From Nitrospira sp. (GTDB taxonomy: Bacteria; Nitrospirota; Nitrospiria; Nitrospirales; Nitrospiraceae), in the NCBI GenBank assembly GCA_016873495.1, contig VGXC01000008.1:1-64000 (forward strand): a stretch of 64,000 nucleotides of DNA, in the 5' to 3' direction. Position numbers and translations under genes: made by a program. The notes beneath the pieces were generated by a model. It had not been told where the DNA came from, made no database searches, and was given only the letters and a program-made list of their open reading frames with translations. The stretch's first letter is position 1. Every line of letters begins with the position of its first letter. Of this stretch, positions 1 to 64,000 are shown one piece after another.

Positions 1-1
1 A

Positions 2-688
2 AAATTTATCCTTGTTGAGATGGAGGATTACGCTGATACGCTTACTGCGGAACGGGTGCGCCGGGTGATCCGGGGTTACAAATTTGAGGGCACGAAAAAG
101 GAGGAGCTGCTGCGCGAACCGCTGAATTGGCGCAAGCTGGAAAAAGCAGACGAACTCATACAGAAAGTTGCTAGCGTTGAAAGATTCGAGGGCAGCAACT
201 TCGATAAGGTCACAAAGACAATCGAGGATGGTGAAATTGTCGTCACTGGCGAAAAGAATATTACCGAAAAGGTCGAAGGACTCGGCGGCAGTTTTACGTT
301 TGCGACACTTGGCTCTGAGATGTCGCTCGACGAACTGTTGGCTGATGGCTTGCCCACTTTCGAGGCGCTGGCGAAATATGTCTTCTTCACGGCCACGGGC
401 CGAACATTGAGCGAGTTGCCGACGCAGAAAGCCGCCGCGCTGGGTTTCATCGGCGAAACAGACCTCTACCGCGTTCACCTGCACTACAAAACCGACAAGC
501 AGTGGCTGCAAAGCAACGACGCTGCCCTGACGGAGAAGCTGTTGGATGAGATGATTATAGCCAACACAGAGAAGAAGAAGTTGCTGGTCTTCGCCGCCGC
601 CAAGTTTTTAAGCCAACGTGAGTTGTCGAAGAAGGGCGTGGAGTTCTGCCAATTGCCTTATGCGATCCATCGCATCCTCGGAGATTGA
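2..688 (+). CDS. mod: Type III R-M DNA methyltransferase (Mod), C-terminal part
   Basis: The reading frame is already open at base 2 (KFILVEMEDY...), so only the C-terminal ~228 residues are in the window. The catalytic motifs (FxGxG, DPPY) lie upstream and cannot be checked. The call rests on the FILVEMEDYA stretch, which resembles the end of the Mod methylase core, on the following helical tail, and on the adjacent res gene, since Mod and Res subunits are normally encoded together. Mod recognises and methylates adenine in a short asymmetric DNA site and also directs Res. An ATG lies at base 20 but is internal. The stop is 6 nt before the next start, so the two genes are probably co-transcribed. 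Confidence 0.72.
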   Translation, partial: KFILVEMEDYADTLTAERVRRVIRGYKFEGTKKEELLREPLNWRKLEKADELIQKVASVERFEGSNFDKVTKTIEDGEIVVTGEKNITEKVEGLGGSFTFATLGSEMSLDELLADGLPTFEALAKYVFFTATGRTLSELPTQKAAALGFIGETDLYRVHLHYKTDKQWLQSNDAALTEKLLDEMIIANTEKKKLLVFAAAKFLSQRELSKKGVEFCQLPYAIHRILGD

Positions 689-694
689 TCTGTC

Positions 695-3331
695 TTGCAA
701 CTGAAGGATTACCAGACCGACGTATTGGAGAGCCTGAGCCGCTACCTGCGTGCGCTCAACGCAAAACGCGAGGAGGCCGAGGAAATTTTTGAATTTCAGC
801 GCAGCAAAGGACGCGAAGCCAAGCTTGCCGATTACTGCCGCGAGACGTGGGATGCGCTCCATGGCGAAAAGGCGTTACCGTTAATAAAGGACAATGGCGG
901 CAACTTTGTCGCGCCTGCCTATGTTGTGCGTAAAGATGGTCTGGATCGGCCGGTGCCGAACATCTGCCTGAAGGTCCCCACGGGTGGCGGGAAAACATTG
1001 CTAGGAACGATTGCCGTCGAGCGGATCAACACGGAGTATTTCCAAAAGCAGACAGGCTTGGTGCTGTGGATCGTACCCTCGGATGCCATCTACTCGCAGA
1101 CATGGAAGGCCTTCGCCAACCGCGAGCATTCTTACCGGCAAATGCTGGAGCGGGCATCGGGCGGTCGCGTCCGACTGCTGGAGAAGGGCGATAGTTTCAC
1201 GAAGCAAGATGTTGAGCAGCAACTCTGCGTGATGTTGATGATGCTCCAGGCGGGAGCCGTGCGGAAGGAGTCGAAGGAAGCACGGAAGATGTTCCAGGAT
1301 AGTGGCCGGTATCCCAGCTTCTTCCCGGACGTGGACGACACCGTTGGGAACGCGGAGCTGCTCCGGCAAGTGCCGAACCTGGATGTGAATGATTTTTCCG
1401 ACGAGGGGTTTCGCGTCGGCGGCCTGACCGTGAAACAGAGCCTCGGCAATGTGCTGCGGCTGGTGCGTCCGCTGGTGGTGATTGACGAGGGGCACAAGGC
1501 GTATTCCAATACCGCATTGGAAACCATTGCAGGATACAATCCACGATTTCTTCTCGAACTCTCGGCTACGCCGAATAGCGGCAAGGAATACATCAGCAAC
1601 GTACTTGTGAACGTGACTGGTACGGCATTGAAGAGCGAGCACATGATTAAGCTGCCGATTAATCTCATCAATGAAAGCCGCGCGGACTGGAAGCACACCT
1701 TATCGGTGGCCAAGGACAAACTCGACGAATTACGGAAGGATGCCCGTAAGGTCCAGAACAACGAGGGTCGTTACATTCGCCCAATTCTGCTGATCCGTGT
1801 CGAACGAACTGGGAAAGACCAGCGGGACAAGGGGGCGACCCATGCGGAAGACATACGCGAATATCTTGTCGAGAAGTTGGGCGCGCAACCGGAGCAGATC
1901 AAGGTGAAGTCGGCGGAATTGGACGAGTTGGACAAGATAGACCTGCTGTCGGACTTGTGTCCAGTCCGCTATATCATCACGAAGGATGCTTTGCGCGAGG
2001 GGTGGGATTGTCCGTTTGCCTATGTTCTTGCGGTGCTGTCAAAGACGACGGCGCAGACGGCGCTCACTCAAATGATCGGTCGGGTATTGCGACAGCCGGA
2101 AGCTCGACTTACCGGCGCGCCGTCGCTGAACGAGTGTTACGTGTTCACGTTCGATCAAGAGGTGCAGGCGGCGGTGGACAGTGTGAGCCGTGGACTCGAA
2201 GAGGAGGGCATGGGTGACCTCGCGGCGAGCGTCAGGGCTGCCGGCAGAGGGGCTACAGCAGGCTCGAAACGAGAAGTACTCCGCCGTCGCAAGGAATTTG
2301 AAGGTCTAAAGATATTTCTTCCGCGAGTACTCTCACGACACTATGACACGAGTGACTGGCGTCAGTTCGACTATGACCGCGATTTACTGAGTCGTCTTAA
2401 TTGGAGTCGGATCAGTTATGCCAATCGGGCAACCTTCACACCGGATGAGCAAGAGGCCGTCGAACGGACGCTCGTGCGTGTCAGCGTGGAGGACTTGGGG
2501 AATGTCGATGACGACGAACTCCCGCAGCGGAAAACATTCGAAGAAGAGGTTGAGCCAGAATTGGACTTTCCCGCCTTGGTGCGTCTGCTTCTAGACGTGA
2601 TCCCGAACCCATGGCAAGGGGCACGGATTCTCAATGAGACGCTCGTCGAGCTCCGCAAACGAGGCATTGCCGAGGAGCGCATCTTCACCAACCGACTGTT
2701 TTTGGTAAAGGCGATACGTGAAGATCTGAAGAAGCAAGTGCATGATGCAGGTGAGATCGAGTTTCGGCGGATGCTTCAAGACGGCGAACTGCGGTTTCAT
2801 CTTGAGTCTTCCAATGATCCCAAGCTGAATTGGGAACTTGCCGAGACGCTGGAGCTGGACGTTACGGATGATGACAAGGTTCTGCTCCGCAAGAATGGTG
2901 AACCGTTAGCCAAGCCCCTTTTTGAGCGCGTGTACCAAAAGCAGGTCAACGGCTTGGAAAAAGACGTAGCCTGGTATCTCGATGGGGACAAAGCGGTCCG
3001 CTGGTGGCATCGAATCGCCGTTTATCAAGACTGGCATCTCCAAGGTTGGCAACGGAGTCGTGTGTATCCCGACTTCCTCGCCTGTTTGCAGGACGTGGGT
3101 GATGGCAAACTGCGATTTACGGTGCTCGAAACGAAAGGTCTTCACCTGAAGGGCAATGATGATACTACCTACAAGGCAAAACTGTTCGAGTTGTTTACAC
3201 AACACTCACAAAACGCGGTGCCTGTTGGCGAGCTAAAGCTCGGCGTAAAGCAGCAAATGCGGTTTGAGTTATTGCTTGAAGACAAGTGGCGCGAAACCCT
3301 CATGCAAGCCTCTGCCTTGCATGATTCATGA
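695..3331 (+). CDS. res: Type III restriction enzyme Res subunit (DEAD-like helicase plus nuclease)
   Basis: This 878-aa protein has the architecture of a type III Res subunit. It has a superfamily 2 ATPase with Walker A PTGGGKT at residues 95-101, motif II DEGH at 264-267 and motif III LSATPN. The second RecA domain ends in an IGRVLRQP motif VI. The C terminus has a PD-(D/E)xK nuclease signature: YPD with Asp793, then Glu812-Thr-Lys814. Res uses ATP-driven communication between two head-to-head sites and cuts foreign DNA. The start is a TTG; the MQLKDYQ N terminus is typical of the family and no better ATG exists. No frameshift is visible, so the subunit looks intact. Confidence 0.88.
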   Translation: MQLKDYQTDVLESLSRYLRALNAKREEAEEIFEFQRSKGREAKLADYCRETWDALHGEKALPLIKDNGGNFVAPAYVVRKDGLDRPVPNICLKVPTGGGKTLLGTIAVERINTEYFQKQTGLVLWIVPSDAIYSQTWKAFANREHSYRQMLERASGGRVRLLEKGDSFTKQDVEQQLCVMLMMLQAGAVRKESKEARKMFQDSGRYPSFFPDVDDTVGNAELLRQVPNLDVNDFSDEGFRVGGLTVKQSLGNVLRLVRPLVVIDEGHKAYSNTALETIAGYNPRFLLELSATPNSGKEYISNVLVNVTGTALKSEHMIKLPINLINESRADWKHTLSVAKDKLDELRKDARKVQNNEGRYIRPILLIRVERTGKDQRDKGATHAEDIREYLVEKLGAQPEQIKVKSAELDELDKIDLLSDLCPVRYIITKDALREGWDCPFAYVLAVLSKTTAQTALTQMIGRVLRQPEARLTGAPSLNECYVFTFDQEVQAAVDSVSRGLEEEGMGDLAASVRAAGRGATAGSKREVLRRRKEFEGLKIFLPRVLSRHYDTSDWRQFDYDRDLLSRLNWSRISYANRATFTPDEQEAVERTLVRVSVEDLGNVDDDELPQRKTFEEEVEPELDFPALVRLLLDVIPNPWQGARILNETLVELRKRGIAEERIFTNRLFLVKAIREDLKKQVHDAGEIEFRRMLQDGELRFHLESSNDPKLNWELAETLELDVTDDDKVLLRKNGEPLAKPLFERVYQKQVNGLEKDVAWYLDGDKAVRWWHRIAVYQDWHLQGWQRSRVYPDFLACLQDVGDGKLRFTVLETKGLHLKGNDDTTYKAKLFELFTQHSQNAVPVGELKLGVKQQMRFELLLEDKWRETLMQASALHDS

Positions 3332-3432
3332 GGGTTACGCCGCCTGGAAAATCGACTTCTTGTTGATCTAGACTCACAAGTATAGGGGCTTGTTGAGAAT
3401 TTCGCCTTCTTATGGGGAGAGAGCGCGCGCGA

Positions 3433-3464
3433 AAACTTGAGGCGCAAATTGCGGCCTCAAGTTT
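3433..3464. repeat. Long inverted repeat downstream of res
   Basis: Arms AAACTTGAGGC (3433-3443) and GCCTCAAGTTT (3454-3464) are perfectly complementary over 11 bp. The interior (GCAAATTGC) can extend the stem by 4 bp past one bulged G. It lies about 100 nt after the res stop. There is no T-run, so it is not a classical intrinsic terminator. Confidence 0.6.
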
Positions 3465-3551
3465 GCAGGACACTGACAAATCAGAGGATACGGCGAACTC
3501 ATCGCAATGTGCGGTAAGTCCATCTCAGAGACTTGGCGGCAAGGATCGCGC

Positions 3552-3578
3552 GAGGTGGTCACAATTTGTGACCACCTC
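3552..3578. promoter_or_regulatory. Perfect 27-nt palindrome, operator-like
   Basis: Arms GAGGTGGTCACAA (3552-3564) and TTGTGACCACCTC (3566-3578) are exact reverse complements around a single central T. Thirteen paired bases with a one-base centre cannot close fully as an RNA hairpin but are typical of a protein-binding dyad in DNA. No gene start lies close downstream, so the regulated gene, if any, is unknown. Confidence 0.5.
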
Positions 3579-3713
3579 CAGCCGTCATCGTGGCGCAGTT
3601 TATCGCCCACGGACAATTGCCCAGTACGGTGAGTTGATCGTTGTGAATGCTCTCCGCTGCGAGTAGTAGATGCGACATCTAAGCCTCAAGCGGCACCAAG
3701 TGGTCCAAGTAAC

Positions 3714-3740
3714 GTTTGCCGGAGCGGCAAACCTGCCGCT
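3714..3740. repeat. Two mutually exclusive small hairpins
   Basis: GTTTGCCG (3714-3721) pairs with CGGCAAAC (3725-3732) around a 3-nt loop. AGCGGCA (3723-3729) pairs with TGCCGCT (3734-3740) around AACC. Both helices need the same CGGCA bases, so only one can form at a time. This resembles attenuator geometry, but no U-tract or leader peptide was found. Confidence 0.4.
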
Positions 3741-3782
3741 GACGTATCATCAAAGTGTGGCAAGGACTCGTCTCAGACTTCG

Positions 3783-3916
3783 CCGGAGGAGCGGGGCACC
3801 CGCCGAGGTTCTGCCGAGAAGGAAAGCGGAAACTGACTGAGTCTGCGAAGGAATTTCCGAAGGCTTCCGCTCGGCAGAGTCCGGAAGGGTCGCTCCAAGA
3901 GGTGAGGGAGCAGCGA
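3783..3916 (+). ncRNA. Structured repeat element, copy 1
   Basis: This non-coding element shares its layout with a second copy at 24035-24186. Conserved blocks include CCGGAGG, CGAGAAGGAAAGC, AACTGAC, GAAGGCTTCCGCT and CCGGAAGGGTCGC. The outer helix pairs 3809-3818 (TTCTGCCGAG) with 3870-3879 (CTCGGCAGAG). The inner helix pairs 3827-3832 (CGGAAA) with 3854-3859 (TTTCCG). Both helices are kept in copy 2 with different bases, which points to selection for a folded RNA or for DNA hairpins. The plus orientation is a choice; the helices do not prove strand. It does not match any riboswitch or small RNA that I recognise. Confidence 0.55.
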
Positions 3917-3939
3917 GCCTTACCACACACCCTCTCACT

Positions 3940-3969
3940 TTGACTCCCTGTAAATGCGGATGTTATAGT
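3940..3969 (+). promoter_or_regulatory. Sigma-70 type promoter for the proA-like gene
   Basis: The -35 box TTGACT is at 3940-3945 and the -10 box TATAGT at 3964-3969, with an 18-bp spacer. Transcription would begin near 3976, about 48 nt before the ATG at 4024. It follows the structured repeat directly, so the repeat would not be part of this transcript. Confidence 0.6.
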
Positions 3970-4023
3970 CCGGCGCATCTTTGAACGCTTCACGAACGAC
4001 GCTTCACAAGATACGAGGTTTCC

Positions 4024-5391
4024 ATGGTTGAAGTTCCGGTCAAGATGTATGTGGCGGCCCTCGCCAAGAAGGCGAAGGAGTCGGCGCGGGCGATGGCGCT
4101 CGTGTCCGGTTCCGTCAAGACCAAGGCCCTGCTGGCCATGGCTGACCGCCTGGAGATGGAAGAAGAAGGCATCTTCGAAGACAACCGGCTGGATGCGGAA
4201 GCGGTGGGAAAGAGCCTGACCGGGAACACCAACCGGGACACGGTGAGAGAAGCCGTGGATCGGGTCCGATTTGCCGAAGACGCCGTCAAGGAGATGGCCA
4301 AGACTTTGCGCCAGGTCGCGGACATGCCGGACCCGGTCGGAGAGATGACCAAGCTTTGGCGCCAACCCAACGGGATGCAGGTCAGCCGCATGCGCGTGCC
4401 GCTGGGCGTGATCGGAATCATTTCCGACGGAGGCCCGCCGGTCACGACCGAGTGCATCGCCCTCTGCTTGAAGGCGGGCAACGTCAGTCTGGTGCGCGGC
4501 GGCCCGGAATGGGCCAAGTCCGGCGCACGGGTGGCAACCATTCTGCGTGAAGCGGCCGAAGCGGCCGGAGTGCCGGCCGGGGGCATCACCTTGGTGGAAC
4601 GCAACGAGAAGGAGGCAGCGCTGGAGCTCGTCCGGCTCAACAAGCATCTGGACGCGATTCTCCCTCGCGGCGGGGCCGGTTTGCGCAGGACGGTGATCGA
4701 GCAGACCCGCCTGCCGGTGCTGGGCCAGGATGTGGGCGTGAGCCATGTCTATATCGACGGGGATGCGGATCTGCCGCTGGCCCAGAACATCGTGGTGAAC
4801 TCCAAGGCGCAACAGCCGACTGCGCCTAATGCCGCCGACTGCGTGCTGGTCCACCAGGCTGTAGCCCGGTCGCTCTTGTCCGCCCTCATTCGGCGCCTGC
4901 TGGACGAGTTCAGAGTGGAGGTGCGGGGTTGTGCCAAGACGATCGCCATGACCGGATCCTTCGCCTTGCCCGGATATATGAATCTCATTCCCGCCACCGA
5001 GGACGACTGGGGGAAGCAATTTCTGTCCAAGACCCTGGCCATCAAGGTCGTGACGGATATGGACGACGCCTTGGCCCACATCGCGCACTATGGTCCGGGG
5101 CATACGGACACTATCGTGACTCGCGACTATTCCGCAGCCATGCGTTTTATCCGCGAAGTGGATGCGAGCGCAGTCCTGGTGAACGCCTCCACGCGGCTGC
5201 ACGATGGGCAGGAGTTCGGATTGGGCGGGGGATTGGGCGTCAATACGACCAAGCTCCCGGCGCGGGGGCCTGTGTCGCTCGAGGAGCTGACTTGCCAGAA
5301 GTATGTGGTGATGGGCACAGGACAACTTCGACACCCCCATCCGGTGCCGGTGACCTATGAAGACGCGATCATGCTGAAAAGGCCCTCGTAG
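4024..5391 (+). CDS. proA: Glutamate-5-semialdehyde dehydrogenase family protein (ProA-like), atypical active site
   Basis: This 455-aa protein aligns along its length with gamma-glutamyl phosphate reductase. It shows RVPLGVIGII near residue 125, ALCLKAGN, the ILPRGGAGL loop, DASAVLVNAST and the ARGP-SLEELT end. ProA makes glutamate semialdehyde from gamma-glutamyl phosphate with NADPH in proline synthesis. Two key sites differ. The usual cysteine before NAA(E/D) is Pro268 (TAPNAADC), with the nearest Cys at 273. The usual YESRP segment reads SDGGP. It may use Cys273, act on another substrate, or be inactive. No proB is adjacent; a methyltransferase follows 67 nt later. Confidence 0.8.
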   Translation: MVEVPVKMYVAALAKKAKESARAMALVSGSVKTKALLAMADRLEMEEEGIFEDNRLDAEAVGKSLTGNTNRDTVREAVDRVRFAEDAVKEMAKTLRQVADMPDPVGEMTKLWRQPNGMQVSRMRVPLGVIGIISDGGPPVTTECIALCLKAGNVSLVRGGPEWAKSGARVATILREAAEAAGVPAGGITLVERNEKEAALELVRLNKHLDAILPRGGAGLRRTVIEQTRLPVLGQDVGVSHVYIDGDADLPLAQNIVVNSKAQQPTAPNAADCVLVHQAVARSLLSALIRRLLDEFRVEVRGCAKTIAMTGSFALPGYMNLIPATEDDWGKQFLSKTLAIKVVTDMDDALAHIAHYGPGHTDTIVTRDYSAAMRFIREVDASAVLVNASTRLHDGQEFGLGGGLGVNTTKLPARGPVSLEELTCQKYVVMGTGQLRHPHPVPVTYEDAIMLKRPS

Positions 5392-5458
5392 AAAAAGTTA
5401 TCGGTTCTCCGTTATCAGTCGCCAGTTTCCAGCCAGGCAAACGCTTATTCCGACCACC

Positions 5459-6724
5459 ATGACCGTCCCAGACCTGCACTCTCTGCAAACCAGGCTCGCC
5501 GCACACCTCGATTGGTGGGGGTTGCGGCATTGCGAGTCCGACCGGGCCTACTTCGAGTGGCAGCAGAAGGCCTTGTCGCCGGACCAGCTGGCCTCGCTCC
5601 ATCAGGCAGTGGAGGCAAAACAGTCCCACCCCCAGCGAGCCGATCTGGAAACGGCTTTTTACGATTTGTCGGCCGATCCGACCATCCTGCCCGTCCTTTA
5701 CAGCCAACGGTACGAACTGTATCAAACCCTCGGCCCGCTGATCGCCGCTCTCTTGGCCGCCGAAGGGCCGGCGCGGGGCACGGTCCTGGATTTTGGCTGC
5801 GGGGTCGGGGTGCTGACGACCTTCTACGCCAAGGTCTTTTCGAATCTGATGGTCGTGGGGCTCGATCGGTCCGGCGCCTCGGTCAAGGCCGCGCAGGAGC
5901 GGGCCCAGGCCTTGGGGCTCACGAACATACGATTTGAATCCCTGGATATCGAGCGAACACCGATTCCCGGCCCCTTCGATATGATCCTCTCGGTCCATGC
6001 CCTCGTACAAGCCGAGCGGGAACTTGGGCTGCCGAGCCGGGATTGGACGACGTTCGAACGGCCTCAGGAGGCCGCCGCCCAACAGGCCTTTGAACAGCGC
6101 ACCGGATTGGGTCCCAGGCTCGACCGGCTCTGTGGTCTCCTGGATCAGGAGGGGCGGCTGATCGCGTTTGAGAAGACCCGCGAACTGGCGAGGCGGATTC
6201 CCTTCCAGCGCGCTCTTGCCGCCCGCGGCCTGATCCTGACCAAACCTCCGCTGCCGTTGCGGTATCGCGTTGTCGAAGAAGTCTCGGACGACGGACCTCT
6301 CTATGTGGCAGGCCGGAGCGCGGCGCCGAGCAAGGTCCAACCCGGACACGAAGCCGAGCCCTGGGATGAAACCCCGGAAGAGCGGGGAGAAGCCATTTCA
6401 TCCGTTGCCTCGCTGCTCGCGAGGGTGCGGACCGCAGCTACCGAGGCTCTATCCGCCTCTCGCGACCCCCTCTATGAGAATCACGCGGCTTCGGCCGAGT
6501 CGGTCTGGCGGAATCTGCCGAACCGCCTGGTCCGCCGCGAACAGACCTTTGCGGCCCCCACCGGCGCTCAGGTGCACGTCGAACTCGGCGAGTCAGACGG
6601 GCTCCGCTATCTCTACCAAGCCACAACCCTTGACCACCGCCAATTGGTCCTGGTCGAGCCGGCTCGGGCGGCCCTGCTGGAGGCCTACTATGCAGAACTG
6701 CTGCCCAAGCAGCCGGGCAAGTAG
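5459..6724 (+). CDS. Class I SAM-dependent methyltransferase, unknown substrate
   Basis: The 421-aa protein has a Rossmann methyltransferase core in its middle. Motif I is VLDFGCGVGVLT near residue 112, an acidic VVGLDRSG follows about 20 residues later, and a LDIERTP segment fits motif III. About 100 residues precede the core (LDWWGLRHCESDRAYFEW) and about 200 follow it, neither of which I can assign. The gene sits between a ProA-like gene and a pair of B12-type radical SAM genes on the same strand, so it may belong to that group. The substrate cannot be read from the sequence. Confidence 0.7.
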   Translation: MTVPDLHSLQTRLAAHLDWWGLRHCESDRAYFEWQQKALSPDQLASLHQAVEAKQSHPQRADLETAFYDLSADPTILPVLYSQRYELYQTLGPLIAALLAAEGPARGTVLDFGCGVGVLTTFYAKVFSNLMVVGLDRSGASVKAAQERAQALGLTNIRFESLDIERTPIPGPFDMILSVHALVQAERELGLPSRDWTTFERPQEAAAQQAFEQRTGLGPRLDRLCGLLDQEGRLIAFEKTRELARRIPFQRALAARGLILTKPPLPLRYRVVEEVSDDGPLYVAGRSAAPSKVQPGHEAEPWDETPEERGEAISSVASLLARVRTAATEALSASRDPLYENHAASAESVWRNLPNRLVRREQTFAAPTGAQVHVELGESDGLRYLYQATTLDHRQLVLVEPARAALLEAYYAELLPKQPGK

Positions 6725-6832
6725 CCCTGCCAGTCATTTACCCCATGCAAGTCCCTGAAAATCAAAGGCCTTGACCAGGAGCGCATGCACCCCCTAGAAT
6801 GACCCAACATTCCGGGCTGGGGACTTTCTCCC

Positions 6833-8740
6833 ATGCGCGTGCAATACTCCAAGGGGGCGCAAGCCTCCGAGGAATTGATACAACTCCATCGGCGCACCTC
6901 CGAGGAGGCAGCCGGCGGGCGAAAGGTCAACGTGATGTTGATCTTTCCGCCTGATTGGTATCCCTCCGAACCCTACCTCAGCTTGCCCACGCTCACTGCC
7001 GTGCTCCGTGCCGCCGGCCATGCCGTGGTCCAGAAAGACGTCAATCTGGAAATGTATGACTGGTACTTCAGCGAGGACTTCCTCAAGAAGGTGCTGCGGC
7101 GGGTGCCTCAGCAATTGGACCGGCTCAGGAAGCTCGCCAAGAAGCGCGATCTGGAAGAATGGGAACGGGACCTGCAACTGGCCCTCTGCGACCTCACGCG
7201 CGAACGGATCGCCGAGCTGGCCCGCAAGGCCGAAGAGGCCAAGCGCATTGTCCGCAGCCAGGATTTCTACGACATCGACAAGCTCGAATGGGCCGTCAAT
7301 ACGTTCCGCGAGGTCACCGCGGTCATCTCACTCGTCTATGCGCCGGCGCGCATCTGCATGCCGCCGATGGAGACCGATCTCTCCTACAAGGTCTATGTCT
7401 CGTCCGAGATCATGGACGCCGTGCAGGATCAGCAGGTCAACGTCTACCGCGACGTGTTCGAGCATCTGGTCAAACCGGCGATCGAGGCCGAGAAACCGGA
7501 TGTCATCGGCATTTCGATCGTCCTCCAGCAACAACTCTTCTCCACCATGACCTTCTGCGCGCTGATCAAACAGCATTTCCCCAACATCCATGTCACGATC
7601 GGCGGCAACACAGTGACGCGCCTCCGCGACGTGCTGCCCCAGTCGCCCCTCTTCGCCTACTTCGATAGCGCCGTGTTTTATGAAGGAGAAACGGCCTTCC
7701 TGCAATTGGTCGAAGCGGTGGGGGCGGGACGCAGCTTGGACGGAGTCCCCAATGTGCTCTACCGCGATGCGTCCGGGGTGCATACCTCGACGCTGACCTA
7801 CTCGGAAGATATGGAGGCGTTGCCGCCGCCGGATTTCGATGGCCTGCCGCTGGACAAGTATTTTCTGCCGGACAAGATTCTGCCCTATTTGGCGACGCGC
7901 GGCTGCTATTGGGGCCGCTGCGAGTTCTGCGACCACGGCGAGGGCTACACGGCCGGCTACCGGACGAAGAAGATTCAGCAAATCCTAGACGAGGTGCAGC
8001 GCTTGCGCGACAAGCACCGGGTCCGGCATTTCCACTTTACCGACGAATCCTATCCGCCGGCGCTGTTTCGCAAGCTCTGTCGCGGGCTGATCGAGCGCCG
8101 CATGGACATCGCCTGGACGACCCACATGCGGTACGAGAAGAGTCTGCTCGACGAACCGGTGTGGGAGGATGCCAAGCGCGCGGGCCTCAAGTACCTGCAC
8201 GTGGGCTACGAGTCCGGCAACGAACGCGTGCTCAAGCTGATGGACAAGGCGACGACGACGGACGTGATCACGCGCAGCTTGCAGCTATCGGCCAAGGCGG
8301 GCATCTGGAATCACGCGATGGGCTTTTTCGGATTTCCCGGCGAGACCCGCGAGGAGGCGCTGGACTCCGTCCGGTTCCTGGCCAAGAACAAGGACATCGT
8401 CCATTCGGTCGGCTTCGGCACCTTCGATCTCAGCCGCCACACGCCGGTGGCCAAGAATCCCGAGAAGTGGGGCGTGACACCCTACATCAACCCCGAGTGG
8501 GACCTGGCGCTGGACTATTATTACACGGTCAAGCAGGGGCTCAGCATCGAGGAAGCGGAGCAAGTCTTCGAGGAGTTCGAACGGAACCATCCGTCCAACT
8601 GGGACCTGCGGATTTTTATTCGGGAATACATTTTCCTCTACGTCGCCCGGTTCGGCTTGCGCGCATTGCCGGCGCTCCAGTTCGACGCGGCGAAGGCCGG
8701 CTCCGGAGCGCCCCCGTCGCTGGAAGCGAAAGTCTGTTGA
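6833..8740 (+). CDS. B12-binding-domain radical SAM protein, tandem copy 1
   Basis: The 635-aa protein has an N-terminal flavodoxin-like half of the B12-binding radical SAM type (VNVMLIFPPDWYPSEPYLSLP near residue 34, then IGISIVLQQQ and VTIGGN). A radical SAM barrel starts near 350. The 4Fe-4S cysteines are Cys358, Cys363 and Cys366 (RGCYWGRCEFC), a C-x4-C-x2-C spacing instead of C-x3-C-x2-C. No DxHxxG cobalamin ligand motif is evident, so cobalamin binding is uncertain or base-off. Such enzymes catalyse methylations and rearrangements on unactivated carbon; the substrate is unknown. A long insert with charged helices (residues ~85-170) is shared with the next gene, which is a close paralogue. 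Confidence 0.8.
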   Translation: MRVQYSKGAQASEELIQLHRRTSEEAAGGRKVNVMLIFPPDWYPSEPYLSLPTLTAVLRAAGHAVVQKDVNLEMYDWYFSEDFLKKVLRRVPQQLDRLRKLAKKRDLEEWERDLQLALCDLTRERIAELARKAEEAKRIVRSQDFYDIDKLEWAVNTFREVTAVISLVYAPARICMPPMETDLSYKVYVSSEIMDAVQDQQVNVYRDVFEHLVKPAIEAEKPDVIGISIVLQQQLFSTMTFCALIKQHFPNIHVTIGGNTVTRLRDVLPQSPLFAYFDSAVFYEGETAFLQLVEAVGAGRSLDGVPNVLYRDASGVHTSTLTYSEDMEALPPPDFDGLPLDKYFLPDKILPYLATRGCYWGRCEFCDHGEGYTAGYRTKKIQQILDEVQRLRDKHRVRHFHFTDESYPPALFRKLCRGLIERRMDIAWTTHMRYEKSLLDEPVWEDAKRAGLKYLHVGYESGNERVLKLMDKATTTDVITRSLQLSAKAGIWNHAMGFFGFPGETREEALDSVRFLAKNKDIVHSVGFGTFDLSRHTPVAKNPEKWGVTPYINPEWDLALDYYYTVKQGLSIEEAEQVFEEFERNHPSNWDLRIFIREYIFLYVARFGLRALPALQFDAAKAGSGAPPSLEAKVC

Positions 8741-8742
8741 GC

Positions 8743-10683
8743 ATGAGCACGTTGCTGCACATTGACGGCAAAGCGCCCAACGCTCCTCTGGCGATTAGCA
8801 CGCCCACCCGCAAGCTCAAGACCATGCTCCTGTTCCCGCCGGAATGGGTTCCGACGGCGCCCTACCTGGCCTTACCCAGCCTCACCGCGGTGCTGCGCGA
8901 ACAGGGACATGAGGTCGTGCAGAAGGACGTCAACATCGAGATGTACGACCACTTCTTCAGCGACTCCTTCCTGATCTGGGTCAAGACCCGCATGGCTTCG
9001 CAGCTTCGCGCTCTGGAGGACAAGGCCAAACACGCCTGGCTGACGGAAGCGGAAACCCAGCACAAAGCTTGCTTGACCGCCAAGGTCGATCTGGACGTGT
9101 TCGAGCTCCTCGAACAGGCCCAGCGGGCCAAGGCCATTGTGCGCGGGGAGGACTTCTACCAGGCGGACAAGCTGGAATGGGCCCTGAATACCTTCCGCCA
9201 GGTGATGCAGTACATCTCGGCCGCCTACTATCCGGCGTCGATCGTCTTCTATCCGATGGAGAGCAACCTCGGCTATCGGCCCGGCGTCTCGCGCGAGGTC
9301 CTCGCCTGTCTGGATGACGAGCAGGTGAATGTGTACCGGGATATCTGCCGGCAACTCGTGCTCCCGGCGGTGAGCAAGGAAGCGCCGGACGTGGTGGGGG
9401 TTTCGATCGGCACGCAGATGCAGCTCCTGGCTGGACTAACCTTCTGCAAGATGGTCAAAGAAGCCTTCCCAACCGTTCATGTGACGGTCGGGGGCAATGT
9501 GATCACCCGCCTGCAGGAAGAGCTGCCCCGACAGGAACGGTTTTTCTCCGAGGTCTTCGATTCGGCCATCATGTATGAAGGGGAACATGCGCTCCTGTGG
9601 CTGCTCGAGGCCTTAGCCGGGGGACGGGCCATCGAGTCCGTGCCGAACCTCATGTATCGGGACAAGGCCGGCATCCACGTCAACAAGGAAATCTATACGG
9701 AGAAGACCGCGGCCTTGCCGCTCCCGGACTTCGAAGGGCTGCCCCTCGACCGGTATTTCTCGCCGGTTCGCATCCTGCCGTACCTTGCCACCAGAGGCTG
9801 CTACTGGGGCCGTTGCACGTTCTGCGATCACGGGCAGGGCTATTTCGACCAGTACCGAGGTCTGCCGGCGCAGGACGTCGTCCGCCAGGTCAAGGCACTG
9901 AAGGAGAAATACCGGGCCGAGCATTTCCTCTTTGCCGACGAGTCCTATCCGCCGGCCCTCTTCAAAAAAGTCTCCCAACTGTTGGTCGAGCAAAACGTCG
10001 GGATCAAGTGGACCACGTTAATCCGCTTCGAGGAAACGCTGAACGCACAGGACATGGAGCTGGCCGCCCGTGCCGGCTGCTGTACCCTCTACTACGGCAT
10101 GGAGTCGGCGAACGAGCGGGTACTGGGCCTGATGGACAAGCACGTCAAGAAGTCCATCATCGCGCGCAACCTCAAGGACGCGGCCCAGGTCGGCATCTGG
10201 AACCACGTGATGGCGTTTTACGGCTTTCCGGGAGAGACCCGCGACGAGGCCTTGGAGACCAGGCAGTTCATTTTGGACAACCAACCGCAGATCCATTCGG
10301 TGGAGCTGTTCTACTTCGTCGCCTACCGGCACACGCCGATGGTGCGCAAACCGGAACAGTTCGGCATCACGATTCACAAGCAGGACGACTATGACCTGCC
10401 GCTGGATTACTATTACACGCTGAACGAGCCGGTCGGGCTGACCTGTCTGGATGCCATGCAGCTCTGCGAGGAGTTCTATCAGAACGACTTCGAGCCCTGG
10501 GCCGTGCGGGTGAATGCCCGCGAGCATGTCTTTCTCTACATTTCCAAGTACGGCACGAATCGCTTGCCGCAGATCTATGCCAAGACGAAGAGCGGCGATG
10601 CGGTCTCCGGTCTCGTCACCTGGCCGGTTGCGCGCGGGGAGGAAGGCGACATGGCCCGCGTGGTCAGCCACGCGGTGTCGTGA
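8743..10683 (+). CDS. B12-binding-domain radical SAM protein, tandem copy 2
   Basis: The 646-aa product starts at an ATG 2 nt after the upstream stop, so translation is probably coupled. The open frame extends much further upstream, but that part lies inside the previous gene. It is similar to copy 1 throughout: KTMLLFPPEWVPTAPYLALP, VVQKDVNIEMYDHFF, and RGCYWGRCTFC with Cys353, Cys358 and Cys361. The same C-x4-C-x2-C spacing is retained. The C-terminal extension differs from copy 1 after the barrel. The pair most likely arose by gene duplication and may form a heterodimer or act in successive steps. Confidence 0.8.
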   Translation: MSTLLHIDGKAPNAPLAISTPTRKLKTMLLFPPEWVPTAPYLALPSLTAVLREQGHEVVQKDVNIEMYDHFFSDSFLIWVKTRMASQLRALEDKAKHAWLTEAETQHKACLTAKVDLDVFELLEQAQRAKAIVRGEDFYQADKLEWALNTFRQVMQYISAAYYPASIVFYPMESNLGYRPGVSREVLACLDDEQVNVYRDICRQLVLPAVSKEAPDVVGVSIGTQMQLLAGLTFCKMVKEAFPTVHVTVGGNVITRLQEELPRQERFFSEVFDSAIMYEGEHALLWLLEALAGGRAIESVPNLMYRDKAGIHVNKEIYTEKTAALPLPDFEGLPLDRYFSPVRILPYLATRGCYWGRCTFCDHGQGYFDQYRGLPAQDVVRQVKALKEKYRAEHFLFADESYPPALFKKVSQLLVEQNVGIKWTTLIRFEETLNAQDMELAARAGCCTLYYGMESANERVLGLMDKHVKKSIIARNLKDAAQVGIWNHVMAFYGFPGETRDEALETRQFILDNQPQIHSVELFYFVAYRHTPMVRKPEQFGITIHKQDDYDLPLDYYYTLNEPVGLTCLDAMQLCEEFYQNDFEPWAVRVNAREHVFLYISKYGTNRLPQIYAKTKSGDAVSGLVTWPVARGEEGDMARVVSHAVS

Positions 10684-10693
10684 AGCACGGACA

Positions 10694-10772
10694 CAATGTT
10701 CAGTGTTGAATGGTCAATGTTCAATGCGGAAGAACGTTTTTGAAATTGAGCATTGAAAATTGAACATTAATC
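10694..10772. repeat. AT-rich imperfect inverted repeat
   Basis: AATGTTCAGTGTTGAATG (near 10695) is an imperfect reverse complement of CATTGAAAATTGAACATT (near 10752). The segment is made of repeated TTGAA/TTCAA units and is far more AT-rich than its surroundings. It separates the plus-strand radical SAM gene from the minus-strand J-domain gene and could act as a bidirectional terminator. Confidence 0.4.
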
Positions 10773-10799
10773 ATTCCCGTGTTGCAGAGTGCGGCACCG

Positions 10800-11045
10800 T
10801 CACGATTGTTCGGGTGACGTCAGCCAGACAGAGAGGATCTGAAACGCCGATTCGATTTCTTTGGTCATGGCCTCGCCTTTCTTATACATCTGCATGTACT
10901 TGCGCGGATTGTTCGTGAGGTTCGCATAGCGGTGCGGATGCCAGGTCGCCAGCAGTTCCTTCTTTCTCGCCTCCAGCTGCTCGCGTGTCGGTTTTTCCGT
11001 CAGCCCGAACGTGTGCAACGCCCGGATAATGTCTTCTTGCGCCAC
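10800..11045 (-). CDS. Small J-domain-like protein with HPH instead of HPD
   Basis: The 81-aa protein consists of one J-domain-like fold: helix I (DIIRALHTFGL), helix II (REQLEARKKELLATW), a loop, and helix III ending ESAFQIL. The invariant HPD tripeptide that stimulates DnaK ATPase reads HPH (residues 36-38). It therefore probably does not act as a DnaK co-chaperone and may serve as a protein-interaction module. It is divergent from the third radical SAM gene, with 78 nt between the two starts, so the two could share a control region. Confidence 0.6.
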   Translation of the reverse strand: MAQEDIIRALHTFGLTEKPTREQLEARKKELLATWHPHRYANLTNNPRKYMQMYKKGEAMTKEIESAFQILSVWLTSPEQS

Positions 11046-11123
11046 GTCGGCTCCAGGTTACGCCATGTGCGAGCGGGAGTCTGACAAACCCATTCCACCT
11101 CTGTCAATGAGGACCCACCGTCG

Positions 11124-12362
11124 ATGAGCCGTCCGCTCCCCATCCTCCAGCCGACCAAAATCCTTGCGGGGAAGGATTACCGCGAGGTGCTCAACCAGGA
11201 GATGGATGCGGGGAAAATCCCCATCAGCCTGGGGAAAAACTGTCCGGTCAAGTGCGAGTTCTGCTACGAGACGGACCATTCCTATCGGGAAACCCTGGAG
11301 CCCCCCAAGACCACCCAGGAAGACTGGGCCTATATCCTCGATTACCTCAACAAGAAGCCGACTGATCCCACGCAGTTTTGGTGTCTGGGCGGAAACGAAT
11401 ACATGGAGTGGACCGACCTCTTTCTGCACCCCAAGGCCATGGAGTGGGTTGAAGACTTTCTCAAGTACACGGACAAGAACCTGACCTTCTTTACGGTCGG
11501 CTTTGTCCACGTCCCCAAGGTCCATCAACTGGCCGCCCAATATCCGGGACGGATCAATTTCGAGCTGTCGGTGATCACGCTCGGGGACCATCGGCAGCGG
11601 CTCATGCCCCATGCGCCGGCGGTCAAACACTTGCTCAAAGTCCTGGACGGCCCGGCCGTGTCGTCGGCCAATTTCTATAGCTTCGGCGACCAGACGATGT
11701 CGAAGGATGCGGCCATGATTTCCGAGGTCAATCAGAAGTGCGTGCTCTGGATGGGCTGCCTGACCCCGGTCCGCGGGATCAAGCCGGAGACGGCGGACCT
11801 GATGCGACAGGGACGGACAGCGTTGCCCCAGGAAGCCCGGCGCATCTACGACCTCGCCTTGCCGAATATGACGACCATTCACACGGAAGCCTACATTACC
11901 GCTTTCCTGAACCGTCGCCGAATCGTTAACGAGTTCGACAAACTGGAGTTGGACAAGAAAGACACGGTCATCGTCGCCGGCAGCGTCTACAAGATCCTGA
12001 ACATGTACCGGAAGCGGCGGGCCCGGTATCTCTATGTGCCCAACACGACCTTGGGCGGGGATTCGGACTGTACGGTGCTGCTCACCTTCGACGACATCGC
12101 CCGCCGGATCACCAAGGAGAAGCTCGTGCACATCCCCAAATGCGTCATGCAGTCGGGACGGGGACCCTATCGGGACATTGCCGGCGTCTCGCTGGACGAC
12201 TTCATCCGAAAAACCGGCGTCAAGGTGAGGGTCTTGCACAAGATCGACACCAACTTCGCCAACCGGCAACTGTACCGGAACGGGTTCCTCAAGAACTACG
12301 TGGAAGACTACCTCCGCCATCCCTTGGCGCAACCGTACGAAGCCCTGTCGGTGCCGGCCTGA
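11124..12362 (+). CDS. Radical SAM protein (C-x3-C-x2-C), unknown function
   Basis: The 412-aa protein has a canonical radical SAM motif CPVKCEFC (Cys40, Cys44, Cys47) in an ISLGKNCPVKCEFCYE context. A glycine-rich FWCLGGNEY segment follows, then a domain with FELSVITLGDHRQRLMP and a C-terminal region (YLYVPNTTLGGDSDCTVLL) that recalls DUF512-type proteins. No SPASM-type cysteine cluster is evident. The gene shares the neighbourhood with two B12-type radical SAM genes and a methyltransferase, and with a PhzF-family gene 59 nt downstream. The reaction cannot be deduced. Confidence 0.7.
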   Translation: MSRPLPILQPTKILAGKDYREVLNQEMDAGKIPISLGKNCPVKCEFCYETDHSYRETLEPPKTTQEDWAYILDYLNKKPTDPTQFWCLGGNEYMEWTDLFLHPKAMEWVEDFLKYTDKNLTFFTVGFVHVPKVHQLAAQYPGRINFELSVITLGDHRQRLMPHAPAVKHLLKVLDGPAVSSANFYSFGDQTMSKDAAMISEVNQKCVLWMGCLTPVRGIKPETADLMRQGRTALPQEARRIYDLALPNMTTIHTEAYITAFLNRRRIVNEFDKLELDKKDTVIVAGSVYKILNMYRKRRARYLYVPNTTLGGDSDCTVLLTFDDIARRITKEKLVHIPKCVMQSGRGPYRDIAGVSLDDFIRKTGVKVRVLHKIDTNFANRQLYRNGFLKNYVEDYLRHPLAQPYEALSVPA

Positions 12363-12421
12363 CCCCGTGCCGTGACGGCGTTGACAAGCGTGGCCGCCTG
12401 ACCTAGAGTACGACTTGACCT

Positions 12422-13354
12422 ATGAGTCCGGATCGCCGCAGCCTCCAGTTCTATCAAGCCGACGTGTTTACCGATTTGCCCTTCGGCGGCAACCCGGTCG
12501 CGGTCGTACCGGACGGCAACGGACTCAGCGACCGTGAACTCCAGCAAATCGCGCGGGAGATGAACCTGTCCGAGACCGTCTTCGTCCTCCCGCCCGCCGA
12601 TCCCACCGCCGCCATCAAGCTGCGCATTTTTACGCCTTCTCAGGAGATTCCCTTTGCCGGACATCCGGTGCTGGGAACTTTCTTCGTGCTCGCCACCTTG
12701 GGACGGCTCTCCGTCAAGGGCCCGGTGACGCGCCTGCTCTACGAATGCAACATCGGCCTCTTTCCCGTCGAGGTCCATGTCCGCGACGAGAGCGTGGCCA
12801 GAATCGTAATGTCCCAGCCGAAGCCGCAGTTCCTCGGACCGATCGAGCCGGGCCAGGACCTGTTCGAAGTGGCTCAGGCGCTCGGCCTGACCAAGAGGCA
12901 GATCGACGGCACAAATCTGCCGGTGGAAGTGGTGTCAACCGGCTTGCCGGTCATGATCGTGCCGGTTAGAACCCTCACGGCGGTCCGTTCGATCAAGCCC
13001 GACGCCGGCGCGATCACCGAACTCTGCGCACGGTATGGCGCCAATGGCATTATGGTATTCACCACGATGACCGTGGAGGAGGTGTCCACGGTCCACACGC
13101 GCATGTTTGCGCCGCCGATCGGCATTCCCGAGGACCCGGCCACCGGCAGCGCCAGCGGCGCCCTTGGGGCCTATCTCGTGCAAAATGGAGTGGTGGACGT
13201 GGGACCGACCAGCACGATCATTGCCGAACAGGGTTATGAGCTGGACCGCCCCTCGCGCATCATGATTCAGGTGGAATCGGACGACGATGCGATTCAGGAG
13301 GTGAAAGTCGGCGGGCAAGTAGTCATGGTCCTGCAAGGCACTCTCACGTTTTAG
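12422..13354 (+). CDS. PhzF-family isomerase/epimerase
   Basis: The 310-aa protein has the two-lobed PhzF/diaminopimelate-epimerase-like fold. The N-terminal signature is FYQADVFTDLPFGGNPVAVV, with LSETVFVLPP (catalytic-glutamate region in PhzF) and FAGHPVLGTFFVLA. The second lobe has PEDPATGSASGALGAYLV. PhzF itself isomerises trans-2,3-dihydro-3-hydroxyanthranilate, but most family members have unknown substrates. No phenazine genes are visible here. It may act with the preceding radical SAM protein, which is 59 nt upstream on the same strand. Confidence 0.85.
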   Translation: MSPDRRSLQFYQADVFTDLPFGGNPVAVVPDGNGLSDRELQQIAREMNLSETVFVLPPADPTAAIKLRIFTPSQEIPFAGHPVLGTFFVLATLGRLSVKGPVTRLLYECNIGLFPVEVHVRDESVARIVMSQPKPQFLGPIEPGQDLFEVAQALGLTKRQIDGTNLPVEVVSTGLPVMIVPVRTLTAVRSIKPDAGAITELCARYGANGIMVFTTMTVEEVSTVHTRMFAPPIGIPEDPATGSASGALGAYLVQNGVVDVGPTSTIIAEQGYELDRPSRIMIQVESDDDAIQEVKVGGQVVMVLQGTLTF

Positions 13355-13444
13355 CGGTCTTCCCTTCCCCCCTCAGCGCAGACCTGGTAGCAATCCGATG
13401 CCGGTGGTAGGATGAAGCATCACTTCTTTCAAGGAGGGCTCATC

Positions 13445-13846
13445 ATGTCCACCCTCGGCGAGTTGATGCGCAAGGAACTGAAGCAAGTGCCCGCCGCCAC
13501 GCCGGTCCGTGAAGCAGCCAAGCGGATGCGCGACGAACGGGTCGGGTCTCTGTTCGTCGAAAAAGGGGGCCGTCTGGTCGGCATCGTAACGGAGACGGAC
13601 GTGGTGCGGCGAGCCGTGGCGGACACAAAGGACCTGGACCGCCTGACGGTCGAGCAGATCATGAGCAGCCCGATCGCGACCATCGAGGCCAGCCGCGCAG
13701 TCCGGGATGCGCACGACTTGATGGGAGACTTGGGGATCCGTCACCTCGGGGTAACGGAGGGAGGGAAATTGACCGGGCTGGTGTCGATCCGCGATTTACT
13801 GATTTACTTTAAGCGGTATTCCGAGCCACGCATCACGCAGGACTGA
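13445..13846 (+). CDS. Two-CBS-domain protein
   Basis: This 133-aa protein is made of a Bateman pair: LKQVPAATPVREAAKRM to TETDVVRRAV, then MSSPIATIEASRAVRDA to VSIRDLLIYF. Bateman modules bind adenine nucleotides or SAM and act as energy sensors. The ATG at 13445 was chosen over one at 13412 because AAGGAGGG lies at 13431-13438, a good distance upstream. It is a paralogue of the CBS protein at 44382-44774. It has no catalytic domain, so it probably regulates a partner protein. Confidence 0.85.
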   Translation: MSTLGELMRKELKQVPAATPVREAAKRMRDERVGSLFVEKGGRLVGIVTETDVVRRAVADTKDLDRLTVEQIMSSPIATIEASRAVRDAHDLMGDLGIRHLGVTEGGKLTGLVSIRDLLIYFKRYSEPRITQD

Positions 13847-13907
13847 CGAATCTCCGGCGTGAACTCACAATACCTGGGCCCATTGCGAGACAACCGGCGA
13901 TTTCCGA

Positions 13908-14147
13908 TTAGAGGGCGCCCCGCGTCTTCAGGTCGGTGACAACCGCGCCGAGGTACAACAGCACGGCCAGCATTAACAGGGGCATGCCCACGAAGGTCCC
14001 CACACCTATTGTCCAGGCGCCGAACCCTTTCCAAAGAAAGAACAGGACGCACGCCATCCCTGCAATGGCGCAATTGACTGCCAGCGACAATTGAATCGTC
14101 ACCCATACGGACGTCCGATAGACGACTTTGGGATTCTCGGTTTCCAT
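13908..14147 (-). CDS. Small two-helix membrane protein of the nap-like cluster
   Basis: The 79-aa protein has two hydrophobic segments, about residues 17-39 (IQLSLAVNCAIAGMACVLFFLW) and 46-68 (IGVGTFVGMPLLMLAVLLYLG), with a charged tail. I do not recognise a family. Its ATG starts one base after the stop of the NapC-type cytochrome gene, so it is the last gene of that operon and may be a membrane partner of the cytochrome. Confidence 0.6.
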   Translation of the reverse strand: METENPKVVYRTSVWVTIQLSLAVNCAIAGMACVLFFLWKGFGAWTIGVGTFVGMPLLMLAVLLYLGAVVTDLKTRGAL

Positions 14148-14148
14148 G

Positions 14149-14901
14149 TTATTCCCTCGGCTTGACTACCAACGCGGTCCGATTCGCCGCCGCCGCCGCC
14201 CGTTCGTCCGGTAACGGATGGGGCGGTCCATGGCAAGTAATGCACGCGATGCGGTCGGCGGACAGCTCCCCCAAGAGCGCCTGGTGGCTCTTGACGCGCT
14301 CCCACTTATTCGTCCCGCGATGGCATGACAGGCAGTTGGAATTGGAGTAGCTTCCCACATACTGAATGGGATCCGGATAGGTATCGGTTACATAGTGCAG
14401 CCAGTGCCGAAATCCGTCCCGTTTCCCCGCCAGCGTGCCGGTCACGCCGTATGTCACGTGACAGGCATAGCACTGGTCTTTCGCAATCCAGTTATTGCGA
14501 TAATGCCGGGCGGCCAATGTGGGACTGCTCTGATTTTTCATATCATTGACGAATGGGTCCATCACATGGCAGGAGGCGCAGGCCTGCACCATTTTGGTCC
14601 CTTCCATCACCGTCGTCGTCGTGCTCCAGGTCGCGGTCACGGGCAACAGAAATACCCCCACCAGAAGCAGCCGATGGTAGGTGCCGTGCCGGATGCGCTT
14701 ACGATACACGTATTGCACAAAGATCAGCAGAAGAATCCCGGCCACCGATGCCGCGATCCCGAGGCCTCGGAAGACATCCACGTCCGACACTGCGTCGTGC
14801 GCTTCGTACGCCCACGCTGTCGTCCCTGTTAGCCATATTCCCGCAAGGAACGCCACGAGCAGGGATAGTGGCCGCCCATAGGATCTGTCATGATGCATCA
14901 T
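14149..14901 (-). CDS. napC: Tetrahaem c-type cytochrome, NapC/NirT family
   Basis: The 250-aa protein has four haem c motifs: CASCH (108-112), CYACH (144-148), CLSCH (190-194) and CITCH (220-224). The N-terminal ~95 residues hold an exported hydrophobic segment (11-31) and two more membrane helices (about 48-65 and 77-93). That is more than the single anchor of classical NapC/NrfH. Such cytochromes oxidise membrane quinol and pass electrons to a periplasmic reductase. The natural acceptor here is the NapA-type enzyme encoded just upstream, 15 nt away in the operon. Confidence 0.82.
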   Translation of the reverse strand: MMHHDRSYGRPLSLLVAFLAGIWLTGTTAWAYEAHDAVSDVDVFRGLGIAASVAGILLLIFVQYVYRKRIRHGTYHRLLLVGVFLLPVTATWSTTTTVMEGTKMVQACASCHVMDPFVNDMKNQSSPTLAARHYRNNWIAKDQCYACHVTYGVTGTLAGKRDGFRHWLHYVTDTYPDPIQYVGSYSNSNCLSCHRGTNKWERVKSHQALLGELSADRIACITCHGPPHPLPDERAAAAANRTALVVKPRE

Positions 14902-14916
14902 GATCGGCTTCTCCCG

Positions 14917-17193
14917 TTATGCTGATTTCCGCCGGACCGCCACCACACAGCGCTTGAATGCCGGTTCCTTGGAAAAAGGATCGTATACGTCATGCGTAAC
15001 CTGGTTGATCAGATGTCGGCAAGAATGCATTGTGGCAAACACCATCCCGGGCCGAACAATCTCGGTGATGCGGGCCCGCAACTCGACTTCCCCGCGGCGA
15101 CTTTTCACGATGACGGGATCGCCGTCCTTGACCTCCGCCTGATAGGCATCGTAGGGGTGGATCTCCAGATAGTCGGGCTGGATTCCTTTCAACGTGGGGG
15201 CCGAGCCGGTAATGGTCATCGTATGCCAATGTTCCAGAATGCGTCCGGTATTGAGGATCAGCGGAAACTCATCCGCATAGGGATCCACCGGTTCTTCCTG
15301 CCGATCCAGCCAGATTGTCGCCCGTCGGTCGTGTTTTCCGTAAAAGTCGAATCGGCCGGAGCCTGTGGCCATCGGGTCCTGTCCAGGAAGATAGCGCCGC
15401 TTGGTGCCCGGATGCGACTCCGTCGGGCAAGGCCATTGGAGCCCGCGCTCCTTCTGCAGTCGCTCGTACGTGATACCCTCGAAGTTGTACGCCGAATGAG
15501 ACGATATCTTGCGCCACTCGTCCCAGACATCCTTCGGCGTTCTGGCCGAGATCAAGTCGCCGTGGCCGAGGCGGTCCGCTAACTCCACGAGAATCGCCAA
15601 GTCGCTCTTGACCTCGCCCGGAGGACTCACCAGTTTGGGGTAGAGATGGTACCGTCGATCCCCGTTCCCTGTGACCCCTTCCTTTTCCACCCAGAGGGCG
15701 GCAGGCAGCACCACATCGGCGAATTTCGTCGTTTCCGTCGGGTAAAAGGCATCGACCACGACTAGAAACGCCTTTTCCATTCCCTGCCGGTAGGCCGTGA
15801 CATTGGGGAGCGTCTGCCCGGGGTTCGTGCACATCACCAGACAGCACTTCACGTCGCCTCGCCCCAGCGCTTCAAATAACTGAACGGTGTGATAGCCCGG
15901 CTTTGGGCTGATCCGGCCGCGCGGAACCTTCCACAAATCTTCCATCTCTTCGCGGTGCTTCGGATTGGCGATCAGGCGCCCGTTCGGCAGGGCATGCGAA
16001 AGGGTGCCGACGTCGCGCACGCCGCCGCACGCGTTCGGTTGCCCCGAGATGGAAAACGGCGTGGCGCCCGGGCGACCGAAATGTCCCGTCAAAAGGTGCA
16101 TCGCGCTCACCAGCCGGTTGGAGTGGGTGGCCTGCACCTGCTGATTCAAGCCCATCGTCCACAACGACATGGTGGCTTTTGAAGTGGCGAACAGGAACGC
16201 GGCTTCGCGAATATCCCGCGGAGTGATACCGCAGGTTTTGGCCGCCGCCTCCGGGGTGTATTTTGCGATATGCCGTTTAAACTCCTCGAACGTCCGGCTC
16301 TCCTCACCGTCCTTGAACGTCAGGTAGTTCTCCACCATATCCCGGTCGATGAAATTGTGTTGCAGGAACACATAGATCATCGCGTTATAGAGGGACACGT
16401 CGGTGCCGGGATGGATCGGAAGGTGCAGGTCCGCGTGCCTCGCCGTGAAAGTCTTGCGCGGGTCGACGACGATGATCTTCGTGCCGGGATGGCTCCGCTT
16501 CCGGTCCCGCACACGCTCCCAGAGAATCGGATGGCACTCCAGGGTGTTTGAGCCCGTGATGAAGAAACAATCGGCATAGTCCATGTCCTCATAACACCCG
16601 GGCGGTTCGTCTTTACCGAAGGTGGCGGTATAGCCGGTCGTTGCAGAGGCCATGCACATCCGCGCATTGCTCTCGACGTTGTTCGTGCCGATGCCGGCCT
16701 TGAACAGCTTGTTTGCGGTATAGCTTTCCTGCGTGTAGAGTTGACCGCTGCCGTAGAAAGCGACGCTGGCCGGTCCGTGCGTCTCGATCGATTCCCGGAA
16801 GCGCTGTGCGATCAGGGTCATGGCTTCATCCCAGCTTGCCCGCTGCAGTTCTCCGTCTTTCCTGATCATCGGGTACAGCGCGCGATCTTCGGAGTAGAGG
16901 ATATCGCGAGTCGCCAAACCCTTGATGCAGAGGCGGCCGCGGTTGTGTGCCTCGTCGTCTCCCTTGACGTCCACAACCTTGTTGTTGGTAACGCCGATCA
17001 TGACGCCGCAGCCGGTCCCACAGAACCGGCAGACGCCTTTGTGCCAGCCGTCAACGGGGATTACCGACTGGCGTTCCCATAAGCTGTTGCAGCCGGTCAG
17101 GGGAGCCAGGCACGCCAGCCCAGCCGAGACTCCCAAGAGCCTCCCCAGTTCCCGGCGTGTCAGTCCATTTGGCGCGTCTGGTTTGTGCGACAC
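14917..17193 (-). CDS. napA: NapA-type periplasmic nitrate reductase, possible Tat lipoprotein
   Basis: The 758-aa molybdopterin oxidoreductase has a 4Fe-4S site at Cys55, Cys58, Cys62 and Cys89. A likely Mo-ligand Cys180 lies in NARMCMASA, followed by the NapA-typical FGKDEPPGCYEDMDYAD. NapA reduces nitrate to nitrite in the periplasm. The N terminus has a twin-arginine motif (TRRELGR, residues 12-18) and a hydrophobic stretch ending in LTGC (Cys35), which fits a lipobox. The enzyme may thus be lipid-anchored. No napB, napD, napG or napH gene is nearby; only NapC accompanies it. It is somewhat shorter than typical NapA (~830 aa). Another oxyanion substrate cannot be excluded. Confidence 0.8.
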   Translation of the reverse strand: MSHKPDAPNGLTRRELGRLLGVSAGLACLAPLTGCNSLWERQSVIPVDGWHKGVCRFCGTGCGVMIGVTNNKVVDVKGDDEAHNRGRLCIKGLATRDILYSEDRALYPMIRKDGELQRASWDEAMTLIAQRFRESIETHGPASVAFYGSGQLYTQESYTANKLFKAGIGTNNVESNARMCMASATTGYTATFGKDEPPGCYEDMDYADCFFITGSNTLECHPILWERVRDRKRSHPGTKIIVVDPRKTFTARHADLHLPIHPGTDVSLYNAMIYVFLQHNFIDRDMVENYLTFKDGEESRTFEEFKRHIAKYTPEAAAKTCGITPRDIREAAFLFATSKATMSLWTMGLNQQVQATHSNRLVSAMHLLTGHFGRPGATPFSISGQPNACGGVRDVGTLSHALPNGRLIANPKHREEMEDLWKVPRGRISPKPGYHTVQLFEALGRGDVKCCLVMCTNPGQTLPNVTAYRQGMEKAFLVVVDAFYPTETTKFADVVLPAALWVEKEGVTGNGDRRYHLYPKLVSPPGEVKSDLAILVELADRLGHGDLISARTPKDVWDEWRKISSHSAYNFEGITYERLQKERGLQWPCPTESHPGTKRRYLPGQDPMATGSGRFDFYGKHDRRATIWLDRQEEPVDPYADEFPLILNTGRILEHWHTMTITGSAPTLKGIQPDYLEIHPYDAYQAEVKDGDPVIVKSRRGEVELRARITEIVRPGMVFATMHSCRHLINQVTHDVYDPFSKEPAFKRCVVAVRRKSA

Positions 17194-17343
17194 GATAACG
17201 ACCCTCCACGGTGAATGGGGACCTCAAACTTTGGCAGGCTCGTGCCCAGATACTTATTGGCAGGTCTGCAGGATTCTTAAAATAGGCAAGAACCGGCCTA
17301 TACAATTAATACGTCGGGCAGTAAGAGGAGACCGGGAAGAGGG

Positions 17344-17928
17344 TTATTTGCTGAGCTGCTGAATAATGTGCGGGAGCTCGGGGAGGATGAGGTTATCCAC
17401 AGCCAATCGAACGGCTCCTTCGGAGCCTGGAACGGAGAAGAGGACGCGTCCGCAGTACAAACCGGCGGTCGCGCGGCTCATGATGGCCGCCGACCCGATG
17501 TCCTGGTAGGTGAGGTAGCGGAAAATCTCGCCGAAGCCCACCAAGCGCTTTTCGAGCAGGGCGTCCACCGCTTCGAAGGTGGAGTCGCGCCGGGAGATGC
17601 CTGTCCCGCCGTTAATCAGGATAGCCTGCACATCCTGCTTGCGCACGGCCCGTTGGATCAGCGTCTTGATCTGCTTCGGCTCATCCTTGACGAGGTGATA
17701 GGCCACCGTTTTGTGGCCCGCGGCCTTGAGCCGCTTCATGATCAACTGGCCGCTGGTGTCCGTCTCCGGCGTCCTCGTGTCGCTGCAAGTAATGACCATG
17801 CAGCCGACACGCGTCGGGGCCTGTACCTTATGTTCCTTATGCGAGGGGAGTGAGACCTGCGGCGGCGCAGAACGCCGAGACCCGGAGAATTTCTTCGGCT
17901 TGGAGGCCTTGCGACTGTGCTTGTCCAT
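17344..17928 (-). CDS. moaB: MoaB/Mog-family molybdopterin biosynthesis protein
   Basis: The 194-aa product matches the MoaB/MogA fold: VGCMVITCSDTRTPETDTSG, ILINGGTGISRRDSTFEA, then FRYLTYQDIGSAAIMSRATAG and FSVPGSEGAVRLAV. This family adenylylates molybdopterin before molybdate insertion. The start at 17928 was chosen because longer starts run into the ferredoxin gene. The first ~35 residues are a basic, low-complexity extension not usual for MoaB. Its position just before napA fits supply of the cofactor to that enzyme. Confidence 0.85.
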   Translation of the reverse strand: MDKHSRKASKPKKFSGSRRSAPPQVSLPSHKEHKVQAPTRVGCMVITCSDTRTPETDTSGQLIMKRLKAAGHKTVAYHLVKDEPKQIKTLIQRAVRKQDVQAILINGGTGISRRDSTFEAVDALLEKRLVGFGEIFRYLTYQDIGSAAIMSRATAGLYCGRVLFSVPGSEGAVRLAVDNLILPELPHIIQQLSK

Positions 17929-17953
17929 CGCCCGGTTCAGCGCCGCAGGCCGG

Positions 17954-18280
17954 TCAGCCCCAGACCGAGTCTGGCTTGAGCTTGGCCACCGGCTTGCCTT
18001 TGGCGATGTGCTCATCCAGGATGGCCGGCACGTCGGTTTCCTTGACCTGCGAGTACCAGGTGGCATCCGGATAGACCACGACGGTCGGACCTTGCTCGCA
18101 AGGACCCAGACAGGCGGAACCGGTGACCAGCACCTGGCCCGGCTGAACGCCCCGCTCCATCAATCCCATGTTAAACGCCATCAGCAACCCCGGCGAGCCG
18201 GCCGCGCCGCAGGAGGGCTTGGGATGGCCGGGAGGCCTGGTGTTTGTGCAAACGATAATGTGATATTTCGGCTTCGGCAT
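17954..18280 (-). CDS. Thioredoxin-fold 2Fe-2S ferredoxin
   Basis: The 108-aa protein belongs to the thioredoxin-like (Shethna-type) 2Fe-2S ferredoxins. Likely cluster ligands are Cys11, Cys24, Cys57 and Cys61 (IIVCTNTRPPGHPKPSCG and GSACLGPCEQG). It carries single electrons in the cytoplasm. The gene lies 25 nt upstream of moaB and opens the moaB-napA-napC group, so it could serve cofactor assembly or be co-regulated with nitrate reduction. Confidence 0.85.
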   Translation of the reverse strand: MPKPKYHIIVCTNTRPPGHPKPSCGAAGSPGLLMAFNMGLMERGVQPGQVLVTGSACLGPCEQGPTVVVYPDATWYSQVKETDVPAILDEHIAKGKPVAKLKPDSVWG

Positions 18281-18304
18281 TATGGGCTCCTTGGTTGAGA
18301 AACG

Positions 18305-18362
18305 CCGTCAGCCATCAGCTCTCAGCTTGTTGAAGAAGAGCTGACGGCTAGCTGCTGACGGC
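18305..18362. repeat. Clustered CAGC/GCTG inverted repeats
   Basis: Units CCGTCAGC, CAGCTCT, AGAGCTG, GCTGACGG and GCTGACGG again are packed into about 58 nt. CAGCTCT pairs with AGAGCTG and the flanking CCGT with ACGG to give a branched hairpin. It sits between the minus-strand GGCT-like gene and the ferredoxin gene and may end or attenuate transcription there. Confidence 0.4.
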
Positions 18363-18373
18363 TGTGTGCTATC

Positions 18374-18817
18374 TTACTTCGGCATGAACGACCGCCACCG
18401 CTCGATACATTCCTCAGGCAGCTTCCAGTGCTTGGCTCCTTTGAGCACCCACTCCAGATAATGTTCCTTGGGCTTGAACTTGCCGATGGGGGCGGCCACA
18501 TGGGTATTCACCAACATTTTTTCCCCTTGCTCGTCCACCACCGTGACCTGCAGATGCCGAAACGCCCCATCGGGAACCTCGCCCTCGAACTCGTCCATCA
18601 GCTTAAGATCTTCTTCGGTCACCTCCAGCACCACGCCCCAGACCTGTTCGCCGGGGGAGGGGGCCACGCTGGCCAGTCCGCATCGCCACTGCGACGACCA
18701 GCGGCAAAACTGAAGGGCATGGTCGGGCAGGAACGCCTTGCAGACAAACTGATGCTCGGGCGCTCGGCGCTTGAGTTGGGTCGGATTCAGATTGTCCGCA
18801 TACACGAAGAATTTCAT
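18374..18817 (-). CDS. Gamma-glutamylcyclotransferase (AIG2-like) family protein
   Basis: The 147-aa protein resembles the GGCT/AIG2 fold. MKFFVYADNLNP takes the place of the usual YGSNL, then LQFCRWSSQWRCGLASVAPSPGEQVWGVVLEVTEEDLKLMDEFEG, where a glutamate of the last segment is the expected catalytic acid, and then FRHLQVTVV. Family members cyclise gamma-glutamyl amides to 5-oxoproline or act on related amines. The substrate here is unknown. It is on the same strand as the nap-like cluster but is separated from it by about 93 nt of inverted repeats. Confidence 0.72.
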   Translation of the reverse strand: MKFFVYADNLNPTQLKRRAPEHQFVCKAFLPDHALQFCRWSSQWRCGLASVAPSPGEQVWGVVLEVTEEDLKLMDEFEGEVPDGAFRHLQVTVVDEQGEKMLVNTHVAAPIGKFKPKEHYLEWVLKGAKHWKLPEECIERWRSFMPK

Positions 18818-18937
18818 GGTTGTGCCGAGTGTGTGCGCGCAGATAGGCTCTGTGCAAGCAGAGGCAGTTGTACCATATGGCCTTCCAGCCTTGTCAAGAC
18901 CGGCATGGGCTGCGTCTAGATGCTGCCGATGGATGCG

Positions 18938-18967
18938 TTGACATTTCTTCGACGAGGCGGCTAAGCT
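18938..18967 (+). promoter_or_regulatory. Possible promoter with almost no leader
   Basis: TTGACA at 18938-18943 is a perfect -35 box. TAAGCT at 18962-18967 is a weak -10 box 18 bp later. The ATG at 18974 is 6 nt after the -10, so an mRNA from here would start at or next to the start codon. If translation begins at the in-frame ATG at 18992, the leader would be about 18 nt. Confidence 0.35.
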
Positions 18968-18973
18968 GATGTC

Positions 18974-19579
18974 ATGGGGATCAGCCGGGCCATGACGATC
19001 GGAGGTCTCCTGTCGGCCTCGCTCTGGATCTGGGCTGCAGCCACCCCGGGTCCTGGTTGGTCTGCGGAATACTACAGCTGGATCGACTCATCCGGCACTC
19101 TGGTGCTGACGGATAATCTGAGCGGACTTCCGCCCGCGATGCCGCCCGCGTCCGTCTGGACGTACAAATTCCGGGACCGGCCTTCGACCTCGACTTCTAA
19201 CCACGCGCAGGCCATGAACGGCGGTGCCGCATCGAGCATGCAGGAGTCGGCGCCGGCCGGCGAAATCGCAAGAATGGCTCCGCCGACCGAATCGCCCGGC
19301 GAGGCCCGAATCGACCAGCAAGGCCAGATGGAACCGGCAAACAATCAACTCGCCCTAGGCCAGACCTTGACGCCGGTCGTTCCATTGCTCGGCGGCGCCC
19401 GCCCAAGCCAGGGTTTTCCATTCGGCTCGATGGCGATCCCACCGGGCCCAGGCGGATTGCAGCAGCGATTGCGGGAGCTGCAAGCGTTCCAAGCCAATTC
19501 CTCCTCCCATCTTCCAATGCCGCATGCCAAGCCGGGATCTCGGCAGGTCGTAGCCGGACCAGGCCACAGCCATCGCTAG
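18974..19579 (+). CDS. Exported DUF4124-like protein
   Basis: The 201-aa protein starts with a signal peptide (MTIGGLLSASLWIWAAA, probable cleavage after GWSA). A short DUF4124-type motif, EYYSWIDSSGTLVLTDNLSGLP, follows, as found in many periplasmic proteins of unknown role. The rest is rich in Pro, Gly, Ser and Gln and is probably disordered. An ATG at 18992 is an alternative start. The gene is 7 nt upstream of another membrane or exported protein gene on the same strand. Confidence 0.65.
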   Translation: MGISRAMTIGGLLSASLWIWAAATPGPGWSAEYYSWIDSSGTLVLTDNLSGLPPAMPPASVWTYKFRDRPSTSTSNHAQAMNGGAASSMQESAPAGEIARMAPPTESPGEARIDQQGQMEPANNQLALGQTLTPVVPLLGGARPSQGFPFGSMAIPPGPGGLQQRLRELQAFQANSSSHLPMPHAKPGSRQVVAGPGHSHR

Positions 19580-19586
19580 GCCTACG

Positions 19587-20084
19587 ATGCAGCCGGAACA
19601 CAGCGACACAACCCAGGCGGGCAGTCCATTCTCCATCAGCAAGGTACTCCATTATCTTGCCGTCGGCCTACTGGTCGTCGGCAGCCTTGCTTATTGGGCT
19701 ATGAAGCCTCCGACCGCCAATCCGATGGCCGACCCGCGAGCCGCCGAAGCGATGGCGCTCGTACAAACCCATCGCGCCAGGCAAGCTCCCACGCTCCGAC
19801 AAGCTCTCACGGATCGGGTGCAAGGGATGGCCGCCCGTGGAAAGGGGGTCCGCATGGGGGAGTGGACCGTCGAGAAGAAGCGCGACCACCTGTATGTGGT
19901 GAAAGTTTTTGTCCGCGAGGAGGGGAGCCAGGGCGGAGGGCTGCGCTGGTTCGAACGAGACTATGAATGGCAGGTGGACCTGACGAAACAGTCCGTCGTG
20001 CCCATGTCCATGCCCGCGGAAGACCTGATGCCCATGGGCATGGCGGGTCCCTTAACCCGCGGAGGCGGCCCGGCCGGCCTGTGA
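19587..20084 (+). CDS. Single-pass membrane protein of unknown function
   Basis: The 165-aa product has one hydrophobic segment (about residues 20-39, VLHYLAVGLLVVGSLAYWAM) and a hydrophilic domain containing GEWTVEKKRDHLYVVKVFVREE and WFERDYEWQVDLTKQSVVP. The alternating pattern suggests a small beta-rich domain outside the inner membrane. The C terminus is Met, Gly and Pro rich. No family was recognised. It follows the DUF4124-like gene by 7 nt, so the two are likely co-expressed. Confidence 0.6.
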   Translation: MQPEHSDTTQAGSPFSISKVLHYLAVGLLVVGSLAYWAMKPPTANPMADPRAAEAMALVQTHRARQAPTLRQALTDRVQGMAARGKGVRMGEWTVEKKRDHLYVVKVFVREEGSQGGGLRWFERDYEWQVDLTKQSVVPMSMPAEDLMPMGMAGPLTRGGGPAGL

Positions 20085-20085
20085 G

Positions 20086-20418
20086 TCATGGTCCGGTGCC
20101 TTCCGTTTCCGGAGGGACTCGCACCAGGATTTCCCCCTCCACGATATCCACCAAAAACCGGCTGACCGTAAAAACAGGATTTTCCGGCCGCTCGCCCGTA
20201 CAGACGTTGAACCGCCAGCCATGCCAGGGACATGTCACGATGTTGCCCTGCAATTGTCCATCTCCCAGCGGGCCGCCGGCATGGGGACAGCAGTTATCCA
20301 ACGCATAGATCGTTCCTTCGACGTTGAAGAGCGCCACGCCTCGCCCCTCAATCTCTACCGATAGACAAACGCCCGGCGCCAACTCGCCCACCTTCGCCAC
20401 CTTGACCCACTGAGCCAT
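20086..20418 (-). CDS. Small Rieske-type 2Fe-2S protein
   Basis: The 110-aa protein is a stand-alone Rieske domain: Cys44-x-His46 (CCPHAGGPL) and Cys63-x2-His66 (TCPWHGWRF) with the proper spacing, then ENPVFTVSRFLVDIVEGEILVRV. It resembles NirD and dioxygenase ferredoxins. GAGGAGGCG just before the start sets initiation at one of two adjacent ATGs; the second (20418) has better spacing. It is convergent with the gene at 19587, with the two stops adjacent. No oxygenase or nitrite reductase gene is next to it. Confidence 0.85.
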   Translation of the reverse strand: MAQWVKVAKVGELAPGVCLSVEIEGRGVALFNVEGTIYALDNCCPHAGGPLGDGQLQGNIVTCPWHGWRFNVCTGERPENPVFTVSRFLVDIVEGEILVRVPPETEGTGP

Positions 20419-20590
20419 CATCGCCTCCTCAATGGCCGCCAGTCTAGCCAGTTGGAGCAGAGGCTGCAAGGTGCCTATGCCGCCATGGAGGAGCCAAAGG
20501 ATTGATTTTACAGCGGGACTATGGCATAGAGTAAGGCAGTCAAAGCCTTGGTTCGGCACTGTCGACTTGCGGGGTGACCCAGGAGGACAG

Positions 20591-21139
20591 ATGGAACTGA
20601 CGCTGCTACTGAACTCGACCTACGAACCGCTTCGTGTCGTTACCTGGAAAAAAGCCATTACGCTCCTCTGGCAGGAGAAGGTGGAAGTCCTGGAAGTGTA
20701 CGACCGGGACATCCAGGGAATTTCAATCTCCATCAAGCTTCCGGCCGTCATGCGGCTGCTCAAGTTGGTGAAGCTGAAGGACAGTCACCGGGCGGTCAAA
20801 TTTTCCCGCATTAATATCTTTACGCGCGACGGCTATACCTGCCAATACTGCAGCCAGAAATTCAGGACCGAGGACCTGACCTTCGACCACGTCGTCCCCA
20901 TCGCCAAGGGAGGCAAGAAGACCTGGGAAAATATCGTCACGGCCTGCTGGCGGTGCAACAACCGGAAGAGCGGGCGCACCCCGGACGAAGCCAGCATGCG
21001 CTTGATTCGGAGGCCGGTCAAGCCGCGCTGGAATCCCGTGATCACAATTACGATCGGTATCAGGAACGCACCCCAGAGCTGGCGGGACTATCTGTACTGG
21101 AACCTGGAACTAGAGGCGGATCCACCGGAGGGGGGCTGA
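20591..21139 (+). CDS. HNH endonuclease domain protein
   Basis: The 182-aa protein has an N-terminal half (LLLNSTYEPLRVVTWKKAITLL) typical of a common bacterial HNH family. The HNH/zinc site comprises Cys84 and Cys87, Asp99-His100, Cys119 and Cys122-Asn123 (YTCQYC, FDHVVPIAKGG, ACWRCNN). Such proteins cut or nick DNA, but the housekeeping role of this widespread form is unclear. The start at 20591 was picked because AGGAGGA lies directly upstream; the frame is open further 5' without a ribosome site. Confidence 0.85.
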   Translation: MELTLLLNSTYEPLRVVTWKKAITLLWQEKVEVLEVYDRDIQGISISIKLPAVMRLLKLVKLKDSHRAVKFSRINIFTRDGYTCQYCSQKFRTEDLTFDHVVPIAKGGKKTWENIVTACWRCNNRKSGRTPDEASMRLIRRPVKPRWNPVITITIGIRNAPQSWRDYLYWNLELEADPPEGG

Positions 21140-21156
21140 CGATTTTACCGCCGCTC

Positions 21157-21178
21157 GCCCTGAGCATAGTCGAAGGGC
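21157..21178. repeat. Short palindromic repeat of the GCCCTGAGC...GAAGGGC type
   Basis: The 22-nt GCCC...GGGC dyad (GCCCTGAGC at one end, TCGAAGGGC at the other) belongs to a short palindromic motif seen interspersed in many GC-rich bacterial genomes. It lies between convergent genes, where it could act as a transcription end. Only one copy was noticed in this window. Confidence 0.45.
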
Positions 21179-21202
21179 CAACGACGGATGTACGACCGCA
21201 GG

Positions 21203-21661
21203 TCAGTACTCTTTATCGATCACGATTGCTACTTCCCGCGATCCCACCAAGGTCGGGTTCTTGGCGAACTTTCCTTCCAAATCTCCAGACTGCGGCGGCC
21301 CGGCCTGGCCATCCCGGTCGATCCGGGCAAGCACATCCACCATCCCGCGCAATTCTGACCCGCTCGCCATCACGTCCTGATTGGTAATTTCGAACGAGAC
21401 CGGAAACTTCGGATTGTCGATGCGCTTCGCCGCCAGGGGGCGGGGTGCGCCCTGCGGCCGGCGGACGATCACGAACAGCACGTCCGTCGGACGGACTTTT
21501 GACGCCAAGGCCGGATCGATCGTGACCTGTCCGGCAATCACGCCGCTGCCCGACGGTTTTTCACAGCCGTGCGCCAGCCCCATCCAGGCGGCTATGCCGG
21601 CCAAGACGATCACGCCGCCGGCCATCCCCAGCACCCTCATCGTGCCTTCTGCCACCTGCAT
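21203..21661 (-). CDS. Exported protein resembling the C-terminal domain of CcmI/CycH
   Basis: The 152-aa protein has an N-terminal membrane or signal segment (VLGMAGGVIVLAGIAAWMGLAHGC). Its domain matches the pattern of the CcmI C-terminal region: GQVTIDPALASKVRPTDVLFVIVRRPQGAPRPLA, VSFEITNQDVMASG and ARIDRDGQAGPPQSGDLEG. In CcmI this part handles apocytochrome c during haem attachment. Here it stands alone without TPR repeats. An ATG seven codons in is an alternative start. AHGC at the end of the hydrophobic stretch could also be a weak lipobox. Confidence 0.65.
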   Translation of the reverse strand: MQVAEGTMRVLGMAGGVIVLAGIAAWMGLAHGCEKPSGSGVIAGQVTIDPALASKVRPTDVLFVIVRRPQGAPRPLAAKRIDNPKFPVSFEITNQDVMASGSELRGMVDVLARIDRDGQAGPPQSGDLEGKFAKNPTLVGSREVAIVIDKEY

Positions 21662-21831
21662 CCTCCTTCACTTCGGACCCAATCAGAACAGCCAACGTGG
21701 CGCATTATACAAGCCGGATCGGGGAATAGAAAGGGAGCTTTCTCCAGGCAGTGAGGCTGTTGTATGATACGCCCCGGCAAGCGCGAACGACTGCGCACAG
21801 ATTTCGAATAAGAAATAGGTAGGGGGGAGCA

Positions 21832-22467
21832 ATGGCAGCCAATCCCGGATTCCAAGTCTCACTCGATGTAAAAGGACGGTCCTGCGTGGTGGTGGGAGGC
21901 GACGACGAAGCCTCCGACAAGGTCGATCGTCTCTTGGACAGCGGCGCCAAGGTGACGGTGATCAGCCCCACCTTGAACGACCACTTGCGGAAACTCACGG
22001 CGACCGCCAAGATCTTGCACCGAGTCCGGCTGTTTCGTTCGACCGACGCACAGGGCTGTTTCCTCGTCGTCAACACCCTGCGACACGATCAGGACTTTTC
22101 CCGTTCCCTCTATGAACTGGCCCAGAAGGAGCGGTTCCTGCTCCTCGCGGTCGACCAACCGGAATACTCGACGGTGATGCTCCCCGCCTTGGCCAAACGG
22201 GGCCATTTGCGCCTGGCCATCAGCACCAGCGGGGTGGCGCCGGCTCTGGCCGGCAAGCTCCGGCAGGATTGCGAGCAGCTCTTCGACGAGGAGTTCGAAC
22301 GATTCCTGGAATGGTTGGCCGCCATCCGGGATGAAACCAAAGCAGCCGAACCGGATGCGGAGCAACGCCGAGCCAAGTTGCGCGAGGCCGTCGAAGGCTT
22401 CAAACTCAACGGCGCCATTCAATATCCGAAAGCCTGGCTCGACGCACGCCGGCAACAACAAGCCTGA
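21832..22467 (+). CDS. Precorrin-2 dehydrogenase / siroheme synthase N-terminal-type protein
   Basis: The 211-aa protein matches the Met8p/SirC/CysG N-terminal fold. It has an NAD-binding segment (SLDVKGRSCVVVGGDDEASDKVDRLLDSGAKVTVISP), FLVVNTLRHDQ, LLLAVDQPEYSTVMLPALAKRGHLRLAISTSGVAPALAGKLRQ and an ending helical domain. It oxidises precorrin-2 to sirohydrochlorin and may insert iron. The usual NCVDDP motif is altered to AVDQPEYST. The uroporphyrinogen methyltransferase that would supply precorrin-2 is the CobA domain at 42757. GGGGGAGC precedes the ATG. Confidence 0.82.
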   Translation: MAANPGFQVSLDVKGRSCVVVGGDDEASDKVDRLLDSGAKVTVISPTLNDHLRKLTATAKILHRVRLFRSTDAQGCFLVVNTLRHDQDFSRSLYELAQKERFLLLAVDQPEYSTVMLPALAKRGHLRLAISTSGVAPALAGKLRQDCEQLFDEEFERFLEWLAAIRDETKAAEPDAEQRRAKLREAVEGFKLNGAIQYPKAWLDARRQQQA

Positions 22468-22484
22468 TTTGGAAGGAGCGATCC

Positions 22485-22793
22485 ATGGTCCTCTTGGAAT
22501 TCAGCATGTCCCCGCTGGGCAAAGGGGAGAGCGTGGGCAAGTACGTGTCGCGGTCCCTGGACATTATCGACAAGAGCGGGGTGGACTACCGGCTCAACCC
22601 GATGGGCACGGTGCTGGAAGGGGAGTGGGACGAAGTCTTCGGGGTGGTGAAGAAGTGCTACGAGCGGATGAAGAAAGACTGTGGCCGCATCTCCTGCACG
22701 ATCAAAGTGGACTACCGCAAGGGCCACAAAGGGCGCCTCGCCGGCAAGGTCGCCAGTGTGGAGAAGAAGCTCAAGCGGAAGCTGAAGACGTAG
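22485..22793 (+). CDS. MTH1187/YqgV-family thiamine-binding protein
   Basis: The 102-aa protein is a compact member of the DUF77/MTH1187 family (VLLEFSMSPLGKGESVGKYVSRSLDII, YRLNPMGTVLEGEWDEVF, CYERMK, a basic tail). Solved relatives are ferredoxin-like tetramers that bind thiamine-type ligands in the cytoplasm. The gene follows the siroheme-type gene by 17 nt with GGAAGGAGCG as ribosome site, so the two probably share an mRNA. Confidence 0.85.
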   Translation: MVLLEFSMSPLGKGESVGKYVSRSLDIIDKSGVDYRLNPMGTVLEGEWDEVFGVVKKCYERMKKDCGRISCTIKVDYRKGHKGRLAGKVASVEKKLKRKLKT

Positions 22794-23120
22794 CAAGCTG
22801 GAAGCGGGCGACGAAGGGTGGCCGACCGAGAGCAAGACCCGGTTGACGAACGGCGCCCGTATTCGGCGGCGGCACGATGCGTTAACCCCAGACTGCCAGT
22901 CCACGTCATTGAGTTGGTCGCTCGCCTCATCGGATTAGCAGAACGGCTCGCGACACTCCTACTGCCATTGTGCAGACAGCTCCCGCCATACCGCCGGCCT
23001 CAACGGGCATCCGTTCCATCCGGGTCCGAAAAAAAAGGTAGCAGGGCCAGGCCGCTTGTAGGCCTGTCCCTGGTTCGATATGATCGCAATTGAGTCTCCT
23101 AGTTTTAGGACCATGAGATC
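22794..23120. other. Non-coding stretch upstream of HNH gene, with one hairpin
   Basis: No convincing gene was found in these 327 bases. A 91-codon open frame at 22818-23093 has no family resemblance. The one structure is a hairpin at 23042-23072 in which CAGGG and CAGGCC pair with GGCCTG and CCCTG across one mismatch. It has no T-run. This is the left flank of a possible insertion holding the HNH gene and repeat copy 2. Confidence 0.4.
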
Positions 23121-23915
23121 ATGCCAGTCATACTTGACACACAGAATTCCATGCGTGCTGCGCGGCTGCTTCGGTTTTGTTATTTGTGTGGAAGAAACTT
23201 CAATCCCGCGGAAAAGGTAAACTCAGACCACGTGCCACCCACTGGGCTCTTTGCAATTGCCGATCGGAATTTCCCGCTTATTCTCCCTACCCACCAAAAA
23301 TGTAATGCAATGCGGTCTGCAGACGACCAGGTTGTCGGGCAGCTTGTGGGTGTCATCCACGGTCGCAAGCCGAATCCAACGCATAAAAAGTTTCGAGTTT
23401 CAGTCGGCCGTTTCAAAGATGGCTCACCCGCTATTGCCGTTCGCGGTCTAGACCTTGACCACATCATCTGGCGGTGGGTTCGCGGATTCCACGCGGCGCT
23501 GTACAACGAGTACTTGCCGGAGGATACTCGATTCTTGATTTGCCCACCGTTGCCAGAGGCAGAGCTATCGGCAAGTGGGCCTCAATTCTTACCGGTCGCA
23601 GAGGCGATCCCTAAGTTCGTCGAAGAGCTAAAACGAAACCGTGCAACGTGTACTTTAGACCGAATCGTATGCCGAAACGGAAAATGCCGCTACGAATGCA
23701 TCTGGGATCAAGCTGAAGATGGCACTTGGATATGCATCTACGCTCTTGATCTATATCAGTGGATTGATCTGGGGCACACTTCTTCCTCTGAGCCCCGCGG
23801 ATGCATAGGCTCATACATCCGCTCTGGTGGTAACGTTCCAATGGGTGCAACCTGCGCGACGCGGCTGGAGTTTCCTATCTCGAACCATGCGCGACTAGAT
23901 CCATTCGGCGCGTAG
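23121..23915 (+). CDS. HNH-like zinc-site protein, probably acquired
   Basis: The 264-aa protein has an HNH-like metal site near the N terminus: Cys20 and Cys23 (CYLCGR), Asp36-His37 (SDHVPPTG), His58 and Cys61-Asn62 (HQKCNAMR). The rest, with an IWRWVRGFHAALYNEYLP segment and a Cys-rich part (IVCRNGKCRYECIW), was not recognised. It is likely a nuclease or nucleic-acid-binding protein, possibly defence-related, which is inference. Codon use and AT content differ from the GC-rich neighbours. It has its own strong terminator and no partners on its strand. Confidence 0.6.
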   Translation: MPVILDTQNSMRAARLLRFCYLCGRNFNPAEKVNSDHVPPTGLFAIADRNFPLILPTHQKCNAMRSADDQVVGQLVGVIHGRKPNPTHKKFRVSVGRFKDGSPAIAVRGLDLDHIIWRWVRGFHAALYNEYLPEDTRFLICPPLPEAELSASGPQFLPVAEAIPKFVEELKRNRATCTLDRIVCRNGKCRYECIWDQAEDGTWICIYALDLYQWIDLGHTSSSEPRGCIGSYIRSGGNVPMGATCATRLEFPISNHARLDPFGA

Positions 23916-23942
23916 CAAAGTCATCAGGCGTAACTTTAACCG

Positions 23943-23985
23943 GGGGGATAGGTTTGCAAAGCGACCTATCCCCCTTTCCTTTTTC
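23943..23985 (+). terminator. Intrinsic terminator of the HNH gene
   Basis: GGGGGATAGGT (23943-23953) and ACCTATCCCCC (23964-23974) form a perfect 11-bp stem with a 10-nt loop. TTTCCTTTTTCC follows. It lies 28 nt after the HNH stop codon and is one of the strongest terminators in the window. Confidence 0.85.
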
Positions 23986-24034
23986 CTTTCCCATGGGCAC
24001 CTACACGGGATCGCGTGGCGCTGAGCTGCCTTCA

Positions 24035-24186
24035 CCGGAGGTGCAGGGAACCCACCGAGGCTTTAGCGAGAAGGAAAGCTGGAACTGACCAAGGCACCGC
24101 GATCAAACGATCGCGGCCGCTGGAATTCCAGAAGGCTTCCGCTTGCTAAAGCCCGGAAGGGTCGCGCCGGGAGGTGCAGCAGCGAA
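24035..24186 (+). ncRNA. Structured repeat element, copy 2
   Basis: This is the counterpart of the element at 3783-3916. The outer helix pairs 24060-24070 (GCTTTAGCGAG) with 24142-24152 (CTTGCTAAAGC), 11 pairs with one G-T. The inner helix pairs 24079-24084 (CTGGAA) with 24126-24131 (TTCCAG). An additional 8-bp hairpin, CCGCGATC/GATCGCGG (24097-24116), sits at the tip and is absent in copy 1. An outer CGCTG-AG-CTGC / GCAGCAGCG helix (24020-24030 with 24177-24185) may close the element. It starts about 50 nt after the HNH gene's terminator, so it is unlikely to be that gene's 3' UTR. Confidence 0.55.
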
Positions 24187-24285
24187 GGGCCATGCGATCC
24201 CGACAATGCCCCAGGCAGCCCAGCGCAATGCTAACCGTTCGTCAGTCGAGTCTTGAAACTTAATGTTTGAGGATAGAGATATTGA

Positions 24286-25263
24286 TTAAAACACTGAAAA
24301 CTTGAAGTATTTAGTGGGATTCTTCTTGACATCTTCGACCAGGCCTTCGACGTCGGTCAGCAGTTTGTCCGCCCGCTGGTAGAGTTCGTCCTGCGTGATC
24401 AGCTTGCCCGCCGTGCCCTGGCCTCCCTCCACCTTGGCCAATAACTGTTCGCCCCGGCTGGTCAAATTGTCCAGCCGCTTATAGAGAGTCGGATCGGCCA
24501 GCTTGGCCAGAGTCCCGTTCTGGTCGTTGAGCTTGCCGGCCAGGGCGTTCAGCTCCTTGACCGCCTGGTTGGCCCGCACATACAGCTCCTTGTCCGTCAT
24601 CAACTGCCCGATCGTGCCCTGGCCCTTTTCGACTTTGTCCAGCAATGCGACACTTTTCTCGGAAGCGATCTCGATGTTCTGCATCGCCTTCTTGGACTGT
24701 TCATAGAGGGCTGGGTCGGACAACAGTTTGCTGGCCGTGCCCTGGCCTTCATTCAGCCGCACGAGAATTTTCTGCATCTCGTGCAGCGCCGCATTGACGT
24801 TATCCAGCGTGGCGGTTGCGCCGGAGGCGAGGTTCGTCAGGTCCGACTCGGCATCACCGCCCAGCACGCTGCCCGGCGCTAAGGCCGGCTCGGTCTGGCT
24901 GCCAGGCATGATTTCCAGGAACTTATCGCCCAGGAGGCCCATCGGCCTGATGCTGACCTTGGCATCCCGATGAATGTGCGGCGCCACGGCCTTCTGCACC
25001 GTGAAGAGAATGTCCACGTTGGGAGCATCCTGGGCGATGGCGATGCGATGGACGTTGCCGATGTCCACTCCGTTCATGCGCACCGGCCCTCCGACCTTGA
25101 GACCCTGGGTATGAGTCACCGTGGCCCGGAATTTGATCTGGCTGGCGAAAAGGCCCATGCCTTCCTCCAGGTTCATGATCACCCCGATCAGGATCGCCAA
25201 GGCCACCAGCACGAGCATGCCCACCTTCACTTGTGCCCAATGGAGCTGTGATTGCCTGTTCAC
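24286..25263 (-). CDS. mlaD: MlaD-like MCE-domain lipid transport protein
   Basis: The 325-aa protein has an N-terminal anchor (VKVGMLVLVALAILIGVIMNL) and one MCE domain (residues ~35-115: FRATVTHTQGLKVGGPVRMNGVDIGNV, SIRPMGLLGDKFLEI). A long helical tail carries repeats of the form GQGTxxKLLxDxxLY. It holds phospholipid between inner and outer membranes. The start is a GTG at 25263 with AAGGAG upstream; the open frame continues further but lies inside mlaF. Start and upstream stop overlap by 4 nt, indicating coupled translation. Confidence 0.88.
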   Translation of the reverse strand: MNRQSQLHWAQVKVGMLVLVALAILIGVIMNLEEGMGLFASQIKFRATVTHTQGLKVGGPVRMNGVDIGNVHRIAIAQDAPNVDILFTVQKAVAPHIHRDAKVSIRPMGLLGDKFLEIMPGSQTEPALAPGSVLGGDAESDLTNLASGATATLDNVNAALHEMQKILVRLNEGQGTASKLLSDPALYEQSKKAMQNIEIASEKSVALLDKVEKGQGTIGQLMTDKELYVRANQAVKELNALAGKLNDQNGTLAKLADPTLYKRLDNLTSRGEQLLAKVEGGQGTAGKLITQDELYQRADKLLTDVEGLVEDVKKNPTKYFKFSVF

Positions 25264-26072
25264 GACACACTCCTTGGTGAGGCAATTGATCGCAGAAGTG
25301 GCTCGTCGGATATGCCATTCGAGTTGGGCGAGGGCGTCCATTCCGACGGCATGCTGCTCGGGTCGAGGAATTCCCTGACCGCCGGCTGGTCGCAGGCCCG
25401 GAGTTCGTCCGGCGTGCCGTCGAAAGCCAGCCTTCCTTTGATGATCAAGATCATGCGATCCGCCACCCGATAGGCTGTGTCCAAATCGTGCGTCACCACC
25501 ACTTGGGTAACGCCCATGGTCTTGAGCCGAAGTATCAACCGGCCAATCACGCAGGTATTGATCGGATCCAGGCCGGCGGTCGGCTCGTCGTAGAGGAGAG
25601 TCTTGGCCCCGCTGGCCAGGGCCCTGGCGATGCCCACCCGCTTTCGCATACCGCCGCTCAGTTCCGCCGGCATCTTGTCGAGTATGTCGTCCAGCCCGAC
25701 GAACCTCAGGCTTTCTAACGCCTTCTGCTCGATCTCTTCGTCGGAAAGCAGACCCTGTTCCCACAAACGGTATCCGACGTTCTCGCGGACGGAGAGAGAA
25801 TCGAACAGGGCCGCGTCCTGGAACACCATGGCCATCTGTTGCCGGACCTGAAACAAGTCGCGTTCCCGGAGGCCTGTGATGTCTTGCCCCACCACTGTGA
25901 TCGTGCCCTTGTCCGGACGGTAGAGGCCCAGTGCCAGCCGGAGCAGGGTGGTCTTGCCCGACCCGCTGCCGCCCAGGATCACCCGGGTCTCTCCCGGCTG
26001 CACCGAAAACGAGACGTCCTTGAGGATCAGCCGATCACCCAGACTGAGCCAGACATTGGCATACTCGATCAT
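25260..26072 (-). CDS. mlaF: MlaF-like ABC transporter ATP-binding protein
   Basis: The 270-aa ABC ATPase has Walker A GGSGSGKT (34-41), the Q-loop in MVFQDAALFDSLSVRENVGYRL, signature ELSGGMRKRVGIARAL, Walker B TLLYDEPTAGLDP and the switch His in VVVTHDLD. The FQDAALFDSL wording is typical of MlaF. It powers the MlaE permease for phospholipid movement at the cell envelope. The C-terminal ~25 residues, after the FLDPS segment, are low complexity. It lies 20 nt after mlaE. Confidence 0.9.
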   Translation of the reverse strand: MIEYANVWLSLGDRLILKDVSFSVQPGETRVILGGSGSGKTTLLRLALGLYRPDKGTITVVGQDITGLRERDLFQVRQQMAMVFQDAALFDSLSVRENVGYRLWEQGLLSDEEIEQKALESLRFVGLDDILDKMPAELSGGMRKRVGIARALASGAKTLLYDEPTAGLDPINTCVIGRLILRLKTMGVTQVVVTHDLDTAYRVADRMILIIKGRLAFDGTPDELRACDQPAVREFLDPSSMPSEWTPSPNSNGISDEPLLRSIASPRSVS

Positions 26073-26092
26073 GGTCGCCTCGCAAATCTCTC

Positions 26093-26890
26093 TTAGGCAA
26101 AGGCCATGAAGAACTTAGTGATAAGAAAATCGCTGGCCAGGATCAGAATGGACGAATAGACCATGGATTGGGTGGTGGAGACGCCCACACCCGCCGTGCC
26201 GCCCTTCGTCGAGAATCCGGCATAGCAACTCACCATCGCAATGATGAACCCGAAGACCAGGGGTTTGACCAGCCCTTGCACGATGTCATCGAGTTGAATC
26301 GCTTCGAACGCCCAGGTCCAGTAGAAATAGGAATCGATGGCCAGGTACAGCCTGGCCACCAGCCACCCGCCCAGAATCGCGATGCAGTTCGTGATGATCG
26401 TCAGCAGGGGGATCATGATGAGGCAGGCGGCCAGCCTGGTCGTGGCCAGCTTCTTGATCGGATCGGTGCCTTCCGCGCGGAGGGCGTCGATCTGTTCCGT
26501 CACCTGCATCGACGCGATCTCGGAGGCGATGCCGGTTCCCACGCGTCCCGCAATCATTAAGGCGGCCAGGACCGGGCCCAACTCCCGGACGACGCTTTCG
26601 CTGATCAGGCGGGACACATACATCGTGGCCCCATAGGGCTCCAACTGCACCGCGCCTTGCAGCGCCAGCACCATGCCCGTGAACAAGCCGGTCAACATCA
26701 CGATGAACAGAGACCCGACGCCAATCCGGTCCAGTTGCAGCATAATTTCGCGAAGGTACCAGGGAGGCCGGACCAGCCCGGCGACCGTCTGGACGGAAAG
26801 GATCGTAAACTCCTGCACGATCAGGAGCAGATCGAAGAACCTGGCGGTCAGATTAAGCGAGGTCGGCATCACCACACCGTCTTTCGGCAT
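26093..26890 (-). CDS. mlaE: MlaE-like ABC transporter permease
   Basis: The 265-aa membrane protein has five to six hydrophobic segments and the MlaE signatures: FIVMLTGLFTGMVLALQGAVQLEPYGA, SESVVRELGPVLAALMIAGRVGTGIASEI, the MQVTEQIDALRAEGTDPIKKL loop, and GTAGVGVSTTQSMV. The start is uncertain: ATG at 26890 (GGGAACGG upstream) or ATG at 26869. It forms the channel part of the Mla phospholipid transporter with MlaF and MlaD encoded downstream. Outer-membrane MlaA and periplasmic MlaB/C genes are not in the window. Confidence 0.88.
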   Translation of the reverse strand: MPKDGVVMPTSLNLTARFFDLLLIVQEFTILSVQTVAGLVRPPWYLREIMLQLDRIGVGSLFIVMLTGLFTGMVLALQGAVQLEPYGATMYVSRLISESVVRELGPVLAALMIAGRVGTGIASEIASMQVTEQIDALRAEGTDPIKKLATTRLAACLIMIPLLTIITNCIAILGGWLVARLYLAIDSYFYWTWAFEAIQLDDIVQGLVKPLVFGFIIAMVSCYAGFSTKGGTAGVGVSTTQSMVYSSILILASDFLITKFFMAFA

Positions 26891-26985
26891 CACCGTTCCC
26901 TGTCTCGCGTCATTATAGGGCAACCGACCGGTGCGAACAACGAGCGTGACCGGGCGGCATGCCTGGTCCGGTGTACAAGCGATAT

Positions 26986-28113
26986 TCAGGAATAGACCCG
27001 TGGCACCCGCGGCCCAATCCCGCAGAGGACTTCGTAGGGAATCGTCCCGCTCCAGGCAGCCACATCGCTTGCCAGGATTGCGTCGGTCCCTTGGCGGCCG
27101 ATCAAGACCGCCTCGTCCCCGGGTCGGACAACCGGCAGATCCGTCACATCCAGCAGCGTCATGTCCATGCAGACTCGTCCCACGACCGGGCACCTCTGCC
27201 CCTGCACCAGCACGTATCCTCGGTTGGACAAGGCCCGGCTGTAACCGTCCGCATAGCCGATCGGCAGGACGGCAATCTTGGTAGACCTGCGTGCGATGAA
27301 GGATCGGTTGTAGCTCGCGCTGTCCCCCTTCTCCAGATTCCTGACTTGTGCAACCTGGCTGCGCAGGGAGAGGACCGGTTTTAGCGTCGCCGCCGGTCCG
27401 CGTTGCAGGGCGGTGGAGTACCCATAGAGCATAATGCCGGGCCGCACCAGGTTGAAGTGCGCGGCCGGATGCCCAAGCATGGCCGCACTGTTGGCTGCAT
27501 GGATGAGGGGAACGGAGAGGCCGGCCTTATGCAGCCCGGCCAGGACGGCTTGGAACCGCTCGATCTGGATCTTGGTGTAGGCAGGATCGGCATTGTCGGC
27601 ATCGGCCAGATGCGTCATCAGCCCTTCCAACCGCAACGAACTTTGGAAGGCAGGGGATTGGAGCAGGGGCAGCACTTGGTCCGGCGGAAGACCGAGCCGT
27701 CCCATCCCCGTATCGACCTTGAGATGGACCGGGTAGGGGTTCGACCCGGCGCCGAGTCTGGCCGCCAACGCCACCGCAATGGTCGGCTCGTAAATGACCG
27801 GCGTCAGATCATAGCCCAGCAGATCGGCAAGTTGGGCAGGAGGCAAGGCGCCCATCACCAAAATCTGCGCCTGGATGCCGGCGTCGCGAAGCTGGGCCCC
27901 TTCCTGAATCGTGGCGACCGCGAACCGCGTCACGCCTTCTCGCGCCAAGGCCTCGGTGACGGCGACGGAACCATGCCCATAGGCATCGGCCTTGACGACG
28001 GCCAGGATGTCGCAACCGGGAGACAAGAGGCGTCGCGCCTGCCGCAGATTGGACGTCAGGGCAGAGAGGTCGACAGAGGCGATGGTCGGGGGTGCGGTCG
28101 TGAGGGGAGACAC
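26986..28113 (-). CDS. alr: Alanine racemase
   Basis: The 375-aa PLP enzyme has the PLP lysine in AVVKADAYGHG (Lys41), the KVDTGMGRLG motif, and the second catalytic region SYNRSFIARRSTKIAVLPIGYADGYSR followed by GRVCMDMTLLDVT. It converts L-alanine to D-alanine for peptidoglycan in the cytoplasm. Length is close to the family norm (~360-380). It sits 35 nt after frr and about 95 nt before mlaE, linking a translation operon to cell-envelope genes on the same strand. Confidence 0.92.
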   Translation of the reverse strand: MSPLTTAPPTIASVDLSALTSNLRQARRLLSPGCDILAVVKADAYGHGSVAVTEALAREGVTRFAVATIQEGAQLRDAGIQAQILVMGALPPAQLADLLGYDLTPVIYEPTIAVALAARLGAGSNPYPVHLKVDTGMGRLGLPPDQVLPLLQSPAFQSSLRLEGLMTHLADADNADPAYTKIQIERFQAVLAGLHKAGLSVPLIHAANSAAMLGHPAAHFNLVRPGIMLYGYSTALQRGPAATLKPVLSLRSQVAQVRNLEKGDSASYNRSFIARRSTKIAVLPIGYADGYSRALSNRGYVLVQGQRCPVVGRVCMDMTLLDVTDLPVVRPGDEAVLIGRQGTDAILASDVAAWSGTIPYEVLCGIGPRVPRVYS

Positions 28114-28148
28114 GCGAGTGGCCGGAACCGAGACGGATGGCAGCCCGC

Positions 28149-28706
28149 TCAGATTTCCAGGATCTCCTCCTCCTTTTTCTTGAGGGTCTGGTCGACTTTC
28201 TGGACGTATTGATCGGTCACCTTCTGGATCTCGGTTTCCGCCTTGCGGACGTCGTCTTCCGACAGCTTTCCGTCCTTGTGCAAGCCCTTGAGTTCCTCAT
28301 TGCCTTCGCGGCGGATATTCCGGAGCTGGACCTTGCTCTCCTCCCCATGCTTCTTGCACAGCTTGATCAAGTCCTTGCGCCGTTCCTCCGTCAAGGAAGG
28401 GACCGGGATGCGAATCAACTTACCGTCGTTGGAGGGGGTGAGCCCGAGTCCGGAGGCCTGAATCGCCTTTTCGATTTCCTTGATGAGGGCCGGCTCCCAA
28501 GGCTGGACCGTGATCAGGCGGCTCTCGGGCACGCCCAAGTTGGCCACCTGTTTGAGGGGCGTCAACGTCCCGTAGTAGTCCACTTTCACCCCGTCCAGCA
28601 GGGCCAGGGAGGCGCGGCCGGTCCTAAGGGTGGCCAGATCCCGCTTCAGATGCTCCAGCGCCCCTTCCATCCGTTCCTGGACTCGTTTGTGCGTGGCGCC
28701 CGACAT
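28149..28706 (-). CDS. frr: Ribosome recycling factor
   Basis: The 185-aa protein has the full RRF pattern: MEGALEHLKRDLATLRTGRASLALLDGVKVDYYGTLTPL, NLGVPESRLITVQPWE, IRIPVPSLTEERRKDLIKLCKKHGEESKVQLRNIRREGNEEL and a C-terminal helix. It splits post-termination ribosomes together with EF-G. It lies 19 nt after pyrH in the common rpsB-tsf-pyrH-frr order. Confidence 0.95.
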   Translation of the reverse strand: MSGATHKRVQERMEGALEHLKRDLATLRTGRASLALLDGVKVDYYGTLTPLKQVANLGVPESRLITVQPWEPALIKEIEKAIQASGLGLTPSNDGKLIRIPVPSLTEERRKDLIKLCKKHGEESKVQLRNIRREGNEELKGLHKDGKLSEDDVRKAETEIQKVTDQYVQKVDQTLKKKEEEILEI

Positions 28707-28725
28707 AAGAGCCTCTCCCTCCGCC

Positions 28726-29451
28726 TCAGCGGCTGCCGGCGGTCACAAGCGTCCCGATCTTGTCCCCGCGCACGACCTTGGCGAGGTTGCCGCGCTCCTT
28801 CAGATTGAAGACGATCAGGGGCAGGTTATTGTCCATGCAGAGCGTGACGGCCGTCGAATCCATGACTTTCAGGTTTTTATTGATGATGGACAGAAACGGC
28901 ACCTCGGTGAACATCTTGGCGGTCGGGTTCGTAACCGGGTCCGCTTCAAAGACCCCGTTCACTTTGGTGCCTTTCATGATCACCTCGGCCCCGATCTCCA
29001 TGGCGCGAAGGGCGGCGGCTGTATCGGTCGAAAAGTAGGGGTTGCCGGTCCCGCCGGCGAAGATGACGACGCGCTTCTTTTCCAGATGCCGGATCGCCCG
29101 GCGGCGGATGTACCCTTCCGCCAACTGCCGCATCTCAATGGCCGACTGGACGCGGGTCGTGACCCCCTTGCGTTCCAGCGCATTCTGCAGCGCCAGCGCG
29201 TTGAGCACGGTGGCCAGCATCCCCATATAATCCGCAGAGGCCCGTTCCATCCCGCTGGCGCTGGCCGCGATACCCCGAAAGATATTGCCGCCGCCGATGA
29301 CCAGCGCGACTTCGACGTTCAGCGCCACGACGGAGGCCACTTCCTCGGCCAGCCCCTCCAGCACGGACGGCTGAATGCCATAGCCCTGGTCGCCGGCCAA
29401 AATCTCGCCGCTGATCTTGAGAAGGATCCGCCGGTATTTGGCGGAACTCAT
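28726..29451 (-). CDS. pyrH: UMP kinase
   Basis: The 241-aa amino-acid-kinase-fold enzyme phosphorylates UMP to UDP. Visible signatures are [13 protein letters not shown] (ATP site), [56 protein letters not shown] and the C-terminal [16 protein letters not shown]. The start overlaps the tsf stop by 4 nt (ATGA), so the two are translationally coupled. Confidence 0.95.
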
Positions 29452-30044
29452 TCGTGCCCCAGTTGATACCGCGTAAACCGCCGGACGGCCATGTTCTCGC
29501 CGATCTTGGCGATCTTTTGCGCCAGCAGGTCCTTAATCGTGACTGTGGGATCCTTGATGAAAGTCTGCTCCAAAAGGCAGCTCTCCTGGTAAAACTTTTC
29601 GAGCTTGCCGTCGACGATCTTCGCCCAGGCCGGTTCCGGCTTGCCCATTTCCTTTGCCTGTGCCAGGTAGATCTGCTTCTCCTTCTCGACGACGGACGCC
29701 GGAATATCCTCGCGCTTCACAAAGGAAGGGTTCGATGCGGCGATCTGCAACGCCAGGTCCCTGACGAAGGTCTGAAACTCGTCGTTCCGCGCCACGAAGT
29801 CCGTTTCGCAATTGACTTCGACCAAGACCCCGATCCGGCTGCCCGGATGGATGTACGAGGAAATGATGCCTTCGTTCGTTTCCCGCCCGGCCTTTTTCTG
29901 GGCCGCGGCCAGGCCCTTCTGCCGAAGGTGCTCAATGGCTTTTTCGATGTCGTCGCCGGATTCGACCAGCGCCTTCTGGCAATCCAGAATGCCGGCGCCG
30001 GTTTTCTCCCGCAGCTCTTTCACTAACGTCGCGTTGCCTGCCAT
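29448..30044 (-). CDS. tsf: Elongation factor Ts
   Basis: The 198-aa protein is a short EF-Ts. It has the N-terminal UBA-like domain ([38 protein letters not shown]), the core with [16 protein letters not shown], and the C-terminal [38 protein letters not shown]. It recycles EF-Tu to its GTP form. The ATG at 30044 (MAGNATL) was preferred over an upstream in-frame TTG at 30074. The second half of the core domain is reduced compared with the ~280-aa E. coli form, as in several other phyla. Confidence 0.93.
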
Positions 30045-30105
30045 GCCGTTCGCGCTCCCCTTAGTAATCGTCAAGACCGTGTCAGCCGGCCTGATGCCGG
30101 ACCCG

Positions 30106-30879
30106 TTACGAAGCCGGAACGGCTTCCATCACCATCCCGCTTGGCTTGTGCACCTCTCCCTGAGCCTCGGGCTTCTCGCCCTCTTCGCGCTGCGCACGCA
30201 GATGCGCGCCCTCGATGCAGGCGTCGGCAATGCGCGAGACGACCAGCTTGATGGAACGGAGGGCGTCGTCGTTCCCCGGGATCGGATAATCGATGCCGTC
30301 GGGATCGCAGTTGGTGTCCACGATGGCGATCACCGGAATCCCGAGCCGGTTGGCTTCCATGATCGTGATGTGCTCGATCCTGGTGTCCAGCACAAATACG
30401 CAACCGGGGAGGCTGTTCATGGTTTTGATCCCGCTAAGATACTTCTCCAGCTTGACCCGTTCTTTTTCCATCTGGCCGACTTCTTTCTTGGTCAGCCGCT
30501 GGTGGGTCCCATCGGTCAAGGCCGACTCGAACTTCTTCAGCTTCTCGATGCTCTTGCGGATCGTCTGGAAATTGGTCAGCATCCCGCCGAGCCACCGCTT
30601 GTTGACGAAGAACATGCGGGCCCGCTTGGCCTCTTCCTCGAGAATGTCCACGGCCTGCCGCTTGGTGCCGACAAAGAGCACGGACTCGCCGGCCGAGACT
30701 GTATCACGGACGAAGGCGTAGGCGGCTTCAAACCGCTGTACCGTCTGCTGCAGATCGATGATGTAAATCCCGTTGCGCTCGCCGAAGATGAACCGTTTCA
30801 TCTTCGGATTCCAGCGATTGGTTTGGTGGCCAAAATGGACACCGGCTTCCAGTAATTCCTTGATCGCGATCATCCCCAT
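30106..30879 (-). CDS. rpsB: 30S ribosomal protein S2
   Basis: The 257-aa protein begins [27 protein letters not shown] and continues with [68 protein letters not shown] and [13 protein letters not shown], all S2 hallmarks. The ATG at 30879 is 6 nt after AAGGAGGTGA, a near-perfect ribosome site, which excludes the longer upstream frame. The acidic C-terminal tail is variable in this family. It leads the operon rpsB-tsf-pyrH-frr. Confidence 0.96.
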
Positions 30880-30957
30880 CCGTTCACCTCCTTCCTCTGC
30901 TTGCGGAGCGCCCGACGATATCGGACGAGAGGTCTTTCTCCCCTTATTCCCAAGCCG

Positions 30958-30982
30958 AGTGGCGTGCAACACGCCAATTCGA
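30958..30982 (-). promoter_or_regulatory. Hairpin in the rpsB leader
   Basis: TGGCGTG and CACGCCA with a CAA/TTG loop form a 7-bp stem about 80 nt upstream of the rpsB start on the minus strand. S2 leaders are often autoregulatory in bacteria, so this is a candidate control element. There is no sequence match to a known S2 leader motif that I can confirm. Confidence 0.3.
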
Positions 30983-31104
30983 ATTTGAGTAATGAGTCTT
31001 GCGGCTTTCCCCTGAGTACTGCACTCTGCGTTCGTCGAAATCGTACAAGGGCTTGAAAACGTAGCACGATCGGGACCGGATATGCAAGCCGACGTCGCGC
31101 GGCC

Positions 31105-32331
31105 CTAGGATCGGTAAGACGCGTTGATCCGCACATACTCGTAGGAGAGGTCGGTCGTCCAGATAGCGCCCTGCGCGGATCCAAGCCCCAGGTCGATCAC
31201 GATCCGAAACTCCCGCCGACGGAACAGTTTTTCAATGGCTCGCTCCGCGGCACGCCCGAGACTAACACCCTGTTTGACGATGGGCACGCCTTCGATGGCC
31301 AACCCGATCCGCTCCGGCTTGATGCGCACGCCGGCGCGCCCGACGGCCGCCATGATCCGGCCCCAGTTCGCATCCTCCCCGAAGAATGCAGTCTTGACCA
31401 GACAGGAAGTGCCGACGGTATTGGCTACGGCTTTCGCGTCAGACGGTGACCTCGCCCCCGTAACCAGCACCTGCACGATCTTCGTAACCCCTTCGCCGTC
31501 GCGGCAGATATGCATGGCCAGCGCGCGACAGGCTTCGCTGAGCAGGGCCTGGAATGAAGCCAACTCCTTCGTTCCGTCGCGGAACGGGGCGTTGCCCGCT
31601 AGACCGTTTGCCAGGCAGAGCACGGTGTCGTTGGTGCTGGTGTCCCCATCCACCGAAATACAGTTGAACGACGTCTCGGCCGCCGCCCGCAGCGCTCGCT
31701 GCAAGACCGGCGGTGCGATCGCCGCGTCCGTGGTGAGATAGGCCAGCATGGTGGCCATGTTGGGGTGGATCATCCCGGACCCCTTAGCCATTCCGCCTAC
31801 CGTCACCACATGCCCGGCGATCCTTGTTCGCAGGGCCACTTCCTTGGCCTTCAGATCCGTCGTCAGAATCGCCTTGGCCGCCTCATGCCCTCCGCTCCGA
31901 CGCAACCGCAGGGCCAATCGCGGGACGCCCTGCCTGATCGCAAGCATCGGCAAGAACTGGCCGATGACCCCGGTCGAGCCGACAAAGATCGAACGGACAG
32001 GCACGCCAAGACATTGAGCCGCCAACGTCGCCATTTCTTTTGCATCGGCCAACCCCTGGGCACCGGTGCAGGCATTGGCATTGCCGCTGTTGACGATGAA
32101 GGCTCGGCCCATCCCTTGCCCTTGCGTGAGATGGAGACGGTCCAGGACCACGGGGGCGGCAACGACTTGGTTGGTGGTAAACAGGCCGGCAACCGGCCCC
32201 GGCTGTTCGGAGGCCACGAGCGCCAGGTCGAGGAGCGAGGGCTTTTTGATGCCGGCGTGGAGACCGGCAGCGAGAAATCCGCGCGGGGCCGTGATCCCAC
32301 CGGGAATCTTGTGGATGGGGGTCTGCTTCAT
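31105..32331 (-). CDS. argJ: Bifunctional glutamate N-acetyltransferase / amino-acid acetyltransferase
   Basis: The 408-aa protein matches ArgJ: VAGLFTTNQVVAAPV, AFIVNSGNANACTGAQG, VFVGSTGVIGQFLPM-like region, GGMAKGSGMIHPNMATMLAYLTTDA, and TSCLVKTAFFGEDANWGRIMAA. Self-cleavage is expected before the Thr of NMATML, giving alpha and beta chains with Thr as nucleophile. It transfers acetyl from N-acetylornithine to glutamate and can also use acetyl-CoA. It is 39 nt downstream of argC on the same strand, forming an arginine-synthesis pair. Confidence 0.95.
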   Translation of the reverse strand: MKQTPIHKIPGGITAPRGFLAAGLHAGIKKPSLLDLALVASEQPGPVAGLFTTNQVVAAPVVLDRLHLTQGQGMGRAFIVNSGNANACTGAQGLADAKEMATLAAQCLGVPVRSIFVGSTGVIGQFLPMLAIRQGVPRLALRLRRSGGHEAAKAILTTDLKAKEVALRTRIAGHVVTVGGMAKGSGMIHPNMATMLAYLTTDAAIAPPVLQRALRAAAETSFNCISVDGDTSTNDTVLCLANGLAGNAPFRDGTKELASFQALLSEACRALAMHICRDGEGVTKIVQVLVTGARSPSDAKAVANTVGTSCLVKTAFFGEDANWGRIMAAVGRAGVRIKPERIGLAIEGVPIVKQGVSLGRAAERAIEKLFRRREFRIVIDLGLGSAQGAIWTTDLSYEYVRINASYRS

Positions 32332-32370
32332 GTTATCGAGCGACCACGCAGGGGAGGACGGCGCGTCTGC

Positions 32371-33444
32371 TCACGGGAAGACTCCCGGCGAGCGAAGGCC
32401 CATGTCTTCCGGAAACCCCAGCATCAAGTTCATGGCCTGAATCGCCTGGCCCGCCGCTCCCTTCACCAGGTTGTCCAGCGCGGCAACGGTCACCACCCAA
32501 CCGGATCGCGTGTCCGCAAAGGCGGACAGGTCGCAGAAGTTCGACCCGCGGACATTGCGTGGATTGGCGGACGCGGTCCCGCTTTGAAGCCGGATGAAGG
32601 GCTCACCCTGATAAAATTCCGCAAACAGGGCTCGCACCTCATCCTGTCCCAGCGGCTCGCGTAGCCGGCTGTAGGCGGTGCTGAGAATGCCGCGATTCAT
32701 CGGCACCAAGTGAGGAGTAAAGGCGACCCGCAGGGCGGCGGTCTTCGTTGCCGATCGCCGGCTGAGCAGACCCAATTCCTGCTCGATCTCGGGAATATGA
32801 CGATGTCGGCCGACCTTGTAAGCCTCGATGGACTCATGGGCTTCCGGGAAATGGTAGGGGAGTGCCGGACTCCGCCCCGCGCCGGAGACCCCGGACTTGG
32901 CGTCGATCACCAGCGTATCCGGCGTCACCAGCCCCTTGGCGACCAGGGGCGCCATTTGCAAGATCGCCGCAGTCGGGTAACATCCTGGCGAAGCTACCAA
33001 CTTTGCGGTCTTGATCGCATCCCGATGGAGCTCCGGCAACCCATAGACCGATTCACGCAACAGGTTCGGATGGAGATGCGGCGTCTGATACCAGGTTTCA
33101 TAGAGTGCCGGATCTTTCAGCCGGTAGTCGGCGCTTAAATCAATCACGTGCTTGCCCGCGGCCCGGCAGGCCGCCACCGGCGTCAGCGATTTGGTGTGGG
33201 GGAGGGCCAAAAAGATCACGTCGGCGCGCTTCGCGATCTCCTCCGGAGCCAGGGCTTCGAAGGATAGGGAGAGCGCCGACGCCAAGTGGGGGAACGAGGC
33301 GGCCACGGGACTCCCGGCCGACTTTTCCGAGGTGACTACCGTGATCCGCACACGCGGATGCCCGAGCAGCAGGCGCAGCAACTCGCCGCCCGTATAGCCG
33401 CTTGCGCCAGCCACCGCCACCGTGATCGTTTCGCTCGTGCCCAC
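32371..33444 (-). CDS. argC: N-acetyl-gamma-glutamyl-phosphate reductase
   Basis: The 357-aa enzyme has the N-terminal NADP-binding motif VAVAGASGYTGGELLRLLLGHP, the catalytic Cys155 in VASPGCYPTAAIL, and the H-containing VAFTPHLVPMNRGILST segment. It reduces N-acetylglutamyl phosphate to the semialdehyde in arginine synthesis. It starts about 30 nt beyond the terminator that follows rpsI, so it either has a very compact promoter or depends on read-through. Confidence 0.95.
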   Translation of the reverse strand: MGTSETITVAVAGASGYTGGELLRLLLGHPRVRITVVTSEKSAGSPVAASFPHLASALSLSFEALAPEEIAKRADVIFLALPHTKSLTPVAACRAAGKHVIDLSADYRLKDPALYETWYQTPHLHPNLLRESVYGLPELHRDAIKTAKLVASPGCYPTAAILQMAPLVAKGLVTPDTLVIDAKSGVSGAGRSPALPYHFPEAHESIEAYKVGRHRHIPEIEQELGLLSRRSATKTAALRVAFTPHLVPMNRGILSTAYSRLREPLGQDEVRALFAEFYQGEPFIRLQSGTASANPRNVRGSNFCDLSAFADTRSGWVVTVAALDNLVKGAAGQAIQAMNLMLGFPEDMGLRSPGVFP

Positions 33445-33471
33445 GCCGCTGATTCCTTCGACCGCAGACAG

Positions 33472-33503
33472 AAAAAAGGGAAGGCCGCGAGGCCTTCCCT
33501 TTT
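33472..33503 (-). terminator. Terminator after rplM-rpsI (works in both directions)
   Basis: GGGAAGGCC (33478-33486) and GGCCTTCCC (33491-33499) pair over 9 bp with a GCGA loop. On the minus strand the stem is followed by six T before C; on the plus strand by TTTT. It separates rpsI from argC. Confidence 0.85.
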
Positions 33504-33523
33504 GACAGACAACCCGCGATGCC

Positions 33524-33913
33524 TTAACGCTTGGAGAACTGGAACCGCTTCCTAGCTCCCTTCTGCCCGTACTTCTTCCGCTCCTTGACGCGCGAATCGC
33601 GGGTCAGCAGGCCTTCCTTCTTGAGGGGCTCCCGCAAAGCCGGATTCATGGTCACCAACGCTTTGGCGATGGCATGACGCAACGCGCCGGCCTGGCCGGT
33701 GGTGCCGCCGCCGCACAGCGTCGCCTTGACGTCATACTTGCCGGCGAGGCCGGTCACTTCGAGCGGGAATTGAATCAAGCTCTGCAAGGACGGCCGAGGG
33801 AAATACTGGGCCAGCGGTCTGGTGTTGACGACGATGCTGCCGTTGCCGGCGGACACCCACGCCCTCGCGATCGCATACTTGCGCTTGCCGGTTGCATACT
33901 GTGTTGCGGCCAT
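33524..33913 (-). CDS. rpsI: 30S ribosomal protein S9
   Basis: The 129-aa protein shows YATGKRKYAIARAWVSAGNGSIVVNTRPL, GGGTTGQAGALRHAIAKAL and the conserved basic end KKYGQKGARKRFQFSKR, whose last Arg reaches the ribosomal P site. It follows rplM by 37 nt, the standard L13-S9 pair. Confidence 0.96.
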   Translation of the reverse strand: MAATQYATGKRKYAIARAWVSAGNGSIVVNTRPLAQYFPRPSLQSLIQFPLEVTGLAGKYDVKATLCGGGTTGQAGALRHAIAKALVTMNPALREPLKKEGLLTRDSRVKERKKYGQKGARKRFQFSKR

Positions 33914-33950
33914 TCGACAATGCCTCCTTCAGTCCAGTAGAGAGATCGGG

Positions 33951-34379
33951 TTAGAGCGCGAGCACTTCCGGGCGTTGCGCATGGTGGGGATGCTCGGCCC
34001 CCGGATAGACTTTCAGCTTTCTCGCCATCTGCTTGCCCAGCGTGTTTTTCGGAAGCATGCCCTTGATGGCCCGAGCCAGCAGCTCCGTGGGGTTCTTCGC
34101 GTGCAGGTGTTCGGCGGTGGTCGTTTTGAGCCCGCCCGGATACCCCGTGTGATGGATATACAGCTTGGTGCGCATCTTGTCGCCGGTCAGATGGACCTTG
34201 CCCGCATTGATCACCACCACATGATCCCCCGTGTCCATATGAGGCGTGAACGTGGGTTTATGCTTGCCGCGCAATAAGATGGCGATCCGTGCCGCCAGAC
34301 GGCCGAGCGTCTTGCCGTTGGCATCCACCAGATACCACTTGCGCACAACGTCCGCCGGTTTTTCAAGATAGGTTCCCAT
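33951..34379 (-). CDS. rplM: 50S ribosomal protein L13
   Basis: The 142-aa protein has [57 protein letters not shown] and [35 protein letters not shown], which are standard L13 blocks. It is the first gene of the L13-S9 unit. Confidence 0.96.
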
Positions 34380-34426
34380 GATCCTCTTTCATCCTTCCTG
34401 TGTCCGATGCCCATTCCTACGTCGAA

Positions 34427-34900
34427 TTATTTCCCGAGATTTTTGGTCCCGAACCGCTCCAGCCACGCGTCCAGATTCGTGCCGCCCCGTTGCTTGAGAA
34501 CTTCCTGCGTCACAAAAATGGGACAGTTGGCACGAAGCGCCAAGGCTATCGCATCGCTCGGGCGCGAGTCCACCGTTTGTTCGCCGTCCGCGGTGAGCAG
34601 GTAAATCCTGGCGTAATAGGTGTTGCTCTTGACCTCCGTGATCACCGCCTGCGTCACTTTGACGTTCAAGTGCTCGGCAAAGCTACGGATTAGATCGTGG
34701 CTCATGGGGCGGGGCGACACCATGCCCTCCAACGCCATTTTGATCGCGTTGCCTTCCGTCGCGCCAACCCAGATCGGCAGCACCTCGGCATGTCGTTCGT
34801 CCCGAAGAATGACGATATGGGTGTCGGTATTCTGGTCGGGCAGGACTCCATGCACCGACAAGCGGATCAGTTCACCGGCGTCTACGTCATCGGCTGCCAT
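34427..34900 (-). CDS. DUF151 bifunctional nuclease family protein, copy A
   Basis: The 157-aa protein belongs to the DUF151 family (LSVHGVLPDQNTDTHIVILRDERHAEVLPIWVGATEGNAIKMALEG, RPMSHDLIRSF, VTEVKSNTYYARIYL, DSRPSDAIALALRANCPIFV). Thermotoga and plant relatives have reported DNase/RNase activity. It is a clear paralogue of the protein encoded 78 nt upstream (34979-35434). The pair precedes rplM on the same strand. Confidence 0.85.
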   Translation of the reverse strand: MAADDVDAGELIRLSVHGVLPDQNTDTHIVILRDERHAEVLPIWVGATEGNAIKMALEGMVSPRPMSHDLIRSFAEHLNVKVTQAVITEVKSNTYYARIYLLTADGEQTVDSRPSDAIALALRANCPIFVTQEVLKQRGGTNLDAWLERFGTKNLGK

Positions 34901-34978
34901 CGTCGTTCCTGGTCGATTGTATGTGCGGTCTACCGAGAAGCCGAACGGTTGGTCGTTCCTGGCCTCGCCGAACGCCGG

Positions 34979-35434
34979 TCAGGATTCGTACTTCCCGAAA
35001 TCTTCCGGCTTGAGGTTCTCTAACCACTGCCCCAACTCTTCGGACGCCTGCTGGCGAATCACGTCTTCTTTTGCAAAGATCGGCGCATCGGCCCGCAGGG
35101 CCAATGCGATGGCATCGCTGGGCCTGGCGTCGATGGAATATTCCGAGTCTTCGCTCATTAGATGGACTCTGGCGTAGTAGGTGTTGTCCTTCAAATCCGT
35201 GACGACCACGCTGATCACCTTGGCGCCGGCCTCATCCAACACAGCTTTCATCAGATCATGCGTCATGGGTCGCGGCGCCGCCATGCCCTCTAACGCAAAA
35301 CTGATTGCGCTGGCTTCTGATTTTCCGACCCAAATGGGTAACATGTCCACGTTATGCTCGTCCCGCAAAATAACGACAAAGGTATTGCTATAGGGATCAA
35401 ACGTCAGCCCGCGCACTTTCATCTGTGTAATCAT
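34979..35434 (-). CDS. DUF151 bifunctional nuclease family protein, copy B
   Basis: The 151-aa protein has the same blocks as copy A: VVILRDEHNVDMLPIWVGKSEASAISFALEGMAAPRPMTHDLM, VVTDLKDNTYYARVHL and DARPSDAIALALRADAPIFAKEDVI. The order and lengths match along the full sequence, so the two are tandem duplicates. The N terminus (MITQMKVRGLTFDPYSNTF) is shorter than in copy A. The biological role of this family in Nitrospirota-like bacteria is unknown. Confidence 0.85.
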   Translation of the reverse strand: MITQMKVRGLTFDPYSNTFVVILRDEHNVDMLPIWVGKSEASAISFALEGMAAPRPMTHDLMKAVLDEAGAKVISVVVTDLKDNTYYARVHLMSEDSEYSIDARPSDAIALALRADAPIFAKEDVIRQQASEELGQWLENLKPEDFGKYES

Positions 35435-35524
35435 AGGGTCTGGCTCTTTAGCAGAACCGAGCTTCTATACCATCCGTCGATGGTAATTGTCAATGAAACC
35501 CCTCGCCAGCCTTGCCGGAAAACC

Positions 35525-36325
35525 TCATGGTCGATCGGAAAAATCGAAGGCTTTCCCCGACATGGCCGGAGTCGCCGCGGCCACCAAGCGGAGCAGGGCT
35601 TGGGCCACCTCGGATGCGGTGTGCAGTCGCCGTCGATCTTCACGCGGATAGGCCCTGGCTCTCATGTCGGTCTTCGTTCCCCCCGGGTTGAAGGTGAATG
35701 CGATGACGCCGTGGGGCCGAAGCTCATCGGCGAGTATTTGGCTCATGCCCTCCCCCCCGAACTTCGAGACGGCATAGCCGCCCCAATTCGCACGTCCGGC
35801 CTGGCCCACCGAGGACGAGATAGTGACTATACACCCGCTGCCCTGCGCCACCATTACCCGGGCCGCCTGCTGGGTGACGGTAAAGGTCCCGGTCAGGTTC
35901 ACCTGCATCACCATGGCCCACTCGCGCAGAGGATACGCGACGAGGGGCACCAGCGGCCCCAGTATCCCGGCATTGTTAATGAGAATGTCGAGCCGACCAT
36001 AGCGCCGCCTGGCCAGATCCGCCAGAGATCGCGCCTGCCTGGCCGACCCGATGTCCGCCACCCGTGCTACCGCTTCTCCGCCGGCCACGGTGATAGACTT
36101 GAGCGTCATATCGAGCTGCTTCTTGGTTCTTGCGCACAAGACAACACGCGCGCCGGCCCGTGCGAACAGTTCAGCCGTAGCCCGCCCGATGCCGCGTCCG
36201 GCGCCGGTGATGAGCGCCACTCGACCGGCAAGCGGACGGGACTTGGATTCGATGCCGGCCCCTTTGCTGCGCGATGGGCGAGGGGAGCGCGGGCGTGGTT
36301 TGCTGTCGATTAGGCTATCCTTCAA
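35525..36325 (-). CDS. Short-chain dehydrogenase/reductase
   Basis: The 266-aa protein is a classical SDR: cofactor motif TGAGRGIG (from Thr40), NNAG in DILINNAGILGP, catalytic Ser in ISSSVGQAG and the YAVSK pair (Tyr-x3-Lys). The Arg in LCARTKKQ suggests NADP preference. The first ~32 residues are a basic, Ser/Pro/Arg-rich extension that may be mis-assigned leader. The C terminus (AQALLRLVAAATPAMSGKAFDF) recalls FabG-like enzymes, but the substrate is unknown. Confidence 0.85.
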   Translation of the reverse strand: MKDSLIDSKPRPRSPRPSRSKGAGIESKSRPLAGRVALITGAGRGIGRATAELFARAGARVVLCARTKKQLDMTLKSITVAGGEAVARVADIGSARQARSLADLARRRYGRLDILINNAGILGPLVPLVAYPLREWAMVMQVNLTGTFTVTQQAARVMVAQGSGCIVTISSSVGQAGRANWGGYAVSKFGGEGMSQILADELRPHGVIAFTFNPGGTKTDMRARAYPREDRRRLHTASEVAQALLRLVAAATPAMSGKAFDFSDRP

Positions 36326-36361
36326 GGCGAGACATGCGCCATCGTCGAGCCGATCGGAGCG

Positions 36362-36640
36362 CTACGCCTGGGGCTTGAAATTTTGCTGCAGCTTGCTGGT
36401 ATCAACCGTCTCGCCGAGGTTGAGAAAGGCCCGCATCTGCTTCTTGACGAGTTCTCGCCCGCTCTCCTCGCCGAGATTGACTTGATACTCGTTGATGACC
36501 ATGACCCTCATGCCTTCCCACTGCTTCCAGCAGTCCTTGCACACCTTGGCCTTGATCTCGGATTCAAGTTTTCCCATAAAGAGAGTATCGGTAATCGCCT
36601 CGCCCTCTTTGGCGCATTTAACACATTGCACGGCAGCCAT
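36362..36640 (-). CDS. YggX-like protein with an added zinc-ribbon
   Basis: The 92-aa protein joins two features. CxxC pairs at Cys6/Cys9 and Cys34/Cys37 could bind zinc. The C-terminal region WKQWEGMRVMVINEYQVNLGEESGRELVKKQMRAFLN follows the pattern of the iron-trafficking/oxidative-damage protein YggX (AWxxWxxxQTMLINE...LNM). YggX proper lacks the two CxxC pairs. A role in Fe-S or redox protection is inference. The ATG at 36640 has AAGGAGGAT upstream, which sets the start. Confidence 0.62.
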   Translation of the reverse strand: MAAVQCVKCAKEGEAITDTLFMGKLESEIKAKVCKDCWKQWEGMRVMVINEYQVNLGEESGRELVKKQMRAFLNLGETVDTSKLQQNFKPQA

Positions 36641-36760
36641 CAGAACATCCTCCTTGAGCCTTCCCGGGCGGACATCGTGCGACAGAGCCCGCTCTCCTTC
36701 GGTAAAACGGGCAGGGCATTCTAGCATTCATGTCGAGAGAAAGAAAAGAGGCGCGGCCGG

Positions 36761-36789
36761 TTGACGGCCTGCCGACATCATGTTAAAGA
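36761..36789 (+). promoter_or_regulatory. Probable tRNA-Leu promoter
   Basis: TTGACG at 36761-36766 and TAAAGA at 36784-36789 are spaced by 17 bp. The expected start point near 36797 is about 11 nt before the tRNA. The -10 is weak. Confidence 0.45.
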
Positions 36790-36807
36790 AACGCCATTGA
36801 TCTATCG

Positions 36808-36894
36808 GCCCGGATGGCGGAACTGGCAGACGCGCGAGACTCAAAATCTCGTTCTCGCAAGAGAGTGGGAGTTCGATCCTCCCTCCGGGCACCA
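36808..36894 (+). tRNA. tRNA-Leu (anticodon CAA)
   Basis: The acceptor stem GCCCGGA/TCCGGGC is perfect and ACCA is encoded. The anticodon stem CGAGA/TCTCG holds the loop CTCAAAA with anticodon CAA, which reads UUG. A long variable arm (GTTCTCGCAAGAGAGT region) marks a class II tRNA. The T-arm GGGAGTTCGATCCTCCC is intact. Total length is 87 nt. No integrase or attachment-site duplication was seen next to it. Confidence 0.96.
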
Positions 36895-37035
36895 TCCTCC
36901 TCCCTCACTAAAAAAGTCACAATAACACCAACGCGTTTGGCCAGGCAGGCATAATCGAGACAGCCCCCAGAGCTGAATACCCACCTCAGGTAGTGGCATG
37001 GAGGCCCCTTCGACACAATCACCTGAATTTCTCTC

Positions 37036-37064
37036 TTGACAGACAAGGTTGAATATCCTAATAT
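37036..37064 (+). promoter_or_regulatory. Strong sigma-70 promoter for the exported protein at 37161
   Basis: TTGACA (37036-37041), a 17-bp spacer and TAATAT (37059-37064) make a near-consensus promoter. Transcription should begin near 37071, leaving a ~90-nt leader. The stretch from the tRNA end (36895) to here shows no gene or structure. Confidence 0.75.
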
Positions 37065-37160
37065 CCGCGCCTGTCTCTCTATACATGTATCAATGCACAA
37101 GGTACGTTACATCGGTTTTCTCGTTCATCATTCATAGTCTAACTCACAAGGAGGCAGCAC

Positions 37161-37910
37161 ATGCGTAAGGCATTTTTGTTCGGAGCAATGATCCTGCTCG
37201 CCGGCTCCGTGGGGGTAGCGACGGCCCAGGAGCGGCTGCCGCAGTCATCGGCCGGGTCCGGCTTTGGAGTCGGAGCAGGAGTGGGCGACGTGTCCGGCAA
37301 CTCGACCCGCACCAGCTCCTTCGATAAGAGCGCGTTCCTGGAGCGGCTCTCACAGAACGAAACCGTCTTCGGCCGCGTGCTGGCCATCGACATTCCTGGT
37401 CGGCGGATACACTTGGAGACGGGTGGCAGCTCGCACGACGAAGGCCGGGCGGGGACCGGTGCCATGTCTTCCCTGACCCTCTACCTGGATAGCGAGACCA
37501 ATATGGAGTTGATCAAGCAGGTCAACAGCGGTGATGACGTTACCGTTCAGGTCCGTGAAGAAACTTCTGCGGCTCAGCCCTTTGGGACGGGCCGAAAGCT
37601 GGTCCGTGACGTCTCCGTCCTGCGTGGCAACGAGAAGCTGGCCGGCTTTGGCGGCCTCGGCCAGCGGCCCGACCCCGGCACGGAACGTGGCATTGAGACC
37701 AACTCCGGCTCAGGAACAGGAGGCCCGGTTGGGCAGATTCTTCCAGGCGAAGTGACCGGGGCCAAGGGCTTCAATAGCTCAATCGGCGAAGTCACCGGTG
37801 CCGCTCCTTGCTGGAACTGCGATCCGCAGCCGGGCTGGGGCTATGGTCCCAGCACCAAGAGCGACTATGGAAGCTCCGAGAAGCCATCCTACACGAAGGG
37901 TCTGCAGTAA
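37161..37910 (+). CDS. Exported protein of unknown function, Gly/Ser-rich
   Basis: The 249-aa protein has a clear signal peptide (MRKAFLFGAMILLAGSVGVATAQ, cleavage after ATA or TAQ). A middle domain (ETVFGRVLAIDIPGRRIHLETG, SLTLYLDSETNMELIKQVNSGDDVTVQVREE) looks like a small beta-barrel. A low-complexity tail includes CWNC. No family was recognised; the middle part resembles secreted OB- or copper-binding-type domains only vaguely. AAGGAGG lies 9 nt before the ATG. With a near-consensus promoter and its own terminator it is probably a well-expressed single gene. Confidence 0.7.
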   Translation: MRKAFLFGAMILLAGSVGVATAQERLPQSSAGSGFGVGAGVGDVSGNSTRTSSFDKSAFLERLSQNETVFGRVLAIDIPGRRIHLETGGSSHDEGRAGTGAMSSLTLYLDSETNMELIKQVNSGDDVTVQVREETSAAQPFGTGRKLVRDVSVLRGNEKLAGFGGLGQRPDPGTERGIETNSGSGTGGPVGQILPGEVTGAKGFNSSIGEVTGAAPCWNCDPQPGWGYGPSTKSDYGSSEKPSYTKGLQ

Positions 37911-37947
37911 ACCACGACCCGGTTGTCGGATCGGTTAGAGCGTGAAG

Positions 37948-37980
37948 GCGGTGGCGGCGATAGGCCGCCACCGCTATTTT
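37948..37980 (+). terminator. Intrinsic terminator after the exported protein gene
   Basis: GCGGTGGCGG (37948-37957) and CCGCCACCGC (37965-37974) form a 10-bp stem with a CGATAGG loop, followed by TATTTT. It lies 37 nt after the stop. Confidence 0.8.
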
Positions 37981-38004
37981 AAGCCCCTTGCAATCTGCAG
38001 GAAA

Positions 38005-38274
38005 ATGAGCGAGCCGGCACAGACAGCCTTGGACAATCGGCATGCCGATGCGGAACTGGATTTGCGGGGCGTGATCTGCCCCTACAACTTCGTCAAGACC
38101 AAGCTGAAACTGGAAACCATGCAGGCGGGAGAGATCCTGGCGGTCATTCTCGACGAGGGGGACCCGATCCGCAATGTTCCGCGTAGCGTCTCCGACGACG
38201 GGCATACCGTGCTCGCACAGGAATCGCTGACAGGCGCCTACCGCGTCACGATTCGGAAGCGCGCCGCCGCATAG
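38005..38274 (+). CDS. TusA-family sulfurtransferase-like protein
   Basis: The 89-aa protein has the SirA/TusA fold signature LDLRGVICPYNFVKTKLKLETMQAGEIL, with Cys25-Pro26 as the sulfur-carrying cysteine, followed by EGDPIRNVPRSVSDDGH. TusA-like proteins relay persulfide sulfur to tRNA thiolation, molybdenum cofactor or dissimilatory sulfur enzymes. The exact partner cannot be inferred; no dsr or tus genes are nearby. Its 3' end overlaps the rsmI 3' end by 29 bp. Confidence 0.85.
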   Translation: MSEPAQTALDNRHADAELDLRGVICPYNFVKTKLKLETMQAGEILAVILDEGDPIRNVPRSVSDDGHTVLAQESLTGAYRVTIRKRAAA

Positions 38275-39043
38275 GCCGCAACATTCTCTTTCGATTCTCT
38301 CCGACCTTTCCCTTGCATCCTTCAATCACCAGCGTTACGACTCCACCGGTTGGCGCCTGAAGAACCAGTCTTGCGACGGCGCTGGCTTGGCCTCTAACGA
38401 CAGTCTCTCCGGACATTGTCAGATCCTTGGCCACCACGACATCGCGATCGCCCAATGCGTCCTTGACGGCGTGAAGGATACTGCGAAGTCTGCCTGGCGT
38501 CACCAAGAGGACCAATGTGCCTGGTTCCTTGCGCAATGCCCGTAACAGACATTGCATTGCTGCGGATGTTCTGGGAAGGGTCCCGAGGAAGAGAAACCGG
38601 TCCCCCGAGAGACCGGACACGGAAAGGGCTGCCAATCCGGCGGAGGGACCCGGAACCGGGACAATCTGGATGCCCGCGCGGATGGCTTTTTGAATCAGAA
38701 ATCTTCCAGGGTCGGCGATCACCGGAGTTCCCGCGTCTGAGACCAGCGCCACACTCGCCCCCTCGCGAAGACGCGCGAGCAGCAACGCGGTTTTTTCTTC
38801 CTTGTTCTCGTTGTGGTAACTCGTAAGCGGCACGTGGAGGTCATGCCGCTCGCAGAGCGCCTGGGTCTGTTGCGGATCTTCCGCTGCGATAACCGCCACC
38901 TCCCCGAGAACACGAAGCCCCCGCAAGGTCACATCGTCGAAGTTGCCGATCGGGGTGCTGACGACATATAACGTTCCCGCATTCGCATTCACGTCGACTT
39001 TCATCACCCACCCATCGGATCCGATACAAGATATAGCGGTCAT
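38246..39043 (-). CDS. rsmI: 16S rRNA 2'-O-ribose C1402 methyltransferase (RsmI)
   Basis: The 265-aa tetrapyrrole-methylase-fold protein has the RsmI blocks LYVVSTPIGNFDDVTLRGLRVL, VIAAEDPQQTQ, LTSYHNENKEEK, VALVSDAGTPVIADPG and PVPGPSAGLAALSVSGL. It methylates the ribose of C1402 in the decoding site. A possible alternative start (MKVDVNA) is 13 codons in. Compared with E. coli RsmI the C-terminal domain is short. It converges with the TusA-like gene. Confidence 0.85.
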   Translation of the reverse strand: MTAISCIGSDGWVMKVDVNANAGTLYVVSTPIGNFDDVTLRGLRVLGEVAVIAAEDPQQTQALCERHDLHVPLTSYHNENKEEKTALLLARLREGASVALVSDAGTPVIADPGRFLIQKAIRAGIQIVPVPGPSAGLAALSVSGLSGDRFLFLGTLPRTSAAMQCLLRALRKEPGTLVLLVTPGRLRSILHAVKDALGDRDVVVAKDLTMSGETVVRGQASAVARLVLQAPTGGVVTLVIEGCKGKVGENRKRMLRPMRRRASES

Positions 39044-39127
39044 CCTACTTGCCCACTCCGTGGAATGTCTAGGAGGGTATACAGACTATCCGGCCGCAAT
39101 GAACTCGCCGATGAATCACTCCCTTCC

Positions 39128-39157
39128 TTGACCCTCTTCCACGCTTGACGCTATAAT
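39128..39157 (+). promoter_or_regulatory. Promoter of the hem gene block
   Basis: TTGACC (39128-39133) and a consensus TATAAT (39152-39157) are separated by 18 bp. The start point would be near 39164, giving a leader of only ~9 nt before the ATG at 39173, with AAGG as the only ribosome site. Confidence 0.7.
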
Positions 39158-39172
39158 GACGGGCTTTAAGGT

Positions 39173-40012
39173 ATGAATTTTCTCAGTGAAGTTGCGAGGA
39201 TAGGGCTGATGCCGGTCACATTTTTTATCGCGACGATCATTCTCTATTTTGCAGGCACAGGTTTTTTCCTGGCTTATCTGCTCCGACGATCGGAAGCCCT
39301 GTCTCAGGTCTCCCTGGGCGTCACGGCTGTCGGTTTCCTAACCCACACCCTGGCTTTGTTAACTCGCATGCTGGAAGCGGGACAGGTGACACTGGCCAGC
39401 TTTCACGAAGCCATGTCGTTTTTTTCCTGGGCCCTCGTGCTGGTGTTCCTGTTTGTGGAGATCCGTCATCGTATCCATGTCCTCGGCTCGTTTATCCTTC
39501 CCCTAGCCTTGATTTCCCTCCTTTCCGCTGCGGCTCTGCCCAAAGAGGTCCCGACGCTGGAGCCGGTGCTCAAGACCGTTTGGGTCCACGTGACGCTCAG
39601 CATGCTCGGCACGGTTGGGTTTGCCGTGGCGTTCGTGGCCGGGATCATGTACTTGATCCAGGACGGCCTGCTGAAATCCAAGCGATTCAACGTCCTCTAT
39701 AGCAAGTTGCCGCCGCTGGACTTCCTGGATCGCCTGAACCAGCAGTCCATCGTGATGGGATTCCCGCTTCTGACCGTGGGCATTATCGCGGGTGCCTTTT
39801 CCGCAGAGTTCGCGCGAGGCTCATACCTCAGTTGGAATCCCGAACAACTCTGGGCGCTGGTCACATGGCTGTTTTATTTCGTCGTGCTGATGGGACGCCT
39901 GACCGTCGGATGGCGGGCCAAACGTGCCGCCTACCTGACGATTATCGGGTTTGCCGGAGTAGTCCTGACCTTCATCGGCGTGGTCCTGAAAGCCCATGGC
40001 GGCGTCGCATGA
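39173..40012 (+). CDS. CcsA/HemX-family membrane protein
   Basis: The 279-aa protein has about eight membrane helices and belongs to the cytochrome c assembly family. Its motif near residue 220 reads GSYLSWNPEQLWALVTWLFY, in place of the WWD-type WDPKExWALITW of CcsA. The change of the Asp and Lys-Glu suggests it is not a full haem-attaching synthase. Its length, and its place directly upstream of hemA, match Bacillus HemX, which limits HemA amounts. Conserved His residues (VWVHVTLSML, HVLGSF) are present. The stop is 22 nt before the hemA ATG. Confidence 0.75.
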   Translation: MNFLSEVARIGLMPVTFFIATIILYFAGTGFFLAYLLRRSEALSQVSLGVTAVGFLTHTLALLTRMLEAGQVTLASFHEAMSFFSWALVLVFLFVEIRHRIHVLGSFILPLALISLLSAAALPKEVPTLEPVLKTVWVHVTLSMLGTVGFAVAFVAGIMYLIQDGLLKSKRFNVLYSKLPPLDFLDRLNQQSIVMGFPLLTVGIIAGAFSAEFARGSYLSWNPEQLWALVTWLFYFVVLMGRLTVGWRAKRAAYLTIIGFAGVVLTFIGVVLKAHGGVA

Positions 40013-40034
40013 ACGCATCCCTACGGTCCACCGC

Positions 40035-41426
40035 ATGAACATCATCGCAGTCGGCTTAAGCCATAAGACAGCTCCCGTAGAGGTGCGCGAGCGGCTGGCC
40101 GTCCCGGAGAGCCGATTGGGCGAAGCGCTGCACCGGTTGTGCGGCTACCAGGGGATCAAAGAAGGCGTGCTCCTCTCCACGTGCAACCGCGTCGAGGTGT
40201 ATGCAGTCGTGGACGATGTCGAGGCCGGCTTTGCGCGGGTGCAGGAGTTTCTGGCCGATACGCATCTCTCTCTGTCCTCCGAGCAACTCACGCCGCACCT
40301 CTATTGGCATACCGACGGCCGCGCTATCGGGCACCTGTTCCGGGTCGCGGCCAGCCTGGATTCCATGGTCATCGGAGAACCGCAGATTCTGGGCCAGCTC
40401 AAGGACGCGTTCGAGGCCTCTCTGACGCATAAAACCAGCGGGGTAGTGCTCAACAAGCTGCTGCAGAAAGCGATTTCGGCGGCCAAGCGGGTCCGGACGG
40501 AAACCAAGATCGCCGAAACCGCGGTGTCGGTCAGTTACGCCGCCGTCGAACTCGCCAAGAAAATTTTCTCGAACCTCAGCGAGAAGACGGTTCTGCTGGT
40601 CGGGGCCGGAGAGATGGCCAAGCTGGCGGCCAAGCATCTGATCAACAACGGCGTGCAGCGGGTCATGATCACCACCCGGAATCCCCAGGGCGCGATTGAG
40701 CTGGCGCAACGGTTCAACGGCACCTCGATTCCCTTCGATGAATTCCGCCGGGCCATGGCGGAGGCCGATATCGTCCTCTGCTCGACCGGCGCCGCGCACT
40801 ACCTTATCCGGGCCGCCGACGTGGAAGAAGCCGTCCGGCGGCGCATGAACCGCCCTATTTTTCTGATCGACATCTCCGTGCCGCGCAATATCGAGCCGGC
40901 CGTCAAGGACATCGACAATGCCTTTCTGTTCGACATCGACGACCTGGAAATGCGGGTCGAGCAGAACCGGGAAGAACGTCGGCGCGAGGCGGTCAAAGCG
41001 GAAGGCATGGTCGAGGAAGAGGTCGCCATCAGCCTCCAATGGCTCAAGTCCTTGGACGTCACTCCGACGATCGTCGCCCTACGCAAACGGGCCGAAGACA
41101 TCAAGCAAGCGGAGATCGACAAGGTCATGGCCCGGCTCGGACACCTGTCGCCCCAAGAACGAAGCGCTATCGAGGGATTGGCCTCCGCCATAGTTAACAA
41201 ACTGCTGCACGGTCCCTTGATCACGCTGAAAGCGGAAGCTCATTCCGCCGGCAGCTCCATGTACGTCGAAGCCGCCAAGCGATTTTTCGGCTTGGATACG
41301 GACCAGTCGCCGGCCGCTACCCCCGCGGAGCCCGCTCTGGCCAGGAGCGATAAAAGAGAGGCGGCACCGGTGGCCGCCTTGAAACAGAACGTTCCAGGCG
41401 GAGAACCGGAGCAGAAACGGGCGTGA
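40035..41426 (+). CDS. hemA: Glutamyl-tRNA reductase
   Basis: The 463-aa protein starts tetrapyrrole synthesis by reducing Glu-tRNA to glutamate-1-semialdehyde. The catalytic Cys50 is in LLSTCNRVEVY, the His in HLFRVAASLDSMVIGEPQILGQ, and the NADPH site is VLLVGAGEMAKLAAKHL. A dimerisation helix follows. The C-terminal ~45 residues (after FFGLD) are an unstructured extension rich in Pro, Ala and Glu. The ATG at 40035 (MNIIAVGLSHKTAPVEVRE) was chosen; an upstream frame start overlaps the previous gene. GSA aminotransferase (hemL) is not in the window. Confidence 0.96.
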   Translation: MNIIAVGLSHKTAPVEVRERLAVPESRLGEALHRLCGYQGIKEGVLLSTCNRVEVYAVVDDVEAGFARVQEFLADTHLSLSSEQLTPHLYWHTDGRAIGHLFRVAASLDSMVIGEPQILGQLKDAFEASLTHKTSGVVLNKLLQKAISAAKRVRTETKIAETAVSVSYAAVELAKKIFSNLSEKTVLLVGAGEMAKLAAKHLINNGVQRVMITTRNPQGAIELAQRFNGTSIPFDEFRRAMAEADIVLCSTGAAHYLIRAADVEEAVRRRMNRPIFLIDISVPRNIEPAVKDIDNAFLFDIDDLEMRVEQNREERRREAVKAEGMVEEEVAISLQWLKSLDVTPTIVALRKRAEDIKQAEIDKVMARLGHLSPQERSAIEGLASAIVNKLLHGPLITLKAEAHSAGSSMYVEAAKRFFGLDTDQSPAATPAEPALARSDKREAAPVAALKQNVPGGEPEQKRA

Positions 41427-41444
41427 CGGTTCACAGGCAAGGCG

Positions 41445-41771
41445 ATGGCACAGGGTCCCCAATTATTCACATGTCCCAAGTGCCGGAGTTCGTACCTGGG
41501 GCATGAGCCGTTACCCGACTGTCCCCGGTGTGGATATGATTTCCGTGAGCAAGAAGGGTTTCGTTGGGATGTGTTGATGTATCTATTGGCCATCATGGGA
41601 CTGCTGAGCTTCCTACTCGTAGCCTCGTATTACCGAGGCAACTTGGGCGTCACCCCGCGCCAGCCGGCTGCATCCCCGAACGAGGGACGTGAAAAACTTC
41701 CCGGAGACCGCTCTCCGGCAGACTCGTCGCGGGCTCCGTTCCCAAGTCCGTATCTCGAACCAGGCCGGTAA
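41445..41771 (+). CDS. Zinc-ribbon membrane protein in the hem block
   Basis: The 108-aa protein has an N-terminal rubredoxin/zinc-ribbon-like knot (FTCPKCRSSY and LPDCPRCGYDF, four Cys). One transmembrane helix (about residues 45-63, MYLLAIMGLLSFLLVASYY) and a disordered Pro/Ser-rich tail follow. I do not know a named family. It lies 18 nt after hemA and 32 nt before hemC on the same strand, so it is co-expressed with haem synthesis. The CxxC pairs could bind Zn or Fe near the membrane. Confidence 0.65.
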   Translation: MAQGPQLFTCPKCRSSYLGHEPLPDCPRCGYDFREQEGFRWDVLMYLLAIMGLLSFLLVASYYRGNLGVTPRQPAASPNEGREKLPGDRSPADSSRAPFPSPYLEPGR

Positions 41772-41803
41772 GTGGGCTCGACGAGGCACACACACAGGCG
41801 GAC

Positions 41804-42760
41804 ATGACGGCACGCATCGCCACAAGACGTTCATCGCTGGTTATTGGCACGCGGGGAAGCAAGCTGGCCCTCTGGCAGGCCGAATGGGTCCAGGCTAGCC
41901 TGCACGTCATCGCCCCGGACCTTTCGGTCACCCTCCGGACCATCAAAACCTCCGGGGATAAGATTCTGGATGTGCCCTTAGCCGCCATCGGCGGCAAGGG
42001 TCTCTTCGTAAAAGAAATTGAAGAGGCCTTGCTGCGGGAGGAAATCGACCTGGCCGTGCACAGCATGAAAGATGTCCCGACCCAGCTTCCCGAACGGCTC
42101 GCGATCCTGTGCATCCCCAAGCGGGAAAACGCGCACGATGCGCTCATCAGCCGGAACGCCTGTACGTTGGCGGACCTGCCGGCTGGAGCCCGCATCGGCA
42201 CCAGCAGCCTCCGCCGGCAAGCACAGCTCCTGCACTACCGGCCGGACTTTCGCATTCAGATGTTGCGCGGCAATCTGGACACCCGCCTGCGCAAGGTTCG
42301 GGATGGGGACTATGAAGCAATCGTGCTGGCGGCGGCAGGACTGACTCGCTTAGGATGGCAGAACGAGGTGACGGAATATTTACCTTACGCGATCAGCCTT
42401 CCGGCTATCGGGCAGGGCGCCATCGGGATCGAAGGCCGCCGTGACGATACGTTTGTGGGCATGCTCGTCCAAAAGCTGGACCACCAAGAAACCCACACCG
42501 CCGTGGCAGCGGAGCGGGCCCTGCTGGAGCGGCTGGAAGGAGGCTGCCAGGTTCCTATCGCCGCCCATGCAACGATCCAAGGCGAAACCCTGTTGATGGA
42601 GGGGCTGGTGGCCAGCGTGGATGGTCGCCAAGTGTTGCGTGAAACGATCGAAGGACAGGCCTCCGAAGCCGAATATGTGGGACGCCAACTGGCTGAACGG
42701 CTGCTGGATCGCGGAGGCCAGGCCATTCTGAGCCAGATTTACGGGAAAGGCCGGCTGTGA
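41804..42760 (+). CDS. hemC: Hydroxymethylbilane synthase (porphobilinogen deaminase)
   Basis: The 318-aa enzyme joins four porphobilinogens. Signatures are VIGTRGSKLALWQAEWV, IKTSGDKILDVPLAAIGGKGLFVKEIEEALL, VHSMKDVPTQLP, IGTSSLRRQAQL, LRGNLDTRLRKV and LPAIGQGAIGIE. Cys248 in GGCQVPIAAHA carries the dipyrromethane cofactor. About eleven N-terminal residues (MTARIATRRSS) precede the fold. The stop overlaps the next start by 4 nt (GTGA). Confidence 0.96.
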   Translation: MTARIATRRSSLVIGTRGSKLALWQAEWVQASLHVIAPDLSVTLRTIKTSGDKILDVPLAAIGGKGLFVKEIEEALLREEIDLAVHSMKDVPTQLPERLAILCIPKRENAHDALISRNACTLADLPAGARIGTSSLRRQAQLLHYRPDFRIQMLRGNLDTRLRKVRDGDYEAIVLAAAGLTRLGWQNEVTEYLPYAISLPAIGQGAIGIEGRRDDTFVGMLVQKLDHQETHTAVAAERALLERLEGGCQVPIAAHATIQGETLLMEGLVASVDGRQVLRETIEGQASEAEYVGRQLAERLLDRGGQAILSQIYGKGRL

Positions 42761-44304
42761 CCAAAAAGAACGGCACCGTCTATTTGGTCGGCGCAGGGCC
42801 AGGCGACCCCAAGCTCCTGACGCTGCGTGGACAAGAATGTCTGCAACAGGCCGATGTCGTCCTCTACGATTACCTGGCTAACCCCCTGCTCCTCAACCAT
42901 GTCTCGGCTCAAGCAGAGCGCATCTACGTTGGGCGACGGGGGCGAGGACGATACCAGGACCAGGAGGCCATCATCCGTCTCATGATTGAGAAGGCTCAGG
43001 CGGGCCAGGTCGTGGTCAGGCTGAAAGGGGGAGATCCCTTCGTCTTCGGCAGGGGCGGGGAAGAAGCAGAAGCTGTGGCGGCTGCCGGGCTGCCGTTCGA
43101 GGTCGTGCCCGGCGTCACCTCCGCCGTGGCCGCTCCGGCGTATGCCGGTATTCCGGTGACCCACCGCACATTGGCTTCGACCGTGACCTTCGTGACCGGG
43201 CATGAAGACCCGGCGAAAGGCGCGGAGACCCTGGAATGGCCGCGCCTGGCTACAAGCCATGGGACGCTGGTCTTTCTCATGGGGATGAAGAACCTGCCGA
43301 CCATCGTCGAGCGCCTGTTGGCGGAAGGGAAACCGGGCGAGACGCCGGTGGCCCTGATCCGCTGGGGCACCAGGCCCGATCAACAGACCCTCGTGGGCAC
43401 GCTGACAACGATCGTCGCCAAAGCCCACGCGGCAGCGCTGGAGCCCCCCACCGTCATTGTGGTCGGCGAGGTGGTGCGGCTTCGCGACCAGTTGAATTGG
43501 TTTGAAACCAGGCCCCTGTTCGGCAAACGCATTCTCGTGACCAGGGCCAAGGAACAAGCAGGGGAATTGACCCAGCTTCTCAGAGCGTATGGAGCGGACC
43601 CCGTCGAATGTCCGACCATTCAGATCGTCCCGCCTGAGTCCTGGGAAGAACTCGACGGCGCGGTGGCCCGTCTCTCCCGCTATCAATGGCTAGTGTTCAC
43701 CAGCGTCAACGGCATCGGACCTTTCATGGAGCGGTTGCGCCGACACGGACTGGATAGCCGGGCGATGGCTGCTTTGCGGATTGCTTGCATCGGGCCTCGA
43801 ACCGCCCAGGAATTGGCTCGCTATGGCCTGCGCGCGGATTTGCTCCCCGCTGAATTCCAGGCCGAAGGGCTCGTCGAGGCCATGAAAGCCGCGGGAGTCA
43901 CAGGGCAACAGGTGCTGATCCCCCGCGCAGCGGTGGCGCGCGAGCTGCTTCCAGAACAGTTGCGCGCGCTCGGCGCAGAGGTATCGGTGGTCACCGCCTA
44001 CCGGTCGATCTGCCCGGCGGAGGACCGAGCCTGGCTGAAAGATCTCCTTCGGCAGAGCGCCCTCCACCTGATCACGTTTGCCAGCTCCTCGACGGTCCGT
44101 AATTTTTCCCAGCTCTTCGACAGTCAGCATGAGATGAAAACATTGACCGCCGGGACCGCCATCGCCTGCATCGGACCCATCACGGCCCACACGGCGGCGG
44201 ACGTCGGGCTGCCGGCGACCATCACGGCTACCCAAAACACCATTCCGGCCCTGGTGGAGGCGATTCTCAGGCATTCGGCAAGTCCGGCCATGGCCGCTCA
44301 TTGA
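42757..44304 (+). CDS. Fused uroporphyrinogen-III C-methyltransferase / uroporphyrinogen-III synthase
   Basis: The 515-aa protein combines CobA (residues ~5-245: VYLVGAGPGDPKLLTLRGQECL, VVRLKGGDPFVFGRGGEEAEA, TFVTGHEDP, LVFLMGMKNLP) with HemD (residues ~250-510: GKRILVTRAKEQAGELTQLLRAYGA, LVFTSVNGIGPFME, ITFASSSTVRNF, IACIGPITAHTAADVG). HemD cyclises hydroxymethylbilane, and CobA methylates the product to precorrin-2 for siroheme and B12. The fusion is common outside Proteobacteria. The start is a GTG overlapping the hemC stop. Precorrin-2 dehydrogenase may be the protein at 21832. Confidence 0.95.
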   Translation: MTKKNGTVYLVGAGPGDPKLLTLRGQECLQQADVVLYDYLANPLLLNHVSAQAERIYVGRRGRGRYQDQEAIIRLMIEKAQAGQVVVRLKGGDPFVFGRGGEEAEAVAAAGLPFEVVPGVTSAVAAPAYAGIPVTHRTLASTVTFVTGHEDPAKGAETLEWPRLATSHGTLVFLMGMKNLPTIVERLLAEGKPGETPVALIRWGTRPDQQTLVGTLTTIVAKAHAAALEPPTVIVVGEVVRLRDQLNWFETRPLFGKRILVTRAKEQAGELTQLLRAYGADPVECPTIQIVPPESWEELDGAVARLSRYQWLVFTSVNGIGPFMERLRRHGLDSRAMAALRIACIGPRTAQELARYGLRADLLPAEFQAEGLVEAMKAAGVTGQQVLIPRAAVARELLPEQLRALGAEVSVVTAYRSICPAEDRAWLKDLLRQSALHLITFASSSTVRNFSQLFDSQHEMKTLTAGTAIACIGPITAHTAADVGLPATITATQNTIPALVEAILRHSASPAMAAH

Positions 44305-44381
44305 ACGGGGCGACCGCAAGGTGCAATATTGTCAACGCACCCTTCATTAACCGCAGTCATGATTAGCGAACGGAGGACAGT

Positions 44382-44774
44382 ATGGTTCCTGTGAAGTCGT
44401 TCATGGTGCCGAAGGAAAAATTCATTACGGTGGACCGGGACACGGATGTGCGGAAGGCGGCCCAGGTGATGCGCGACCGCAACATCGGCAGCGTCTTCAT
44501 TACGAGAGACCAGGAAATCATCGGCATCCTTACCGATACCGATCTGGTGCGGCGCGTCGTGGCCGTGGGCGCCGATGCCGCCAGAACTCCCGTCGAGCAG
44601 ATTATGTCGGCGCCGATCCTGACTATCGAGGAAAACAAGACTATCCTCGACGCCAACGACATGATGGCCGTCCATCATTTGCGGCATCTCGGGGTGACCA
44701 GGGATGGCGCGCTCGTGGGTATGATCTCGGTGCGCGACCTGGTGGTATTCCTGACCAATCTGCCGAGAAAATAG
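44382..44774 (+). CDS. Two-CBS-domain protein within the hem block
   Basis: The 130-aa protein has two CBS motifs (FITVDRDTDVRKAAQVMRDRNIGSVFIT to LTDTDLVRRVV, and ILTIEENKTILDANDMM to ISVRDLVVFL). It is similar to the protein at 13445-13846. A ribosome site CGGAGGACAG precedes the ATG. It sits between cobA-hemD and hemB, so a nucleotide-sensing role in tetrapyrrole flux is possible, which is inference from position alone. Confidence 0.85.
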   Translation: MVPVKSFMVPKEKFITVDRDTDVRKAAQVMRDRNIGSVFITRDQEIIGILTDTDLVRRVVAVGADAARTPVEQIMSAPILTIEENKTILDANDMMAVHHLRHLGVTRDGALVGMISVRDLVVFLTNLPRK

Positions 44775-44783
44775 GAGCGAGGC

Positions 44784-45758
44784 ATGGCATTTCCCGATCA
44801 ACGGTTGAGGCGCTTGCGGCAGAGCGAACCCCTGCGCCGGATGGTCAGAGAGACGAGCCTCAGGCCCGCCGATCTGATCTATCCCCTGTTCGTGGTGACC
44901 GGCCGCGACCGGCGACAGCCGATTACGTCCATGCCGGGCCAGTTCCGCCTTTCGGTGGATCTGTTGGTAAAGGAAGCGGCCGAAGCCAGGCAGCTCGGCA
45001 TTCCAGCCGTGATACTCTTCGGCATTCCCGACAAGAAAGACGAGCGAGGCTCAGGGGCCTACGATCCGGACGGCATCGTTCAGCGTGCCGTTAAAACGTT
45101 GAAGGAGCAGGTGCCCGAACTCATCGTGATCACGGACGTGTGCATCGACGAGTATACGTCCCACGGCCATTGCGGCATCGTGCAGGATGGACGCATCCTG
45201 AACGACGAAACCTTGGATTGTTTGCGGACCATGGCGCTGACCCACGCCAAGGCCGGGGCGGACATGCTGGCGCCTTCCGACATGATGGACGGGCGGGTCG
45301 GCGCCATCCGTGAGGAACTGGACCGGGGGGGATTCAGCGAACTGCCAATTATGGCCTATAGCGCCAAGTTTGCCTCCTGTTTCTATGCGCCCTTCCGTGA
45401 GGCGGCCGATTCCAGTCCCAAGTTCGGGGACCGCCAGTCCTACCAAATGGACCCGGCCAACGCCCGTGAAGCTCTGCGGGAAATCGACTTGGATATCGAG
45501 GAAGGGGCGGACATTGTCATGGTCAAACCGGCCTTGCCCTTCTTGGACATCATTGCCGCCGCAAGGGCCAAGATCAACCATCCTATCGCCGCTTACCAAG
45601 TCAGCGGGGAATACAGCATGATCAAAGCGGCGGCTCAAGCCGGGTGGCTGGACGAGACCCGTGCCATGCTGGAATCGCTCCTTTCGATCAAGCGGGCCGG
45701 CGCCGATCTGATTCTGACCTATTTCGCGAAAGACGCAGCCCGGCTGCTTCACGGCTGA
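44784..45758 (+). CDS. hemB: Delta-aminolevulinic acid dehydratase (porphobilinogen synthase)
   Basis: The 324-aa enzyme condenses two aminolevulinates. Signatures: [60 protein letters not shown], the first Schiff-base Lys in [19 protein letters not shown] and the second in [14 protein letters not shown]. The metal-site segment [14 protein letters not shown] has two of the three Cys of zinc-type enzymes, with Asp at the middle place. The start is 9 nt after the CBS gene. The stop is immediately followed by ribF. Confidence 0.95.
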
Positions 45759-45762
45759 CGTG

Positions 45763-46710
45763 ATGAAGATTACCAGAGGCTTGGACGAACACCAGCGGGC
45801 CCCCTATCCCGTCCTGACAATCGGAAACTTCGACGGCCAGCACAGGGGGCATCAGGCTCTGCTTCAGAGCGTCGTGCGGACCGCCGCCGAGGCCGGCGGC
45901 ACTCCGATGGTGCTGACCTTCGATCCTCATCCCATTACCGTTCTGAGGCCCGGCATTGATCTGTTGCTCCTGACCCCCCTTGAGGAAAAGCTCGCACGCT
46001 TTCAAGAGGCCGGCATCAAGGAAGTCCTCTTTCTCACATTCAATGCCGCCTTGGCGACGTTGACCCCAGAGGAATTCGTATGCCAGGTGCTCGGAGAGGG
46101 GATCGGGGTCAAGGAACTCTTTGTCGGCCAGCATTTTGCGTTCGGGAAAGGCCGAGCGGGACACATGGACGACCTGCTCCGCCTCAGCGCCAAGACCGGC
46201 TTTCGCGTCCATGCGGTCCCCCCTGTGCTGGTAGATGGGGAGGTGGTCAGCTCCACCAGGGTCCGGCAACTGGTGCAAGCCGGGGAACTGCGCGCCGCCG
46301 CCCGCTGCCTGGGCCGTCCATATGGATTCAACGGCACCGTTGTCACGGGTGCACAACGAGGCGCGACCCTCGGTTGGCCGACCGCCAACCTCCGACTGCC
46401 GCAGCGCCTTGCCCTTCCGCCGGACGGAGTGTACGCCACGATCACACACTGGAAAACAAACCGGCTTGCCTCGGCCTCCTACATCGGAACACGCCCGACG
46501 TTTGACGCAGGGGAACGGCTCTTGGAGGTGCACCTGCTTGATCAACAGGTTCAACTGTACGGCCAGGAGATCCGGGTCGAATTTATCGAACGCATCAGGG
46601 GCGATCTGCATTTTAAGTCGGCGCAGGAGCTGTCCGCCCGCATTGAGCTGGACGTGCGGCTGGCCAGGGAAGCATTAGCCAACCAGCCGCCGACTTTGGC
46701 CGAAGCCTAA
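45763..46710 (+). CDS. ribF: Bifunctional riboflavin kinase / FAD synthetase
   Basis: The 315-aa protein has an N-terminal nucleotidyltransferase (VLTIGNFDGQHRGHQALLQSVV, VLTFDPHPITVL, FVGQHFAFGKGRAGHMDDL, VSSTRVRQLVQAGEL). The C-terminal kinase has FNGTVVTGAQRGATLGWPTANL, GVYATITHW, IGTRPTFDAGERLLEVHLLDQ and FIERIRGDLHFKSAQEL. It makes FMN and FAD. A GTG at 45760 or the next ATG at 45763 can start it. It is 4 nt after hemB, so it is coupled to the hem transcript. Confidence 0.94.
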   Translation: MKITRGLDEHQRAPYPVLTIGNFDGQHRGHQALLQSVVRTAAEAGGTPMVLTFDPHPITVLRPGIDLLLLTPLEEKLARFQEAGIKEVLFLTFNAALATLTPEEFVCQVLGEGIGVKELFVGQHFAFGKGRAGHMDDLLRLSAKTGFRVHAVPPVLVDGEVVSSTRVRQLVQAGELRAAARCLGRPYGFNGTVVTGAQRGATLGWPTANLRLPQRLALPPDGVYATITHWKTNRLASASYIGTRPTFDAGERLLEVHLLDQQVQLYGQEIRVEFIERIRGDLHFKSAQELSARIELDVRLAREALANQPPTLAEA

Positions 46711-46727
46711 ATAGAGACCATCACCTC

Positions 46728-48206
46728 GTGCACCGCGCAGCCCAAACACAGAGAAATTCCACGCAACTGGTTCAGCTTGTTGCCAGACACGCGAAGGCCT
46801 CCGGGCTCATTGAGCCAGGCCAGAGGCTCCTGGTTGCGGTCTCCGGGGGTCCGGATTCCGTGGCGCTTCTCTCGGTCCTGAAGGAACTGGCGCCGACTTG
46901 GCGGCTGACACTCGATGCGGTCCACATTAACTACGGGCTGCGCGGGGAGGAATCGGAAGAAGACGCCCGGTTCGTTGCCCGGCTCTGCGACCGCTTTGGG
47001 ATTACCCTGCACTGCAAACGAGTCACCGTGGCGCGAAAGGGGGGTGTCCGCGATCGCTCGTCGCTCCAAGAGCGGGCGAGAGAGACTCGGTATCAAATCC
47101 TGACAGAGCTGGGCCGAACGTTGCGGGCGGACAGGATCGCCCTGGGCCATCAAGCAAACGATCAAGCCGAGACTGTGCTTATGTGGATGCTGCGCGGGGC
47201 CGGCATTGCCGGGCTGGCCGGCATGCCGCCGATCCGTGAGTCCCTCTTCATCCGTCCGCTGCTTGATTTTTCTCGTGAAGCGATCCTGGAGTACTTGTGG
47301 AGTCGTGAGTTGCCGTTCCGGTTCGACTCGAGCAATGCCAACCCCCTCTACTTGCGGAACCGAATCCGTCACGAATTGCTGCCCGTCATGAAACGACTCA
47401 ACCCATCGATTGTCAAGGGCTTGGCTCGTCAGGCGGATATTCTCCGCGAAGACGATGCCTACTTGCACCGGTTGGCCTATGACGCGATGGCCCAACTGGT
47501 CCATACAGGCGATCAGGAAATCACGGTCGACAGGACCGGATTTTTGGCCCTTCCCCTAACACTTCAACGACGGATCCTGCGTATCCTTTTCCAAGACCTG
47601 CATCCGCGCCGCAAAGGACCTGGATACAGGACGATCGCATTGCTTCTAGAGACGGTATTTGAAGGAAGGACCGGAGCGGGCATCACCATCCAAGGCGTAC
47701 GTGCCACCCGCGAGTATGCAACCGTCCGCTTCCAAGCAGATCCGCCCTCGCGTGAGACTGCGGACGCAGCCGATGACGCAATGGGCCTTGCTCCCAACGG
47801 TCTGGCCCTGCCGGTTCCCTCATTACTCCGTTGGCCTCTCACAGGCCAGCTGATTCGAGTCAGTCTGGGGCCGCGATTCCTTCCTTCCGCCAGGGCCATT
47901 CCCCGTAACCAGGCTTGCCTTGATCTCGATTCTGTGTCCCTGCCGTTGAAAGTTCGATCATGGCAGCCGGGCGATGTTTTTCAGCCGGCAGGGATGGGAG
48001 GGCAGACCAAAAAGTTGCAGGATTTTTTCTCGGACATCAAGCTGCCACGCCACGCGCGCACACGCGTCCCCATCATCCTGGCCTCGGAAGGTATTCTTTG
48101 GGTGGCAGGCCATCGGACCGATCACCGGTTTTACGCTCGGGTAGGCACGCGGCGGACTCTGCGACTTGAACTACTGGAGTCTACGTCAGAAGGAGGAACA
48201 ACCTGA
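46728..48206 (+). CDS. tilS: tRNA(Ile)-lysidine synthase
   Basis: The 492-aa protein has the PP-loop SGGPDS (39-44), NYGLRGEESEEDARFV, GHQANDQAETVLMWMLRGAGIAGLAGMPP, and the YLRNRIRHELLPVM block. The long C-terminal domain holds VRSWQPGDVFQPAGMGGQTKKLQDFFSDIKLPRHAR. It converts C34 of tRNA-Ile2 to lysidine so that AUA is read correctly, and is essential. The start is GTG. The stop directly abuts the hpt ATG, which matches the frequent tilS-hpt-ftsH order. Confidence 0.95.
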   Translation: MHRAAQTQRNSTQLVQLVARHAKASGLIEPGQRLLVAVSGGPDSVALLSVLKELAPTWRLTLDAVHINYGLRGEESEEDARFVARLCDRFGITLHCKRVTVARKGGVRDRSSLQERARETRYQILTELGRTLRADRIALGHQANDQAETVLMWMLRGAGIAGLAGMPPIRESLFIRPLLDFSREAILEYLWSRELPFRFDSSNANPLYLRNRIRHELLPVMKRLNPSIVKGLARQADILREDDAYLHRLAYDAMAQLVHTGDQEITVDRTGFLALPLTLQRRILRILFQDLHPRRKGPGYRTIALLLETVFEGRTGAGITIQGVRATREYATVRFQADPPSRETADAADDAMGLAPNGLALPVPSLLRWPLTGQLIRVSLGPRFLPSARAIPRNQACLDLDSVSLPLKVRSWQPGDVFQPAGMGGQTKKLQDFFSDIKLPRHARTRVPIILASEGILWVAGHRTDHRFYARVGTRRTLRLELLESTSEGGTT

Positions 48207-48755
48207 ATGGAAAGTATTTTCGGGCGCCCGATCGTCACACAAGAACAGATGCGCACCCGCATCAAGGATCTCGGCCGGCAGATTGCGTCGGACTATGCGG
48301 ACAAGGACCTCATTCTGGTCGGTATTCTAAAGGGCGCCTTTGCCTTTTACGCGGATCTGGCCCGTGCCATCCGCATCCCGCTGCGGGTTGATTTTTTGGT
48401 GGTTTCCAGCTACGGCTCCAGGGCCAAGACATCGGGCAAGGTGAAGATGGTGACGGATTTAACGGAGAACATCGCCGGTCGAGACGTGCTGTTGGTGGAG
48501 GATATCGTCGACTCGGGCTTGACCCTGCAACATCTGACCAAAACCCTTTCCAAGCGCAAACCCAAATCGATCAGGGTTTGCGCTTTACTCAACAAGCCAG
48601 ACCGCCGTCAGGTGACGGTGCATGTGGATTATGTGGGGTTTGAGATTCCCGACAAATATGTGGTCGGCTACGGCTTGGACTACCAGCAGAAATATCGCAA
48701 TCTTCCCTATTTGGCCGTCCTGGACCAGGTCGACGAAGAAGGGGAGGCGACCTAG
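48207..48755 (+). CDS. hpt: Hypoxanthine phosphoribosyltransferase
   Basis: The 182-aa enzyme has DLILVGILKGAFAFYADLARAI, the VSSYGSRAKTSGKVKMVTDL flexible loop, the PRPP motif VLLVEDIVDSGLTL and VDYVGFEIPDKYVVGYGLDYQQKYRNLPYLAVL. It salvages hypoxanthine/guanine. Translation starts directly at the tilS stop (TGA-ATG). Confidence 0.95.
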   Translation: MESIFGRPIVTQEQMRTRIKDLGRQIASDYADKDLILVGILKGAFAFYADLARAIRIPLRVDFLVVSSYGSRAKTSGKVKMVTDLTENIAGRDVLLVEDIVDSGLTLQHLTKTLSKRKPKSIRVCALLNKPDRRQVTVHVDYVGFEIPDKYVVGYGLDYQQKYRNLPYLAVLDQVDEEGEAT

Positions 48756-48762
48756 CAAGCGG

Positions 48763-48792
48763 TTGTCAGCATTCGGACAACTATGTTAGAAT
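48763..48792 (+). promoter_or_regulatory. Probable ftsH promoter with a TTGTC/GACAA dyad
   Basis: TTGTCA (48763-48768) and TAGAAT (48787-48792) are 18 bp apart. TTGTC and GACAA within it form an inverted repeat (48763-48780), which may be an operator. The ftsH ATG lies 54 nt further on. Confidence 0.5.
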
Positions 48793-48845
48793 TCGCAGTC
48801 GGTTTGATTCCTTGCCCCGGCTGGTATGTAGGCTGAGGAGGAGTG

Positions 48846-50660
48846 ATGAATTCTCGGGTGAAAAATTTACTGTTCTGGGTCGTGGTGGGTCTGTTTATGA
48901 TCCTGCTGTTCAACTTGTTCAGCGTGCCCACCCACACGCCTGAAGAGGACGTGATCTTCAGCGATTTCATGGCCCAACTCGATAAAGGTGAGATCACCAA
49001 GGTGATCATCAAAGCGAATCATATCAGCGCCATTCTCAAGGACGGCACGCGCATCCGCACGTACTCGGCCGACTACCCGGACATGGTGAAAGTCCTGCGA
49101 GAACGGAACGTGCAGATCGAGGTCAAGCCGCCGGACGAAAACCCCTGGTACATTACATTTCTCGTAACCTGGGGACCGTTTATCCTCTTCCTAGGGCTCT
49201 GGTTCTTCCTCATGCGGCAGATGCAGATCGGGGGCAATAAGGCCCTGTCCTTCGGCAAGAGCAGAGCCCGGATGCTGACCGAAGAACGAAAGAAGATCAC
49301 CTTCTCTGACGTCGCAGGCATTGATGAAGCCAAGGAAGAAGTGGCGGAGATCATTGAATTCCTGAAAGATCCTCGCAAGTTCCAGAAATTGGGAGGACGT
49401 ATTCCCAAGGGTGTCTTGATTGTCGGCCCTCCCGGCACAGGCAAGACCCTGCTGGCCAAGGCCATCGCCGGAGAGGCCGGAGTGCCCTTCTTTAGTATCA
49501 GCGGATCCGACTTCGTGGAGATGTTCGTCGGGGTCGGCGCATCGCGGGTACGCGATCTCTTCGAGCAGGGGAAGAAACACGCGCCTTGCATCATCTTCAT
49601 CGACGAAATCGACGCCGTGGGACGGCTCCGGGGAGCGGGCCTGGGTGGAGGCCACGATGAGCGAGAGCAGACCCTAAACCAGCTGCTCGTGGAGATGGAC
49701 GGGTTTGACACCACCGAAGGGGTGATCCTGATTGCCGCCACAAACCGGCCGGATGTCTTGGACCCTGCGCTGCTGCGTCCCGGACGTTTCGACCGCCAGA
49801 TCGTGGTCAATCGCCCGGATTTGCGCGGGCGGAATGAAATTCTCAAGGTTCACACCAAGAAGGTGCCGGTGGCGCCGGATGTGGAACTGGAGAAGATTGC
49901 GCGCGGCACCCCCGGCTTCTCAGGAGCGGATCTCGAAAACCTCGTTAACGAAGCCGCATTGTGGGCGGCCCGCCAGAACAAAAAAGTCGTCGAGCTGGTG
50001 GACTTTGAGACGGCCAAAGACAAGGTGATGATGGGCGCCGAACGTAAGAGCATGGTCTTGAGCGACGAAGAAAAGCGGGTGACCGCTTACCATGAGGCCG
50101 GCCATGCGCTCATGGCTAAGCTGCTCCCGGGCACGGACCCCGTGCACAAGGTCACTATCATTCCCCGCGGACGGGCCCTGGGCATGACCATGCAGTTACC
50201 GACCGACGACCGGCATAACTATTCCAAAGAATTTCTCTACAATAACCTCGCGATACTACTGGGCGGACGGGTTGCCGAAGAGTTGGTGTTAAATCACATT
50301 ACGACCGGGGCCGGGAACGATATCGAACGGGCCACCGATCTGGCACGCAAGATGGTGTGCGAGTGGGGCATGAGCGAGAAATTGGGCCCGCTGACCTTCG
50401 GCAAGAAGGAAGAAGAAATTTTCCTCGGTCGCGAAATCGCCACCCGCCGCGACTTCAGCGAACAGGTCGCCCTCGAGATCGATCACGAAGTGAAACGCCT
50501 GGTCACCGAAAACTACGAGCGGACCAAACGGATGCTGACCGAGCACATGGGAACTCTCAAAGCTCTTGCCGAAGCGCTTCTCGAAAAGGAAGTGCTCGAT
50601 GCCTTGGAAATCGACCAGATCATCCAACAAGGCTCGTTGCCGCAGACCATGCCAGCCTGA
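48846..50660 (+). CDS. ftsH: ATP-dependent zinc metalloprotease FtsH
   Basis: The 604-aa membrane protease has two transmembrane helices (about 8-25 and 100-122) enclosing a periplasmic domain. The AAA module has Walker A GPPGTGKT (194-201), Walker [10 protein letters not shown] and the SRH region [22 protein letters not shown]. The zinc site is HEAGH (416-420). It degrades membrane and regulatory proteins. The ATG at 48846 follows GGAGGAGTG; a GTG one codon earlier is possible. It is downstream of hpt, with its own likely promoter. Confidence 0.96.
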
Positions 50661-50759
50661 CCCATATTGCGAATGCTTCGGGGCCGATCGAACAACTTCT
50701 CCCTTCTTCCGTCTGCTTCATAGCACGATCCTGACCAGGCCCTCCTCAAAGGACAGGCG

Positions 50760-51653
50760 ATGACCGCTCCATTCGTTGCCAAACCAGATTTCCCACCGAC
50801 TCCTTTGAAGGCCCGTACTTACTCTCTTCCCCTTCATAGCCGGGTCCACTTGATGGGCATCTTGAACGTTACGCCCGATTCGTTTTCGGACGGCGGTCGA
50901 TTCCTCTCCCTCGATGTCGCGATCGCCCACGCACTCGCCATGGTCGAGGCGGGAGCCGACATCATCGACATCGGAGCCGAGTCCACACGGCCAGGCTCGG
51001 AGCGGGTGGAAGAAGAGGAGGAAATCCGTCGGCTCATTCCGGTCGTCAAAGAGGTCTGCCGGCGAGTCTCCGTTCCAATCTCCGTTGACACCACGAAAGC
51101 CTCCGTCGCTAAATTAGCCCTCGAAGCCGGAGCCGTCATCATCAACGACATCAGCGCATTGCGGAATGATGTCGAGATGGGCACGGTCGTCGCCGAAGCC
51201 GGTGCGGGTCTTGTACTCATGCACCTTCAAGGGACCCCGCAGACCATGCAACAGGCTCCGACCTACCAAGACGTCGTGGCGGAAGTGCGCCTCTTCCTTG
51301 CGGAGCGAGTCCAGGCCGCTCTGGAGTTCAACATCAGCCCCGCACAGATCATGCTTGACCCGGGCATCGGATTCGGCAAGAATTCGGATCACAATCTGAC
51401 GTTATTGGCACACATGCCGGAATTAGTGTCCTTGGGCTATCCCGTCCTGGTGGGGGTATCGCGAAAGGCCTTCATCGGGCAGATCCTGGGACGTCCGATC
51501 GAACAACGTGTAATGGGCACGGCAGCCGCCTCAGCGATGGCGATCTTGGGAGGCGCACGAGTGATCCGAGTCCATGATGTCGGCGCAATCCGAGACGTTG
51601 TCACAATGATAGAATCGATTCGTCGAATGCAACGACACCCAATCTCCATCTAA
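50760..51653 (+). CDS. folP: Dihydropteroate synthase
   Basis: The 297-aa TIM-barrel enzyme shows VHLMGILNVTPDSFSDGGRFLSLD, GADIIDIGAESTRPGSERV, ISVDTTKASVAKLALEAGAVIINDISALR, LMLDPGIGFGKNSDHNLTLLAHM and the end motif IRVHDVGAIRDVVTMIESI. It joins p-aminobenzoate to the pterin for folate. It is ~100 nt after ftsH and 48 nt before glmM, as in many bacteria. Confidence 0.95.
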   Translation: MTAPFVAKPDFPPTPLKARTYSLPLHSRVHLMGILNVTPDSFSDGGRFLSLDVAIAHALAMVEAGADIIDIGAESTRPGSERVEEEEEIRRLIPVVKEVCRRVSVPISVDTTKASVAKLALEAGAVIINDISALRNDVEMGTVVAEAGAGLVLMHLQGTPQTMQQAPTYQDVVAEVRLFLAERVQAALEFNISPAQIMLDPGIGFGKNSDHNLTLLAHMPELVSLGYPVLVGVSRKAFIGQILGRPIEQRVMGTAAASAMAILGGARVIRVHDVGAIRDVVTMIESIRRMQRHPISI

Positions 51654-51701
51654 TCAATAGTCATCTCGATCGACAGGACAGGCGAACAAGAGGAAGGGCT
51701 C

Positions 51702-53051
51702 ATGAGGAAGTTATTCGGCACCGACGGGATCCGGGGTGTGGCAAACCTCGAACCGATGACAAGCGAGACGGCGATGAAGCTCGGACGAGCCGCCGCTTAT
51801 CTCTTCAAGCGCCGCTCCGGCCGGCACCAGATTGTGATCGGCAAAGATACCCGGCTCTCCGGTTATATGCTCGAATCAGCTTTGACGTCGGGAATCTGTT
51901 CGATGGGCGTTGATGTGCTGCTGGTCGGCCCGATGCCGACCCCAGCCATCGCGTTTCTGGCCCGAAGCTTGAGAGCGGACGCCGGCGTTGTGATCTCCGC
52001 CTCGCACAATCCATATCAGGACAATGGGATCAAATTCTTTTCCAACGACGGGTTCAAGCTACCCGATGAGCTGGAAGCGCGGATGGAGGCCCTGATCACC
52101 TCCGATGAAATCCAGCACCTGCGCCCAACGGCCGATGAAGTCGGGAAAGCCTACCGGATCGACGACGCCGAAGGACGGTACATCGAGCTCGTCAAACGCT
52201 CCTTGCCGCGAGACCTCGATTTTCAAGAATTGCGGATCGTCGTCGACTGCGCCCATGGCGCCGCCTACAAGGCCTCTCCCAAGGTCCTACGAGAGCTGGG
52301 CGCCACGGTGTGGGTCATCGGAGACGAACCGAACGGAACCAATATCAACGACGGGTGCGGTGCCGTCCATCCAGAGCGGCTCCAGCAAGCGGTGCGCGAA
52401 CACCACGCACATCTCGGCATCGCCCATGACGGAGACGCCGACCGGGCTATTTTCGTATGTGAGCAGGGGCGCATTATCGACGGCGATCACGTCATGGCCA
52501 TGATTGCGCTGGATCTGCAAGAACGGGGACTTCTGAAACGACGTACCGTCGTCGGAACCGTCATGAGCAATTTCGGTTTGGAATTAGCATTGAAACAAGC
52601 CGGGATCGCATTGGTACGAACCGCCGTCGGCGACCGATATCTTCTCGAGCGCATGGTCGCGGATGGTTACAATTTCGGCGGCGAACAATCGGGTCATTTC
52701 ATCTTTTTGGACCATAACACCACGGGCGACGGCTTAATTTCCGCCTTGCAGGTCGTGGCCCTGATGAAGCGGACCGGGCGATCCTTGTCCGACCTGGCCC
52801 AATGCATGATGGCTGTGCCGCAGATTTTATTGAACATTCGCGTCAATGAGAAGCCGGATCTTAACCATGTCCCGGAGCTGACGCAGGCAATCCAGACGGG
52901 AGAAGCCACGTTGAACGGGACCGGGCGCGTCCTGGTGCGTTATTCCGGTACGGAACCGGTGCTTCGCATCATGGTCGAGGGAGCGGAGGCGTCGCTCATT
53001 CGCCTGGTTGCCGACGACCTCTCTGCAGTTGTCCAACGTCACCTCGGATAG
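51702..53051 (+). CDS. glmM: Phosphoglucosamine mutase
   Basis: The 449-aa protein has [20 protein letters not shown], the phosphoserine loop [18 protein letters not shown], the Mg loop [11 protein letters not shown], the sugar loop [11 protein letters not shown] and the phosphate loop [19 protein letters not shown]. It converts glucosamine-6-P to glucosamine-1-P for UDP-GlcNAc and hence peptidoglycan and LPS. AGAGGAAGG lies upstream of the ATG. Confidence 0.96.
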
Positions 53052-53127
53052 CGGTTCGGCTCAGTCGGTCGCGCCCAGGAACGGCGCCATTCGACGCAGC
53101 CTGCCGGCAATAGTGTGCGACGCTGCC

Positions 53128-55671
53128 ATGCTTGCCCACTTCACGATCGCCTTCCTGGTCGGTCTGGTCGTCGGCTCTTGGTTTCCTTTCACCCCTCTCC
53201 TGTGTCTCAGCTTCCTCTTGCTCACAGCCATTGCGCTGGTAGGACTCGAACGGCTCGGTCGGCTCCAATCATGTCGTAATGACATATTCTTCGGCAGCCT
53301 GCTGTTCGGACTCTTGTATTGGACTGTCTTTGCCTGGCCCAGTGCTCCCGTTCCCCTGCATCTTTTGGCAGGCGATACCGCAATACCAATCAAAGGGCGG
53401 ATTACGGAACCTGTACACTATGCGCCGGGGCGGGCTTCGTTTCACCTGACCGTCAGCCAACTTAGTGACACACCGGTCGTGCGCCACAGGGGCGGAACCC
53501 TTCGCGTCACCTGGCGGGAACCTGGTCGTGACCTGAAGCAAGGCGACCTGGTGACACTCACCGCCAGGCTCCATTCGCCTTCCGGACAAGTCAACCCAGG
53601 AGGATTCGACTATGCCCTATACCTGATCAGGCATGGAGTGGACGCCACGGCTTCCGTCTCGGGTCCAGACGCAGTCAGATGGCTTGGCTCAACGAACGGC
53701 GTGACGCGATGGACCTTGTGGCGTGCGGTCGACGAATGGCGGGATCGCATTCGAAATGCGGCGGTGGCATCCTTACGCGATCCGGCGCGTGGAATCTACA
53801 TGGGTATCATTGTCGGCCAGCCGGGCTACCTCACCGCCGAGGAGCGGGATGCCTTCATGGCCACCGGCACCGTGCACATTCTGTCGATCTCCGGCTCCCA
53901 TCTCGGCCTGGTCGGACTCTTGTCCTTCTTCCTGATCAAAAACACCTGCCGTCGCCTGCCTGCACAGGGACTCCTGCACCTCTCCCGCCTCACTACCTCG
54001 ACCAGACTCGCGGCCCTGGGTACGGTAGTTCCTGTCACAATCTATGCGCTGTTGGCCGGCGCAGAAGTGGCGACCGTTCGGTCCTGGATCATGATCGTGG
54101 TGTTCCTGCTGTCCGTCTGGCTGGGTCGGCAGGAACGCCTGCTGCTGTCTCTCGCCTGTGCTGTCTTATTGATTACACTCCACGATCCTCGAGCGCTCTA
54201 CGACATTTCCTTTCAACTGTCATTTTGTTCCGTCCTGGCCATTGCGCTGTTACTTCGCAGGGCACCTGACAAGAGCGAGGATCGCCTCCCCCCATCACCT
54301 CGCTTTCGGAAGCGAGTCGAAAATTGGTTCGCGACCTACGCCCGGATCACCGGCGGAATCACACTCGCAACGCTGCCGCTGGTCGCTTACCATTTCAATC
54401 AAGTGGCCTGGCTGGGTCTCGCCGCAAACCTTGTCGTGGTGCCCCTGGCCGGACTTCTGCTCATACCCCTAGGCCTTGGATCGGCTTTGTGGGTCGCGGC
54501 AACCGGGAGCACGACGCTTCCGGGAGCAGCTCTCAATCAAGCCGGGTTCGACTTCCTCTCCGACCTCGTTCACATTCTGGCTCGCCTTCCAGGGGCCGAA
54601 TGGCACGTCACATCGCCGACACTGATCTCGATCGTGTTCTTCTACGGGCTCCTTATCATGGCGGTCTGTTTGCAAGGACATCACCGAGTTCGGCTGAGCT
54701 GCTTCGCAGGTGTGATCCTCCTGGCCGGCTGGTGGATCTGTTCTCCCCGAATCTGGCCACAGGATGGCTCCTTACGTGTGACCTTTCTTGACGTGGGACA
54801 GGGGGATGCCACGGTCATCGAACTCCCTGAAGGGGAGACGATCCTCATTGATGCCGGAGCCAGACACGAAACGTTGGACATGGGGCGATCCATAGTCAGT
54901 CCGTACCTGTGGGACCAAGGCATCTTCCGCCTCGACCACGTGATTGCCACACACCCTCAACTCGACCATGTCGGCGGCCTACCTGCCGTCCTGCGTCACT
55001 TTCCTGTCAATCACTACTGGAGTAACGGACTAACCAGGCAAGAACCGTTCTATCAAGAGCTTCAACGCGCCATTCGGCAACAGGGCGTGATCGAGTCTAT
55101 CGCGTTCGAAGGGCAGACCATCTTAGCCACCGGGACCTGTCATCTATCTGTGCTCAACCCGGCGGCAGGAGAGCAGACGCAGCATCCGGCGCCGACCAAT
55201 AGCGGCGCGCTCCTGAACAATCAATCGGTCGTCACAAAGCTGGTTTGTGGTCCTCACTCATTCCTCTTCACCGCCGATGCGGAAGCACAGACCTTGGCGC
55301 GTCTAGCCAAGGGGGACGGTTCGGCCAACGTGCGCATCTTGAAAGTTCCACACCATGGAGCCAAAAGTTCCCTGGACGAGCAATGGTTACGGCACGTAGC
55401 ACCGGAGATCTCGGTGATTTCTGTCGGAAGCCGCAATTCGTATGGACATCCGACGCAGACCGTCTTGCAGGCCTATCAACAACAGGGGAGCCGGATCTTC
55501 AGAACCGATCGGGATGGAGCCGTCTCGATTGCAGCTCGCCTGTCTTCACCCGGGTTTAAGATCTCTCGAGCTCGTGACGCTGCGCTCAGACCTGTCCGGG
55601 TCGGCACCTTGATGGTCCACGACGAATGGCTGAACTGGCGACGTTTGCAGGGGGCGAAGGAACGTGCTTAA
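53128..55671 (+). CDS. comEC: ComEC/Rec2-family DNA uptake channel protein
   Basis: The protein (847 aa from the ATG at 53128; the frame is open back to a TTG at 53008 that overlaps glmM) has N-terminal helices and a DUF4131-like OB domain. The competence membrane domain follows (MGIIVGQPGYLTAEERDAFMATGTVHILSISGSHLGLVGL). The C terminus is a metallo-beta-lactamase domain with H609-PQL-D613-H614 (THPQLDHVGGL) and VTFLDVGQGDATVIELP. ComEC carries single-stranded DNA across the inner membrane during natural transformation. The usual comEA and pilus genes are not in the window. Confidence 0.9.
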   Translation: MLAHFTIAFLVGLVVGSWFPFTPLLCLSFLLLTAIALVGLERLGRLQSCRNDIFFGSLLFGLLYWTVFAWPSAPVPLHLLAGDTAIPIKGRITEPVHYAPGRASFHLTVSQLSDTPVVRHRGGTLRVTWREPGRDLKQGDLVTLTARLHSPSGQVNPGGFDYALYLIRHGVDATASVSGPDAVRWLGSTNGVTRWTLWRAVDEWRDRIRNAAVASLRDPARGIYMGIIVGQPGYLTAEERDAFMATGTVHILSISGSHLGLVGLLSFFLIKNTCRRLPAQGLLHLSRLTTSTRLAALGTVVPVTIYALLAGAEVATVRSWIMIVVFLLSVWLGRQERLLLSLACAVLLITLHDPRALYDISFQLSFCSVLAIALLLRRAPDKSEDRLPPSPRFRKRVENWFATYARITGGITLATLPLVAYHFNQVAWLGLAANLVVVPLAGLLLIPLGLGSALWVAATGSTTLPGAALNQAGFDFLSDLVHILARLPGAEWHVTSPTLISIVFFYGLLIMAVCLQGHHRVRLSCFAGVILLAGWWICSPRIWPQDGSLRVTFLDVGQGDATVIELPEGETILIDAGARHETLDMGRSIVSPYLWDQGIFRLDHVIATHPQLDHVGGLPAVLRHFPVNHYWSNGLTRQEPFYQELQRAIRQQGVIESIAFEGQTILATGTCHLSVLNPAAGEQTQHPAPTNSGALLNNQSVVTKLVCGPHSFLFTADAEAQTLARLAKGDGSANVRILKVPHHGAKSSLDEQWLRHVAPEISVISVGSRNSYGHPTQTVLQAYQQQGSRIFRTDRDGAVSIAARLSSPGFKISRARDAALRPVRVGTLMVHDEWLNWRRLQGAKERA

Positions 55672-55730
55672 GGCTTCAGATGGGCATCCATCGAAAAGCT
55701 CCCGGAAGACTTGCCATCCCCACCTTGACA

Positions 55731-55759
55731 TTGACAAATCTGCAGGGCTGACCTATAAC
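55731..55759 (+). promoter_or_regulatory. Near-consensus promoter that predicts a leaderless mRNA
   Basis: TTGACA (55731-55736), a 17-bp spacer and TATAAC (55754-55759) are close to ideal. The ATG at 55766 is the seventh base after the -10, where transcription is expected to start. A second TTGACA lies 6 bp upstream, overlapping the comEC-downstream region. Confidence 0.65.
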
Positions 55760-55765
55760 AAATCC

Positions 55766-56125
55766 ATGCCCAAACCTGTGATACGCATCCGACGCCGCCG
55801 CTCCCTTGGAGGGAAAATCAGACAAAACTGGAAGTTTGCGGTCGGGATGGGAACCCTCTGCGCCGTGGTCGCCTTTGGAACCGCCATAGCCACACAAGGA
55901 CTTGAATCACTAATGTCACGCGCCTCGCTGGCCATGAAAGCCGTGGAGGACCCGAGCAAGCTCTCTGCATCGGAGAAAGACCAGATCAAGAAAATGGTCA
56001 AAACGAAGGGGGCCAAAGGAACTCTGGACTCTCTTACCCCTGAGCAAAAGGAACAAGCCAAGCAGGCGTTCGGCGGATTGAGTGAAGATCAAAAGAAGAA
56101 GTATCGTGAAATGTACGGCAAGTAG
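55766..56125 (+). CDS. Small membrane-anchored protein of unknown function
   Basis: The 119-aa product has a very basic N terminus (PVIRIRRRRSLGGKIRQNWK), one hydrophobic segment (about residues 26-43, VGMGTLCAVVAFGTAIAT) and an alpha-helical, charged C-terminal part (PSKLSASEKDQIKKMVKTKGAKGTLDSLTPEQKEQAKQAFGGLSEDQKKKYREMYGK reads as two helical repeats). I do not recognise a family. The start at 55766 fits the promoter; a downstream ATG at 55847 is possible but has no clear ribosome site. Confidence 0.6.
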   Translation: MPKPVIRIRRRRSLGGKIRQNWKFAVGMGTLCAVVAFGTAIATQGLESLMSRASLAMKAVEDPSKLSASEKDQIKKMVKTKGAKGTLDSLTPEQKEQAKQAFGGLSEDQKKKYREMYGK

Positions 56126-56275
56126 GCCTCTCGTTTCTGCCCGCTCCCTATCTTCTCATTGATTTCAGCTCCCAACCTGTATAGTTAGAACCACCCCGGT
56201 CATTCCAATTCATCTCCATACGATCAAGACAGGATGTTGAGGCAGCACGCAACCATCTGGCCGCCGCGAGGTGTT

Positions 56276-56305
56276 TTGACAATTTTGTCAGGTCTATGCT
56301 AAAGT
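56276..56305 (+). promoter_or_regulatory. Possible promoter with palindromic -35 region
   Basis: TTGACA (56276-56281) is followed after 18 bp by TAAAGT (56300-56305). The -35 box lies in the palindrome TGACAA-TT-TTGTCA (56277-56290), a candidate operator half-site pair. The flavin oxidoreductase ATG lies 69 nt downstream. Confidence 0.4.
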
Positions 56306-56374
56306 CCGCGAAAATTTATAGACTTCCGGCAAAGACAGGCGGCCGGAGGGAGCATTAGACGGAGCGACATCAGA

Positions 56375-57766
56375 ATGGGATCGACAGGAATATCGCCAAC
56401 ACATCTTATTATAATCATCGGCGCGGGCCCGGCAGGCATGTCGGTCGCGAATTTGATGTCCAAGGCCGGACACGAAGTGGTCATCGTCAACCGAGACGTG
56501 AAGTTCGGTGGGTTGGCTGAATACGGCATCTTCCCGAACAAGCTGAAGCTGAGGGGCGGGCTGCGGAAGACATACTGGGAGATTCTCGATCGCCCCAACA
56601 TCCATTACTTCGGCAATGTTACCGTGGGCCTCGGCAAAGACCTCACGGTTGAGGACCTCAAACGCTTCGGGGCAAGCGCCGTGATCTTTGCCAGCGGCGC
56701 TCAGGGCACCAAGTCCATCGGAGTGGAGGGTGATTCGGCCCTCGGTGTGTACCATGCCAAGGATGTCGTCTTTCATTTCAACCGCCTGCCTGGGTATGGC
56801 GACAAACCGTTCGAGATGGGCCGTCGAGTCGCCGTGATCGGCGTGGGCGACGTCATGGTAGACATCGCCCATTGGCTCGTGCGGTACAAGCAGGTCGAGC
56901 AAGTGACGGCGATCGCCCGCCGAGGCCCGGCCGAACGAAAGTACAATCCCAAAGAAATTCGTGCCGTCTGCGCCAATATCGATCAGGCGGCCCTGACGCT
57001 GGAGTTTGAACGGATTGCGCCCCGACTACAAACAGCCGGCCAGGATCCAGGCGAACTCCTCAAGGGCATGAACGCCGAATTCACCAAATGTGAGCCGCTC
57101 AAGAGCAAGACCAAGATGGGCTTCCGCTTTCTGGCGTCGCCCCGTCGAGTCCTGACGGACGCACAGAATCGGGTGCGCGGTCTTGAAATCGAGGAGACGA
57201 AGCTCGAACCGAAGGGAACGGACTTCTCCGCGGTTGGCCTGAAGCAGTACTACGAGTTTCCCTGCGACAGTGTGGTGTTTGCCGTTGGAGACCGCGTGGA
57301 CGAAACGGTTGGCCTCCCATACAAGAACGGAGTGTTTCTCACCAACCCGGCCTCAACCGGAAACGAGCCGGACGATGCTCTCTTTCAGGCCTACGATGAA
57401 GCTTCCGGAAAGGTTCTTGATGGAGTGTTCCTGACCGGCTGGGCACGCAAAGCGAGCGAAGGACTGGTGGGGGTGGCAAAACGGGACGGGGAGTGGTGTG
57501 CCGAGGTGGTCACCCGGTACTTGGCCGAGCGGTCGCCGCAACCGCGCCCCGCGGTCGACAAGGCCATCGACCTAATCAAAACCACGCTCAAGGACCGAAA
57601 AGTGGAGGCAATCGACTTGGCAGGCCTTCGCGCCCTGGACGCGGCCGAGCGGGAACACGGCTCCTCCAACGATTGCATCGGCGAGTTTAAGTTTGGATCT
57701 AATCAGGAAATGCTGGCACAGATCCAGCGCCGGCGCGAACGGACCGGATCTTCCGCCAGATCCTAG
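56375..57766 (+). CDS. FAD/NAD(P)-binding oxidoreductase (ferredoxin-NADP reductase or GltD-like)
   Basis: The 463-aa protein has an N-terminal FAD motif (LIIIIGAGPAGMSVANLMSKAGHEVVIVNRD), the GGLAEYGIFPNKLKLR segment typical of GltD/FprA-type enzymes, an NAD(P) motif (VAVIGVGDVMVDIAHWLVR) and a second FAD motif (SVVFAVGDRVDE). The C-terminal GVFLTGWARKASEGLVGVAKRDGEW is shared with adrenodoxin-reductase-like proteins. It likely moves electrons between NAD(P)H and a ferredoxin or partner subunit. There is no N-terminal iron-sulfur domain as in complete GltD. Its 3' end overlaps nadK by 4 bp (convergent). Confidence 0.78.
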   Translation: MGSTGISPTHLIIIIGAGPAGMSVANLMSKAGHEVVIVNRDVKFGGLAEYGIFPNKLKLRGGLRKTYWEILDRPNIHYFGNVTVGLGKDLTVEDLKRFGASAVIFASGAQGTKSIGVEGDSALGVYHAKDVVFHFNRLPGYGDKPFEMGRRVAVIGVGDVMVDIAHWLVRYKQVEQVTAIARRGPAERKYNPKEIRAVCANIDQAALTLEFERIAPRLQTAGQDPGELLKGMNAEFTKCEPLKSKTKMGFRFLASPRRVLTDAQNRVRGLEIEETKLEPKGTDFSAVGLKQYYEFPCDSVVFAVGDRVDETVGLPYKNGVFLTNPASTGNEPDDALFQAYDEASGKVLDGVFLTGWARKASEGLVGVAKRDGEWCAEVVTRYLAERSPQPRPAVDKAIDLIKTTLKDRKVEAIDLAGLRALDAAEREHGSSNDCIGEFKFGSNQEMLAQIQRRRERTGSSARS

Positions 57767-58617
57767 CCATCTCCCCACTTCAATTTTCTTCGCAAGACAT
57801 CGTAATACGTCCGGTCCGAAAACCGGATGAGGCGCGTGGCATGCTGGGAGGCCACGACGGTAACGGTGTCCCCCTGTGTGATGACCACCCCGACTTGTCC
57901 ATCGAAGGTCGCCATCGCTCCTTCGTCCTTGCTAGTAAGCGTCACTTCCAGTACCGCGTTACTGGGAATTAAGAGTGGACGATGGGTCAAGGTGTGGGGG
58001 CAGATGGGAGTCAGGATCAGGGCTTGGACCGAGGGGGCAATAATGGGCCCGCCAGCGGACAGCGAGTAGGCGGTGGACCCGGTCGGCGTCGAGATGATCA
58101 CGCCATCTCCCCGCAAGCTGGTCACAAACCGACCGTCGATGGCGATTTGCACCTCGATCATGCGAGCCAAAGTTCCCTTGCTCACCACCACATCGTTGAG
58201 CACTGTGGCCTGCGCCACGTGCTCTCCATGGCGATGAATCTCGGCGCGTAGCATGAGCCGATCTTCCAAGGTGAACTCGCCGGCGAACACGCGCTCGAGC
58301 GTCGGAAACAGCTGGTCGAGCGTCACCTCGGTCAGAAAGCCAAGCCCGCCCATATTGACGCCGAGGATCGGCACCCCCTGTTCCTCGACCAAACGAGCGG
58401 CATTCAACATCGTCCCGTCGCCCCCCAACACCAACACCATATCGGCCCTGGCGGCAATCTGGGTCTTCTTGGCGGTGCTGTGCTCGCCGATCAAGGACGC
58501 CGTCTTGCCGTCGATCACGACTTCCATGTCCCGTTCTCTTAACCAGGCCACGAGGTCCTTAAGAATGTGCCTGACATCGGGAAACTTCGGCTTGGTGAGA
58601 ATACCGATCGTTTTCAT
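57763..58617 (-). CDS. nadK: NAD kinase
   Basis: The 284-aa enzyme has the GGDGT motif (VLVLGGDGTMLNAARLV), NMGGLGFLTEV, the NDVVVSKG segment and the nucleotide loop GDGVIISTPTGSTAYSLSAGGPII. It phosphorylates NAD to NADP. The ATG at 58617 (MKTIGILTKPKFPDV) was chosen; a longer frame start upstream gives no recognisable sequence. Confidence 0.94.
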   Translation of the reverse strand: MKTIGILTKPKFPDVRHILKDLVAWLRERDMEVVIDGKTASLIGEHSTAKKTQIAARADMVLVLGGDGTMLNAARLVEEQGVPILGVNMGGLGFLTEVTLDQLFPTLERVFAGEFTLEDRLMLRAEIHRHGEHVAQATVLNDVVVSKGTLARMIEVQIAIDGRFVTSLRGDGVIISTPTGSTAYSLSAGGPIIAPSVQALILTPICPHTLTHRPLLIPSNAVLEVTLTSKDEGAMATFDGQVGVVITQGDTVTVVASQHATRLIRFSDRTYYDVLRRKLKWGDG

Positions 58618-58826
58618 GGATCTCCGGGCGCTATGGGCCAGGCACCCTTCTTCAACAGCGGTAGGTGAGCGCATGCTGGAAAGCGGCCAGGATTGTATCG
58701 GGAGCCCCACCGGTTGTCAACGCGCTGCCCCGGCCTCGACAGGCCGGGAAAGAATCTCCACGCCGAATCGCACCGCCAATTCGCACCGGCTCCTCTCACA
58801 ATCGCATCTGCTTCCCGTGTCAGGGC
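58618..58826. other. Intergenic region between nadK and clpC
   Basis: This divergent spacer holds the start region of nadK on the minus strand and leads to the clpC promoter at 58827. No gene was found. No CIRCE-type or CtsR-type (GGTCAAA repeat) heat-shock operator is visible here. Confidence 0.4.
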
Positions 58827-58855
58827 TTGACAGGACAGCCACCTGCTTATAGAAT
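58827..58855 (+). promoter_or_regulatory. Strong sigma-70 promoter of clpC
   Basis: TTGACA (58827-58832), a 17-bp spacer and TAGAAT (58850-58855) match the vegetative consensus well. Transcription should begin near 58862, about 76 nt before the ATG at 58938, which has AAGGAGGAAGG upstream. Confidence 0.75.
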
Positions 58856-58937
58856 TACGGCAAGATTCTAAAGGGTTCCCACGTTTCACCGCCCGCTCCG
58901 GATCGACAGCCTCTGTCGACAACCAGAAGGAGGAAGG

Positions 58938-61364
58938 ATGTTCGAACGATTCACGGACAAGGGTCGCAAGATCATCATCCTGGCCAGGGAAGAAGCTGAG
59001 CGCCACCAGAACGACTATCTCGGCACCGAGCACCTGGTCTTGGCCATCCTCCGTGAGTCCGATGGGATCGCCCTCATGATCATTAAGAAAATGGGGCTAT
59101 CCACGGAACAAATCCGCCTCGAGATCGAGCGGAATCTGCCCGGAGGCGGCACGACGATGACCTTCGGAGAAATTCCGTTCAGCCCGCGCGTCAAGAAAGT
59201 CATCGAGTATGGAGTCGAAGAGGCCCGCCTGCTCGGCCACAACCATATCGGCAGCGAACATCTCCTGCTCGGTCTGCTCCGGGAAGAAGAGGGGATCGGC
59301 GGCAAGATTCTTCGGAGTCTGGGCGCCAACCTCCTGACCGCCCGGCAACTGACCGTCACGTTCCTCCGAAAGTCCGCTCCGCGCGAACGGGATCGCAAGA
59401 GCAACACGCCGGCGCTGGACGAGTTCGGCCGGGACCTCACCCAATTGGCGCAGGACGGCCAACTCGATCCGGTGATCGGCCGCGCCGACGAAATCGAACG
59501 GGTCCTCCAGATTCTGAGCCGCCGCACCAAGAACAATCCGGTTCTGATCGGGGAGTCGGGCGTAGGCAAAACCGCCATCGTGGAAGGGCTCGCCCAACGG
59601 ATTGTGATGTCTGAGGTGCCCGATAATTTATTGTCCCGGCGGGTTATCGCCTTGGACCTTGGGTCCCTGGTGGCCGGCACCAAATACCGAGGCCAGTTCG
59701 AAGAGCGGCTAAAGGTGGTCATGAAGGAGATCGTCCAGGCCGGCAACATTATCATCTTCATCGATGAGTTGCATACTCTGGTCGGAGCGGGAGCCGCAGA
59801 AGGCTCGATCGATGCCTCCAACATGCTGAAACCCGCCCTTTCGCGAGGGGAAATCCAATGCATCGGCGCCACTACGCTGGACGAATACCGCAAACATATT
59901 GAAAAAGACGGCGCCTTGAAACGGCGGTTTCAGCCGATTTATGTGCAGCCCCCTTCGATCGACGAAACCATCCGCATCATCCAAGGGCTGCGCGACCGGT
60001 ATGAAGAGCACCATGGCGTGGAGATCACCGAAGAGGCCATCACCGAGGCCGTCAAGCTGTCCGACCGATACATCACGGACCGTTTCCTGCCGGACAAGGC
60101 GATCGACCTGATCGACGAGACTGGGTCGCGCGCGAAGCTCCAAACCTACGCGCTGCCCGGAGAGCTCAAGGCCTTGGAGCAAGAACTGAAGAAGGTTTCT
60201 CGGGAGAAGGAGCTCGCCATCTCGCTCCAAAATTTTGAAGAAGCCGTCAAGTTCCGTGAGGAAGAAGAGCGACTCCGCAAGCTCCTGGACGAATCCAAGC
60301 GCGAGTGGAAGAAAAACCAGGAAAAGAACAAGCCCGTCATCACCAAAGACGACGTCGCCTACGTCGTATCGAAGATGACCGGCATCCCTCTGTTCAAGCT
60401 GGAAGAAGAAGAATCCAGCAAGTTGCTCCATATGGAGGACTACCTCCACAAGCGCATCGTGGGTCAGGAAGAGGCCATTTCCGCCGTATGCCGAGCCATC
60501 CGTCGGTCGCGGGCCGGCTTGAAGGAAACCAAGAAGCCCATCGGCTCGTTCATCTTCCTGGGCCCGACAGGTGTCGGCAAGACGGAGCTCGCACGAGCCC
60601 TAGCAGAGTTTCTGTTCAATTCCGAGGATGCCCTGGTCCGTATCGACATGTCGGAATACCAGGAAAAGTTCACCAGTTCACGACTCTTCGGCGCCCCTCC
60701 GGGCTATGTCGGTTATGAAGAAGGGGGCCAGTTGACCGAGCGCGTGCGACGCCGGCCCTATTCGGTCGTGCTGTTCGATGAAATAGAAAAAGCCCATCCA
60801 GATATCTTTAACCTGCTGTTGCAGGTCCTCGACGATGGCGTTCTGACCGACAGTTTGGGCCGCAAAGTGGACTTCAAAAATACGGTCGTGATCATGACGT
60901 CGAACCTCGGGACCAAGCTGATCCAAAAAGGGGTGGCGCTCGGTTTCCAACGAGCCGAAGCGGAGCAGAATCGTCGCATCAAAGACGAGGTGCTGGCTGA
61001 GCTGCGCCGCTCATTCAGCCCAGAGTTCTTGAATCGTATCGACGAAGTCGTTGTCTTCCACCAACTCGAGAAGGAACATTTAGTCACCATCGTGGATATT
61101 CTGATCAAAGAGCTTAACGGCCGTCTCCTGGAACGCAGTGTCCAATTGGAGGTCGGCGATGACGTCAAGCATTGGCTCATCCAGGAAGGGTACCAACCCC
61201 TATACGGGGCCAGGCCGATGCGGCGCGCGATCCAGAAGAATATCGGTGACCCGCTGTCGGAGGAACTGATCAAGGGGCGCTTCAAGGATGTCCGGAAGAT
61301 CAAGGTTCTTCTGCGGGACGGCCTGCCCATCTTTACGGAGGAAGAAGCGATGGCGGAGGTGTGA
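58938..61364 (+). CDS. clpC: ATP-dependent Clp protease ATP-binding subunit ClpC
   Basis: The 808-aa AAA+ unfoldase has two N-terminal Clp repeats (residues ~1-150), a first ATPase with Walker A GESGVGKT (205-212), a middle segment with a UVR-like motif ([23 protein letters not shown]), a second ATPase with GPTGVGKT (542-549), and a C-terminal ClpB-D2 small domain. The middle domain is short, which separates it from ClpB. It feeds unfolded substrates into ClpP, whose gene is not in the window. No mcsA/mcsB/ctsR genes flank it, unlike in Firmicutes. Confidence 0.95.
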
Positions 61365-61434
61365 TTCCTTCCACCACTACGCACTCACCCTCACGTGACT
61401 CAACATTTTCTTCAGCCGTGGACGAATGGACGGC

Positions 61435-61466
61435 ACGACCCTCGTGGGGACTCCCACGGGGGTCGT
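61435..61466. terminator. Long hairpin downstream of clpC
   Basis: ACGACCC (61435-61441) pairs with GGGTCGT (61460-61466) and CGTGGG (61443-61448) with CCCACG (61453-61458), loop GACT. The 13-bp, slightly interrupted stem lies 70 nt after the clpC stop. There is no T-run, so it may be a Rho-assisted end or an mRNA-stabilising structure. The rest of the 61365-61580 spacer shows nothing else. Confidence 0.5.
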
Positions 61467-61580
61467 CTCGTATGGAACCGGCTACTCGGGTGCTCTCCAC
61501 TCCACGACTCATCACATCTATCCCTATCTTTCCCAGGCCAGTCCTGCACTGATGCCTAATCGTCGGCAGCCGTGCCCCTG

Positions 61581-62672
61581 ATGACAATGACATCTTCGAC
61601 ACCGGTCATTCTTGGCATTGAAACCTCGTGCGACGAAACTGCCGCGGCTGTCGTTGCGGGGACGGGGCACGTGCTCTCCTCGGTCCTGACCTCGCAGCAC
61701 GATGTCCACGCCAAATATGGCGGCGTAGTGCCAGAGCTGGCCGCCAGGCGCCATATCGAAACTATCGAGGCCCTTGTCAAGACCGCCATGGAGCAAGCCA
61801 GCCTTGGCTGGACGGACATTCATGCCGTTGCCGCCACACGCGGCCCCGGCCTCGCCGGAGCGCTCTTAGTGGGGGTGAGTTACGGCAAAGCCTTGGCCTA
61901 TGCCTTGCGGATTCCCCTGATCGGCGTCCACCATCTGGAAGGCCACGTGGCCTCCGCATGGATCAATCGACCTGACTTTCCCTTTCCCTGCGTGGTCCTG
62001 GTCGTTTCAGGCGGCCACACCCACCTGTACCTGGCTGAATCGGACGACCGGTTTGAATTATTGGGGCACACATTAGACGATGCCGCAGGCGAGGCCTTCG
62101 ATAAGGCCGCCGCCATGTTGGCCCTCGGATTTCCTGGCGGCCCGGCCATCGATCGGGTGGCTCGTTCCGGCAATCCAGAGGCCGTGCGGTTTCCGAGGCC
62201 GTACGCGAAGCCCGGCAACCTGGATTTCAGCTTCAGCGGCCTTAAGACTTCGCTCCGGTATTACCTCAGGGACCTCGATCGAGCCGGCCGTCCCAGGCCC
62301 GTCGCGGATATCGCGGCGGGGTTCCAGGAGGCCATCGTGGATGTGCTAGTGAGCAAAACTTTCGCAGCCGCCCGCCGGAGCGGCGTGAAGACCGTCGCGG
62401 TGGTCGGAGGAGTCTCCGCAAACAGCCGGTTGCGGACCAGGCTTACCCAGCGAGCACAAGACGAAGGGGTACTTCTGGCGCTGCCCGATCCGGTCTATTG
62501 CACAGATAACGCGGCGATGATCGCCGCCGCCGGCCTGCGGGCCTATCGACGAGGCCATGTCGCATCATGGGAAATGGAAGCGGAGGCAGGGCTTAGTTTT
62601 CCCGCTGTGTCCCGTCTCCGAATTCGTGGCGCATCCGGCAAGCGCCGCAAACCCCTCACGCAACCGGCCTGA
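61581..62672 (+). CDS. tsaD: tRNA N6-threonylcarbamoyladenosine synthase subunit TsaD
   Basis: The 363-aa ASKHA-fold protein shows ILGIETSCDETAAAVV, YGGVVPELAARRHIE, ATRGPGLAGALLVGVSYGKALAYAL, the metal site HLEGH in GVHHLEGHVAS, VVSGGHTHLYL, TLDDAAGEAFDKAAAML and GGVSANSRLR. It transfers threonylcarbamoyl to A37 of ANN-reading tRNAs. Starts at GTG 61572, ATG 61581 or ATG 61587 are all possible. The C-terminal ~15 residues are a basic extension. It is 14 nt upstream of the probable hflX start. Confidence 0.95.
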   Translation: MTMTSSTPVILGIETSCDETAAAVVAGTGHVLSSVLTSQHDVHAKYGGVVPELAARRHIETIEALVKTAMEQASLGWTDIHAVAATRGPGLAGALLVGVSYGKALAYALRIPLIGVHHLEGHVASAWINRPDFPFPCVVLVVSGGHTHLYLAESDDRFELLGHTLDDAAGEAFDKAAAMLALGFPGGPAIDRVARSGNPEAVRFPRPYAKPGNLDFSFSGLKTSLRYYLRDLDRAGRPRPVADIAAGFQEAIVDVLVSKTFAAARRSGVKTVAVVGGVSANSRLRTRLTQRAQDEGVLLALPDPVYCTDNAAMIAAAGLRAYRRGHVASWEMEAEAGLSFPAVSRLRIRGASGKRRKPLTQPA

Positions 62673-62686
62673 TCGGGAGGTTTCAG

Positions 62687-64000
62687 ATTCCCACCGTTCT
62701 CGGCAACATCAACGGTCTCAAGGCCAGCCAGCTCCTGCAGCTGGAACACCTCTACCGCCGGCGCGTCCCGGTGGACAAGCTCATCAGCAACGAATTGGCG
62801 CGGGCCTGCACCGAGCTGTCCCAAGAGCTTCGATGCCAACTCGGCCTGCTGATCAACCGGCGCGGGCTGATCGAGCAAGTGATCGTCGGGAACGGGCACG
62901 AGCTGGTACTTAACGACCTCTCCCGTCTGCGTCTGGGCAACCGGCTACTCCGCGGTGTGCGGCTGATCCACACCCACCTGCACAACGAACCGCTCAGCCA
63001 GGACGATGTCACCGACTTGGCCTTGCTGCGACTGGACCTGATCGCCGCGATCGGCGTCGGGTCCAACGGCTTGCCGGCCGACGTGCAAGTCGCCCATCTC
63101 CTGCCCCCGAACCCCCAAGGCCATGTCTGCGACATCATGCCGACAACGCCCTTTTATGCCTTTGAATTGGACTGTCAAAAATTCGTGGAGTCGTTGGAGG
63201 CCGAGCTGGCCCGAGGAAAAGCCAGCCACGAGGTCAAAGCCGGCCATGAGACCGCCATTCTAATCAGCGCCTCCAAGCAGTCGCGGGCCGACCAGGAGGA
63301 GCGGTTGGACGAACTCGCCGAATTGGTCCGTTCCGACGGGATCACCGTGCTGGGCACCGTCGTCCAGCGAACCCCGGAGATTCATCCGAAATACTTGTTG
63401 GGCAGCGGCAAGCTCAAGGATGTCGTGATCACGGCGCTCCATCAAAGCGCGGACTTGCTGATTTTCGATCAAGACCTCGCCCCGGCCCAGGTGCGAGCGA
63501 TCGCGGACCTGACGGAAATGAAAGTGATCGACCGCACACAACTTATCCTGGATATCTTTGCCCGCCGAGCCCACAGCCGTGAGGGTAAAGTGCAAGTTGA
63601 ACTGGCTCAACTCCGGTATCTGTTGCCGCGTCTATCCGGAAAAAGCACGGCCCTGTCGCGCCTCGGGGGAGGCATCGGGGGAAGAGGACCCGGCGAGACC
63701 AAACTGGAGACGGATCGACGGCGAGTCCGTGATCGAATCGGCCACCTGGAGCGGGAACTCGTGCACCTGACTCGCCATCGGGACCAGCGACGGGCGCGCC
63801 GCGTCCGCCACATGCTCCCTATTATCTCCATCGTGGGGTACACGAACGCCGGCAAATCGACCTTGCTGAACGCGCTCACCGACAGCACCGTGCCAGCCCA
63901 GGACCGCCCATTTGAAACGCTGGACACGTCCAGCCGCCGCCTCCGTTTCCCCCATGAACAGGAGGTCATCATCACCGATACGGTGGGCTTCATCCGCGAT
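62687..64000 (+). CDS. hflX: GTPase HflX (3' end outside window), probable AUU start
   Basis: At least 438 codons are present and the frame runs off the window. The GTP site is GYTNAGKST (384-392), followed by the switch II region ITDTVGFI. Upstream lie the HflX N domain (LLGSGKLKDVVI, LIFDQDLAPAQVRAI, VIDRTQLILDIFARRAHSREGKVQVELAQLRYLLPRL) and an N-terminal ~180-residue extension (TVLGNINGLKASQLLQLEHLYRRRVPVDKLIS). HflX splits stalled or hibernating ribosomes. No ATG, GTG or TTG exists where the family starts; ATT at 62687, 6 nt after GGGAGG, fits best. Confidence 0.9.
   Translation, partial: MPTVLGNINGLKASQLLQLEHLYRRRVPVDKLISNELARACTELSQELRCQLGLLINRRGLIEQVIVGNGHELVLNDLSRLRLGNRLLRGVRLIHTHLHNEPLSQDDVTDLALLRLDLIAAIGVGSNGLPADVQVAHLLPPNPQGHVCDIMPTTPFYAFELDCQKFVESLEAELARGKASHEVKAGHETAILISASKQSRADQEERLDELAELVRSDGITVLGTVVQRTPEIHPKYLLGSGKLKDVVITALHQSADLLIFDQDLAPAQVRAIADLTEMKVIDRTQLILDIFARRAHSREGKVQVELAQLRYLLPRLSGKSTALSRLGGGIGGRGPGETKLETDRRRVRDRIGHLERELVHLTRHRDQRRARRVRHMLPIISIVGYTNAGKSTLLNALTDSTVPAQDRPFETLDTSSRRLRFPHEQEVIITDTVGFIRD

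Follow-up and report, generated by a model that had tools for sequence, protein, structure and literature searches.

What do two adjacent genes for B12-binding radical SAM proteins do in a Nitrospirales genome, and which of the genes around them share their pathway? The pair lies in the window, the whole stretch of 64,000 nucleotides analysed here. The all-bacteria scan matched 148 loci; among the best 80, nearly all labelled Nitrospirota, the nearest named relatives were Nitrospirales genomes, among them Nitrospira defluvii with 78% and N. moscoviensis with 77% over RS1. The original prediction joined six genes of the window in a dedicated pathway; its observations proved largely correct and its interpretation is partly supported. 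The decisive context lies outside the window, namely a third paralogue in the nitrite oxidoreductase (NXR) cluster and, in one family, the nearness of the pair to nxrA, nxrB and the gene of a predicted CmlA-like diiron oxygenase.

The conserved core and its neighbours

All six open reading frames were confirmed within 8 kb of the window, with matching coordinates. The first encodes a class I methyltransferase (MT, 5459-6724, + strand) and is followed by RS1, a 635-aa B12-binding radical SAM protein with the motif CYWGRCEFC (6833-8740, +), and by its 646-aa paralogue RS2 (8743-10683, +), which starts after a gap of 2 nt from the RS1 stop codon. Convergent with RS2 is the gene for J, an 81-aa J-domain-like protein (10800-11045, - strand). 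The remaining two encode RS3, a 412-aa radical-SAM-like protein with CPVKCEFCY (11124-12362, +), and a PhzF-family protein (12422-13354, +). The predicted identities of MT and PhzF were upheld by Pfam, which placed them in Methyltransf_31 and PF02567 (236 bits), respectively.

Synteny was counted at 80 loci, using as denominators the loci with enough sequence. RS2 directly follows RS1 in 78/78 loci from three families, so the neighbourhood of the pair is conserved across genomes, and in 63 of 67 loci J comes next, encoded on the opposite strand. Because both arrangements hold across three families, the association of RS1, RS2 and J is more than chance, and these genes are the conserved core. 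J had been regarded as a break in the cluster; it is part of this core, although it is encoded on the other strand.

The other neighbours vary. MT precedes RS1 in 5 of 58 loci and in those five it goes with proA; it is a local passenger outside the conserved unit and was ruled out as a pathway member. Separate occurrence in relatives thus applies to MT, whereas RS1, RS2 and J stay together. RS3 is present at the pair in 25/56 loci and lies on a different contig from it in G060, a genome of family f2 (f1 to f4 denote Nitrospirales families); it is a patchy, dispensable accessory whose membership is weak. PhzF is a frequent neighbour, within 4.5 kb of the pair in 54 of 56 loci, but its tie to the core is uncertain: the downstream block of PhzF, ADH, CBS and MoaB is syntenic over a long range and also includes genes that seem unrelated, and at the f2 locus L135 neither PhzF nor RS3 adjoins the pair. 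A single six-gene pathway including MT, RS3 and PhzF, which their packing in the window and the closeness of PhzF to the pair would favour, is highly improbable against these counts. The proposed dedicated pathway therefore stands for RS1, RS2 and J, with their order-wide synteny and common distribution, and falls for MT, with RS3 dispensable and PhzF a mere common neighbour. We would redraw the unit to comprise RS1-RS2-J, next to which RS3 and PhzF vary, and also the third paralogue (RSN) and the protein MBL539, both encoded elsewhere in the genome.

Protein families and predicted folds

RS1 and RS2 both exceeded the Pfam cut-offs for the radical SAM domain (PF04055; 64.7 and 61.8 bits) and the B12-binding domain (PF02310; 41 and 35 bits) and are 50% identical, in line with their description as tandem paralogues of the B12 type. 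RSN (G000:C22:46466-48247; L129:8467-10248), with 32% identity to RS2, likewise passed the cut-offs for both domains. Three cysteines with CX4CX2C spacing (C358, C363 and C366), as well as Asp367 and His368, were aligned in 36/36 RS1, RS2 and RSN sequences. In the tree each of the three forms one clade and RS1 and RS2 are sisters, while RSN does not group exclusively with them against plasmid homologues. One of the latter, on the Rhizobium phaseoli plasmid pRphaR744c (L143:10001-12106), is a B12-radical SAM relative with 28.7% identity, aligned over RS1 residues 32-572, and adjoins genes for a protease and an ATP-binding protein. The Rhizobium and Sinorhizobium plasmid homologues were rejected as context evidence, having no common gene context, and served as an outgroup only.

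The AlphaFold model of RS1 (pLDDT 83) combines a B12 Rossmann domain and a radical SAM barrel. A helical insert modelled at about residues 70-198 of the B12 domain agrees with the insert originally placed at 85-170; since the alignment of the pRphaR744c relative contains it, this insert is not unique to Nitrospirales. The best PDB matches of the model were TsrM, OxsB, TokK, MgmA and CysS. Class B cobalamin-dependent radical SAM methyltransferases (TsrM, TokK, CysS and the PhpK-type P-methylases) resemble RS1 and RS2 in their domain order, B12-binding before radical SAM, their three-cysteine cluster motif and the predicted fold. They differ at 15-18% identity, with CX3CX2C in place of CX4CX2C, and their B12 domain does not contain the helical insert, which is about 130 residues long in RS1. 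MgmA (9ccb), the glutamine methylase of methyl-coenzyme M reductase, has a fold like that of RS1 (Foldseek E 1.5e-13) and offers a parallel as a radical SAM enzyme coupled to a key energy enzyme; its cluster motif and insert differ, and a protein substrate for RS1, RS2 and RSN is putative.

The pair matched no characterised NCBIfam family, and the best scores were far below every cut-off. RS1 and RS2 reached 130 and 137 bits against the PhpK P-methyltransferase family (TIGR04479, curated cut-off 600) and 134 and 113 bits against the RiPP maturation radical SAM C-methyltransferases (TIGR03975, curated cut-off 281.85). HpnJ, HpnR and BchE, of the hopanoid and tetrapyrrole B12-radical SAM families, were among the weaker matches. 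By domains and cluster motif, RS1, RS2 and RSN are members of the B12-binding radical SAM superfamily, with methylation as the predicted reaction. Enzymes of this type are not all methylases, as OxsB and BchE illustrate.

The small protein and the third radical SAM protein were assigned with more reserve. PF00226 (DnaJ) was matched by 7 of 14 J homologues (best E 1e-6), and the HPD tripeptide is kept in just 2 of 87. J accordingly appears to be a degenerate J domain, as had been proposed; for the copy in the window, which had no DnaJ match in Pfam, this assignment is weak. RS3 scored 17.3 bits for Radical_SAM, under the Pfam cut-off of 29.5, and CxxxCxxCY is invariant in its 15 homologues. Given this motif, a third radical SAM protein is likely despite the low score, though not proven. 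The AlphaFold model of RS3 was too poor for use (pLDDT 51), and a PDB search found no relative.

Distribution and links to nitrite oxidoreductase genes

We sampled 296 genomes of the phylum with RS2 as query (E <= 1e-80), a search that also catches RS1 and RSN. Matches were found in 99 of the 296 genomes, all in f1, f2 and f3, the three Nitrospirales families with NXR. RS1 or RS2 was present in 93 of these 99 but absent from all of the other Nitrospirota, about 197 genomes. The remaining six, all from f1 (G021, G272, G309, G315, G325 and G330), have RSN alone, and five of them also have no J; the absence of RS1 and RS2 may reflect assembly gaps or real loss. J (92/296 genomes), MBL539 (96/296) and RS3 (58/296) were likewise confined to f1-f3. 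Two loci labelled Nitrospinota (L075) and Nitrosospira (L059) carry the Nitrospirales module in Nitrospirales gene order, and are probably mislabelled metagenome bins.

Among 100 near relatives, family f4 is represented by four genomes; these are also Nitrospirales and had none of RS1, RS2, RSN, MBL539 or nxrB. TIGR03478 was tried as an NXR marker and gave no match above its cut-off in any relative, and the genome's own NxrB was used instead. With this query nxrB was detected in about two thirds of the 100 genomes, because multi-copy nxr genes assemble badly, as is also stated in PMC12342949. The same paper reports that, of the Nitrospirales families, UBA2166 alone has no NXR, and from the missing nxrB we infer that f4 is this family. 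We take f2 to be NS-4, the deepest family with NXR. NxrB-like proteins with 47-69% identity occur in other Nitrospirota, which do not have the RS1-RS2 pair. Within the phylum the distribution of the module matches that of NXR. Function and ancestry are confounded here, because the distribution is essentially that of one clade; evidence from gene order partly escapes this confounding.

RSN was found in the same gene order in 16/16 loci examined, from three families. Genes for Fd, TorD and NxrC precede RSN; it is followed by a 372-aa protein without Pfam match and, where the contig extends far enough, by TPR, TatA, NHL, a second NxrC-like protein, PDZ and two cytochromes c. In G053, nxrA and nxrB lie between NxrC and RSN, immediately before RSN. 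The N. moscoviensis cluster NITMOv2_3614-3631, called 'diagnostic for nitrite oxidation' in the main text of PMC12342949, has the same content as described there (NxrC, TorD, two pentaheme cytochromes c and a two-component system). Within this cluster nxrC_2 ranks with the most strongly expressed genes, and transcription of the TorD gene is also high, according to PMC6606698. The main texts of both papers leave a radical SAM protein unmentioned. RS1 and RS2 may be among the 140 diagnostic genes of PMC12342949, most of which that study left without a function.

Linkage of the pair itself to NXR genes was seen in f2, whose loci come from draft metagenome bins. One contig of G066 (locus L135) reads nxrB (-), nxrA (-), P521 (+), MBL539 (+), J (+), RS2 (-) and RS1 (-). 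In G060 (L134) the end of nxrB is 6.6 kb from RS1, and in G078 the same intervening genes, P433 and P320, follow nxrB on a contig that stops short of the position of RS1. P521, MBL539 and J are consecutive on one strand in G066, G060 and G076 (L135:5036-8586, L226 and L227). J is thus the end of an operon with MBL539 in f2, whereas the two genes are apart outside f2. P521 was seen only in f2 loci, and no Pfam or PDB match was found for it. RS1-RS2 is not near nxrAB in the Nitrospiraceae and UBA8639-like genomes. MBL539 of the Nitrospiraceae is encoded elsewhere, yet it is 3-13 kb from nxrB in G030, G025, G004 and G034. Genes for a glyoxalase-fold protein, a SUMF1-like protein and HemD (uroporphyrinogen-III synthase) precede MBL539 in most Nitrospiraceae (L217:6715-9492, G000:C39), and the HemD gene is perhaps a tetrapyrrole link.

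With a profile of 12 MBL539 members the E-value was 1.8e-12 for CmlA, a diiron monooxygenase in the synthesis of chloramphenicol, and 5.5e-10 for another diiron monooxygenase; hydrolases scored far worse. The HDHDDH motif (H266, H268, D270 and H271) and E337 are invariant in the 12 members. E337 is aligned with the Glu of the CmlA PFLGE motif, which we take to be the diiron ligand E377 and which differs in the variant entry 5kil. With CmlA as the top match and this Glu aligned, an oxygenase is likelier than a hydrolase, and a diiron site is predicted. CmlA and MBL539 have in common the metallo-beta-lactamase fold, HDHDDH and the aligned Glu; the alignment covers only residues 212-364, and no NRPS gene was found near MBL539. 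A PqqD-like segment suspected by eye in MBL539 was unsupported by Pfam on the 12 members.

Proposed role, alternatives and other genes of the window

We put the probability at about one half that RS1 and RS2, as cobalamin-dependent radical SAM enzymes, belong to a Nitrospirales pathway that specifically serves nitrite oxidation. From linkage and distribution we infer a role in the nitrite-oxidation apparatus for RS1, RS2, RSN and MBL539; the three radical SAM proteins probably produce or alter a component required for nitrite oxidation, and the chemistry is probably radical C-methylation plus hydroxylation. By analogy with established B12-radical SAM chemistry, each enzyme would cleave SAM with its reduced [4Fe-4S] cluster to give a 5'-deoxyadenosyl radical, which would abstract hydrogen from an unactivated carbon, and methylcobalamin would deliver the methyl group. 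RS1 and RS2 may act sequentially on one substrate or at two of its positions, and MBL539 may hydroxylate the same or a related substrate. J would dock or protect the substrate or the enzymes, rather than drive DnaK. As candidate substrates we rate two about equal: an amino-acid side chain, in NXR or a partner protein, and a small cofactor that serves NXR or its electron chain. Methyl-coenzyme M reductase is methylated by B12-radical SAM enzymes, and NXR-directed tailoring could be likened to this system; that NXR, or its cofactor or redox partner, bears methyl and hydroxyl groups from the three radical SAM enzymes and the CmlA-like oxygenase is a tentative proposal.

Several observations count against a role in nitrite oxidation. 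Ancestry alone could yield the one-clade distribution, six genomes have RSN only (assembly gaps may explain this), and outside f2 the pair is away from nxrAB. In addition, RSN does not group exclusively with RS1 and RS2, and methylation is not the reaction of every B12-radical SAM enzyme. On this side stands the rather unlikely alternative that the compound methylated by RS1 and RS2 is a lipid, a hopanoid or some other constituent of the envelope or of storage material, without bearing on nitrite oxidation, and that common descent produced the NXR-like distribution. It would account for HpnJ, HpnR and BchE among the weaker matches and for the separation of the pair from nxrAB in the Nitrospiraceae, but fits poorly with the fixed place of RSN in the NXR cluster, the linkage of RS1-RS2 to nxr genes in f2 and the absence of the module from f4 of the same order; no conserved lipid gene was found beside RS1-RS2 in 80 loci. 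The homology of MBL539 to CmlA, whose substrate is an amino acid bound to a carrier, and the best NCBIfam matches, to RiPP C-methyltransferases and PhpK, could instead point to a RiPP-type or secondary metabolite. RS1 and RS2 would then be C-methyltransferases for a ribosomal peptide or for an amino acid on a carrier, and MBL539 would beta-hydroxylate this substrate. We consider this quite improbable, as all scores are below the cut-offs, Pfam did not support a PqqD domain in MBL539, and pathways for secondary metabolites seldom extend to nearly all members of an order; in a screen of ORFs of at least 60 aa, the 80 loci had no NRPS gene near the pair and no conserved precursor-like ORF.

In soil, water and treatment plants, nitrite oxidation by Nitrospirales accounts for a large share of the nitrate, and to our knowledge the maturation of periplasmic NXR is poorly known. 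If the nitrite-oxidation reading is true, a key biogeochemical enzyme would have a hidden modification or cofactor, nitrite oxidisers would have a direct demand for B12, and any production of NXR in a foreign host would have a further condition to meet. RS1, RS2, J, RSN and MBL539 make a short testable gene list. No publication describing the RS1-RS2 module was found in open-access full text; as far as found, RS1-RS2-J with RSN and MBL539 is a set that has not been described before and is specific to nitrite oxidisers, within an enzyme superfamily that is itself known.

Three further features of the window were recorded. A 758-aa molybdopterin oxidoreductase and a NapC/NirT-type cytochrome c (14149-17193, - strand) form an insertion in the syntenic block that was also seen in L061 and L074 and is absent from the other loci examined. 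A MoaB/Mog-type molybdopterin-binding protein (PF00994; 17344-18066, -) is encoded 3' of PhzF/CBS in most loci, and since NXR is a molybdenum enzyme this gene is a possible further molybdenum-cofactor link. At the start of the window lies the gene for a type III restriction/helicase-like protein with a 222-aa neighbour (20-3331, +); it is perhaps a local acquisition, as the sole relative seen, at 33%, was near one locus (L003).
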